Of a stretch of 42,589 nucleotides of DNA, positions 1-42,589 are shown piece after piece. This DNA is from Nitrosovibrio sp. Nv17. Lineage in GTDB: Bacteria > Pseudomonadota > Gammaproteobacteria > Burkholderiales > Nitrosomonadaceae. The stretch spans positions 1 to 42,589 of the forward strand of contig NZ_FPIQ01000009.1 of assembly GCF_900119085.1 (NCBI RefSeq), written 5' to 3'. Both the position numbers and the translations under genes were made by a program. Positions within the stretch are counted from its first letter, which is position 1; every line of letters starts with the position of its first letter. Below the pieces are notes generated by a model. It made no database searches and was not told the DNA's origin. It saw only the letters and a list, made by a program, of their open reading frames with translations.

Positions 1-264
1 AAGTCGGGAACCAGCGTGGACAAGCGCGCCTGCATCTCCAAAGCCGGCAACTGCCATATCCGCCGTGCCCTCTATCTGCCAGCTCTGTCCGCCAAGAAAC
101 ATGATCCATACGTGAAGGGCTTCTTCGAGCATCTGATCTGCAACGGCAAGACTCCTTTGCAAGGAGTATGCGCTGTCATGCGTAAATTGCTGCATGCCAT
201 CCACGGCATGCTCACTCATGACCAGCCCTTCGATAATCAACGCTTCTATGCCCTTCCCGCATGA
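1..264 (+). CDS. IS110-family transposase, C-terminal part (cut by window edge)
   Basis: The frame is open from the first base and ends at a TGA at 262-264. The visible residues (SGTSVDKRACISKAGNCHIR, then RRALYLPALSA and the tail PFDNQRFYA) match the C-terminal transposase domain of IS110/IS116/IS902 elements, where a helix-rich segment follows the serine-type catalytic motif. The N-terminal DEDD RuvC-like domain lies outside the window, so completeness cannot be judged. A short perfect inverted repeat (ACTCTG-AA-CAGAGT, 287-300) lies just after the stop; it could be a weak terminator or part of the element end. Interspersed repeats follow directly. Confident on family, unsure whether the element is intact. 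Confidence 0.85.
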   Translation, partial: KSGTSVDKRACISKAGNCHIRRALYLPALSAKKHDPYVKGFFEHLICNGKTPLQGVCAVMRKLLHAIHGMLTHDQPFDNQRFYALPA

Positions 265-322
265 GCAAAAACATGAATTAGTGTTGACTCTGAACAGAGT
301 ATCTACGGATGCTTTTGGGGAG

Positions 323-469
323 TGAAGTGAAATTGTAGGGTGGGTGAAGCGGAGCGCAACCCACCGAATTCATGGAACCGATGGGTCAAGGTGGTTCATC
401 CCGATGATGGGTTGCTACGGGGACTTTTCATAGGTTTTGATGGGTTGCGCTGCGCTCCACCCATCCTAC
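323..469. repeat. Composite interspersed repeat, copy A (~147 bp)
   Basis: The stretch begins TGAAGTGAAATTGTAGGG, contains a palindromic GGGTGGGTGAAGC/GCAACCCACC arm, then a spacer with GATGGGT twice, and ends in a second palindromic arm (GATGGGTTGCGCTGC ... CCCATCCTAC). Nearly the same 146-bp sequence occurs at 33554-33699 and its right two thirds at 1279-1368. It therefore behaves as one mobile or amplified unit, not as independent short palindromes. It fills most of the gene-free stretch 265-604. Confidence 0.8.
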
Positions 470-570
470 GGATGCTGAAGGTGGGGCGAACCACCTTGTG
501 GCGGGCGGGAATCAGGTAGATTCTCCGCATGGCTTACCGCTGATCGAATCTTGCCTGTGTCAGGGAAGGT

Positions 571-597
571 GATGGGTTGCGCTGCGCTCTACCCATC
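571..597. repeat. Short palindromic repeat, single arm
   Basis: GATGGGTTGCGCTGCGCTC followed by TACCCATC is one copy of the palindrome core that recurs throughout the window. It lies just downstream of the DUF5615 toxin stop codon, in the 3' flank where such repeats often sit. Confidence 0.7.
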
Positions 598-604
598 TCG
601 GGGG

Positions 605-976
605 CTACGGGGGTTGTAACGGCAGCACGCGTAAGCGTGTGCGATTGGGTTCAATAGTAAGCAGCGCGCCGTCCTCTAACTCGGTTGCCATTTGCCGCAA
701 GGCAGCGATTACTTGCTTGGCGATCATGTCCGGACTGACATCCTCTGCGCGGATTTGCACGACACTGGGCTTCTCACCCTGGGTGGCGGCGAGGATGGCG
801 CCGAAATCCAGATCATGAGTGAGCACCACGTAGTCATGGGAATTGGCGTAGGCCATGATTTCCGAGTCCGCCGCATCGTTCGCGCCTAGGGTTGACCAGT
901 GTGCTACCTCAATGCCCGCATCGGCCAGCACACCGATCCAGCGCGGCGATAAATTCATATCGACGAGTAGCTTCAC
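605..976 (-). CDS. DUF5615 PIN-like toxin
   Basis: A 123-aa protein with the Mut7-C/PIN-like layout of DUF5615 toxins: an N-terminal KLLVDMNLSPRW motif carrying the first acidic residue, a central SEIMAYANSHDYVVLTHDLDF motif with two more Asp residues, and a short beta-rich C-terminus. These proteins are taken to be ribonuclease toxins of type II modules. The start is set at GTG 976 because it overlaps the stop of the upstream DUF433 gene (ATGTGA), the usual translational coupling of such pairs; the frame stays open further upstream but that would run through the antitoxin gene. RNase activity is known for the wider PIN-like group and inferred here. Confidence 0.85.
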   Translation of the reverse strand: MKLLVDMNLSPRWIGVLADAGIEVAHWSTLGANDAADSEIMAYANSHDYVVLTHDLDFGAILAATQGEKPSVVQIRAEDVSPDMIAKQVIAALRQMATELEDGALLTIEPNRTRLRVLPLQPP

Positions 977-1203
977 ATCGTAGCCAGCGTGACCTCTCGC
1001 TCTTCGGCCCGCCACGCGGCGTAGCGAAGCGCCTGCATAATATCCTCACGTTCGAGATAAGGATAATCAGCAAGAATTTCCTCGATGCTGTGTCCCGCAC
1101 CGATTTGCCCAACGATCATGCCGACCGTGACACGCATGCCACGGATGCAGGCCTTGCCGCCCATCACGCCGGGCAGCTGGGTAATTCGATTCAGTTGTCC
1201 CAT
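973..1203 (-). CDS. DUF433 antitoxin
   Basis: A 76-aa protein with the DUF433 signature RITQLPGVMGGKACIRGMRVTV near the start and the helical half SIEEILADYPYLEREDIMQALRYAAW. DUF433 proteins are small helix-turn-helix-like antitoxins usually paired with DUF5615 toxins, and that toxin follows with a 4-base overlap. Start ATG 1203 is preferred over ATG 1227 because AAGGAA lies about 10 bases before it and it matches the usual beginning of the family. Autoregulation of the pair is likely but no operator was recognised. Confidence 0.85.
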   Translation of the reverse strand: MGQLNRITQLPGVMGGKACIRGMRVTVGMIVGQIGAGHSIEEILADYPYLEREDIMQALRYAAWRAEEREVTLATM

Positions 1204-1278
1204 GCTCTGTTCCTTATCAAAACTCATTGCAATGGTAAGAGGTCGAGAATAGCATTTCAAGAGCTGCTTCCGAGAATC

Positions 1279-1368
1279 GATGGGTCGGGGTGGGTCATCC
1301 CTATGATGGGTTGTTACAGGGGCTTTCCACAGATTTTGATGGGTTGCGCTGCGCTCCACCCATCTTAC
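1279..1368. repeat. Composite interspersed repeat, partial copy
   Basis: This stretch matches the right two thirds of the composite repeat at 323-469: GATGGGT, then a GGTTCATC-like segment, GATGGGTTG, CAGGGGCTTT and the terminal palindrome GATGGGTTGCGCTGC ... CCCATCTTAC. It lies between the promoter side of the DUF433 gene and the 3' end of the GNAT remnant. Confidence 0.7.
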
Positions 1369-1376
1369 CCCTACTG

Positions 1377-1682
1377 CTATGCAAACAACCGTGCGACCTG
1401 CGTCATGAGCAGAAACAGCCTCAGTGGCGTTTGCTGGAACGGCACGAAGTCGAAATGTCGATAGAAACTTTCGGCCTGTTCATCCTTCGCTTCCACGATC
1501 ACCGCCATGGCGGCGATTTGCTGCGCCCCCTCCAAGCTGCGGCGCAGGGCGTCAGCAAGAAGAAATTCCCCGACACCCTGTCCACCGGCCGAACGATCCA
1601 CCGCCAGCCGTCCCAGCAGCGTCACCGGCGGTTGGCCGTAGCGAGGCAATCGTTTCATCAGGTCATGCGGGCCGAACCGCAA
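1377..1682 (-). pseudogene. GNAT acetyltransferase remnant (TacT-like), 5'-truncated
   Basis: About 101 residues remain of a GNAT-fold acetyltransferase: LMKRLPRYGQPPVTLLGRLAVDRSAGGQGVG carries the acetyl-CoA binding motif, followed by ADALRRSLE, VIVEAKDEQAESFYRHFDFVPF and a short tail. This order is typical of TacT/AtaT-type toxin acetyltransferases of about 160-170 aa, so roughly the first 60 residues are missing. No upstream start or DUF1778/RHH antitoxin is present; homology stops within a few bases of the stop codon of the giant gene (1687). The likeliest reading is a toxin gene cut when the giant-protein operon arrived or was rearranged. A frameless short protein starting at TTG 1682 cannot be excluded. 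Confidence 0.65.
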
Positions 1683-1686
1683 GCTT

Positions 1687-4600
1687 CTAGAGGTCGATGA
1701 CGCTTGCGTAGACCAGCCGTTCCTCGATCACGCGGCGCGAGTAGGTGGCGGCGCCGGCGCGCTCGGGAACGATGTGGTCGCTGTAGAAGCGCTCGAATTC
1801 CCGCAGCATCAGCCGGCGCGGGCGGCCGTCGCCCGCCGCGATCGTCACCGTCGTCTCCCAGAAGGGCGGGTCGAGCTGAAAGGGAGGGCGATCCCGGGCA
1901 TCGACGATCGGTCCGCGATCGACGGCCGGGTCGAGGGATACGTTCGGGCCGGCCCGCGTCTCGACGGTGCGCGCCACCGCCGAGGTGGTGCGCAGGTTCG
2001 GAAAAATCTCGAAACCCGGGGAGGTCGAGGCCGCGCCCCCCAGTACTTCGCTCCTGAGGATGGCCGTGTCCGACCAGCCGAGGTCGCTGTCGATGGACGG
2101 ATCCCGGGTTTGCAGCACCAGTTCGATGCGGTTGCGTCCGGTCTCGTGCACGCCCTGGGTGAAGGCGGCGTTCTGGAATTCGCTGTCCACGGGGAATTTC
2201 ATCGGGCCGAAGGCGGCGACCGGGCCGTGCAGCGCCGCCTTCACCACGTTGCCTTGCAGGGTGACGACCGAGCGCCGCCGCGGCAGCACCTGGGTGAATT
2301 CCGCCAGGACGACCTTGGAGATCCTGGCCGAGGGCAGCGCGTTCGGCTGGTAGCGGACGAGCGCGAGGCGCGCGAAGGGCATGTAGGCGGCGCCCGGATC
2401 GAGCTCGATGTCGCAGTACCACAGGCTGCGCGCGCCATCCCAATGGACGCGGTGGCCGACGATCTGCACGAAGGGATCCGCCTGTCCCGGCCGCTCCTGC
2501 AGGCGAAGCTGCTCGGAAGCCACCCGTGCGGGGAAGTCCGTGAGGCGCGTCAGCGTCTTGGGCAGCGGGCTGTCCCAGAAGGGGTCGGTGCCCCACTGCG
2601 TGACCAGCGGCTGGAAGGCGGGCGGGATGTCCGTGAAGCGGGCGCCGTCGCCGTAGAGGACGACCCCCAGGAGTTCGCCGTCGCCCGACGAGAACCAGGG
2701 GCGGTCGAGCCACACGCGCAGGCCATTGCCGTGGCGGGTGACGTCGTGTCCGGCCCGCGACTGCGACGGCTGCCAGCGGAAGGTGGGCACCACGTAGAGG
2801 ACGCGCGGATCCCTGGGCGGCGCGCTCGCATGGACGAGGGACTGCTGCTCCGTCCCCGATGCGCTCTGGAGCACGGGGGCGCCCGGGTCGTCCTCCGCCG
2901 GCAGCTGCATCGCAGGTCCGGTCGCGACGGGCCCCAGGCGCGTGACGGCGTCGGGGTCGGCGTAGACGGAGGGGGGCAGGTATTCGCGGAAGCGCGTGGT
3001 GGCGCGGGCGCGATAGCGGATGAGGCGGAAGCGCGTATCGCCCAGCGCATGCACGTCGCCGCGCGTGGCCTGCGGGTCGATGGTCTGGTCGTCCACGGCC
3101 TGCGAGAGGATGAATTCGTTCTCGTGATTCTCCGCGAGCTTGATCTCGCCGAGCTGTCCCCTGAAGGACACGCGCTCGGGCGCGGGCTTCGCCAGATCGT
3201 CGACCCACTCCTTCCACTCCGCCTCGATCTCGAACTTGCCGGTCGAAGGGCCGTGGAGCCGGACGGTGCGGCACAGCAGCCGGGTATCGTGCGAGCCGAT
3301 CTGGCGGTTAGGGGTGAGGAACAGGAGCTCGGGCTCGCACACCGGCGCCTGGGTGGCGTGGACCAGCGTCAGTTCCCGGAACGGGGTGATCGTCCAGTTG
3401 GCGCCGACGGCGGCGGACTTCCTGACGAAGTCCGCCTCGGCCGCGCTGCCGGTCCAGCGCGGGATGCCGAAGCTGGGCAGGAATTCGGGATGCACGAAGC
3501 TGGAATAGACCAGCCGCACGATCCGCCCCTTGGCCACGAACAGGGTGAGCGTGCGCGCCTGCTCGTTCCACTGGGGCGCGCCGCTGTCGGCGAAGGACTC
3601 GGCGCAGGGAAGCGATGCGATCTGGGCCGCGCGCTCTGCGAGCACCAGGCGGAAGCCGGCGCTGTCGGGCCAGCCGCCGCCGTGGCGGATGAGGATCGCC
3701 AGGCCCTGCCCCGGCAGCTGGCGGATGACGCAGGACGCTCCGAGATCGGCTTCGCCGGTGACGCCCGGGAGGGCGTGCCCGGGCACCGGCCGTATCGCCG
3801 TGCCGCCCGACGCGCCATCCGGCAGCCACGGAGTGGCGAGCGCCGCCTCGCGGTGGATGACGTACTGGCCGCCGGCCAGCCGGTCCCCCGTGGGGTTGCC
3901 CGCGTCGGGCAGCGCTGGGGGCAGCGTCTGCGTGGTTGCGATGCCGTCCAGCGCGCGCGGAGTCACCAGCTCTATCTCGGCTCCAGCGCCGCCCTCGTAG
4001 AGGGTGCCCGCCTCGCGCGCGCCGATCTCGTAGCCTTTCCTGATGTCTTCCCAGCTGCCGAAGAACGGGTCGAACAGGCCATGCGTCTCGCATTGCTGCT
4101 GCGACGCCTTTGGCGGGACGAAGTGGCGTTCGTTCACCGCGCCGTACTCGAAGTCCTGCGAGGCGGGCGCGGCGATGGCGCTCGCGATCGGTTCGGTCGC
4201 GAGGTAGCTCCCGGCGGAGGCGTCGAAATTGGAGCGGATCACCATGCGTTCCAGCGATTCGCCCTCCGAGACGCGCGCGCGATGCACCGCGACCGGCGGG
4301 TCGACCGGCTCGAAGCGCCAGTAGCCGACGGCGTCGCTCGCCTGCTCGAGCTTGCCGAGCGTGGGATCGTCGTGCGCCAGGCTGTTGCCGGCGACGTCGA
4401 CGACGCGGGCGCGGAAGCGATAGAGCTGCCCGTAGCGCAGCCGGGGCAGGGTGCCCTTGCGGGCCTTGAAGCTGGCCTTCACCCCGTTGCCGGCGTCGGC
4501 GACCTCGTCCACCTGCGCCGGAACCTCCGACTGGAGCTGGCTGTCGGCGGCCTGCTCCGCCTTGAGCGCCAGGCCGGCGCGCGGCGTGCACAGGCTCCAG

Positions 4601-6333
4601 CCGGTCCAGCGGAACAGCGATTCGTGCAGGTAGTGATCGTCCGGGTTCGAGCCTGCGTCCGTGCCGGACGTGGCCGAGGCGCCGGACACGTGGCCCTCGT
4701 CGGGAGGAAGGTCGATCGGGGCGCCCGACCTGGCGAGACTGTAGTCGCCGACGCGGGCGCACAGCGAGCGCCAGTCGCCCGGCGCCGTCTCGTCCGGCAC
4801 CGCGGCGACGTCCACGCGATAGCCACGATGGACGTCTTCCGCGAACAGCGTCACGTCGTTCCCGCCGCCGCCCTCGACGGCCTGGTTCTTGAGCGCGGCC
4901 GCGGCAGCCGCCTGCGCGACCTCGCCGGCGCGGCCATGGCGTGCGATGCCGAGCCCGCCGCTGCGCAGCGCCGCTACCGCCTGGCGGTCGCCGGTGGTGT
5001 AGGTGACCTCGCCGTGCTTCTGGCGCAGGCTGAGATGCTTGCTCACGAGATTCTGCGCGGTGAGGGTGAAGTTGACGGTCTTGAGTGCCGCGCCGTCGGG
5101 GTCGACCTGGTAGACGTCGAACAGGCCGCGGCTCTTGCCCCAGCTGTCGTTGCTGCGCTCCAGCCGCAGCAGGCCGCGCGCCTGGTCGTTGCCCCTTGGC
5201 CGGGCGACGAAGCGCTCCTTGTCCGCGTGCCAGGCGGTATGGGGCGTCACGTCGCTGGCCGGGTCGTGGCCGCCGGACCAGCCGATCGCCAGCCGCAGCC
5301 GCCCCTGCGCAGTGCCGTTGCCGCTGGCGATGCGCGCGTCGAGCGGCGCGTCGTCCTCGAGCGCGAAGTCGAGCACGAGGCCGAGCCGGCGCAGGAGTCC
5401 GGGGTAGCCGCCGAACGAGGCGACGATGCGATGGAAGTCGTACGCCGGGGCTTGCGGCGGCAGCGCGAGATTCTGGTAGTCCGGGCGGCGCAGGCGGCGC
5501 TCGGCGTCGGTCGGCGGCCGGCGCCGGTAGAAGCGGTCGGCCTGGTAGAAGGCGTACTCGTCCGGCCCGCTGAACAGCTCCATCAAGGCGGCGTCCGGCT
5601 CGGGCAGCAGCGGCGTGCCCGGCCCGCCCGGGCGGGGATTGTACCAGTCGGAACGCAGGGTGCGCCGGGTGCGCTGCCCCGTGGCCGGCGGGGGGCCTTC
5701 CTCCTTCGCGCCGGGGCCGGGGACGGGCATCGAATAGATTCCCCGGGGCTGGAACACCGAGCCGTTCAGGCGCTTCTCGACGTCTTCGCCGAAGAAGCGG
5801 GAGAAGCCGGGCAGGGCCACCTCGACCTGGCCGTGCCCGAAGTTGATCGCCTGCGTGCGCGTGCCGAGATCGGTCAGCATGCCCTTGAGATCTGGATGGG
5901 CCTCGCGCCAGGGCAGCAGCGTGGGATGGTTCGACGCCGACTGCACGGCGAGCCGGCCGTAGTGCCGGCGCAGGAAGCCCAGCACGCTGCGCACCGGGAA
6001 GGAGCGCAGGTTGACCTGGCTCATGTCCTTGAACTCGAAGCCCGCCACCGGCGTGGCGTCGTCGAAGAGCTGCCGCCACAGGTCGCCGTCGGGCTCGGTG
6101 AGTGCGACGAGGCCGACTTCGTCCGCGCCGATGCGGACGCTGAATCTGGCGCCGGCGAGCGTGCCCGGCCAGTCCAGGAATTCGGGAAACGCCGCGAGGC
6201 GCTGCTCGGCCGCCGTCTGCGGGGTGAGCCGCGGCGACACCACCGCGCTCAGGCGCCAGCGGCCCCGGCCGATGCCGTCCGCCGGCGCGCGCCCGTAGGG
6301 CAGGAGGGTCCAGAGGAGCTGCGTTTTGGCCAT
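1687..6333 (-). CDS. Giant protein of unknown function (1548 aa), second gene of operon
   Basis: I do not recognise a named family. The protein starts MAKTQLLWTLLPYGRAP with no signal peptide or membrane segment, so it is probably cytosolic or released by a non-Sec route. Much of it reads as beta-strand rich, with segments such as EDVHRGYRVDV (about residue 500), LFRWTGWSLCTPRAGLALK (about 590) and LYRFRARVVDVAGNS (about 645) that look like Ig or jelly-roll type modules; Pro/Gly-rich linkers lie near residues 210-250. Start ATG 6333 has GGAG a few bases upstream and lies 14 bases after the stop of the first giant gene, so the two are co-transcribed and probably act together. Strong GC-rich codon bias leaves several long spurious antisense frames across it. 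Confidence 0.85.
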   Translation of the reverse strand: MAKTQLLWTLLPYGRAPADGIGRGRWRLSAVVSPRLTPQTAAEQRLAAFPEFLDWPGTLAGARFSVRIGADEVGLVALTEPDGDLWRQLFDDATPVAGFEFKDMSQVNLRSFPVRSVLGFLRRHYGRLAVQSASNHPTLLPWREAHPDLKGMLTDLGTRTQAINFGHGQVEVALPGFSRFFGEDVEKRLNGSVFQPRGIYSMPVPGPGAKEEGPPPATGQRTRRTLRSDWYNPRPGGPGTPLLPEPDAALMELFSGPDEYAFYQADRFYRRRPPTDAERRLRRPDYQNLALPPQAPAYDFHRIVASFGGYPGLLRRLGLVLDFALEDDAPLDARIASGNGTAQGRLRLAIGWSGGHDPASDVTPHTAWHADKERFVARPRGNDQARGLLRLERSNDSWGKSRGLFDVYQVDPDGAALKTVNFTLTAQNLVSKHLSLRQKHGEVTYTTGDRQAVAALRSGGLGIARHGRAGEVAQAAAAAALKNQAVEGGGGNDVTLFAEDVHRGYRVDVAAVPDETAPGDWRSLCARVGDYSLARSGAPIDLPPDEGHVSGASATSGTDAGSNPDDHYLHESLFRWTGWSLCTPRAGLALKAEQAADSQLQSEVPAQVDEVADAGNGVKASFKARKGTLPRLRYGQLYRFRARVVDVAGNSLAHDDPTLGKLEQASDAVGYWRFEPVDPPVAVHRARVSEGESLERMVIRSNFDASAGSYLATEPIASAIAAPASQDFEYGAVNERHFVPPKASQQQCETHGLFDPFFGSWEDIRKGYEIGAREAGTLYEGGAGAEIELVTPRALDGIATTQTLPPALPDAGNPTGDRLAGGQYVIHREAALATPWLPDGASGGTAIRPVPGHALPGVTGEADLGASCVIRQLPGQGLAILIRHGGGWPDSAGFRLVLAERAAQIASLPCAESFADSGAPQWNEQARTLTLFVAKGRIVRLVYSSFVHPEFLPSFGIPRWTGSAAEADFVRKSAAVGANWTITPFRELTLVHATQAPVCEPELLFLTPNRQIGSHDTRLLCRTVRLHGPSTGKFEIEAEWKEWVDDLAKPAPERVSFRGQLGEIKLAENHENEFILSQAVDDQTIDPQATRGDVHALGDTRFRLIRYRARATTRFREYLPPSVYADPDAVTRLGPVATGPAMQLPAEDDPGAPVLQSASGTEQQSLVHASAPPRDPRVLYVVPTFRWQPSQSRAGHDVTRHGNGLRVWLDRPWFSSGDGELLGVVLYGDGARFTDIPPAFQPLVTQWGTDPFWDSPLPKTLTRLTDFPARVASEQLRLQERPGQADPFVQIVGHRVHWDGARSLWYCDIELDPGAAYMPFARLALVRYQPNALPSARISKVVLAEFTQVLPRRRSVVTLQGNVVKAALHGPVAAFGPMKFPVDSEFQNAAFTQGVHETGRNRIELVLQTRDPSIDSDLGWSDTAILRSEVLGGAASTSPGFEIFPNLRTTSAVARTVETRAGPNVSLDPAVDRGPIVDARDRPPFQLDPPFWETTVTIAAGDGRPRRLMLREFERFYSDHIVPERAGAATYSRRVIEERLVYASVIDL

Positions 6334-6347
6334 GGATTCTCCGGCGG

Positions 6348-9300
6348 TCAGGCAAAGGCTTCGATGTGATCGCGCCACGCGTATTCGGTGGCTGCGCCGA
6401 TCTGGGCGAGCTCGTCGGCCAGCGGGAGCGTGGCGTCGAGACCGAGCATCTGGCGCAGCGTCGGATCGCCGTTCGCGCCGGAGAACTTGCGCTCGCAGGT
6501 GATGGTGACGCTGCCCGAAAAGATGAAGAGCGAGATCTCGATCGTGAGCTCGGCCTTGCCCACGCACTTGCCCGACTGGAATTCGTATCGGAGCTCCAGG
6601 TAGAGTTCGAGCGAGGCGGTGATGATGCCCAGCACGTTCACGTGGCCGCCGAGCCGGAAATAGCCGGTCAGCGAGGCGGCATCCTGCTCCATGCGGAAGT
6701 AGATGCCGGCCATCACGTGCACGCCGCCGGAGGCCACGCCGAAGTCGATCGAGATGCCGGCGCCGAACTCGAACGCGGCCTCGAGTATCTGCACGCCGTG
6801 CGGATCGATGGTGACGCCGAAGAAACCGCCGCCGCCGAAGATCCAGACGGTGAGGAGGAACGGCTGCTCGCGCCGGCAGAAGTTGAAGCGCACGCTGAGC
6901 GGCTGGCCGATGAAGGGCACGGTGAATCCCGCGCCGAGGCTGAGGTTCGAGAGATTGAGCACCCCCACCGTGATGGAGGGGAGCGCGATGTCGAAGCCGG
7001 CGTCGATGCCCTGCGGCGTGATGTCCAGGTAGGGCGGGTCGGAGAAGCCGTCGAGCGGGATCAGGTCGCGCAGCGTCTCGACGAAGCTCAGCGGCCCGAC
7101 GAACTTAATGTCGGACAGCAGGACGTCGACGTTCATCTTGGCCGCGCTGTCGATCGAGAACTCGATCTTCTCGAAGTTGAGCTCGAGGAAGCTGGCCGGC
7201 GCGATCAGCACCAGGTCGAAGTGCTTGAGGCCGCACACGACGCCGATCTTCGGCCCTTCCGAGCCGTTCTTCTTCACCTTGGCCTCGACCGCGACGATCA
7301 GGCCCTTCTTGTCGTGGGCGCGGAAGATCGGATCCTCGCTGTGGGAGACGCCGGGCAGCCACCAGCTGTCGATCTTCGGATTCCAGTCGAAGCGGATGGT
7401 CAGCTCGTCGCCCGTCAGTCCTTCGATCAGCTGCAGGAGGTCGCCCACGCCGCCCAGCAGCTCCTCGACCAGGGTGAGCGCGTCGAGGATCGCCTTCCTG
7501 GGGGCGCCGTCGAGCAGATTGAATCCGCCCAGCGCCGTCCGGAAAGTGCCGATCTCGCCGGCGAGCACGGTCACCTTCGCCTCCAGCGCGCCGGGATCGC
7601 CGAGCAGGTTCGACAGCGTCTGCGGATTGCCGACGATGCCGTCCAGCGCATCCCACAACGCCTTGCCCGCGGTGATGAGCGCCTGGAGCTTCTCGAGATC
7701 GGCCAGGAACGCGTCGAGCCTGGCCGCGGCGTTCAGCACGCCCTGGCGCAGGCCGGCGGGCAGGGAGACGCCGCCGGGCGACGCGTTGGCCGCCGCCTTG
7801 ACATCGGCGACGCGCGCGCGCGCCTGGGCGATGCTCGCGGGAAGCGAGGCCAGCTCCGGTGCGGCGACCGCACTGTCCAGCGTCAGGGTGGCCAGCTGGG
7901 CAACGCGGGATGCGAGGTCGTCCAGGGCCTGCACGAGCGCGTCGATCGCGGCGCGCACGGGTTGAACCTGCGCAGCGGCGCAGGCCTGGCTCTGGTCGAC
8001 CAGATCCGCCAGCGTCGCCTTGAAGGCAGCCACGGCGGCGTCGGCGATGCTGCCCGGCTGGGAGGCGAGATCCGTGACGAAACCGTAGAGGCGCACCAGG
8101 TCGTTCACGAAGCTTTCCACCTTGGTGCTCGTCTCGCTGGCGAACTTCGGTACCTTTTCCGGCTCGGTGGTCAGGTTCGCGACCGCCTCGATGATGTCTC
8201 CCAGCGGAATGCAGCCGAAGAGCAGCGGCAGCGGCAGGTCGGAGATGGAGGTCGGGAATCCCGCGCCCTTCGGCATTTCCCCCTTGATGAACTTGGCGGG
8301 ATCGCTCATGACGGGCCCGGCGAGGCGGGAAAGCGCGGCGGGCTTGAGATTGGGCTGCATGAAGCCGCCCGAGCGGTCGCCCTGTTCCGAGAAATCGAGG
8401 TTGGGGCCGGAGCCCGGCTTCACGTCGAGGAACACTTCTCCCCGGTTGCCGGTCGCGCCGGGATCGAAGCCGACGCGCAGGAACTCGGCGTTGTAGGTGA
8501 GCACGGTCGATTGCTGGCGTCCCGAGAGGTGCGCGATCGGGCCGATGCGCGCAGCCGTCTCGACCATCCTGGGCACCCAGAGCGGCCGGTTGAGCTGGTC
8601 GCTCACGTTGCGCAGGCTCTGGTTGCCGGGCTCCGCTACCCCGCCGAAGCGCATGGTCTCCACCTGGACCGTGGTGTCGCCCGACTTGAGGCTGGCCGCG
8701 AGCGCGACGCGCTGCATGTCGAGCGGGGCGGAATGATAGGCGGGGCCCTTGGCGTCGTAGGCCTGCACGGCGAGGACGGCGTTGCTCTCGGCCGTCGCGA
8801 AATCGGGCTTCAGCTTGCCGCTGGCGTTGTCGAAGTAGCGGGGGCAGGCGCGGGTATTGTCGATGAAGATCATCGGCAGGTCGAACACCACGCGCCGCCC
8901 GTCCAGATCGGTCGCCGCGCACTGGAACCGGAACGGCTGCCCGCCGACGTGCGGCCAGAACATGAGCTGGCCGAGAATCGAGGAGGGAGCGGTGGCCGGA
9001 TCGTCCAGATCGGGCGTCGTCTCCGTCAGGATGCGCACACGCGAGAACGGGAACTGCCAGGCGAAGACGACCGCACCGTTCCCGGCGTCGAGAAAGGCCG
9101 CATCGTCGTAGGTGCGCTCCTTTTCCCGGATCACGATGAAGAGCCGCTGCCGCAGATAGGCCGCATTTCCCGGTTCCTGCTCGGCCGTCGCGCGGCCGTT
9201 GTGGAATTTGCGCTCGCTGACCTTCACCAGCGACACGCGATGCCCGAACGGGAAGAGGAAACCGCGATAGACGACGCGGACGTAGTGGTCGCGCCCCATC

Positions 9301-10670
9301 GTCGCGCGGTGCACCCATTCCTCGACGCTGAGGCCCGGTGGCTCCCAGGCCCCGCGCGAATCCAGCCAGCCGCCGAGCGCGCTCAGCATCATCAGGTTGG
9401 TGTCGAGCGGCGCCGGCTCGTAGCCGCTCACGCTGAAGTTCGACGAGAGGTGGGCGATCTGGTAGCGGTCGAAATTGTCGAGCGTGGTGCGGAAGGGATG
9501 GGTATCGGGATCGGGGAGATCGGCAGTCGAGGGCCAGTCGCTCTTCATGGCCGGCGTGGCGGCCTCGATCCCCTCTCCCGCGAGCGCCCAGATGGCGCGC
9601 GTCGTCCGGTCGTCATCCGGATAGGGCGGTTCGATCGCGGAGCCGTCGGCCTGGGGAGCGACCAGGCGGGAATGCCAGAGCTCGGTGCGGCCTGTCGCGG
9701 CGGAGGTGACGGGATTCGCCGCATGGCGCCAGCGCGTGTCCGCATGGGGCGACAGGATTAGCCGCCACGGCATCTCGATCGAGGTGACGGTGGCACCCGG
9801 GGGGCGCGGCCTGGCGGCGGCAATGACAGGGCCGGTGTCGATGACCGCGTCGGGCCGGATGGCGCTCGCCTTGACGCCGAGGCCACCGGCCGACTGCCGC
9901 AGCCGGAGCGTCGCGACGTCGCCCTGGGCGGCGCCGATCCGCAGCGTGTTGACCGCAAGGCTGGCGAGGGCGGCGCGCTGCTTGACGGTCGCGCCCCGCA
10001 CGATGGCCGCCTGGAAGAGGTCGGCCACGCGTACGAGCCGCCTGCGCCCCCGGCGGGGCCGTGCATTCGTGGCCACGCTCGGCTGGAGCGTGCGGCATGC
10101 CTCGAGGATCGCCGGCAGCGTATAGTCGATCTCGAAGCCGTTGGGCACGACGAAGACAAGGCGGGATTCATCGGCGATGCGCGCGCGCACCGGCGGCTTG
10201 CGCAGCGGCTCCGAGCCGCCGCCACTGGGCTCGGGCTTGTCCTTGGCGTCGGGATGCGGGTGCGCGCCGCCGACGTCCTCCGGTTTCTGGAGAGCGGGCG
10301 GCCGCACCTCGAAAAAGGTCTCCTCGGCGAAGGATTGCGGCGGGAAGTGGAGGATCAGGTGGGCGGTGCCGGTTCCCTGCTTGCGAAGCCGCGGCGGGCT
10401 GCCCGGCACGATTTCCAGGTTGCGGATCTCGATGCGCAGCGCGACCAGATCCTCCGCCCGGACGACGGGCCGGCCGGGCCGGTTGCGCTCGAATAGGTTG
10501 CGCGTGAAATCGGGCCTGAGGGGAAAGGGGATGAAGTCATCGACCACCTGCACCAGTCCGATGCCGTCGGTTGCCAGGATCGGCCGGTCGAGGCTGATCG
10601 GCGTCGCCGGCGATGAACCCGTGTCGATGCGCCGTCCTGAGGATCGATCGTTTCCGGGATTGCTCGCCAT
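6348..10670 (-). CDS. Giant protein of unknown function (1440 aa), first gene of operon
   Basis: No family is recognised with confidence. Three regions can be seen. Residues 1-810 are mixed and beta-rich without a signal peptide. Residues ~815-1090 are strongly helical with heptad-like Ala/Leu spacing (e.g. QPVRAAIDALVQALDDLASRVAQLATL), suggesting a long coiled-coil or helical bundle. Residues ~1090-1400 are alternating strands such as VWIFGGGGFFGVTIDPHGVQ and GYFRLGGHVNVLGIITASLELYLELRYE, which resemble an amphipathic beta groove or beta-solenoid, somewhat like DUF6603-type proteins (a guess from memory). It precedes the 1548-aa gene by 14 bases. No clear Shine-Dalgarno precedes ATG 10670. 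Confidence 0.85.
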   Translation of the reverse strand: MASNPGNDRSSGRRIDTGSSPATPISLDRPILATDGIGLVQVVDDFIPFPLRPDFTRNLFERNRPGRPVVRAEDLVALRIEIRNLEIVPGSPPRLRKQGTGTAHLILHFPPQSFAEETFFEVRPPALQKPEDVGGAHPHPDAKDKPEPSGGGSEPLRKPPVRARIADESRLVFVVPNGFEIDYTLPAILEACRTLQPSVATNARPRRGRRRLVRVADLFQAAIVRGATVKQRAALASLAVNTLRIGAAQGDVATLRLRQSAGGLGVKASAIRPDAVIDTGPVIAAARPRPPGATVTSIEMPWRLILSPHADTRWRHAANPVTSAATGRTELWHSRLVAPQADGSAIEPPYPDDDRTTRAIWALAGEGIEAATPAMKSDWPSTADLPDPDTHPFRTTLDNFDRYQIAHLSSNFSVSGYEPAPLDTNLMMLSALGGWLDSRGAWEPPGLSVEEWVHRATMGRDHYVRVVYRGFLFPFGHRVSLVKVSERKFHNGRATAEQEPGNAAYLRQRLFIVIREKERTYDDAAFLDAGNGAVVFAWQFPFSRVRILTETTPDLDDPATAPSSILGQLMFWPHVGGQPFRFQCAATDLDGRRVVFDLPMIFIDNTRACPRYFDNASGKLKPDFATAESNAVLAVQAYDAKGPAYHSAPLDMQRVALAASLKSGDTTVQVETMRFGGVAEPGNQSLRNVSDQLNRPLWVPRMVETAARIGPIAHLSGRQQSTVLTYNAEFLRVGFDPGATGNRGEVFLDVKPGSGPNLDFSEQGDRSGGFMQPNLKPAALSRLAGPVMSDPAKFIKGEMPKGAGFPTSISDLPLPLLFGCIPLGDIIEAVANLTTEPEKVPKFASETSTKVESFVNDLVRLYGFVTDLASQPGSIADAAVAAFKATLADLVDQSQACAAAQVQPVRAAIDALVQALDDLASRVAQLATLTLDSAVAAPELASLPASIAQARARVADVKAAANASPGGVSLPAGLRQGVLNAAARLDAFLADLEKLQALITAGKALWDALDGIVGNPQTLSNLLGDPGALEAKVTVLAGEIGTFRTALGGFNLLDGAPRKAILDALTLVEELLGGVGDLLQLIEGLTGDELTIRFDWNPKIDSWWLPGVSHSEDPIFRAHDKKGLIVAVEAKVKKNGSEGPKIGVVCGLKHFDLVLIAPASFLELNFEKIEFSIDSAAKMNVDVLLSDIKFVGPLSFVETLRDLIPLDGFSDPPYLDITPQGIDAGFDIALPSITVGVLNLSNLSLGAGFTVPFIGQPLSVRFNFCRREQPFLLTVWIFGGGGFFGVTIDPHGVQILEAAFEFGAGISIDFGVASGGVHVMAGIYFRMEQDAASLTGYFRLGGHVNVLGIITASLELYLELRYEFQSGKCVGKAELTIEISLFIFSGSVTITCERKFSGANGDPTLRQMLGLDATLPLADELAQIGAATEYAWRDHIEAFA

Positions 10671-10828
10671 CGGGATTGTCCAATCGGAGGAGGGAGAGGG
10701 GACATCCGCCCGTCGCCGGCGGATTCGCTTTCACGTTGAGGGAGGCGCGCAGGGGTCGCTCGGAAATCCTTCTGGATCGGGAAGGCCGCCCGTGCCGGAG
10801 ACCCGGTGCGAAATACCACGATATGACA

Positions 10829-10857
10829 AAGGTAATTCCAATTTCCAGGGGTGTCAA
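10829..10857 (-). promoter_or_regulatory. Candidate sigma-70 promoter of the giant-protein operon
   Basis: On the minus strand a perfect -35 TTGACA is followed after 17 bases by TACCTT as a weak -10. The predicted start near 10822 gives a leader of about 150 bases before ATG 10670. A second TTGACA lies about 20 bases further upstream. Hexamer matches only; not proven. Confidence 0.35.
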
Positions 10858-11454
10858 GGGGTGGCGGATAATGTCAAGCCGGAGTGGAGATGCCCGGTTC
10901 ATGCAGGATGGCGGGGCCGGCATCCCTCCTGGAACGGGCACCGGGAAAGCGGGTGCAGCCATGCGGGCAATCCGGCCCGGTAAAGATTGTCTTGACCATC
11001 GATCCGGCCGCCCGCTCGCGCGACAGGATGCGCCCGATGGTGCGCTGGATGCCCCTCGAATCGCTCCATCGCTGCAATTCGTCGCGGATCAGTCGCGTAA
11101 CAGCCACGGCCATGCCGACGAAGCGAGTTTCGCAGCGCAGAACCGCATGGCGCGAAGAAGGGGGGGTTCGGCGGGCGTCGGCGCCGCCGCTGCCGTTTCC
11201 TCAATTTTCCATTGTGGTTTTGGGTTTCTGGTTCGTCCTGTACTCAGGTGCAGAAACTTCGCATCCGGGTTCGTCATGGGGTGCCGTATCGCACGGCTTG
11301 CCGGATGAAATCAACCATATTCCGCATCAATGCCACGGGTTTTCTCGCCGGTGTCCGGTCGCATCCCGCCCGCCAGCCCTTTCGGGCAGCCAGCCTGTTG
11401 CCTGACGCGTCGCAGCAATAAACCGTGAATTTCCTTAATATCACTGGAGAACCG
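10858..11454. other. Intergenic stretch between divergent giant operon and PEP-CTERM gene
   Basis: About 600 bases without a convincing gene. Short frames on both strands lack ribosome binding sites and have arginine-rich, low-information translations. A GGGCCGG/CCGGCCC inverted pair (10914-10920 and 10972-10978) could fold, but has no T-run. Promoters for the divergent genes must lie here; only the one for the giant operon could be suggested. Confidence 0.4.
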
Positions 11455-12108
11455 ATGATGAAAAAGCGATTTCTGAGCCGTACCTTCTGTGTTCTGGCCT
11501 TGCTGGCGCCCGGAATAGGCGGGGCGGCGGTTACTTATGACGAAGCGGTGAATGGCGATTTTGCCAATGCAAACCTGGCGTCGACCGGAATCAGTCCGGG
11601 AACGTTCGCGGGCGTGCTGGCGGACGGCATCAATACCATCAAGGGCGCTTTTGGAAACTCGACTGCGCCCGTCAGGGATACCGATGTGTTCAGTTTCACC
11701 ATTCCCGCCGGGTATCAGCTCACGGCCATTGATTTGGCCTTCACGACCCTGAGCGGCGATTCGGGGGGCGGCGCCTATTTCGGCATCCAGGGCGGCCTGA
11801 ACATTGGCACCGGAATTTCCACGGTCGGCTCCAATCTCAGCAACGCGTTGGTCAGCGACAGCGGCGATCTTCTCGCCAGTTTCGCCGCCGGCCCCGAGTT
11901 TGGGGGCACGGGCCTCGCCGCACCGCTGGGGGCGGGCGACTACACGATCTTCCTGTCGGAAACAGCGGCAGTCGTGGGATACAGCATGGACTTCGCAGTG
12001 AGTGCGGTCAACCCCGTGCCGGAGCCCGGCGAGTGGGCGATGCTGTTGGCTGGACTGGCGCTGATCGGTGGAATGGCCCGTTCCGGAAAAACCGGATTCC
12101 GCGCATAG
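11455..12108 (+). CDS. PEP-CTERM exported protein
   Basis: A 217-aa secreted protein. It has an N-terminal signal peptide (MMKKRFLSRT charged start, then CVLALLAPGIGGAAV) and a C-terminal VPEPGEWAMLLAGLALIGG sorting signal followed by a basic tail (ARSGKTGFR), the PEP-CTERM signal read by exosortase. The central part is Gly/Ser/Thr-rich and beta-like, resembling bacterial pre-peptidase-type domains (DVFSFTIPAGYQLTAIDLAFT ... GAGDYTIFLSE). The start ATG is taken at 11455, 8 bases after GGAGA; the next codon is also ATG. Such proteins are exported, processed and often linked to exopolysaccharide. No exosortase gene lies in the window. Confidence 0.85.
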   Translation: MMKKRFLSRTFCVLALLAPGIGGAAVTYDEAVNGDFANANLASTGISPGTFAGVLADGINTIKGAFGNSTAPVRDTDVFSFTIPAGYQLTAIDLAFTTLSGDSGGGAYFGIQGGLNIGTGISTVGSNLSNALVSDSGDLLASFAAGPEFGGTGLAAPLGAGDYTIFLSETAAVVGYSMDFAVSAVNPVPEPGEWAMLLAGLALIGGMARSGKTGFRA

Positions 12109-12180
12109 AGTGGATTCAAACGGGGGCCTGTGGAAGCTTGTTTCGTGGCTGCGTTGCTGCGCAAAAAAGTAGCAGGGATA

Positions 12181-12704
12181 GGATGAGTGGAGCGCAACGC
12201 AAGCCATCGCTTGTCCAGGGCGGCGTTTGATGGGTTACGCGTTGCTCCACCCATCCTGCGGATGGGGCGGATAGCGGGTGGGATGGTTGGAGTGAAACGG
12301 AACCCATCGCTTGTCCGGGGCGGTGTTTGATGGGTTACGCGTCGCTCCACCCATCCTGCGGATGGGGCGGATAGCGGGTGGGATGGTTGGAGTGAAGCGC
12401 AAGCCATCGCTTGTCGGGGGCGGTGTTTGATGGGTTACGCGTTGCTCCACCCATCCTACGGATGCGGCGGGTAGTCGGTAGCCGGTAGGACGGGTGGAAT
12501 GAAATGCAACCCATCCATCGCTTGTCCAGGCGGTGTTTGATGGGTTACGCGTTGCTCCACCCATCCTGCGGATGCGGCGGGTAGTCGGTAGTCGGTAGGA
12601 TGGGTGGAGTGAAACGGAACCCATCGCTTGTCCGGGGCGGTGTTTGATGGGTTACGCGTCGCTCCACCCATCCTGCGGATAGGGCGGGTAGCGGGTGATG
12701 CGTT
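12181..12704. repeat. Tandem block of ~100-110-bp repeats with palindromic core
   Basis: Units beginning GATGGGTTACGCG start at 12229, 12329, 12429, 12539 and 12646, giving periods of 100, 100, 110 and 107 bases. Each holds the palindrome core (GATGGGTTACGCGTTGCTCC ... CCCATCC), a GGATGGGGCGG or GGATGCGGCGG spacer, a second arm GGATGGNTGGAGTGAA and the CCATCGCTTGTC segment. A partial unit opens the block at 12181. The core is the same family as the dispersed repeats, here amplified head to tail. It fills most of the gap between the PEP-CTERM gene and amoC; translations of this block are repeat artefacts. Confidence 0.9.
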
Positions 12705-12838
12705 TTCTCCCTGGGACGCCGATCGGGAAAATACCGGCTGCCGGCAGCGGGAAGGGCATCCCCGCCGGATTGCACGAACATAGGTGGTATGGCCAGCCAT
12801 TATGACGGAAAATCCGGCGGCGCGAGAGCCGAAGGAGG

Positions 12839-12891
12839 CCCGGCACCGCCCCCTTTCCTCGTCGGCTACGGAGAAGGGAAGCGGTGCCGGG
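12839..12891 (-). terminator. Strong stem-loop just downstream of amoC
   Basis: An 11-bp perfect outer stem (CCCGGCACCGC at 12839-12849 with GCGGTGCCGGG at 12881-12891) encloses a partly paired inner stem and a loop. It begins 13 bases after the amoC stop codon. There is no T-run after it on the minus strand, so it may stabilise the transcript 3' end instead of acting as an intrinsic terminator. Confidence 0.55.
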
Positions 12892-12904
12892 GATTGCCGC
12901 GGAA

Positions 12905-13714
12905 TCAGATCCGGTTCAGGATGGCCCTGCTCTGGCGATTCCAGACCACGTCGGTCAGGTTGGAGAAGCGGGTGATCATCTGCGCCGCGATGCCGCCCGC
13001 GAACAGGCCCGACCAGCTGAGGATCACGAAGCCCCAGTGCAGCGGTGCGCTGAACAGTTCCTCCATGAACCAGAAGGCGTGGCCCCACTCGTTGAAGCCG
13101 ACGTTGGGCAGGATCATCAGCGGGCCTGCGATCGCCATCACCAGCGGGAACGAGGTGCCCCGCGCGTACAGCGGCAAGCGGGTCTTGGCGTACAGGAAGG
13201 TGGCCACGCCGCAGGTGATGTACATCGGGAAGGAGCCGTAGAACACGACGATATGGCTGGGGGTGAAGCTGGTGTCGCGGATGATGACCTGGTGCCACGA
13301 GGCATCCTGCTCGGTGAAGAAGCTGCCGCCCCAGTAGACGCCGAAGAGGTAGATGCCCGCCCACATGAGCAGATAGAAGTTGCGCTTGATCTCCAGCTTG
13401 GGGTCGAGATTGTCCAGCTGCTCCATGGTATCGCGCGTTTTCCAGATCCAGCCCCAGGTGACCAGGGCGAAGATCGGCATGACGATCATGTGCACCCGCC
13501 ACAGGCCCATCCAGACCTTCTCGAACTCGGGTTCCATGGAATCCATGCCATGGGAATAGGCGAAGGTGCGCTGGTACCAGACCCAGAATATTGCCACTGC
13601 CAGCATCGCCAGCAGTCCCATCTTGTAATACCTCGAATCGTACCACAGCGACATGCCGTGGTCGCGATCCGCTTCGACAGTTGCCGCCCTGGCGGCTTTT
13701 AATGTCGTTGACAT
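12905..13714 (-). CDS. amoC: Ammonia monooxygenase subunit C (orphan copy)
   Basis: A 269-aa integral membrane protein, full length for AmoC and very like the Nitrosomonas/Nitrosospira protein: [92 protein letters not shown]. The copper ligands known from PmoC/AmoC are intact (Asp137, His141, His154). Several membrane helices are visible. AmoC is part of the copper monooxygenase that oxidises ammonia to hydroxylamine. No amoA or amoB flanks it, so it is a singleton copy like those in betaproteobacterial ammonia oxidisers, where they are linked to stress or recovery. Start ATG 13714 is preferred over ATG 13720 since GGAGGT abuts the latter and lies 6 bases before the former. Confidence 0.95.
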
Positions 13715-13752
13715 TTTCATACCTCCATTTCGTCTCGTTGAGAGAATTGCTG

Positions 13753-13841
13753 CTGGACGGATGTTCAGAGTCCGAATAACCGGCATTGCGCCGCTGGACA
13801 GGTACTCAGAGTCCTATACACTGGACGAGTGGTCAGAGTCC
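13753..13841 (-). promoter_or_regulatory. Three copies of a 21-bp element upstream of amoC
   Basis: CTGGAC-N6-TCAGAGTCC (as read on the plus strand) occurs at 13753-13773, 13794-13814 and 13821-13841, with the 6-base spacer length kept exactly while the spacer sequence differs. Each copy carries GGAC and GTCC half-sites, so it may bind a dimer. The copies start 41 and 27 bases apart and the nearest ends about 40 bases from the amoC start. Probable operator or activator sites; no known factor is recognised. Confidence 0.55.
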
Positions 13842-14233
13842 TCGCTTGCGGGGGACGAATCGTCGAAGCCCCGGAAGGTGATTCCATGCTAATCCCCTCA
13901 TTGCCAAAAGGGTATGGGGGGAACCCTGATTCTCTACTAAGGAGAACCCTTATATCCATGCGGCGGAACCGGCAACGGCCACGCCCTCCGATCCGGGCGC
14001 CTTCCGCCTCGTTGCCGGCAGCTTCGGCCTCAAGGGTTTCGAGGGATGCGCCGTCGCTCATCACGCCGACGGCATTGCCTGATTTCGGGTCCGCAACCGC
14101 GGATGCCGGCCGTCCGCGGCCCAGTATCGTTGTCTTTCCTCTTGCGGTCTTGCGGTTCAGCGGCCAAGATCGGACTGGACCGATCGGTCTACATATGCAG
14201 GATGTCGGTGCCGTCGTGATATTTTGAGCCGGA
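13842..14233. other. Intergenic stretch between amoC and the 113-aa gene
   Basis: About 390 bases without a convincing gene. It contains GAACCCT twice and an AAGGGT/ACCCTT inverted pair near 13908-13952. The short frames crossing it have no usable ribosome binding site and no recognisable protein pattern. Confidence 0.35.
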
Positions 14234-14575
14234 GTGCCTGTTCATCAACCGGAGGGGAATCGCGCAGATCCGCCGGCTTTCATGGAACGTCCGGTTGCTT
14301 CATTCGAGATCGACCCCATCAAGGAGCCGCTCGCCCGCTCCGGATTCAGGCGGATCGACATTTCGGTTCAGGGTCAGGAGCACGACATCCTGGATGTGAC
14401 GGCTTTCGCGCGGGGACTCGTGTTCAGTCCCCTCGTAGAGAAAATCAGGGAGCGCGGCACGGTCGATGCGGAGGAGATCGTGGAGGCATTGGCGGCGATA
14501 CCGGCGAGGGATCAAGGTTCGAATCCCGCGCGCCTTCCGATGCAGGCCATCGTGTTCGAGGCGGAAAAACCCTGA
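14234..14575 (+). CDS. Small hypothetical protein
   Basis: A frame of 113 codons from GTG 14234 (97 codons from ATG 14282) with ordinary codon use for this genome. The part from MERPVASFEIDP onward reads like a folded protein: FRRIDISVQGQEHDILDVTAFARGLVFSPLVEKIRERG, then DAEEIVEALAAI. No family is recognised. Neither start has a good ribosome binding site, so the start is uncertain. It is convergent with the sigma-54 regulator gene and 90 bases from its stop. Confidence 0.5.
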   Translation: MPVHQPEGNRADPPAFMERPVASFEIDPIKEPLARSGFRRIDISVQGQEHDILDVTAFARGLVFSPLVEKIRERGTVDAEEIVEALAAIPARDQGSNPARLPMQAIVFEAEKP

Positions 14576-14666
14576 GAGCCGGGTCGTGAGGACGTCGAAT
14601 CCGGCTCGAGTCCCGATCCGATCATGACGATGACATGGCGTCGGCTGGAATCCGGTCCCCCTCCAC

Positions 14667-16226
14667 TCAGGGAACACGGAAATTCATCATGTTGATCCTG
14701 TGCTTCTTCAGCTTGGAGTAAACGGCCCGTGGCGTGATACCCATGCCCTCGGCGACTTTCCTCACGCTGCCGGCGTGCTGTTTCAGGGCTGTCTCGAGGA
14801 ATGCTTTTTCCATCTTGCTGACAGTCTGCTCCCTTTCGTTCCTCCAGTCCTCCCCATGCCGGCTCCTGACCGGCAGCTCCAAGTCCAGCTCGGTCATTTC
14901 CCTGCCATCGACGAACAGGATGCTGCGTTCCAGAGCGTTCTCCAGTTCACGGACATTGCCCGGCCAGTGATAGGCCCGGATTTTCTTCATGACTTCGCGG
15001 CTGACCGATTCCACCTGTTTGTTGTACCGCTTGTTCAGGCGCTGAACGATCAGCTGCACGAGATAGGGCAGATCCTCCGGCCGTTCCACCAGCGGGGGGA
15101 TGCCCAGGCGCACCACATTGATGCGGTAGTAGAGGTCGTTACGGAACAGGTTCCGCTTCACGAGCTCTTCCAGGTTCTGATTGGTCGCCGAGATGATTCT
15201 TACATCAACCGCGCGTGTCTGCCTGCCTCCGACCCGCTCCAGCTCCCCTTCCTGAATCACGCGCAGCAGCCTGGTTTGCGCTGCCGGAGACAGGGAATCG
15301 ATCTCGTCCAGGAACAGGGTGCCGCCTTCGGCCCGCTCGAAATAGCCCTGGTGCACCTCAATGGCCCCCGTGAAGGCTCCTTTTTCATGCCCGAACAGAG
15401 TACTCTCGATCAGGCTCTCGGGAATTGCCCCGCAATTGATCGCGATGAATTCCTTGTGGAAGCGGTCGCTCATCGCGTGTATGGCGCGCGCCACCAGTTC
15501 CTTGCCGACGCCGGTCTGGCCCTGGATCAGGACCGTCGCCAGGGTAGGCGCCACAACCTCGACCGAATGCAGTATTTTCTGCATCGCCGGCGATTTCGCG
15601 ACGATGGCGGGAGGATGATGCTTCTCCGAGACCGCCTTGTTCTTCTTGTGCCAGAGCTTCTGCATGCTGCTCTCTATGCGGCTCTGCAACGCCTTGGCAT
15701 CGCTGATCTGCTTCACCGGCGTGGTGTCGGTGTATTCCATTCCATGGTGTTCTTTCGCCGTCTGCGGATTGGTATGGATGGATACATCGCACCTGCCGTG
15801 CCGGCATGCGATGCTTTTCTTGATGTCCACCTTGGCATAGCCGTAATTCCTGGCGGCGATGCCGCCGAACACGCTGGACGTCATCCTGCACAGTTCGGGG
15901 AAGCGGGTGACCCGCTCGCCGAAGGGACAGCAGGTGTTGGTGACGGTGATGCAGTCCTGGTTGCTGGAGACCAGCAAAAAATTCCCGCCGATGTTGTTCT
16001 TGATGCCGAGTATCAACTCGACATAGCTCTCGGTGTCGAGCCGCTCGCTCTTGCCGGTGTTTTCCCGATAGGTTTCTTCGAAGAAGCAGCCTGCGGTTTG
16101 AGCGATGTGCTCGATGAGCTGCTCGCAATGCTCCTGCCCCTGCTGTTCGCTGGCGTGCATGAGTTCGAGGATGAAGGTCTGCAGGAAGAAATCCGGCGTC
16201 AATTCGGAAAGAGGATCGTTGCTCAT
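14667..16226 (-). CDS. Sigma-54-dependent activator with Cys-rich MetOD1-like sensor domain
   Basis: About 519 aa. Residues ~1-165 form a sensor domain with a Cys-rich core (NTCCPFGERVTRFPELC, then IACRHGRCDVSIHT) like methanogen output domain 1 (MetOD1)/V4R-type domains. A linker leads to a full AAA+ module: Walker A GQTGVGKE, GAFTGA loop for sigma-54 contact, Walker B GGTLFLDEID, RNDLYYRINV and WPGNVRELENALERS. A Fis-type HTH (GSVRKVAEGMGITPRAVYSKLKKHRI) ends the protein. It activates RNA polymerase with sigma-54 and lies divergently from a near-consensus sigma-54 promoter driving the sulfur genes, its likely target. Five conserved-looking Cys suggest sensing of redox, metal or sulfur species (inference). 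An alternative start is ATG 16259; neither has a good ribosome binding site. Confidence 0.88.
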   Translation of the reverse strand: MSNDPLSELTPDFFLQTFILELMHASEQQGQEHCEQLIEHIAQTAGCFFEETYRENTGKSERLDTESYVELILGIKNNIGGNFLLVSSNQDCITVTNTCCPFGERVTRFPELCRMTSSVFGGIAARNYGYAKVDIKKSIACRHGRCDVSIHTNPQTAKEHHGMEYTDTTPVKQISDAKALQSRIESSMQKLWHKKNKAVSEKHHPPAIVAKSPAMQKILHSVEVVAPTLATVLIQGQTGVGKELVARAIHAMSDRFHKEFIAINCGAIPESLIESTLFGHEKGAFTGAIEVHQGYFERAEGGTLFLDEIDSLSPAAQTRLLRVIQEGELERVGGRQTRAVDVRIISATNQNLEELVKRNLFRNDLYYRINVVRLGIPPLVERPEDLPYLVQLIVQRLNKRYNKQVESVSREVMKKIRAYHWPGNVRELENALERSILFVDGREMTELDLELPVRSRHGEDWRNEREQTVSKMEKAFLETALKQHAGSVRKVAEGMGITPRAVYSKLKKHRINMMNFRVP

Positions 16227-16341
16227 GGAATGCGGGAAACATGTGAAATCGGATTTCATTCATTGAAGCACGGCTTCTCGGATATCGCAAGAATTGAAAT
16301 GCAAGACATTGAAAAAAAGAAGGAATGTTTTTGGCACAAGG

Positions 16342-16357
16342 TGGCATGATCCTTGCA
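16342..16357 (+). promoter_or_regulatory. Sigma-54 (-24/-12) promoter of the sulfur operon
   Basis: TGGCATGATCCTTGCA matches the consensus TGGCACG-N4-TTGCW at every fixed position except one (T for C). GG and GC have the required spacing. Transcription would start near 16368, about 120 bases before the first gene. The divergent neighbour encodes a sigma-54 activator, which supports function. Confidence 0.85.
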
Positions 16358-16487
16358 TCGGATTACTTCACCGCAGGACGTTCGCGGTGGAACGGGCTGC
16401 CGGGCCGACCGGCGGCCGAGCCTGGCAAGAATCAGATCACTTCGAGCAAGTGATGGACCGAAACCTTATTAGCGAGGAGACTCAAAA

Positions 16488-17141
16488 TTGAAAACTCTCC
16501 AGGAAGATCTGAGCGCCCGCGTGGCGGCCTATGACCATTGGTCGCAGCGGCGCCGCCACGGGCCGGATGGCGCCAACAACCGCAGGCTGTGGGTGCTCGC
16601 CTGCATGGACGAGCGCCTGCCCGTGGATGAAGCGCTGGGCATTCGCGTGGATACCCCTGCAGGAGGTGGGGATGCGCATTGCTTCCGCAATGCCGGGGGC
16701 ATCGTCACCGATGATGCGATTCGATCGGCGATGCTGACGTGCCATTTCTTCGGTACCAGGGAAATCGTCATCGTGCAGCACACGCAGTGCGGCATGCTGT
16801 CGGCGAACGCATTCGACCTGGAGAAGTCGCTGCGGGCGAAGGGGATCGATCCCGACAGCGTCCAGATGGATCCCACGCTGCCGGAATTGAAGCTGGAGAA
16901 GGGTGCGTTCGCCAAATGGATAGGGATGATGGATGACGTGGACGAGGCCTGCATGAAAACGATAGAGACGTTCAGAACCCATCCCCTCATCCCGAAGGAT
17001 GTGGTCATCAGCGGCTGGATCTGGGAGGTCGAGACACGCCGGCTCAGGGCGCCGACGAAGGACGCCGCGAAGCGCGCCAGGACCGACGCCACTTCGGCCC
17101 AGTTCGGCATCGGGGAAAGGCAGCCACGCCGCTGGAACTAG
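16488..17141 (+). CDS. Beta-carbonic-anhydrase-fold hydrolase, possible COS/CS2 hydrolase
   Basis: A 217-aa protein of the beta-carbonic anhydrase superfamily. Zinc site residues are visible: Cys39, Asp41 and Arg43 in ACMDERL, and His98/Cys101 in HTQCGML. Motifs RNAGGIVTDDAIRS and HPLIPKDVVISGWIWEVETRRL also fit. Its size is close to carbonyl sulfide hydrolase of Thiobacillus thioparus (about 219 aa), and it is followed by genes for sulfide and persulfide oxidation. I infer hydrolysis of COS (or CS2) to H2S plus CO2; plain carbonic anhydrase activity is the alternative. Start TTG 16488 is unusual but has GAGGAGA 7 bases before it and fits the family start. It is the first gene after the sigma-54 promoter. 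Confidence 0.85.
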   Translation: MKTLQEDLSARVAAYDHWSQRRRHGPDGANNRRLWVLACMDERLPVDEALGIRVDTPAGGGDAHCFRNAGGIVTDDAIRSAMLTCHFFGTREIVIVQHTQCGMLSANAFDLEKSLRAKGIDPDSVQMDPTLPELKLEKGAFAKWIGMMDDVDEACMKTIETFRTHPLIPKDVVISGWIWEVETRRLRAPTKDAAKRARTDATSAQFGIGERQPRRWN

Positions 17142-17145
17142 ATTC

Positions 17146-17172
17146 GTGGGGCGGGATTGCCGCGGCTGCCCC
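17146..17172 (+). other. Intercistronic hairpin in the sulfur operon
   Basis: GTGGGGC (17146-17152) pairs perfectly with GCCCCAC (17166-17172), 4 bases after the stop of the hydrolase gene. There is no T-run, so it more likely affects transcript processing or stability than ends transcription. Confidence 0.35.
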
Positions 17173-17241
17173 ACGGGGCCGCCGCATCCAGCGGGTTGCC
17201 GCATGTTCCGCCGATCAGCGATGAAAATGAGATTGCTCTAG

Positions 17242-17496
17242 ATGCCGACCTATGACTATCTGTGCAGCAGATGCGATGCCCGGTTCGAAGCGCGCCGTCC
17301 GATCCCCGCGCCCAATCCCGCCTGCCTGGCCTGCGGAAATCCGACGGAAAAGATCATTCTTTCCGCTCCCGCGATACACGGTGAAATGACACGCGGGCGT
17401 GAGGAGGCCATACGTTCGCTTCATCCGGGGACTGGATCGGGGGGGCACGGGCATCCTCCGGGATGTGGATGCGGAGATTCCCACGATCACGCTTGA
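17242..17496 (+). CDS. FmdB-family zinc-ribbon protein
   Basis: An 84-aa protein starting MPTYDYLCSRCDARFE, the standard beginning of the FmdB/CxxC_CxxC_SSSS regulatory-type zinc ribbon. Two CxxC knuckles (Cys8/Cys11 and Cys28/Cys31) would bind one zinc; TEKIILSAPAIHG follows as in the family. The C-terminus is rich in Gly, His and Cys (GGHGHPPGCGCGDSHDH), possibly a second metal site. FmdB proteins sit beside amidase, formamidase and one-carbon or sulfur genes, with unclear function. It lies 100 bases after the hydrolase gene in the same direction. Confidence 0.88.
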   Translation: MPTYDYLCSRCDARFEARRPIPAPNPACLACGNPTEKIILSAPAIHGEMTRGREEAIRSLHPGTGSGGHGHPPGCGCGDSHDHA

Positions 17497-17592
17497 AGGC
17501 CGGCGCCGCCCCGTTCCGCATCCGGGGCCGGAGGATGTCTTCTCCATCCCCGGGCGCACGGGACGGCCAGAAACATGACAGGAGGGAAGCGG

Positions 17593-18456
17593 GTGACGAC
17601 ACCCCATATCAAGGCATTCTTCGATCCCGCCACATCGACGCTGAGCTACGTCGTCCATGACGGGCCGGGGGGCGGCTGCGCCATCATCGATCCGGTCCTG
17701 GACTACGAGCCAGGCTCGGGAAGGAGCAGTACGGCTTCCGCGGACGTCATGGCCGCCTTCATCGAGGAAAACCGCCTGAAGACGGAGTGGATCCTGGAGA
17801 CGCACGCGCACGCCGATCACCTGACCGCCGCGGATTACCTCAAGGGCCGATTGGGCGGCGCGACGGCCATCGGCGAGAGAATCCCCCGAGTCCAGGAAAC
17901 GTTCAGGAAGATTTTCAACCTGGGGGATGAATTCACGCCGGACGGCCGACATTTCGATCATCTGCTCGCCGATGGGGAAACATTCAAGATCGGCAGGCTG
18001 ACGGCGACCGCGCTCCTGACGTCGGGACATACCCCCGCCGATCTCTCATACCGGATCGACGACGCGATTTTCGTGGGCGATACGATCTTCATGCCGGATC
18101 TCGGAACCGCACGCACCGATTTTCCGGGCGGGGATGCCCGCCAGCTGTTCCGGTCGATCCGCCGCCTTCTCGCCCATCCAGCCGGAACGCGTCTGTTCAT
18201 GTGCCACGACTATGCGCCGGCGGGCCGTCCCGTGCGCTGGGAGACGACCGTGGCCGAACAGCGTGCCCACAACATTCACGTGCGGGACGGCATAGGGGAG
18301 GATCGGTTCGTGGCCATGCGCGAGGCGCGGGACGCCACGCTCGCAATGCCCACCCTGCTGCTGCCGTCGCTCCAGATAAACATCCGCGCCGGCAGATTCC
18401 CGCCGCCCGAGGGCAACGGGGTTTCCTACCTGAAGATACCGATGAATGCCGTCTGA
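17593..18456 (+). CDS. Persulfide dioxygenase-like metallo-beta-lactamase-fold protein
   Basis: A 287-aa MBL-fold protein of the ETHE1/Blh type. It begins IKAFFDPATSTLSYVVHD, has the metal motif THAHADHL (His71, His73, Asp75, His76), then LLTSGHTPADLSY and FVGDTIF, and MCHDY near the end. The family oxidises glutathione persulfide to sulfite with O2 using a mononuclear iron. The C-terminal stretch LPSLQINIRAGRFPPPEGNGVSYLKIP is typical of the Blh group. Start GTG 17593 is chosen because AGGAGG lies 7 bases upstream and the family begins just there; ATG 17575 would include the ribosome binding site. It is third in the sulfur operon, before the sulfide:quinone oxidoreductase that supplies persulfide. 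Confidence 0.9.
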   Translation: MTTPHIKAFFDPATSTLSYVVHDGPGGGCAIIDPVLDYEPGSGRSSTASADVMAAFIEENRLKTEWILETHAHADHLTAADYLKGRLGGATAIGERIPRVQETFRKIFNLGDEFTPDGRHFDHLLADGETFKIGRLTATALLTSGHTPADLSYRIDDAIFVGDTIFMPDLGTARTDFPGGDARQLFRSIRRLLAHPAGTRLFMCHDYAPAGRPVRWETTVAEQRAHNIHVRDGIGEDRFVAMREARDATLAMPTLLLPSLQINIRAGRFPPPEGNGVSYLKIPMNAV

Positions 18457-18600
18457 TGCCCAGGGAGAGACGGCGGTGGAAGGGCGATCCACGGCTCTTC
18501 CCCCCGGACGCGGATCGGGGAAACGCGGTCGGGCCGGCCCGGCGCATGCATGCGGGCAGGCTGGAGGCGGTTCAGGAACTCAAAGGCGGAGGACGTTGCG

Positions 18601-19887
18601 ATGACCCGGAAAGCCAGGAACGGTGCATTATCCCAGAGTGGCGCGGGCCCCGAGGCCGCCGCGTGCGACCGGAATTTCGACGTGGTCGTGGTGGGCGGGG
18701 GCACGGCGGGGATAGGCGTTACCGCCAGCCTGCTGCGACGACGGCCTTCGCTGCGCATCGCGATCGTGGAGCCTGGCGACAGGCACTACTACCAGCCCGC
18801 CTGGACGCTCGTGGGGGGCGGCGCATATGACATCGGGAAAACCGTGCGGCCGATGGCGAGCGTCATTCCGGAAGGCGCCGCCTGGATACAGGCGAGGGCG
18901 GACGGCTTCTCGCCGGAATCCAATCTTGTTCATCTGGCGGACGGCGGCTCGGTGGGCTACGCGCACCTCGTGGTGTGCCCCGGCCTGCGGCTTGCCTGGG
19001 AGCGGATCGAAGGGCTGGAGGATACGCTGGGCAAGAACGGCGTCACGTCCAACTACAGTTTCGATCTGGCTCCCTACACCTGGTCCCTCGTCAAGGCGCT
19101 CAAGGACGGCAAGGCGATCTTTACCCAGCCCCCCATGCCCATCAAGTGCGCAGGCGCCCCCCAGAAGGCAATGTATCTGTCCTGCGACCATTGGCGGCGG
19201 CAGGGGGTCCTCGGCAGGGTCGGGGTGGAATTCAACAGCGCCGCCCCGGTGCTGTTCGGTGTGGCGGCCTTCGTCCCGCCCTTGATGGAATACGTCGCGC
19301 GGTATCACGCGAATCTCGTGTTCCATTCCAATCTCGTCAAGGTGGACGGGCCGGGAAGGATCGCCTATTTCGATATTCGCCGGGAGGATGGAAGCACGGA
19401 AAGAACGGCGAAGTCCTTCGACATGCTGCATGTGACACCGCCCCAGATGCCCGTTGATTTCGTGCGCAACAGTCCACTGGCGGATGCCGGCGGCTGGTGC
19501 GAGGTCGACCATGAAACGTTGCGGCACTCCCGCTATGGAAACATTTTTTCCCTCGGGGATATCTGCTCCGCACCCAACGCCAAGACTGCCGCCGCCGTCA
19601 GGAAGCAGATCGTCGTGGTTGCCGAGAACTTGCTGGCCCTCCGGGACGGCAGGGAAATGCCCACGTTCTACGATGGATACGGTTCCTGTCCGCTGACGGT
19701 CGAGAAGGGCAAGGTGGTGCTTGCGGAATTCGGATTCGGCGGCAAGCTGCTGCCCACTTTCCCTCTCGATCCTGCGGTTCCACGCTACCTGGCCTGGCTG
19801 CTCAAGGCAAAATTCCTGCCGTGGTTCTACTGGCACGGATTTCTCAGGGGCCGCGAGTGGTTCGCGCGTCCCACCGATACCCGCTGA
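18601..19887 (+). CDS. sqr: Type II sulfide:quinone oxidoreductase
   Basis: A 428-aa FAD protein. FDVVVVGGGTAGIGVTASL is the dinucleotide-binding loop near residue 30, and FSLGDICSAPNAKTAAAVRKQ is the C-terminal FAD contact. PIKCAGAPQKAMYLS and GSCPLTVEKGKVVLAEF carry the two cysteines that form the active-site pair in type II (SQRDL/HMT2-like) enzymes. It oxidises sulfide at the membrane, passing electrons to quinone and sulfur to an acceptor as persulfide. The C-terminus (WLLKAKFLPWFYWHGFLRGREW) is amphipathic, fitting membrane attachment. Start ATG 18601 has GGAGGA 7 bases upstream. It lies between the persulfide dioxygenase and the TauE/SafE gene. Confidence 0.92.
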   Translation: MTRKARNGALSQSGAGPEAAACDRNFDVVVVGGGTAGIGVTASLLRRRPSLRIAIVEPGDRHYYQPAWTLVGGGAYDIGKTVRPMASVIPEGAAWIQARADGFSPESNLVHLADGGSVGYAHLVVCPGLRLAWERIEGLEDTLGKNGVTSNYSFDLAPYTWSLVKALKDGKAIFTQPPMPIKCAGAPQKAMYLSCDHWRRQGVLGRVGVEFNSAAPVLFGVAAFVPPLMEYVARYHANLVFHSNLVKVDGPGRIAYFDIRREDGSTERTAKSFDMLHVTPPQMPVDFVRNSPLADAGGWCEVDHETLRHSRYGNIFSLGDICSAPNAKTAAAVRKQIVVVAENLLALRDGREMPTFYDGYGSCPLTVEKGKVVLAEFGFGGKLLPTFPLDPAVPRYLAWLLKAKFLPWFYWHGFLRGREWFARPTDTR

Positions 19888-19907
19888 ACGTTGTGCCGGT
19901 CACTGCG

Positions 19908-20735
19908 ATGGCGGTACTGTTCGGGATCCTGGTCGGGGGCATACTCGGACTGACTGGCGCGGGGGGGACGATCGTCGCCGTTCCGCTGCTGGTGTTCGGC
20001 CTGCAGCTGCTGGTGAAGGAGGCCGCTCCCGTCGCCCTGCTGGCGGTCAGCGTATCGGCCGCCATCGGTGCGCTGATGGCGCTGAAGCAAGGGAAGGTAC
20101 GATACCGGGCAGCGGCATTCATCGCCTTTACCGGCGCGCTGGCGTCGCCGGTGGGCGTCCATGTTGCCCAGATGTTGCCGGATGTGGTGCTGAATTTTCT
20201 GTTTGCGGCGGTGCTCGGCTATGTTGCGTTCAGGATGTTCAGACAGTCCGGCCATTACCCCGTCCATTCCGCGGAGATTTCCGCTGGACGTCCACCGCTC
20301 ACGCCATGCCAGATCGACGATTCCAGCGGGCGTTTCGTCTGGGACGCGCGTTGCGCGCGATCGCTGGCGCTCTCGGGCCTGGGGGCGGGCTTTCTCTCCG
20401 GCCTGCTGGGAGTGGGGGGCGGATTCATGATCGTACCCGCGCTTCAGAAGGCCACGCTGCTCTCGATGCAATCCATCGTCTCTACTTCCCTGGCCGTCAT
20501 CGCACTGGTATCCGCCGCGGGTACCGCACCTGCGATCCTGAACGGGAGCATGAACTGGCAGATCGCCTTGCCTTTTACGGCAGGCACGGTAGCGGCGATG
20601 CTGGCGACCGGCAGGTTCGCGCGCCGCTTCTCGGCCCAGCGGCTGCAGAAGGGTTTCGCCACGCTTGCGGTAGCCGCTGCGATCGGCATGATGGGCAAGG
20701 TCTTGGCGGCGCTGATCGGGCTCACGGCTGAGTGA
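19908..20735 (+). CDS. TauE/SafE-family transporter
   Basis: A 275-aa membrane protein with about eight hydrophobic segments in two halves. Each half opens with the family's Gly-rich motif: GILVGGILGLTGAGGTIVAVPLL and GAGFLSGLLGVGGGFMIVPAL. TauE/SafE proteins export sulfite or sulfonates. Here it directly follows the sulfide oxidation genes, so export of sulfite made by the dioxygenase is the likely role. The start is uncertain: ATG 19908 is given, but GTG 19893, 5 bases after the previous stop, is possible; neither has a clear ribosome binding site, suggesting translational coupling. Confidence 0.88.
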   Translation: MAVLFGILVGGILGLTGAGGTIVAVPLLVFGLQLLVKEAAPVALLAVSVSAAIGALMALKQGKVRYRAAAFIAFTGALASPVGVHVAQMLPDVVLNFLFAAVLGYVAFRMFRQSGHYPVHSAEISAGRPPLTPCQIDDSSGRFVWDARCARSLALSGLGAGFLSGLLGVGGGFMIVPALQKATLLSMQSIVSTSLAVIALVSAAGTAPAILNGSMNWQIALPFTAGTVAAMLATGRFARRFSAQRLQKGFATLAVAAAIGMMGKVLAALIGLTAE

Positions 20736-20785
20736 GAAAAGTCCGCTCCCCCTTGTCATCTCTTTTCCCAGCGTATACGATTACA

Positions 20786-20805
20786 GGTAGACTGATCGAT
20801 CTACC
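20786..20805. other. Inverted repeat between TauE/SafE and the PD40 gene
   Basis: GGTAGA and TCTACC are separated by 8 bases (CTGATCGA). It lies in the 220-base gap before the PD40-repeat gene and could be an operator or a weak stem; no T-run follows. Confidence 0.3.
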
Positions 20806-20954
20806 AAGGTGGCGGAGGAGGTCGGGTGATGATGGTGCGCATGCGGCAATCGGTCCCGCCGGCGCCGGGTCGCGCGACGGTGCCTGGACGAGGGGGCGAG
20901 ATCCTCGAGGGGGCCAGCAGGTTTTTATCAATGCCAAGCAGGAGGAAAACCAGT

Positions 20955-22004
20955 ATGAATGACAATTTGTCTGTTGCCCGATTCTGTTCCGTGTCGCTGC
21001 TCGCCATGCTGGCGTGCGGCATCTCCCACGCGATGCCGGGCATGCATGGCGGCGGGGATGCGAACGCCGCCGAGCCTCCCAAGGCATCGAGGAGCATGGG
21101 TGAACCGATCAATTCGCCCGGCTCGGAAATCGAGATCACCTACAGCGCCGACGGCAAGACCGCCATTTTCGTCTCCACCCGCGAAGGCAGCATCGCATCT
21201 CCCGGAAGCCCCTACAGCTTCGACATATGGATGTCCCACAACGTGGACGGGCACTGGCAGCCACCCATTCATCTGGGGCCGGGCATCGACCCGGCTGTGG
21301 GGCCGGACATCAACACCGGCGCGTGGGAACTGGAGCCGAGCTTCTCCGATGACGGGAATGTCATCTACTTCACGAGGTATGAACCCGGCAACCTGCTGTC
21401 GGGGGATCTCTATGCCGTGCAGAAGATCGATGGCGTATGGCAGTCCGCCCGGAACTGGAACGACGTGCCGGAGCTTCCGAGCATCAACACGCCCACCGGC
21501 GAGGAACACTGCCCCATCATCGTTTCCGACAGCCTGATCTATTTCAACTACAGCCAGCCGGGCGTCACGCAGGAGAGCGACATCTGGAAAGTCGAGAAGA
21601 GGGATGGGGCATGGCAGAAACCGGTGAGCCTGGGGCCGAAGATCAATTCGCCGCAGCGCGACCACATGCACTGGACCGGCGTGTCGAAAGATGGCAAAAG
21701 CATGCTCGTCACCAGTACGCGGGTCGATCCGGATTCCCGGGGCGGGCACGATATGTGGATTTCGCACCAGGATGCCGAGGGAGAATGGCAGAAACCCGTG
21801 AACCTTGGCGACGCCATCAACACGCCCGGGGAGGAAATGTGCTGGACCTTCACGCCGGATGGAAAGACGCTGACCGGCAGCTGGGGGCCGCACAATACCT
21901 TCGATACGGATATCCGCTGGATCAGCAAGGAGGATATCCCCCTGCTGCAGGATTTCGAGCCCATCGGACCGCCTCCCAATCTGCTCGCCAATAGCGGCGG
22001 CTGA
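20955..22004 (+). CDS. Exported PD40/TolB-like beta-propeller protein
   Basis: A 349-aa protein with a signal peptide (ARFCSVSLLAMLACGISHA, cleavage near residue 26) followed by a short His/Met/Gly-rich stretch (MPGMHGGGDAN). Repeated PD40-type blades are visible: YSADGKTAIFVSTREG, FSDDGNVIYFTRYE, VSKDGKSMLVTSTRVD, FTPDGKTLTGSWG, each followed by a DIW or DMW strand. This predicts a periplasmic or outer-membrane-linked beta-propeller; the ligand is unknown. Start ATG 20955 has AGGAGG about 9 bases before it. It is 220 bases after the TauE/SafE gene, so it may be a separate unit. Confidence 0.85.
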   Translation: MNDNLSVARFCSVSLLAMLACGISHAMPGMHGGGDANAAEPPKASRSMGEPINSPGSEIEITYSADGKTAIFVSTREGSIASPGSPYSFDIWMSHNVDGHWQPPIHLGPGIDPAVGPDINTGAWELEPSFSDDGNVIYFTRYEPGNLLSGDLYAVQKIDGVWQSARNWNDVPELPSINTPTGEEHCPIIVSDSLIYFNYSQPGVTQESDIWKVEKRDGAWQKPVSLGPKINSPQRDHMHWTGVSKDGKSMLVTSTRVDPDSRGGHDMWISHQDAEGEWQKPVNLGDAINTPGEEMCWTFTPDGKTLTGSWGPHNTFDTDIRWISKEDIPLLQDFEPIGPPPNLLANSGG

Positions 22005-22297
22005 ATTTTCCGGGGTGGGCGGCCATGCGGTTCCCGCTCCGGCGTGGCTTCGCAGCACGAGGCTGCTTCCCCCGGGGATTTCCCGCTACGGGGACTCCCG
22101 GAAACGCAGCGTGTTCCAGCCGGATCGACTGCGTACCCCTCCCGATCGGCCCGGGCGTGATCCATGATGTCCGTACCCGCGCCGCCCCTGCGCGGACGAG
22201 TTCGGCATGCTATGCGGCCTATCGTACGGAATGATTCCAGACCCGGGCGTACCGTTTCGCTGCAGCAATGTTGCTGATGCGAAACATGGGGGCTGTC
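22005..22297. other. Intergenic stretch, nothing recognised
   Basis: About 290 GC-rich bases between two exported-protein genes. No convincing gene, repeat copy or terminator was seen. Confidence 0.4.
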
Positions 22298-22627
22298 ATG
22301 AAAAATGTTTTTCTGTTGAGGAAAATGTCTCGATCGATCCTGCTCGCAAGCCTGGTGTTCGGAGCGGGCAGCGTTGTTCAGGCCGCGGGCGGCGCAGGAT
22401 CCGCGGGCACCGGGCCGGATGGCGCGGAGGGCGGCAGGGATGCGTCCGTGACGAGCCCGGCACGGGCCGGCGCGGGAAAGACGAAGGATGCGCAAGGCCG
22501 GGAAGAGCCGCTCAAGAACGGCTCGGCCGGGCCGGAGAGGACCAGCGGGCAGGGCGACAAATCCCCTTCGGGCCAGAGCAGGCCGATCGAGAAGGAGGGC
22601 ACGGCCGGCGTTGCGCCGAACAAATAG
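22298..22627 (+). CDS. Small exported low-complexity protein
   Basis: A 109-aa protein with a plausible signal peptide (MKNVFLLRKMSRSILLASLVFGAGSVVQA, cleavage after VQA) and a mature part made almost only of Gly, Ala, Ser, Pro, Lys, Glu and Asp (e.g. GGAGSAGTGPDGAEGG, TSGQGDKSPSGQS), predicted disordered. No family is recognised. The start ATG 22298 is the last of several in-frame ATGs (22268, 22277, 22286) and gives the most typical signal peptide. Compositional bias makes it uncertain that it is a real gene, but the signal peptide supports it. Confidence 0.5.
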   Translation: MKNVFLLRKMSRSILLASLVFGAGSVVQAAGGAGSAGTGPDGAEGGRDASVTSPARAGAGKTKDAQGREEPLKNGSAGPERTSGQGDKSPSGQSRPIEKEGTAGVAPNK

Positions 22628-22992
22628 AAGCACGCGGGGATATCCGACAGGGTGCCGCAGCTTCTTCGGTGCGCCCGGCGCCCTCTCCGGATTGCGATGC
22701 CGGATGCCCTGTCCGATATATTCGGGCGTCATCTCCGGACGGGGTTCGCGCCGGGCATCCCCGCATTCCTCGTCATGGTGATCGCGTTCCGCCTGATGGT
22801 GTCGATATGGCAAAGATGTAATGACAAAGTCATGATCGCGATCCGGTTGGCCTGGGTGCTACGCCTGCCTTTCGACCACGCCATTTCGGAACCCTGCCAA
22901 ACCTGCGTTTATCCTCGTCGGCTTGCATTTGATCTTCACGAACGGGAATAAGTGCGTCTGATGTGTCTCTCATTCTAGAGTGTATATTTCTA
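22628..22992. other. Intergenic stretch at the border of an AT-richer island
   Basis: No convincing gene. Base composition shifts near 22950 from GC-rich to clearly AT-richer sequence that continues through the toxin-antitoxin genes. Such a shift is a usual mark of acquired DNA; no flanking direct repeats or integrase gene were seen. Confidence 0.4.
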
Positions 22993-23033
22993 TACCTATA
23001 GCCTGCTGTAGCCATTCAGTTGCACTATAGGTA
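22993..23033. promoter_or_regulatory. Perfect 9-bp inverted repeat upstream of the Xre/RES pair
   Basis: TACCTATAG (22993-23001) and CTATAGGTA (23025-23033) are perfect inverse copies with 23 bases between them. They lie about 90 bases before the antitoxin start in AT-rich sequence, a place where an autoregulated toxin-antitoxin operator is expected. Confidence 0.5.
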
Positions 23034-23039
23034 CAAAAA

Positions 23040-23089
23040 GTTGATAATGGTTATTGATTGGTGTATGTTATCAACCTGTAGTATCAACC
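23040..23089. promoter_or_regulatory. Second inverted repeat with extra half-site upstream of the Xre/RES pair
   Basis: GTTGATAA (23040-23047) pairs with TTATCAAC (23068-23075), 20 bases apart. The right half is repeated directly as TATCAACC at 23069 and 23082 (13-base shift). Three half-sites of one sequence suggest an operator for the HTH-containing antitoxin. Confidence 0.5.
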
Positions 23090-23121
23090 GTTACGTCTCT
23101 TTATGTCGGTGCCGTTGACGC

Positions 23122-24024
23122 ATGAGTTCCATAGCCTCTGAACAGCAGAAGCAGATCGATTCAACCCCCCCGCTCGCCAAAGATTTGGCCGGCGGGGCTG
23201 GTATTAGCCCTGACATAGCAAAATTCTATATTCAGGTCAATAAAGCCGCCGTATTGCTCAGCACCGCTTTCGTCGAGGATGCAGTAACAGATTTCATATG
23301 GAAAAAGCAGCGGCGAACCGCTCGGAAACATCATGGCTCGACTGATTGGTATCTCGACTTGATGGATCATGGTGTTGAATGTGCACACGAGGTGGGAAAA
23401 GCCCTCGTCCATCCCTGGAGGCCCAGTGCTCGTGCCGAGCGGCATGCGATGGATGCGTTCATGCATCTGACCGAACTCACACCCTTGGGTGGAGAGCTCC
23501 TGCGTATCTGCCAGTATGACAGACCTAAAGCCTTTTACGAGATGTCCAAGGCACTCGATATCATCACTCAGCAGTTCAAGCACTCCGCCAGGCTCGTCGT
23601 CGAAGCTGAAGCCGGCAGGGAGCCTCAGCTCACGGAGGAAAAGCGGTTCGTCGAACTGAGGGTGGATCTGCTGGAAAAGGCGGGCGGCGGCTTGTCACTC
23701 ACAGAAACGGCCGGGCTGCTCGGGGTAACGCGGCAAGCTGTCCACAAGAGGGTTACGGCCGGGACCATTCTTGGCATGATGAATGGCGACAAGTTGGTGC
23801 TGCCAAAGGCACAGTTCGTCGACATCGACGGCCGAGTCAAAGTCCTTCCCGGCATTGCAAAAGTGCTTAGGCATTTCAGGGTGGCGGGAAACTGGTCTGC
23901 GCTGCAGTTTCTGGTTGAGCCTGACCCTAATCTCGCTGATACTCCGTTTCATGCCTTGAAAAAAGGCAGAATCGAGGAGGTCTCTCACGCCGCCATGGCT
24001 TACCTCGGTATCGACGAGAACTAG
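23122..24024 (+). CDS. Xre/MbcA/ParS-type antitoxin with extended N-terminal domain
   Basis: A 300-aa protein. The C-terminal ~60 residues (VLRHFRVAGNWSALQFLVEPDPNLADTPFHALKKGRIEEVSHAAMAYLGI) match the toxin-binding domain of RES-Xre and ParS antitoxins. Before it, LSLTETAGLLGVTRQAVHKRVTAGTILGMMNGDKLVLPKAQF is a MerR/excisionase-like helix-turn-helix. Residues 1-170 are an extra helical domain (DIAKFYIQVNKAAVLLSTAFVEDAVTDFIWKKQRR ...) not usual for this group, whose members are about 120-160 aa. The RES toxin starts 3 bases after its stop. The codon and base use are less GC-biased than neighbours, suggesting transfer. No good ribosome binding site precedes ATG 23122. Confidence 0.8.
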   Translation: MSSIASEQQKQIDSTPPLAKDLAGGAGISPDIAKFYIQVNKAAVLLSTAFVEDAVTDFIWKKQRRTARKHHGSTDWYLDLMDHGVECAHEVGKALVHPWRPSARAERHAMDAFMHLTELTPLGGELLRICQYDRPKAFYEMSKALDIITQQFKHSARLVVEAEAGREPQLTEEKRFVELRVDLLEKAGGGLSLTETAGLLGVTRQAVHKRVTAGTILGMMNGDKLVLPKAQFVDIDGRVKVLPGIAKVLRHFRVAGNWSALQFLVEPDPNLADTPFHALKKGRIEEVSHAAMAYLGIDEN

Positions 24025-24026
24025 AT

Positions 24027-24590
24027 GTGGCGCAGACCGCAGCCACAACAGGAGCGGGCGACGCGCCACTGACGATCACGCTGAAAGAGAAAATGCTGAT
24101 CGTCCGTATCCATTCTGCAACCGAAAATGCAGTCTTTTTCGGTCCGAAGCCCGGTTCAAAGCCAGGTAACAGATTCGATGCACCGAACGGCGAGTATCGG
24201 GTTCTCTATGCATCGAAACGGCTTGAGGGTGCTTTCGTTGAGACGGTGCTGCGGAGGCCCAAGGGACGCCTGCTGCGTTGGGAGTTTGTCAACCAGAAAG
24301 CCTGGTCACTCCTGAGACTGGAGCGTCCCATACGCCTGGCCAAACTCTACGATGAGGGCCTCCAGGCTTACGCGGTGGATGCAGGCGAACTGAGCACGGA
24401 CGACTATGCGACATCGCGGGCGCTCGCCCGCGACATTCATCTCAAATTTCCAATGATAGAAGGCCTGGCCTATCGATCCCGCTATAATAACGGTGAGATC
24501 TGCTATGCTCTGTTTAATCGCGTCGTTACGTCCGATCTCACCCCGACAAGGTGTGAGCGATTCGATCGCAATGGTGATACTGTCGATTGA
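24027..24590 (+). CDS. RES-domain toxin
   Basis: A 187-aa RES-domain protein. The domain hallmarks are visible: VRIHSATENAVFFGP, the GNRFDAPNGEYRVLYAS core with Arg and Tyr used by NAD+-degrading RES toxins, ETVLRR (Glu), and GLAYRSRYNN near the end. RES toxins deplete NAD+ by phosphorolysis and are held by Xre antitoxins. Start GTG 24027 lies just after the antitoxin stop (TAG 24022-24024); ATG 24093 (MLIVRIHS) with AAAGAGA upstream is an alternative that still keeps the domain. Part of the AT-richer island. Confidence 0.88.
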   Translation: MAQTAATTGAGDAPLTITLKEKMLIVRIHSATENAVFFGPKPGSKPGNRFDAPNGEYRVLYASKRLEGAFVETVLRRPKGRLLRWEFVNQKAWSLLRLERPIRLAKLYDEGLQAYAVDAGELSTDDYATSRALARDIHLKFPMIEGLAYRSRYNNGEICYALFNRVVTSDLTPTRCERFDRNGDTVD

Positions 24591-24907
24591 TTGATGAATC
24601 TTTATCGCGCCTCCTACGACACCAGCCAATCCATTCCCCGAGATCCAGACTCTTGTCCTTAGCGATTTCCAGCGTTGAATACCGGCATTCTTCAATAACC
24701 GTCATGAACGTCGAGCTATCCTCCGGCCGGGTCTTGTGAGGGTCGTAAATCCGCATAGTGGCAATACCGTAACGACCCGCTGAAAAACTGCCCGGGTATC
24801 ATTCCAGGGAGAGATGCGCGCGGGCATGGCGAAGAGCGCCCGGCGCGGACAGTGGCAGCTAGGCGTGCGCATGCTCCGGCGAGCGCGCGCATGCAGGAGG
24901 AGACGTC
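24591..24907. other. Intergenic stretch with a possible short remnant
   Basis: About 317 bases between the RES toxin and the alcohol dehydrogenase. A minus-strand frame ending inside the toxin's 3' region (start at 24756, MRIYDPHKTRPEDSSTFMT...) has protein-like sequence for about 45 residues but no ribosome binding site; it may be the remnant of a gene or chance. Nothing else was recognised. Confidence 0.3.
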
Positions 24908-25891
24908 ATGCATGCGATGGTGCTGAAAGCCCTGCGCGGCCCGCTGCAATGGACAGAACTGCCCGACCAGGCGCCGGGGCCGGGCCAGATACGGGTGCGC
25001 GTGGGCGCCTGCGGCGTCTGCCGCACCGACCTGCACGTGGTCGATGGCGAGCTGCCCGCGCCCCGCGTACCCATCGTGCCGGGCCACGAGATCATCGGCC
25101 GTGTCGATGCCTTCGGGCCCGGCGTGCAGGGCCTCGTTCCCGGCCAGCGCGTGGGCATCCCGTGGCTGGGGCACACCTGCGGCAGCTGCGCCTATTGCAG
25201 GATGCAGAGCGAGAACCTGTGCGACCGTCCGGGCTTCACCGGCTACACGCAGGATGGCGGCTACGCGACGGCGGCGGTGGCCGACGCCCGCTTCGCGTTC
25301 CCGCTCGGCGAGCAGGGCAGCGACGAGTCGCTTGCCCCTCTGCTGTGCGCGGGCCTGATCGGGTGGCGGGCATTGAGGATCGCGGGCGACGGGAAGCGCC
25401 TGGGCCTCTATGGCTTCGGCGCCGCCGCCCACATCCTCGCGCAGGTCGCGCAGCGGCAGGGCCGCTCGGTGTTCGCGTTCACGCGGCCGGGGGACCAGGG
25501 CACGCAGGATTTTGCCCGCAGCCTCGGTGCCGCCTGGGCAGGCGGCTCGGATGAGATGCCGCCCGGGCTGCTCGATGCCGCGATCATCTTCGCCCCCGTC
25601 GGCGGCCTGGTCCCGGTGGCGCTGAAAGCGGTGCGGAAGGGGGGGCGGGTGGTTTGCGCCGGCATCCACATGAGCGACATACCGGGCTTTCCCTACAGCA
25701 TGCTCTGGGAAGAGCGCGCGCTGCTCTCGGTGGCGAACCTGACGCGCCAGGACGGCCTGGAGTTTCTCGCGCTGGCGCCGCGCATCGGCATCGTCACGAA
25801 AACCGTGCGCTACCCGCTGCGCCAGGCCAATGAGGCCCTGGCCGATCTGCGCGCGGGCCGCTTCGAAGGCGCCGCGGTGCTGGTACCGTGA
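24908..25891 (+). CDS. Zinc-dependent alcohol dehydrogenase
   Basis: A 327-aa medium-chain dehydrogenase. Catalytic zinc ligands are Cys38 (GVCRTD) and His60/Glu61 (GHEIIG). The structural zinc site is [15 protein letters not shown] (Cys91, 94, 97, 105). The Rossmann fold begins [17 protein letters not shown]. This fits the AdhP/YjgB-like group that reduces aldehydes or oxidises alcohols with NAD(P). The coenzyme loop has GFGAAA in place of the commoner GxGxxG. AGGAGG precedes ATG 24908 by about 8 bases. It stands alone between the toxin-antitoxin island and a convergent VOC gene. Confidence 0.92.
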
Positions 25892-25986
25892 ACCCGGACC
25901 GGGCCGAGAGGCTTGCAGCCCGGGGCCACTGGCGGCCCGATACGCATCCAACCTCACGCCACATCGTGCGACGCTTCTTCAGGGCG

Positions 25987-26403
25987 TCATGGATTTTCCT
26001 GCGGGAGATTCAGCATCCAGGAAAAGCCGTACCTGTCCACCAGCATGCCGAATTTCCTGGCCCAGAACGTTTCAGCCAGCGGCATGATGACATTGCCGTT
26101 CTTGCCAAGCGCATCAAACAGCGCATCGATCTGTTCCACGCTTTCGCAATTCACGCTGAGCTGCACCTGATTGCCTGCCTCCGGGCCGCCCGTCGGATCG
26201 TCCGAGGCCATGAGAACCAGGTCATCGGAGGTCAGGCAGGCGTGCATGACCAGATGGGTATCCTGCAGCCCGGGCGGGCGCATGTCTTCCGGGAGATCCG
26301 CGAAAGTTCTGATCTCCAGCGTCCCGCCGAAACAGGATTGGTAGAACGCCATCGCCTCCTGCGCGTTGTTCTTGAACATCAGATAGGGAGTGAGGGGTTT
26401 CAT
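25987..26403 (-). CDS. VOC-superfamily (PhnB-like) protein
   Basis: A 138-aa protein beginning MKPLTPYLMFKNNAQEAMAFYQSCFGG, the PhnB-type vicinal oxygen chelate start, with LVMASDDPTGG and a C-terminal WARKFGMLVDRYGFSWMLN. Such proteins are glyoxalase/bleomycin-resistance-fold members, often called 3-demethylubiquinone methyltransferase-like, with unknown substrates. Start ATG 26403 has AAGGAA 7-8 bases upstream. It is last in an ArsR-SRPBCC-VOC operon, 31 bases after the SRPBCC gene, a common grouping of genes for small-molecule stress or detoxification. Confidence 0.88.
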   Translation of the reverse strand: MKPLTPYLMFKNNAQEAMAFYQSCFGGTLEIRTFADLPEDMRPPGLQDTHLVMHACLTSDDLVLMASDDPTGGPEAGNQVQLSVNCESVEQIDALFDALGKNGNVIMPLAETFWARKFGMLVDRYGFSWMLNLPQENP

Positions 26404-26434
26404 GCTCTTTTCCTTGTATGGGTTGTATGGGTTG

Positions 26435-26941
26435 TCATGCCGGCTTCTGCTGCAGCAGCTCTTCCAGTTGCGTGATGGTCGTTCCCCAGCCTTCGTGAAA
26501 GCCCATCGCCTCATGCGCCTGCCGCTGCTCGGGAGCGTTGTGCATCACGTGCGCCCGGTATCGGGTTCCCGCGGGGATCTGCTCCAGTTCCACGATGACG
26601 GTCATCGCGATGTGGGCGCATTCCTTTTCGTCGGCCGTTGCGGGCGCGGCAGGGCGGTAGTCGGCGACGAGCACGCTGGTCCAGACCAGCCGCTTCTCCA
26701 CGACGACCTCCAGAAAACATGCCGTATCGGGATATTCCCTGCCGTCCGGATCGCGCATCACCGTATGGAACTCCCCGCCGGGGCGAAGATCGATGCGGCA
26801 CTCCGACACGCCCCAGGGTTTGGGGCAGAACCACTGCCTGAGAAGGTCGGGCTCCGTCAGGCCGCGCCACACCAGGCCGACAGGCACGGCCAGCTCGCGT
26901 TCGATTGCAAGATCCAGCCGGGTATCGATAGAGATTGTCAT
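26435..26941 (-). CDS. SRPBCC/AHSA1-family protein
   Basis: A 168-aa START-like protein: IERELAVPVGLVWRGLTEPDLLRQWFCPKPW is the family's opening, followed by DLRPGGEFHTVMRDPDGREYP, VVEKRLVWTSVL and a C-terminal GFHEGWGTTITQLEELL helix. These proteins have a deep hydrophobic pocket; ligands are unknown. Its ATG overlaps the ArsR stop by 4 bases (ATGA), so translation is coupled. Confidence 0.9.
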   Translation of the reverse strand: MTISIDTRLDLAIERELAVPVGLVWRGLTEPDLLRQWFCPKPWGVSECRIDLRPGGEFHTVMRDPDGREYPDTACFLEVVVEKRLVWTSVLVADYRPAAPATADEKECAHIAMTVIVELEQIPAGTRYRAHVMHNAPEQRQAHEAMGFHEGWGTTITQLEELLQQKPA

Positions 26942-27267
26942 CGTTTCCTTCCTTTTGGTTTGTCATGTTCCTTCAGGAGCAGCGCATCCAGTGCATCGAA
27001 TCGCGCATTCCAGTGAGCGCGCATCTGATTCAGCCATTCCCAGGTCTCTTCGATGCCGCGGGCGTCGAGGGAATAGATGCGTTGCTGCGCCCGTTTCTCC
27101 ACCAGGACCAGCCCCGTTTCCCGCAGTACCTTCAAGTGCTGGGAGACCGCGGGCGCACTGATGTCGAACTCGCTGCTGATGTCGGTGGAAGCCATTTTCC
27201 CGTTGGCCGCGATCAGCTCGATGATGCGGCGGCGGTTCGGTTCCGCAAGGGCCATGAACTTGTCCAT
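26938..27267 (-). CDS. ArsR-family transcriptional regulator
   Basis: A 109-aa winged-helix repressor: LAEPNRRRIIELIAANGKMASTDISSEFDISAPAVSQHLKVLRETGLVLVEKRAQQRIYSL covers the HTH and wing. It has no Cys pair typical of metal-sensing ArsR proteins, and belongs to the group found next to SRPBCC proteins. The promoter seen directly upstream would start transcription at or within a base or two of ATG 27267, implying a leaderless message; an in-frame ATG at 27255 is the alternative start. It likely represses its own operon. Confidence 0.92.
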   Translation of the reverse strand: MDKFMALAEPNRRRIIELIAANGKMASTDISSEFDISAPAVSQHLKVLRETGLVLVEKRAQQRIYSLDARGIEETWEWLNQMRAHWNARFDALDALLLKEHDKPKGRKR

Positions 27268-27273
27268 GATCTC

Positions 27274-27301
27274 ATTGTAAGCAATTCATTAATTAAGTCA
27301 A
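27274..27301 (-). promoter_or_regulatory. Sigma-70 promoter of the ArsR-SRPBCC-VOC operon
   Basis: On the minus strand TTGACT (27296-27301) and TACAAT (27274-27279) are separated by 16 bases, each one mismatch from consensus. The -10 box ends 6 bases before ATG 27267. AT-rich TTAATTAA inside the spacer may be part of the repressor's operator. Confidence 0.7.
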
Positions 27302-27601
27302 TATTTAATCATCTGGCCATGCCAGGCGGGATGGACGTTTTCTCCGCCGCATACAGGGGATGATGCCATCCTTTCGCCCACGCGCACCATGCTCATCCCG
27401 GCGCGCTCGCGGACATCGCCGCGCGGCGCATCCTTCGCTCTTCCTTTCCCTGCTCGTTTCGCGGACGCGTTCGCCTCACGCGAGGAACTCGTGTAGTCTC
27501 GACACGTCCTGCATGTGAGTTCCTGATGGAATCTCCCGGGCAAGGCACGCTCCCTGGCTTCGCCTTGGGCGTCTCTTCCGAATATTCCGTGTCCGGCTGA
27601 T
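27302..27601. other. Intergenic stretch before the glycosyltransferase gene
   Basis: About 300 bases between divergent genes. No gene, repeat or terminator was recognised; the promoter of the glycosyltransferase gene must lie here but was not identified. Confidence 0.35.
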
Positions 27602-28837
27602 ATGAGACTGGTGGCTTTGACGTACGGAACCGAGGGCGATACGCGGCCGATTGCCGTGCTGTGCCGCGCCTTGATGGACGCCGGGCACGCCGTGGAATTG
27701 TTCGCCGATGTGGGCACGCTGAAGAGCGCCCAGCGCCTGGGGGTTCCGCATGCCGCGCTGAGCGGGAACGTGAAGGAGGATCTCAAGGTCCTGGTTTCCG
27801 AAGGGAAGGGGGTGAATGCCACGGTCGCCGGCCTGGCGCGCATCGCCAATGCCCAGGCGCAAAGCTGGATGCAGCAGACTGCCGAAGCGGCGTCGGATTG
27901 CGATGGCATCGTCGTGTCCGGCCTGGCGGCATTCGTGGGCCTGTCGGTCGCCGAACGCTTCCGGATTCCCCTGATCGGCGCGGGCATGATTCCGATTTCA
28001 CCGACGCGGGCATTTGCGTCGCCTTTCCTGCCTCCCGGCAAACTGCCGGCGATATTGAATCGGCCGAGCCATCACCTGGTCAACTGGATGCTGTGGCTTT
28101 CATTCAGAAAGGCAACCAACCACGCCCGAAAGCGTGTGCTGAACCTGGGGCCGCGCCACGGTTTATGGACGGGGCACCCGATGCTGTACGGGGTTTCCCC
28201 TGAACTGCTGCCCGCGCCGCGCGATTGGCCCGCGAACGCGGCATTGTGCGGCCAATGGCTGGAGCCTGCCGATTCCTGGCATCCTCCCCCCGAACTCCAG
28301 GCGTTCCTGGAGGCGGGTGAGCCGCCCGTCTACCTGGGGTTCGGCAGCATGGTCGGATTTGATCGGGAGACCCTCTGGTGCGACCTCGCCCGCGCCCTGG
28401 CAGGGCGGCGCGTCCTGGTCAATCCCGGCTGGGCCGGGCTGCCTGTCGGGCCGCTGCCCGACGGCTTTCTTGTTATCGGGGACACGCCCCATGCCTGGCT
28501 GTTCCCGCGCACGTCGCTGGCCATACACCATGGCGGGAGCGGAACGGCCCACTCGGCATGCCGTGCGGGAGTCCCCTCCATCGTTCTGCCCTTCGCGGGG
28601 GATCAGTTCTTCTGGAGCCATCAGCTCCATCGCCTGGGGGTCGCCGGCCCGGCACTTTCGGCCGGGAACCTGAGCCTGGAGGAAATGCAGCGCGCGCTCC
28701 GGTTCGCCGGCTCCAGGGAAGCCAGGCACAGGGCCGCGATGCTGGGAAGGAGGATGTCGCGCGAAAACGGGACGGCAGTGGCGGTCGCGAAGATGGAAGC
28801 GATGCTGGCCGGACGGGGAGGCGAACAGGAGGGCTAG
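27602..28837 (+). CDS. GT1-family (UGT/MurG-like) glycosyltransferase
   Basis: A 411-aa GT-B fold protein. The N-terminal Rossmann half starts MRLVALTYGTEGDTRPIAVLCRAL with AGHAVELFAD; the C-terminal donor half has YLGFGSMVGFD, the signature HHGGSGTAHSACRAGVPSIVLPFAGDQFFW and a His for the nucleotide sugar. It resembles sterol/rhamnolipid-type glucosyltransferases that act on lipids or macrolides; the substrate here is unknown. ATG 27602 fits the family start though no clear ribosome binding site precedes it. It stands alone. Confidence 0.9.
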   Translation: MRLVALTYGTEGDTRPIAVLCRALMDAGHAVELFADVGTLKSAQRLGVPHAALSGNVKEDLKVLVSEGKGVNATVAGLARIANAQAQSWMQQTAEAASDCDGIVVSGLAAFVGLSVAERFRIPLIGAGMIPISPTRAFASPFLPPGKLPAILNRPSHHLVNWMLWLSFRKATNHARKRVLNLGPRHGLWTGHPMLYGVSPELLPAPRDWPANAALCGQWLEPADSWHPPPELQAFLEAGEPPVYLGFGSMVGFDRETLWCDLARALAGRRVLVNPGWAGLPVGPLPDGFLVIGDTPHAWLFPRTSLAIHHGGSGTAHSACRAGVPSIVLPFAGDQFFWSHQLHRLGVAGPALSAGNLSLEEMQRALRFAGSREARHRAAMLGRRMSRENGTAVAVAKMEAMLAGRGGEQEG

Positions 28838-28947
28838 ACGGCACCGCATGCCGGCACGGCATTCGATCCGGGCCCGGTCGGCCCGGCCGGATTTACAAGG
28901 GCATGCGGGAAACGGTGCCACTTGCGCAGCGGCGCAGCCGCAGATCC

Positions 28948-29427
28948 TCAGCCGCGCCGCGCCGCCACGATCGCGGCGACATCGATCTTCTTCATCTTCA
29001 GCATGGCCTCGAACGCCCGCTTTGCCTCAGCGCCGCCGCTGGCCATCGCCTCGGTCAGCACGCGCGGCGTGATCTGCCAGGACACCCCCCACTTGTCCTT
29101 GCACCAGCCGCACTCGCTTTCCCGGCCGCCATTGCCGACGATGGCGTTCCAGTAACGGTCGGTCTCTTCCTGATCCTCTGTGGCGATCTGGAACGAAAAG
29201 GCCTCGCTGTGCCTGAACGCGGGCCCGCCGTTTAGGCCGAGGCAGGGGATGCCCAGTACCGTGAATTCGACCGTCAGTACGTCGCCTTCCTTGCCGGATG
29301 GATAGTCGCTAGGGGCCCGGTATACGGCCTTCACGCTGCTGTCGGGAAAAGTCTCGGCATAGAAGCGGGCGGCGTCCTCGGCATCCTTGTCGTACCATAG
29401 ACAGATCGTGTTCCTGGGAATGGCCAT
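28948..29427 (-). CDS. VOC-superfamily (3-demethylubiquinone methyltransferase-like) protein
   Basis: A 159-aa PhnB-type protein: NTICLWYDKDAEDAARFYAETFPDS opens the fold, then EGDVLTVEFTVLGIPCLGLNGGPAFRHSEAFSF, WNAIVGNGGRESECGWCKDKWGVSWQITP and RAFEAMLKMKKIDVAAI. This is the common single-domain relative of PhnB, of unknown substrate. Start ATG 29427 follows GAGGA by about 6 bases. Different in sequence from the VOC protein at 26 kb, so not a recent duplicate. Confidence 0.9.
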   Translation of the reverse strand: MAIPRNTICLWYDKDAEDAARFYAETFPDSSVKAVYRAPSDYPSGKEGDVLTVEFTVLGIPCLGLNGGPAFRHSEAFSFQIATEDQEETDRYWNAIVGNGGRESECGWCKDKWGVSWQITPRVLTEAMASGGAEAKRAFEAMLKMKKIDVAAIVAARRG

Positions 29428-29706
29428 TGCGGGTCCTCGCGTTCTCGTTGTTCGTTGCCGAAGCGATCGGGGTTCGGCTTCCCTCGCCCGCGGGGCGGCT
29501 CGCGGCCGAGCCCCGACGATGCATGGCGGCCCGGATACGTTCATGCCATACTCGGCGCGTGGCGCCGGCTGGCGGCATCCGTTCCCATTGTACGCAAAGC
29601 CGGAAGAAGAAGTACGCTCTATGCTTGAATTCCTGCCGGAATTTCATGCATGGACCATCCGGCCGGCACGCCGCGTTCACGCCCCGCATTGAAGAAAGGA
29701 GGCCCC

Positions 29707-30492
29707 ATGAAGATGCATCCGGTTTTCATCATGATCGCAGTGGCAGCGCTGGCCGCCGGCGGCTGCGCGGCGCCCTTCAGTAACCCTGGCACCCGGGACG
29801 CCGCCCATCCCGATCCGGAGCACAATGCGCGCAGTTCGCTCGACTGGGCCGGCGCCTATCGCGGCGTGCTGCCTTGCGCCGATTGCGCCGGCATCGAGAC
29901 CGCGCTCCTTCTGACCCCTGAGGGCACCTACAGCGCGTGGTCAAGATATCGCGGCAAGAGCGACGAGGTGTTCCTGGAGCAGGGCAGTTTCACCTGGAAT
30001 GAGGCGGGCAGCACCATCACGCTCGCAGGCCGGCAGCCCGTGCGCTATTTCGTGGGCGAGAATCGGCTGACCCGGCTTGCGCTCGATGGCTCCCGCATCA
30101 CCGGGGCGCTTGCGGAGCACCATATACTGGCCAGGCTTCCCGACGGCATCACCGGGAAACACTGGAGGCTGGTTGAACTGAACGGCCGGCCCGTGCCGGC
30201 GCTGCGGCGCGAGCCGTACCTGATCCTCCAGGTCACGGACGGGCGTGTAAACGGCTTCGGCGGCTGCAACACCTTTACCGGCGCGTACAAGCTCGACGAG
30301 GCCGCCTCGCGCGTCGGCTTCGACCGGCTTGCCTCCACCCTGATGGCATGCCCGTCGGGCATGGACGTGGAACGGGCTTTCCACGACGTTCTGCGCACCG
30401 TGGACAACTATTCGCTCAGTGACGGCCACCTCACGCTGAATCGTGCCCGCATGGCGCCGCTGGGGCGTTTCGAGGCGGTATATCTGCCCTGA
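29707..30492 (+). CDS. Lipoprotein with NlpE-like and META/HslJ domains
   Basis: A 261-aa predicted lipoprotein. A signal peptide (MKMHPVFIMIAVAALAAGGC) ends in a weak lipobox. Residues ~50-145 form an NlpE N-terminal-type barrel: AYRGVLPCADCAGIETALLLTPEGTYSAWSRYRGK carries the CxxC typical of NlpE. Residues ~150-255 form a META/HslJ domain (WRLVELNGRPVP ... GFGGCNTFTGAYKLD ... LASTLMACP). NlpE acts in copper and envelope stress; HslJ-type domains occur in stress lipoproteins. A role in envelope stress is inferred. AAAGGAGG precedes ATG 29707. Confidence 0.88.
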   Translation: MKMHPVFIMIAVAALAAGGCAAPFSNPGTRDAAHPDPEHNARSSLDWAGAYRGVLPCADCAGIETALLLTPEGTYSAWSRYRGKSDEVFLEQGSFTWNEAGSTITLAGRQPVRYFVGENRLTRLALDGSRITGALAEHHILARLPDGITGKHWRLVELNGRPVPALRREPYLILQVTDGRVNGFGGCNTFTGAYKLDEAASRVGFDRLASTLMACPSGMDVERAFHDVLRTVDNYSLSDGHLTLNRARMAPLGRFEAVYLP

Positions 30493-30644
30493 TGGCGTGC
30501 ATTACGCTGCACGCGAACAAGGGTGAGGCTCGCTGCATTTTCCACGACCCTGGCGTCGGGCATGGACTCAAGATCAGACAATCCTGGATTGCCAGCCATG
30601 AACCTAATTCATGGCCTGATATTGAGAATTGTCCCATAATCAAC

Positions 30645-30662
30645 GCATGGATCAATCCATGC
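30645..30662 (+). promoter_or_regulatory. Operator-like palindrome of the VapBC operon
   Basis: GCATGGAT-CA-ATCCATGC is a perfect 8-bp-arm palindrome 22 bases before the antitoxin start. A CATAAT hexamer just upstream (30635-30640) may be the -10 box. VapB/AbrB antitoxins bind such palindromes to autoregulate. Confidence 0.65.
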
Positions 30663-30684
30663 ATGGGTCTGGATGGAGGGCGAT

Positions 30685-30999
30685 ATGGAGGTTTCACGCA
30701 AGCAGGCAATCATGGATGCGGTATCGCACGGATCGAGCGTGCGCGGGCATGTCAGCGAAACCGGACGTCTGAGTCTGCCAGCCGAGTTGCGACGCGCGGT
30801 TGGCCTCGAGCGGGGCGGTCCGGTTCGCATCGAGGTCGTCGATGGCGCGATCAGGATCAGGACGATGAAAGAGGTCAGGGAGCGCATCCGGGCATTGGCG
30901 CGGGAGAGCGGCCTTGCCGACAAGGCGAGTGTCGCCGACTTCCTCGGCTGGCGCGCGGCCGAGCGCATCGATGAGACGGAAAAGGCGCGCAGACGTTGA
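30685..30999 (+). CDS. vapB: AbrB/SpoVT-family antitoxin (VapB-like)
   Basis: A 104-aa protein with an AbrB swapped-hairpin DNA-binding domain (VSETGRLSLPAELRRAVGLERGGPVRIEVVDGAIRI) and a helical C-terminus (MKEVRERIRALARESG ... DFLGWRAAERIDETEKA) that would bind the toxin. Start ATG 30685 has GGAGGG before it; ATG 30673 lies on that ribosome binding site. The toxin gene overlaps by 4 bases (TTGA). It lies behind a perfect palindrome, the likely operator. Confidence 0.88.
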   Translation: MEVSRKQAIMDAVSHGSSVRGHVSETGRLSLPAELRRAVGLERGGPVRIEVVDGAIRIRTMKEVRERIRALARESGLADKASVADFLGWRAAERIDETEKARRR

Positions 31000-31385
31000 G
31001 CACGATTGTCATCGACGCATCGGCGATTCTTGCCGCCATTCTGGGTGAAGCGGGGGGTGACGCCGTGTTCGACCTGCTCGATGAAGCGATTGTCGACACC
31101 GTCAATGTCGCAGAGGTCTATACCTATGCGGTACTCAACGAATTGCCGACTGAAGCGATCGATGCCTTCTTTGCCGACACCGGGATCGCGGTCGTTTCGT
31201 TTGACCCGGTCCAGGCGGTCACTGCTGGCCAGCTTGCGAGCATCACGCGCAAGGCGGGGCTCTCTCTTGGCGATCGTTCCTGCCTCGCGCTGGCAAAGCT
31301 GCGGCATGCCGGTGTGCTGTCCGCCAATCGACTTTGGCAGCGGGTGGCAGGCACGACAGGGTTGACCATCACGTTGCTGCGCTGA
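30996..31385 (+). CDS. vapC: PIN-domain toxin (VapC-like)
   Basis: A 129-aa PIN protein: IVIDASAILAAILGE carries Asp7, NVAEVYTY Glu40, and LSLGDRSCLALAK Asp93. The fourth acidic position, usually Asp in a TxDxxW motif, is Asn111 (SANRLWQRV), which occurs in part of the family. VapC toxins cleave tRNA or rRNA. Start TTG 30996 overlaps the antitoxin stop. The C-terminus follows the family (W at 114, then VAGTTGLTITLLR). Confidence 0.88.
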   Translation: MSTIVIDASAILAAILGEAGGDAVFDLLDEAIVDTVNVAEVYTYAVLNELPTEAIDAFFADTGIAVVSFDPVQAVTAGQLASITRKAGLSLGDRSCLALAKLRHAGVLSANRLWQRVAGTTGLTITLLR

Positions 31386-31449
31386 CCCACGCCGCCGGGA
31401 GAAGCACGGCGGGGCCGATTGGGGCCTATTCCATCAACCGCTTTTTTGT

Positions 31450-31481
31450 TGTACGATCGTTCAATTGCGAACGTGAGTACA
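31450..31481 (+). promoter_or_regulatory. Large symmetric dyad operator before the exonuclease/LexA-like operon
   Basis: TGTAC-3-CGTTC-6-GAACG-3-GTACA is a perfect nested inverted repeat of 32 bases with two pairs of 5-base arms and equal spacers. It ends 4 bases before ATG 31486, so bound protein would block both transcription and initiation. The operon encodes a LexA-like repressor, the obvious candidate to bind it. Confidence 0.75.
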
Positions 31482-31485
31482 GCCC

Positions 31486-32922
31486 ATGCTGCCTCCCTAC
31501 GTCGTCCTCGACCTGGAAACCACGGGCGGGAGCCCCACCACCGACCGCATCATCGAGATCGCCCTCATCCGCTTCGAGGAGGGTGTCGAAACCGGCCGCT
31601 GGCAGACCCTGGTCAATCCGGGCGTCAGCATCTCCCCCTTCATCTCGCGCCTGACCGGCATCACCGATGCGATGGTGCGGGATGCGCCCATGTTCGAGGA
31701 GATCGCCGCCACGCTCTATTCCTTTCTGGAGGGCGCCGTGCTGGCCGCCCACAATGCCCGGTTCGACCACGGCTTCCTGAAGTGCGAGTATCGCCGCCTC
31801 GGCGCCACCCTGCGCCAGCGCGTGATGTGCACGGTGAAGCTCTCGCGCCGGCTCTACCCCGAGCACCGCAGCCACAGCCTTGATGCCATCATGGCCCGCC
31901 ACGGGCTGAGCGCGATGGCGCGCCATCGCGCCATGGGCGACGTGGAGCTGGTGGTGGATTACCTGGCGCATGCCCGGCGCGAGCTGGGCGAGGCCCGCGT
32001 CCTCGCGGCCGTGAATGATCTGTTGCGCGGCCCGGCCCTTCCTGCCGGCCTCGACGCCGGCTTCCTGGACGAGATTCCGGAGGGCCCCGGCGTCTACCTG
32101 TTCTACGGCGACAACGATCTGCCGCTCTACATCGGCAAGAGCGTGGCGCTGCGCTCGCGGGTACTGTCCCATTTCAGCGGCGATCACGCTTGCAGCAAGG
32201 ACATGCGCATCGGGCAGGAAATCCGGCGGGTGGAGTGGATCGAGACCGCCGGCGAGCTGGGCGCCCTGCTGCTGGAATCCCGGCTGATCAAGGAACTGCA
32301 GCCGATCCACAACCGGCGCCTGCGCCGCACCCGCTCCCTGTTCTCGCTGCGCCTGGCGGATCGGCCCGGGCGCAGCCCGCTGATCGCCCTTGTGGCGGAG
32401 GAGGACATCCAGCCCGATGTGTTCGATCATCTGCATGGCCTTTTCCACACCAAGGCCAAGGCCGTCGAAACCCTGCGCGAGATCGTCCGGGCGCACCGGC
32501 TATGCCCCAGGATCGTCGGCCTGGAATCGGGCAGGGGGCCCTGCTTCGCGTACCAGATCAAGCGCTGCGCCGGCGCGTGCGCGGGAAAGGAGCCGCTCGA
32601 GCGGCACTACCTGCGCCTCGAGATGGCGCTCGTGCCCTACCGCCTGCAAGGCTGGCCCTACCCCGGCCGCATCGGCATACGCGAGCACGACGAGACATCC
32701 GGCCGCACGCAGGTCCACCTGATCGATCACTGGTGCCACGTGGGCACGGCCGGGAGCGAGCGCGAGCTCCATGACGAACTGGAGACGCATACGCTGAAAT
32801 TCGACCTGGACACCTACAAGCTCCTGCAGAAGCACCTGAAGAAACATCCTGACGTCATCCCATGTCATGTCCAGAGACCTCCACTACCTGAAGCAGCTGC
32901 AGGACTATTACGCTCGGCATAA
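31486..32922 (+). CDS. DnaQ-like 3'-5' exonuclease fused to a UvrC-type GIY-YIG nuclease (Cho-like)
   Basis: A 478-aa two-nuclease protein. Residues ~1-165 form a DEDDh exonuclease like the polymerase III epsilon subunit: YVVLDLETTG (Asp9, Glu11), AHNARFD (Asp94) and HRAMGDVEL (His147, Asp152). Residues ~197-290 form a GIY-YIG domain (GPGVYLFYGDNDLPLYIGKS, ESRLIKELQPIHN) as in UvrC and Cho, followed by a Cys-rich tail (LCPRIVGLESGRGPCFAYQIKRCAGACAGKEP) matching the UvrC/Cho region. It probably incises damaged DNA and trims the ends. It is the first gene after the dyad operator and overlaps the LexA-like gene by 56 bases. Fusions of this kind are known in proteobacteria. Confidence 0.92.
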   Translation: MLPPYVVLDLETTGGSPTTDRIIEIALIRFEEGVETGRWQTLVNPGVSISPFISRLTGITDAMVRDAPMFEEIAATLYSFLEGAVLAAHNARFDHGFLKCEYRRLGATLRQRVMCTVKLSRRLYPEHRSHSLDAIMARHGLSAMARHRAMGDVELVVDYLAHARRELGEARVLAAVNDLLRGPALPAGLDAGFLDEIPEGPGVYLFYGDNDLPLYIGKSVALRSRVLSHFSGDHACSKDMRIGQEIRRVEWIETAGELGALLLESRLIKELQPIHNRRLRRTRSLFSLRLADRPGRSPLIALVAEEDIQPDVFDHLHGLFHTKAKAVETLREIVRAHRLCPRIVGLESGRGPCFAYQIKRCAGACAGKEPLERHYLRLEMALVPYRLQGWPYPGRIGIREHDETSGRTQVHLIDHWCHVGTAGSERELHDELETHTLKFDLDTYKLLQKHLKKHPDVIPCHVQRPPLPEAAAGLLRSA

Positions 32923-33445
32923 GGCGCTGCCCTCCTTCAGCGCCATCGCGGCAATGCTGGGATTCGGCTCCAAGAATTCCGTGGCCGCGCTGGCGTCGCG
33001 CCTGCAGTCTCTGGGATACCTGGAGCGAACCCCGGATCATCGGCTCAAGCCCGGCCGGCGCTTCTTCGAGCGCACGCTGGCGGACAGCAGCGTGCAGGCG
33101 GGCGCCCCCACGGCCGCGCTGGAGGAGAAGACGGACGTATTGACCATCGACGATTTCCTGATAGACCGGCCCTCGCAGACGGTGCTGGTAAGGGTCAAGG
33201 GGGATTCGATGAAGGATGCGGGCATCCTGGCGGGGGACATCGTGGTGGTCGAAAAAAGATCCACGGCAAATCCGGGCGAAATCGTCGTGGCGATGGTGGG
33301 GGCGGAATTCACCCTGAAGACCCTGGGACGGGAGGATGGCCGCTACACCCTGATCCCGGCCAATGCGGCCTATCCCGTCCTCAGGCCCACGGAAAATTTC
33401 GAGATATTCGGCGTGGTGGTCGGCCAGTTCAGGAAATATGGTTAA
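32867..33445 (+). CDS. lexA: LexA-like S24 autoprotease repressor
   Basis: A 192-aa protein with a LexA-type winged HTH (SAIAAMLGFGSKNSVAALASRLQSLGYLERTPDHRLKPG), a cleavage site Ala78-Gly79, and the S24 peptidase dyad Ser114 (GDSMKDAGI) and Lys151 (EFTLKTL). Wing and linker match LexA more than UmuD or phage repressors. RecA-stimulated self-cleavage would relieve repression. The start ATG 32867 lies inside the end of the nuclease gene, so the two are coupled. It probably binds the dyad at 31450-31481, which does not match the classical CTGT-N8-ACAG box, suggesting a specialised second LexA; the main LexA would be elsewhere in the genome. Confidence 0.85.
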   Translation: MSRDLHYLKQLQDYYARHKALPSFSAIAAMLGFGSKNSVAALASRLQSLGYLERTPDHRLKPGRRFFERTLADSSVQAGAPTAALEEKTDVLTIDDFLIDRPSQTVLVRVKGDSMKDAGILAGDIVVVEKRSTANPGEIVVAMVGAEFTLKTLGREDGRYTLIPANAAYPVLRPTENFEIFGVVVGQFRKYG

Positions 33446-33553
33446 TCCTGGCGCAGATGGACGTCACTGCGGAAAAAAAGGTTCGTCGAAGATAACCGGG
33501 GCAAGCGGCATGGATTTTCAGGAAGCTTTCCGGTGATGGGTCGCTGCGGGGGC

Positions 33554-33699
33554 TGAAGTGAAATTGTAGGGTGGGTGGAGCGCAGCGCAACCCACCGGAA
33601 TCATGGAATCGATGGGTCAATATGGTTCATCCGATGATGGGTAGCTACGGGGACTTTTCACAGGTTTTGATGGGTTGCGCGTTGCTCCACCCATCCTAC
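33554..33699. repeat. Composite interspersed repeat, copy B (~146 bp)
   Basis: Nearly identical over its full length to 323-469: TGAAGTGAAATTGTAGGG, palindromic GGGTGGGTGGAGC/GCAACCCACC arm, CATGGAATCGATGGGTC, GGTTCATCC, GGGGACTTTTCACAGG and the terminal palindrome. It lies between the LexA-like gene and the TonB receptor terminator. Confidence 0.8.
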
Positions 33700-33711
33700 C
33701 CCTGGTTCGCT

Positions 33712-33820
33712 CCACGCTATTCCGCGATGAACCGAAAGAATCCTTCGGATTCAAGGAGATGATGGGTTACGCTGCGCTCCACCCATCCCACCCCTACTCC
33801 ACGCTATTCCGCAATGAACC
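33712..33820. repeat. Direct repeat of CTCCACGCTATTCCGC motif around a palindromic arm
   Basis: CTCCACGCTATTCCGC followed by [GA]ATGAACC occurs at about 33710 and 33798, separated by a GATGGGTTACGCTGC/CCCATCC palindrome at 33761-33788. The reverse complement of the same motif occurs near 42145. It seems to be a further module of the interspersed repeat family. Confidence 0.6.
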
Positions 33821-33847
33821 AAAAAAAAGCCTCCCGATTCAGGAGGC
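33821..33847 (-). terminator. Rho-independent terminator of the TonB receptor operon
   Basis: On the minus strand GCCTCC and GGAGGC form a 6-bp stem with a 7-base loop followed by eight or more T residues (A-tract 33821-33828 on the plus strand). It lies 50 bases after the stop of the second receptor gene. Confidence 0.9.
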
Positions 33848-33897
33848 TCAGACCGAGGACCGGTGGTGGACTTGTTTTGGCTGGAATTTCGACGAGT

Positions 33898-36057
33898 TCA
33901 GAAATTGGCGATGAAGCTGACCCGGAAAGAGCGGCTTTCGATGGGATGGAAATGCCTGTCGTCAACACCGCCTGTGGGTTCGCCCGGCAGCCTGGAGGTA
34001 TAGAAGTAGTCGATCGCATGAGCATGCGTGTTGAGTAAATTGAATCCTTGCAGGATGACCCGGGCTTTCTTACCTATTTTTACGCCTATCTGGCCATTGA
34101 AGGTCATGGTGGGATTCGACTGGACACTGTTGTCTTCCGTCAAAGGACGCTTTCCAAAATAGCGGAACTGCAGGCTGCCGAAGAAGGGGCCGATGTTGTC
34201 GAGCGCAACCGTCGCCTTGCCCACGCCCTGGATTGCACCCGGAATGTGATTGCCTGCGGGATCCTGGCCCGTGAAACGTGCCTTTGCCAGAGCATAATCC
34301 AGATCCACCATCAGCCAATCGTTCGGCATGTAGAAGGCCGAGACCTCGACTCCCTCGCGTTTGCTGGGACGACTGGGCTCGGTGGTGCCGGCATCGCCAA
34401 CGAACAGCAACTCCGAGGCCATGTCCAGCCGGAAAAAAGCCAGAGAGGCCTGCAGTCCCGGCAGGATCGCGGTGCGCAGTCCGAATTCATATCCGGTGGA
34501 GCGGACGAGCGGATTGACCGGAGTGACCGCCGTCCCTGATTTCGGGTCTATCGTCGTGGTGGTGCCGCGCGCATCGTTGCTATGGAAGCCGCTCCCATAG
34601 TTGAAGTAATACTCCGTCTTGGCCCATGGGCCGAAGATCAGGCTGAGCTTGGGGTTGGTGATGCTGTCGTACTGCTGCCCAGAATTGGCGCCGATGTTGC
34701 TTTTGACATCGAACCAGTAGTAGTCGCTGCGCACGCCCGCCACGCTGCGGAATTTTTCCAGCCACTGCACGCTGTTCTGATAATAGATGCCTATGCTGTT
34801 TTCAACCACATGATCCCTGCGGGTGACCGACAGCGCCTGCCGCTGTCGGGTATTCAGCAGGCCGTTGTCGATGACATCGTTCTGAAACTGGACGCCTACG
34901 GTATTCTCGAGCGCGAAACCGGCAAAATTGTTCACCCAGGCATGACTCAGGTTCAGGGCGGACTGGAAGCGCTTGTCGATCTGGGAAAACTGGTCGCCAT
35001 TGACAGGGTCGTCGAGGAAATAGGTGAAATTCGAAAACAATGCCATGTTGTTGTGAACCGTATAAAGATTCACCTTGGTAATGCCGTAATCCCCGTGGTG
35101 CTGCAAGGCCCCCGACAGGCTGAAACGGTGGGATTCGCCGCCATCGCTGGGATCGATGGCCCCCAGCCGTGAGATGAGGCCATTCAGGACGGCACGCTCG
35201 GGAATCTGGTCGGTGGAGTTCCAGTTCGCGCCGTATCCCATGGCGGTTATATTGAACCGGGGACTGCCGGTATCTTGGCTGTAGCGCAGCACGGCATTGA
35301 ATTTCTTGTAGTTTTCCTTGGTGACCCATGGACCGTCCTTCTTGTTCAGTTCGACGGCATAAAGCACCGTTCCGGCGCCCACATCATGGGAATTCGCGAC
35401 CAGGCCGCGCATGAATCCCTGGTTGCCTACCCCATAGCTGGCAATTCCTGTCGGCAATTTGTTGACATAGCCGATATTGAGGGCGCCCGCCGAGGAGAAG
35501 TCGCCCTGGTCCGCGTAGTAGGGACCCTTCTGGTACTGGAGGCCGGCGGCAAGTTCCGGGATCATGAAATTGAGATCGGCGTAACCTTGCCCATGCCCAT
35601 GGCTGCGCTGATTGACCAGCATGCCATCCACCGATATCCGCAGATCGGTGCCGTGATCGAGATTGAAGCCGCGAGCGAAATACTGGTTCGCCTTCCCTTC
35701 CCCGCTGTGTTGAGTGACGATCAGTCCCGGTACCGTCTCCAATAGCTCTCCCGGCCGGTAGACGGTGCGCTGGTCGAGCTGTTTCTTCAGTACCGTGCCT
35801 TCATTGGCGGAATTCGCGGTCCCGATGAGGTCGTTGCTCTTGGCCGTCACCACTACTTCCTGCAGGGTGGGCACCCCCGCGGCGCGGGGGTGGGATGGCC
35901 AGCCGGTGGCCAACGCAGCCAGCAGGGCCGCCGTGAAGGCTGGGGTGCCCGGAGATCGATGCCTGCGGTGCAGAAGCCCATGGGCAGGACGACAGTGCGA
36001 ATGAGGGCCGTCCCATGGGGGTGAATCCGCCAGGAATCGTTTTAGGAGATGGATCAT
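33898..36057 (-). CDS. TonB-dependent outer-membrane receptor
   Basis: A 719-aa receptor. A long N-terminal lead precedes the likely signal peptide core (TPAFTAALLAALATG); TLQEVVVTAKSN is the TonB box, then the plug (PGELLETVPGLIVTQHSGEGKANQYFARGFNLDHGTDLRISVDGMLVN ... FSSAGALNIGYV) and a beta-barrel ending in the usual Phe (FRVSFIANF). The motif QRSHGHGQGYADLNFMIPEL and His-rich loop occur in receptors of unknown or metal-linked ligand. The start at 36057 has only a weak ribosome binding site, and a start closer to the signal core is possible. It lies 37 bases after the stop of the other receptor gene, so they form one operon ending at the terminator. Confidence 0.9.
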   Translation of the reverse strand: MIHLLKRFLADSPPWDGPHSHCRPAHGLLHRRHRSPGTPAFTAALLAALATGWPSHPRAAGVPTLQEVVVTAKSNDLIGTANSANEGTVLKKQLDQRTVYRPGELLETVPGLIVTQHSGEGKANQYFARGFNLDHGTDLRISVDGMLVNQRSHGHGQGYADLNFMIPELAAGLQYQKGPYYADQGDFSSAGALNIGYVNKLPTGIASYGVGNQGFMRGLVANSHDVGAGTVLYAVELNKKDGPWVTKENYKKFNAVLRYSQDTGSPRFNITAMGYGANWNSTDQIPERAVLNGLISRLGAIDPSDGGESHRFSLSGALQHHGDYGITKVNLYTVHNNMALFSNFTYFLDDPVNGDQFSQIDKRFQSALNLSHAWVNNFAGFALENTVGVQFQNDVIDNGLLNTRQRQALSVTRRDHVVENSIGIYYQNSVQWLEKFRSVAGVRSDYYWFDVKSNIGANSGQQYDSITNPKLSLIFGPWAKTEYYFNYGSGFHSNDARGTTTTIDPKSGTAVTPVNPLVRSTGYEFGLRTAILPGLQASLAFFRLDMASELLFVGDAGTTEPSRPSKREGVEVSAFYMPNDWLMVDLDYALAKARFTGQDPAGNHIPGAIQGVGKATVALDNIGPFFGSLQFRYFGKRPLTEDNSVQSNPTMTFNGQIGVKIGKKARVILQGFNLLNTHAHAIDYFYTSRLPGEPTGGVDDRHFHPIESRSFRVSFIANF

Positions 36058-36094
36058 CGTTCCGTGTGGCCCGTGTGGCCTCTTCTGCAGAATT

Positions 36095-38344
36095 TCAGAA
36101 CTTGAATGAGATGCCCCCCAGTACCGTCAGTGGGGCGGCGGGGTTGTAGGTGCGGACTCCGCTGGTGATCCCCGCCGACGAGGCGTAGCGGTGGTCGGTG
36201 AGGTTGAGTATCTGCACGAAGTAGCGTTGCCGGATGCTCCAGGGCTGGGCCTTGGGTTCGTAGCTCGCGATCAGGTCCACCGTCTCGTAGCCGTCGTAGA
36301 ATGCCTGGGGCTGGGTGGCGGTGGGCAGGTTGATCGCGTAGCGGCCGAAGATGCGCCCGATGGCGGTGACCGTCAGGCCTTCCATGGGACGCACTGTGCC
36401 GGTGAAGGTCGCCATCAGCTTCGGCACGCCGGTGACGTCCGCCCCGATCAGGTGGGGCTGCAGCGATTCGGTGATGCGCGAGTTGAAGTGGGCGATTGCC
36501 GCGGTGGCCTCGAACCAGTCCGCCGGCATGAAGCGGACTTCCGCCTCGGTGCCGATGCGCTTGGTCCTGCCGACGTTGACGTAGTTCAGCAGGGCGGGAT
36601 TGGGCAGCGCTACCTCGTCTTTGCTCTCGATCTGGTAGTGGGCCACGTCGAACATCCACATCTTTCCGGGGGTCAGCGTGAATCCCAGTTCCATCTGCCT
36701 GAAGGTGGTGGGCTTGACGTTGACGCCGGGCGTGTACTTCGCCGCGTCGCTCGGCAGGGCGAACCCCTCCGACAGGCTGAGGCGCGCCTCCAGCAGCTTG
36801 GGCCAGAGCGTGGAGCGGAAGCCGAATTTCGGGGTGGTGATGTCGAAGTTCTGCATCTCGCCGCATTCGGCGCTGGCGCCGGTGCGGGTCTCGAGCCCGC
36901 GCCGCTTGCACCAGCCATCGATGAGATCCTTGCGGATGCCGAAGGAGGGCCGGAAGTAGGGGCTGAGCGCCCATTCCGTCTGCGCGAACATGGAGACGTA
37001 GTTGGTCTTGAGCAGGCGGTTGAGGGTGCCGCTGCCGCCGTTGACGCCGCCGGTGACGGTGTTGGCGGTCCACTGGCCGTTGTTGAGGGCGTCGGCGTAC
37101 TTGTACAGCGTGCTCTCCTCGTAGCGCTCCGCGCCCAGCGTCCAGGTGAGGGGCCGCTTCAGGATGTCGTGCCGGCCGTTGATGCTGGCCCCGAAGCCGA
37201 TCACGTCGCGGTCGTACTCCTCCTGGCGCTGCTGCCAGGTGGTGGCGTTGGTCAGCCGGGTGAAGGAACGGCGGAACGTCTGCGTGGTGGCGTAGCCGAA
37301 CAGCACGGCCTTGATGTTCGGCGTGATCTCGTGGGACAGGTCGCCGCGCAGGGTGTAGAGATCCTTGTCGGTGCTGTCGTTCATGACGTTGGGATCCCTG
37401 GCGTAGAAGGCCTTCTGGCTGTGGCGGTTGTCATATTGCGCCTGCGTCACCACCGACGCCGTCTTCGCCTCGCCCGCGTGCGCCCGGCCGGCGATGGTGA
37501 AGCGCGTCTTGTCGGTGATGTTGTAGCCGAGGCTGAGCGATCCGGTGTGGCGCTGGTTGTCGGTGCCGGGGCGGAAGCCGTCGCTGCGGAAGCTCTGTAC
37601 CGCTGCGTTGATGTCCACGCCGTAGAGGTTGCCGCCCGCAGCGGCCTGTACGTCGACGGTGCCGAACGAGCCGCCGCGCACGTCCAGCTCGGCGTACTTG
37701 CCGGATCGGCGTGTCTCCAGCATGACCACGCCGGCGCGGTTGAAATTTCCGTAGAGGGCGGAGACCGGCCCCTTGAAGATGCGCATGGCGTTGATCTCGA
37801 GCGGTATGATGACGCCCATGTCGGCGTAGCCGTCGGCGTGGCTGGAGGCCTCGTTCAGCGGAATGCCGTCGACCACGAAGCCGATGTCGCCCCCATGGCC
37901 TCCCCCGGAGAAGCCGCGCAGGTTGGTGGAACTGGCGACGCTGCCGTAGCCGAGATGGCGCACCTCCATGCCGGCGGTCTCGCGGAACAGGTTCTCCAGG
38001 TTGGAGACCTGCCGCTCGGCGATGAAGTCCTTGTCGAACACGTGCACCGTGAAGGGCTGGTCCTTGCTGACCGTGAGCGATTGTCCCTTGATGACGAGAG
38101 GCTCGAGCCGGACGACGTTCTCGCGGGTGAAGGCGTCGTTGACTGCGACCTGGACGGGAGCGGAGCCTGCCGAGGCTGCCTCGGGCGCCTGCGATGCCTG
38201 TGTTTCCCCTGTTTTCCGTACGGCTTTCTTCTTGCCGTCTGCAGTGGCGGCTTCGGCCGGCGGGGATTCCTGCGCCTGCACCGGCAGGGCGGGCAGGAGC
38301 AGGGACGCCAGCGCGCATACCTGCAGGGGTAGCCTCATCATCAT
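36095..38344 (-). CDS. TonB-dependent outer-membrane receptor
   Basis: A 749-aa receptor with a clean signal peptide (MMMRLPLQVCALASLLLPALPVQAQ), a linker rich in Ala, Glu and Lys, a TonB box (EPLVIKGQSLTVSKD), a plug (VSNLENLFRETAGMEVRHLG ... NLRGFSGGGHGGDIGFVVDGIPLNEASSHADGYADMGVIIPLEINAMRIFKGPVSALYGNF) and a barrel ending GGISFKF. No STN signalling domain is seen. It resembles siderophore receptors, but the ligand is not known. Three in-frame ATGs start the gene; AAGGAGG is best placed for the second (38341). First in the receptor operon. Confidence 0.92.
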   Translation of the reverse strand: MMMRLPLQVCALASLLLPALPVQAQESPPAEAATADGKKKAVRKTGETQASQAPEAASAGSAPVQVAVNDAFTRENVVRLEPLVIKGQSLTVSKDQPFTVHVFDKDFIAERQVSNLENLFRETAGMEVRHLGYGSVASSTNLRGFSGGGHGGDIGFVVDGIPLNEASSHADGYADMGVIIPLEINAMRIFKGPVSALYGNFNRAGVVMLETRRSGKYAELDVRGGSFGTVDVQAAAGGNLYGVDINAAVQSFRSDGFRPGTDNQRHTGSLSLGYNITDKTRFTIAGRAHAGEAKTASVVTQAQYDNRHSQKAFYARDPNVMNDSTDKDLYTLRGDLSHEITPNIKAVLFGYATTQTFRRSFTRLTNATTWQQRQEEYDRDVIGFGASINGRHDILKRPLTWTLGAERYEESTLYKYADALNNGQWTANTVTGGVNGGSGTLNRLLKTNYVSMFAQTEWALSPYFRPSFGIRKDLIDGWCKRRGLETRTGASAECGEMQNFDITTPKFGFRSTLWPKLLEARLSLSEGFALPSDAAKYTPGVNVKPTTFRQMELGFTLTPGKMWMFDVAHYQIESKDEVALPNPALLNYVNVGRTKRIGTEAEVRFMPADWFEATAAIAHFNSRITESLQPHLIGADVTGVPKLMATFTGTVRPMEGLTVTAIGRIFGRYAINLPTATQPQAFYDGYETVDLIASYEPKAQPWSIRQRYFVQILNLTDHRYASSAGITSGVRTYNPAAPLTVLGGISFKF

Positions 38345-38352
38345 GGATCCTC

Positions 38353-38395
38353 CTTGTTGTGATCCGGCCTCGGAGGGCCGGTTTTTATTCGGTAT
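38353..38395 (+). terminator. Hairpin with T-run in the receptor leader
   Basis: CCGGCC and GGCCGG form a 6-bp stem with a 6-base loop followed by TTTTTATT on the plus strand, which looks like an intrinsic terminator for plus-strand transcription although no plus-strand gene ends here. On the minus strand the same stem lies in the receptor 5' leader about 20 bases before its ribosome binding site. A good -35 (TTGACA) lies further upstream near 38443 on the minus strand. Confidence 0.5.
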
Positions 38396-38584
38396 TATTT
38401 TTTATTCATACTTATGAACTCTAGCAGGTATGGAGGACGTGTCTGTCAAGGAATGGACACGGATGATGTAGGAAGGATGCGAAACGAATGTAGGGTAATG
38501 CCTACAGCGGGGTGGCGCGGGCGGGCGCGCAAGGGGCGGGGTTTGGAAACCGGGCGGCTGCGCGCCGGTTCGCCGGGCGGAGAA

Positions 38585-39310
<726 letters not shown>

Positions 39311-39367
39311 GGAGCTGTCCTGCGTTGCTGGATGAAAATCGCCCTGCAGACGGGGCGGGCGCCGGAA

Positions 39368-39772
39368 TCAATCCGGCCTGACCGCTATTCTACCGCTACC
39401 GAGGAACAATAGGGCGAGGCCGCCGAACAGATAGAAGGCCTGCAGTTCGAGGGACCAGCCGCCGTGATCGGTCAGGGATGTCAGTTGGGCGCGGTGCGCG
39501 AGCACCACCGCGAACAGCATGTTGCCCACGACCAGCAAGCCGCCCAGGCGCGAGTAGATGCCGAGAATGATCATGAGCGGGGCGAGCACTTCACCCGCGT
39601 ACACGCCATAGGCCAGGGCCGCGGGCAGGTCGATTCCGGCAAGCTGCTTGCCGATGTACTCGAGCGATCCCGGATGGCGTACCTTGGACACGCCGTGGAG
39701 CAGCAGCAGGATGCCCACGGTCAGGCGCAGGATCAGCTTGCCCAGGGCGTCGCTGCGAATCGGGCTGCGCAT
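39368..39772 (-). CDS. DoxX-family membrane protein
   Basis: A 134-aa protein with four hydrophobic segments: LILRLTVGILLLLHGVSKV opens the DoxX fold, then YGVYAGEVLAPLMIILGI, GGLLVVGNMLFAVVLAH and AFYLFGGLALLFLG. DoxX proteins are small membrane proteins linked to thiosulfate:quinone oxidoreductase or to redox homeostasis. Start ATG 39772 follows GGAGG by 6 bases. It lies between the 6-phosphogluconate dehydrogenase and 6-phosphogluconolactonase genes, an unusual insertion. Confidence 0.9.
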   Translation of the reverse strand: MRSPIRSDALGKLILRLTVGILLLLHGVSKVRHPGSLEYIGKQLAGIDLPAALAYGVYAGEVLAPLMIILGIYSRLGGLLVVGNMLFAVVLAHRAQLTSLTDHGGWSLELQAFYLFGGLALLFLGSGRIAVRPD

Positions 39773-39871
39773 CGGTTGCCTCCATGTCGGGTCGGGGGTG
39801 GACGGCCAGGCGGTTCCGGGCCGGGCGGGAGAAGTCATTCGGCCCGGCCGTCGCGGGGCCCGGCCGGAAGC

Positions 39872-40780
39872 TCATTCCGTTTTCTTGATCGCGTGTCCCC
39901 CGAACTGGTTGCGCAGCGCCGACAACAGCTTGTTCGAGAAGGCGTCGGCGTCGCGTGACTGCAGGCGCTGCAGCAGCGCCAGCGTGATGACCGGCGCGGC
40001 GACGTCGAGATCGATCGCCTCGGCGACGGTCCAGCGTCCTTCGCCGGAGTCCGCCACGTAGGGCGCGATGCCTTCGAGATGGGGATTCTCCGCCAGGGCC
40101 GCCGCGGCCAGGTCGAGCAGCCAGGACTGCACCACGCTGCCGTAGCGCCAGATCTCCGCGATCTGGTGCAGATCCAGTGCGAACGCCTGCTTGCCGCGCA
40201 GGATCGCGAATCCCTCCCCGTATGCCTGCATCATCCCGTATTCGATGCCGTTGTGGATCATCTTGGTGAAGTGCCCGGCTCCGCTCGGGCCGACCCGGCC
40301 CCAGCCCCTGTCCGGGGCGGGCGCCAGCGTCTCGAGGATGGGGCGCAGTTTCTCGATCGTGCGTTCGTCTCCTCCCGCCATCAGGCTGTAGCCGTTCTGC
40401 AGGCCCCATACGCCGCCGCTGGTGCCGACGTCGACAAAGCCGATGCCGTCCGCCGCCAGCCGCTCCCCGCGCCGCTGCGTGTCCTGGTAGTTCGAATTGC
40501 CGCCTTCGACCAGGATGTCGCCCGGGGCGAGCAGGGGTTGCAGCGCGGCGATCGTCTCGTCCACCGGCGCGCCTGCCGGCACCATCAGCCATATCGCGCG
40601 GGGCGCGGGCAGTGCGGAGACCAGCGCGTCGAACGTCGTTACCGGCACGATCCCCCTCTGCTCGATGTCCCCGAGCGCATCCGGATTGCGGACGTGGCCC
40701 ACCACCCGGTGGCCGCCGCGCACCAGCCGCTGGGCCATGTTGCCGCCCATGCGGCCCAGGCCGATCATTCCAAGTTCCAT
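39872..40780 (-). CDS. gnd: 6-phosphogluconate dehydrogenase, decarboxylating (short YqeC type)
   Basis: A 302-aa dehydrogenase. MELGMIGLGRMGGNMAQRL holds the NAD(P) loop GxGxxG; VGPSGAGHFTKMIHNGIEYGMMQ contains the catalytic Lys and His/Asn region; VEGGNSNYQD is the substrate motif. Length is that of the short, often NAD-linked form and not of the ~470-aa classic enzyme. It converts 6-phosphogluconate to ribulose 5-phosphate. Start ATG 40780 fits GGAG upstream; the neighbouring in-frame ATG 40783 is too close to it. It lies 40 bases after the transaldolase stop. Confidence 0.93.
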   Translation of the reverse strand: MELGMIGLGRMGGNMAQRLVRGGHRVVGHVRNPDALGDIEQRGIVPVTTFDALVSALPAPRAIWLMVPAGAPVDETIAALQPLLAPGDILVEGGNSNYQDTQRRGERLAADGIGFVDVGTSGGVWGLQNGYSLMAGGDERTIEKLRPILETLAPAPDRGWGRVGPSGAGHFTKMIHNGIEYGMMQAYGEGFAILRGKQAFALDLHQIAEIWRYGSVVQSWLLDLAAAALAENPHLEGIAPYVADSGEGRWTVAEAIDLDVAAPVITLALLQRLQSRDADAFSNKLLSALRNQFGGHAIKKTE

Positions 40781-40820
40781 CATTTCTCCTTTTGCTGTAC
40801 AGGGATGGGCATGCGGCCGG

Positions 40821-41951
40821 TCATGGCGCCGCGTGTTCGGCGGCGAGCTCCTGCCGCCGGGATTCCAGCGCGGTGAGCAGCTTGTCGTAGGCGGTGACAA
40901 AGGCCTGCACGCCGTCCTTCTGCAGGGTGTCGGTGACGGCATCGAGGTCGATGCCCAGTTCCGCCAGCCGCGCGATGTCCGCTTCCGCCTGTTCGACATC
41001 CTCCGTCAGCGTCACCCGCGCCTGCCCGTGGTCGCGGAAGGCATCGATGGTGGCGGGGGGCAGGGTGTTCACCGTGTCGGGGCCGATCAGCTGCTCCACG
41101 TACAGTACATCGGAATAAGCCGGATTCTTGGTGCCGGTGCTCCCCCACAGCGGGCGCTGCACGCGCGCGCCCTTGTCGCGGAAGGCGGCGAACGGCCCGC
41201 CGTGGAAGATTTCGCGAAAGCTGCGGTAGGCGAGCTTGGCGTTGGCGATGGCGATTTTTCCGCGCAGGGCGAGGGCCGCGGGCGAGCCGTTCCTTTCCAG
41301 GAGCGGATCGACGGCGCTGTCCACGCGGCTGACGAAGAACGACGCGACGGAGACCGGCCAGGCCGGCTGCCCTTCCGCCGATACCGTGGCCCAGCCGGTG
41401 AGGCCGCGGATATAGGCCTGGGCTACGTCGCGGTAGTGCCGTTGCGAGAACATGAGCGTCACGTTCACGTTGATACCCGCGGCGGTCGCCAGCGCGATGG
41501 CGGGGATGCCCGCCGGCGTGGCCGGAATCTTGATCATCAGGTTCGGGCGCTGCACCGCCTGCCACAGCCGCTTTGCCTCCGTCACGGTGGCGTCGGTGTC
41601 GGCGGCGAGATGGGGCGAGACCTCGAGGCTGATGTAGCCGTCGCCGCCCCGGGTTTCATCGTAGGTGGGACGGAGGATATCGGCAGCCCGGCGAATGTCG
41701 GCGATCGCCAGCTCCTCGAACAGGTCCTGGCTGGTGTACGGCTTGTCGGCCCGCAGCAGTTCCGCCAGCGCGTTGTCGTAGCTGCGGCCATGATTGATGG
41801 CCTGTTCGAAGATGGCGGGATTGCTGGTCACGCCGCGCAGGCCGTCTTCGGTGACCAGGCGTTGCAGTGTTCCGCTGCCGATGAGATCGCGACTGATCGC
41901 GTCGAGCCAGATGGACTGGCCATGCCGCAGTATTTGCAGTAGAGGATTCAT
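40821..41951 (-). CDS. tal: Transaldolase (long, type 2)
   Basis: A 376-aa transaldolase: SIWLDAISRDLI near the start, GVTSNPAIFEQAI, IKIPATPAGIPA carrying the Schiff-base Lys, and FFVSRVDSAVDPLL. This matches the ~370-aa actinobacterial/proteobacterial type and not the ~315-aa TalB form. It moves a dihydroxyacetone unit in the non-oxidative pentose phosphate pathway. AAGGAG lies about 9 bases before ATG 41951. It heads a four-gene operon with gnd and pgl. Confidence 0.95.
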   Translation of the reverse strand: MNPLLQILRHGQSIWLDAISRDLIGSGTLQRLVTEDGLRGVTSNPAIFEQAINHGRSYDNALAELLRADKPYTSQDLFEELAIADIRRAADILRPTYDETRGGDGYISLEVSPHLAADTDATVTEAKRLWQAVQRPNLMIKIPATPAGIPAIALATAAGINVNVTLMFSQRHYRDVAQAYIRGLTGWATVSAEGQPAWPVSVASFFVSRVDSAVDPLLERNGSPAALALRGKIAIANAKLAYRSFREIFHGGPFAAFRDKGARVQRPLWGSTGTKNPAYSDVLYVEQLIGPDTVNTLPPATIDAFRDHGQARVTLTEDVEQAEADIARLAELGIDLDAVTDTLQKDGVQAFVTAYDKLLTALESRRQELAAEHAAP

Positions 41952-42140
41952 GTGTGCCGGACTCCTTTGATTGTACTCAGTTGTACTCAGCGTGACCGGC
42001 GGTTGCCGCCGGAATGGATCTCATTCCGCCATCCTATCACGACGGATGGCCGAACGGACGGTGGCGGCCGTGAACGGGAGCGGGCCGCCAGAACGACATA
42101 ATTTTTAAGACAATGAAACAGCCCGATCATTCCCGAGAAA

Positions 42141-42589
42141 TTTGGTTCATCGCGGAATCGCGTGGAGCAGCGGTAGCGGTAGGATGGGTGGAGCGCAGCG
42201 CAACCCATCATCTCTTTGTCTTTCGCCGTCGATCAAACGTAGTCGATCAAATATACGATGGATGGAGCAACGCGCAACCCATCATCTTTTTTCGTTTCGT
42301 CCTTGGCCCGTTGATTTCATGAATCCGGTGGGTTGCGCTGCGCTCCACCCACCCTACAAATTCATGGTTTGAATGCTCTGCTTTTCCCGTAGGATGGGTG
42401 GAGCGCAGCGTAACCCATCATTCCCCGCGGAAGGCGACGGCGGGTTGCATCCCGTTTCCTCCGTCCTGCGTGTCCGAAAATCGGCGCCGCTTTTCCCCGA
42501 AGCAGCGGTAGGATGGGTGGAGCGGAGCGCAACCCATCATCTCTTTGTCTCTCGCCGTCGATCAAATATACGATGGATGGAGCAATGCG
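42141..42589. repeat. Dense cluster of interspersed palindromic repeats
   Basis: At least five arms occur: GATGGGTGGAGCGCAGC/GCAACCCATC at ~42183-42209, GGATGGAGCAACGC near 42260, GGTGGGTTGCGCTGC near 42330, GATGGGTGGAGCGCAGC near 42394 and GATGGGTGGAGCGGAGC near 42511. The segment CATCTCTTTGTCT..CGCCGTCGATCAA to GGATGGAGCAA occurs twice (42209 onward and 42538 to the window end), so a unit of about 330 bases is directly repeated. CATCGCGGAATCGCGTGGAG near 42147 is the reverse complement of a motif at 33.7 kb. No gene in this stretch. Confidence 0.8.

Follow-up and report, generated by a model that had tools for sequence, protein, structure and literature searches.

A predicted CS2 hydrolase operon under a putative sigma-54 switch in an ammonia oxidizer

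The CS2 hydrolase family and the FisR-type operon are both known; what is new is that ammonia oxidizers combine the two behind a conserved switch. We describe this arrangement in Nitrosovibrio sp. Nv17 (family Nitrosomonadaceae), within a 42,589-nucleotide stretch of its 2.84-Mb genome (the window; contig NZ_FPIQ01000009.1, forward strand). Judged from its sequence, a 217-aa protein encoded there is a CS2 hydrolase, not a COS hydrolase (COSase) or a carbonic anhydrase (CA). We consider it reasonably likely that the locus is an inducible operon for the detoxification of the volatile CS2 (and COS), with sulfide clean-up, in a Nitrosospira-like soil ammonia oxidizer. Searches of open PMC full text yielded no report of a CS2 hydrolase operon in nitrifiers among the matches listed (subscription papers lay outside their scope) and no paper on COS hydrolase with ammonia oxidizers.

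The ORF list, Pfam and NCBIfam recovered the gene order and coordinates given by an earlier sequence-only reading of this DNA, with every gene in its place. A sigma-54-dependent activator on the minus strand (14667..16226, long ORF to 16259; Pfam: MetOD1/V4R-like sensor, AAA+ and Fis-type HTH) diverges from plus-strand genes for the CS2 hydrolase homolog (16488..17141, 217 aa, beta-CA fold), an FmdB-type zinc ribbon (17242..17496, 84 aa; PF09723, TIGR02605), a persulfide dioxygenase (PDO)-type (ETHE1/Blh-type) metallo-beta-lactamase protein (17575..18456), a type II sulfide:quinone oxidoreductase (SQR; 18601..19887) and a TauE/SafE-family exporter, presumably of sulfite or thiosulfate (19893..20735; PF01925, 149.8 bits). 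The starts at 18601 and 19893 are our choice and probably correct. Downstream of TauE lies a PD40 beta-propeller protein (20826-22004), a homolog of which occurs near the hydrolase in 7/80 loci, two of them methanotrophs. The adjacency of amoC (12905-13786, above its curated cut-off) had been read as meaningful; amoC was sought in the other 109 loci and matched in none (1.5 to 8 kb of flank per locus, often on short contigs), and we reject the linkage because this neighbor is not conserved in relatives. Beside amoC, minus-strand ORFs at 12116-12781 contain, by eye, several copies of a motif like RRMGGATRNPSNTA, which suggests a DNA repeat array. Two large adjacent minus-strand ORFs at 33898-38344 resemble TonB-dependent receptors (by eye).

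Identity of the hydrolase

The best solved match of the 217-aa protein was the Acidianus CS2 hydrolase 3TEN (E 6.5e-51), versus E 4.4e-18 for the COSase 3VQJ, on par with carbonic anhydrases. In a tree of 44 rows, the bacterial proteins, 3TEN and a haloarchaeal relative formed one clade (100/99), with COSase elsewhere. Three long-branch rows (the beta-CA of the same genome, 5ZTP and a Mycobacterium plasmid protein) were left out of this tree, and a quick tree that included them agreed (SH-aLRT 99). Constraining the bacterial CS2 hydrolases to group with COSase was rejected with moderate strength (AU p 0.027); for the choice between 3TEN and the haloarchaeal protein as their nearest relative, p was 0.387. 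The sequence-only reading had favored a COS/CS2 hydrolase over a carbonic anhydrase, and grouping with 3TEN rather than with carbonic anhydrases bears this out, as do the motifs.

Residues C39, H98 and C101, which we take from family knowledge to be the Zn ligands, and the D41/R43 pair were invariant in 78/78 close homologs (70% or more), all of which share the motifs CMDER, HTQCG and Phe-Phe. The last of these, Phe87-Phe88 in the window, is also present in 3TEN (FFGT in 77 of the homologs, FFGS in 1), versus LL or QL at this position in COSase and three CAs; among four distant alignment rows, three have LL and one ends short there. PMC6382920 calls the Phe-Phe motif characteristic of CS2 hydrolase. 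An AlphaFold model (pLDDT 83.5) retrieved 3TEN as Foldseek rank 1 (TM 0.68, rmsd 6.4). The window protein also carries P26-D27 and TPAGGG (positions 56-61), which presumably correspond to insertions reported for the Acidithiobacillus thiooxidans S1p enzyme. CS2 hydrolases are characterized by splitting CS2 and COS without hydrating CO2 and by assembly as an octamer ring or a 16-mer catenane; that of S1p reportedly forms rings, not catenanes.

Clade, Zn ligands and Phe-Phe motif are thus shared with the Acidianus A1-3 CS2 hydrolase (3TEN/3TEO), as is the fold (3TEN). Unlike the enzymes of Acidianus A1-3 and A. thiooxidans, that of the window sits in a nitrifier, in a putatively switchable operon with FmdB, PDO, SQR and TauE. 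The Thiobacillus thioparus THI115 COS hydrolase (3VQJ) shares fold and Zn site with it but falls in a separate clade and has LL where the window has FF. The proposal of a COS/CS2 hydrolase therefore stands for fold and hydrolase class, and the clade is that of the CS2 hydrolases; we reject a THI115-type COSase on match scores, motifs and tree, and an ordinary carbonic anhydrase on motifs and tree. Some loci hold both enzymes side by side: in L093, L099 (6531-7253) and L105, a COSase gene lies ~0.6-0.75 kb upstream of the CS2 hydrolase. The L099 COSase matches 3VQJ at E 1e-116; L105 has no ORF of 150 aa at this position, so that copy may be broken.

Conserved core, switch and sulfide-oxidizing tail

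From the 112 relatives returned by a contig scan we used the best 80 (72-85% identical). Carriers among these 80 included Nitrosomonas, Nitrosospira, Nitrosovibrio, Methylobacter, Methylomonas, Sulfuricella, Sulfuriferula, Thiobacillus, Thiocapsa, Thiohalobacter, Pseudonocardia and others. Within 6 kb of the hydrolase, FmdB was found in 76/80 loci, the activator in 73/80, SQR in 13/80 (12 of them at ≥69%, the other at 25%), TauE in 11/80 and PDO in 6/80, all lower bounds given short contigs, in loci selected by the hydrolase. Because SQR, PDO and TauE are missing from most of these relatives, the conserved unit comprises the hydrolase, FmdB and the activator.

The sulfide-oxidizing tail goes with nitrifiers, where SQR is mainly found: 10 of the 12 good SQR loci were labeled Nitrosomonadaceae, and the others (L040, L059) are MAGs with other labels, L040 having the same contig position as a family genome (G040). 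This fits the host, in whose genome the locus holds the sole SQR match. That SQR matched mitochondrial SQR (6mp5/6oi5) at E 5e-102, in support of the type II class that had been proposed, although NCBIfam gave a type III selenoprotein SQR as best model, well short of its cut-off (162.9 of 525 bits). The dioxygenase scored 381 bits against NF040641, below the 625 cut-off, aligning to positions 140-422 of 423, so that it has no N-terminal part of Blh; its PDB matches were 9g8t, 4ysk and 4efz, with a weaker one to the persulfide dioxygenase ETHE1 4chl. Homology thus upholds the proposed route from sulfide through persulfide to sulfite and export for the window, but not as a general trait of the hydrolase loci.

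Presence of the hydrolase is patchy. In the nitrifier family of the window it was detected in 36/125 genomes at 1e-20 (one, G066, a fragment only) and in 7/23 genomes of the genus, and nitrification therefore does not require it. Nitrosospira briensis Nsp8 (L038) is one nitrifier with the operon. Among 300 sampled genomes of the order, 14 matched at 1e-20, with 11 reaching 6.1e-49 or lower; the window and family members account for four of the 11, leaving a close homolog in 7 of at most 291 genomes outside the family. In the family of the methanotroph Methylomonas koyamae (G416), 103/237 genomes matched at 1e-20, but no more than 13 (one with a split gene) had ≥69% identity, the remainder being 30-40% relatives. 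A general tie of the hydrolase to copper monooxygenases is weakened by this figure (13/237 versus 36/125 in the nitrifier family) and by the many sulfur oxidizers among the carriers.

The unit probably moves: on a Methylobacter plasmid, the hydrolase, zinc ribbon, a ZIP transporter, the sigma-54 regulator and a cupin lie together with insertion sequences nearby. A Mycobacterium paragordonae plasmid (L149, 8001-8843) encodes a protein 69% identical to the hydrolase, with neither FmdB nor a sigma-54 activator among its annotated neighbors. Decaying copies were also seen: a hydrolase remnant and truncated activator beside SQR/TauE (L127) in a nitrifier with two full copies (G034), and a split hydrolase gene in a genome of the methanotroph family (G560).

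The -24/-12 promoter TGGCATGATCCTTGC (16342..16356, plus strand), one mismatch from consensus as first noted, gains its weight from relatives. Within the window the motif is not beyond chance (15 matches at ≤2 mismatches versus 19 expected), whereas sites scoring 18 or more occurred in 68/79 distinct upstream regions (including that of the window) versus 1.7% of shuffles, a count that near-copies inflate, as only identical regions were merged. The genome has one rpoN copy. Tandem 17-bp palindromes, GTGAA-N7-TTCAT and TTGAA-N7-TTCTC (16243..16279), start 20 bp apart and end 62 bp before the promoter. They scored 18 or more of 20 in 23/75 upstream regions versus 0/750 shuffles; lower scores prevailed in regions with the more distant activator, and many of these show, by eye, a related GGAAG..CTTCC form. 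In its complete form the pattern is found a single time in the genome, with one further site at one mismatch, and is a probable activator binding site. Sigma-54 control under one activator, as proposed earlier, is thus supported at the sequence level by a conserved promoter and dyad site; a scan for sigma-70 promoters and terminators gave nothing above chance. The predicted 5' leader (16368..16487, plus strand) follows from the promoter position and was aligned in 18 loci. Most of 16 folded nitrifier-type leaders show a small stem-loop at the predicted RNA start (16368-16390 in the window) whose letters differ while pairing is kept in several (by eye); most folds are not significant singly, and the minimum-energy fold of the window leader is another hairpin.

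The activator probably starts at ATG 16226 (519 aa), the position at which those of relatives (L040, L041, L123) begin, which would place the presumed binding site between the genes. In its sensor, C111, C124 and C157 (long-ORF numbering) were invariant in 53/53 regulators. DmpR, PoxR and MopR have the same domain order. Their V4R sensors resembled the sensor model (pLDDT 80.5) weakly (TM ~0.5, E near 1e-3 to 1e-2), behind TRAPP/Bet3 proteins, which came first, and some designed and H-NOX proteins matched as well; this is a hint at the fold and no proof of ligand binding. The window activator differs from these regulators in its Pfam family (MetOD1), and its sensor profile had zero matches to PDB sequences. 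Among the 300 order genomes, 13 sensor matches were found: all 10 strong matches (E below 1e-35) came from hydrolase carriers, and the three weak ones (32-33%) were in frames of 184-199 aa, one in a genome with a hydrolase fragment (G168). In the nitrifier family the activator occurred in 40/125 genomes, comprising 33/36 hydrolase carriers and 7/89 others. The hydrolase-bearing G006, G066 and G107 gave no activator match, and the hydrolase contigs of G006 and G107 (~5 kb) were read and lack it.

Proposed function and rival explanations

We propose that CS2, or the sulfide formed from it, is the signal for the activator, which would bind the tandem palindrome and drive sigma-54 transcription from the conserved -24/-12 site. 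By the biochemistry of its family, the Zn enzyme would convert CS2 + 2 H2O to CO2 + 2 H2S with COS as intermediate. Homology suggests that SQR would turn the sulfide into thiol persulfide, the dioxygenase the persulfide into sulfite, and TauE would carry sulfite out of the cell; FmdB may, at a guess, handle zinc. The SQR and PDO assignments derive from solved relatives, and the operon logic from the Acinetobacter FisR work (PMC7315123), where FisR-PDO-SQR-TauE is a proven sulfide detoxification operon. The benefit would be removal of CS2, as an inhibitor of ammonia monooxygenase (AMO), and of the sulfide freed by its hydrolysis, a suggestion that draws on a title (Hyman 1990, in the reference list of PMC7170481) stating that CS2 inhibits AMO. 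PMC6091914 also names CS2 as one suspected cause of the inhibition of nitrification by thiosulfate. In vivo substrate, inducer and direction of benefit are what we infer from these pieces. Retention of the core across phyla and the single SQR of the genome count in favor of CS2 detoxification; against it count the scarcity of SQR, PDO and TauE in relatives, the absence of the hydrolase from most family genomes and the three hydrolase carriers without an activator match.

The locus might instead be a FisR-type sulfide or persulfide stress operon, with persulfide as the signal, sulfide clean-up as its main job and the hydrolase as a side gene. The gene content is indeed that of the Acinetobacter baumannii operon, in which a divergent sigma-54 activator precedes PDO, SQR and TauE; as described in PMC7315123, that operon is without CS2 hydrolase or FmdB, and its FisR is without the Cupriavidus cysteines. 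The likeness to the FisR system is one of gene content; the window sensor has three cysteines that are invariant within its own family. We think this explanation unlikely, since in the hydrolase-chosen loci the activator lies near in 73 of 80, far more often than SQR, TauE or PDO, and since 10/10 strong activator matches in the order sample are in hydrolase carriers. Use of CS2/COS for sulfur supply or as an additional electron donor, with electrons reaching the quinone pool via SQR, is less probable still: SQRs as a family do pass electrons to quinone and the same core occurs in the known sulfur-oxidizer genera Thiobacillus and Thiocapsa, but TauE suggests export of the product, and a dedicated switch with patchy presence would fit stress better. 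Barely credible, finally, is the view that the protein provides bicarbonate as an atypical carbonic anhydrase; it could appeal to the Pro_CA Pfam match (34.8 bits, above cut-off) but runs against tree and motifs and against another beta-CA in the same genome (127 bits).

A second module under the same activator type

An activator dedicated to the hydrolase only is ruled out by the family genomes with activator and without hydrolase: in 7/7 (L158-L164) it faces genes for DUF938, SDR, DUF1326 and PpoB2 (copper chaperone) proteins. Two methanotroph loci carry variants, L123 with a clade-D beta-CA inserted and L124 with DUF938 and SDR only. All 9 loci have palindromes scoring 17-20 of 20, a sigma-54 site at 17.7-20 of 20.7 and 61-63 bp spacing, as in the window, although L161 and L162 share an identical site, so that the nine are not all independent. 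In Methylobacter KS41 (L054) the second module follows the hydrolase and FmdB genes, and in L092 the two modules flank the activator on opposite sides. G089 has a second activator (L165), opposite which neither module occurs within the 8 kb read. No literature on the DUF938-SDR-DUF1326-PpoB2 module was found in open PMC full text.

An activator that also heads a hydrolase-free module may respond to a signal other than, or broader than, CS2, which again counts against CS2 detoxification. Tentatively, and as a doubtful extension of that preferred reading, the activator could head a two-module stress regulon in copper-monooxygenase bacteria (nitrifiers, methanotrophs). Module 1 would hydrolyze CS2 and clear sulfide; module 2 (SDR, DUF1326, PpoB2, the DUF938 protein, which may be a methyltransferase, and in some cases a clade-D beta-CA) would methylate or repair the damage that CS2 or its dithiocarbamate products cause at copper sites. 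If true, this would be a defense dedicated to protecting the ammonia and methane monooxygenases from thiocarbonyl poisons. The putatively switchable CS2 hydrolase in 36/125 genomes of the family makes it directly testable whether some nitrifiers resist such compounds and consume CS2/COS in soil. The locus also supplies candidates for the regulator, the promoter and the binding site, and the same switch ties in a second, uncharacterized gene module.
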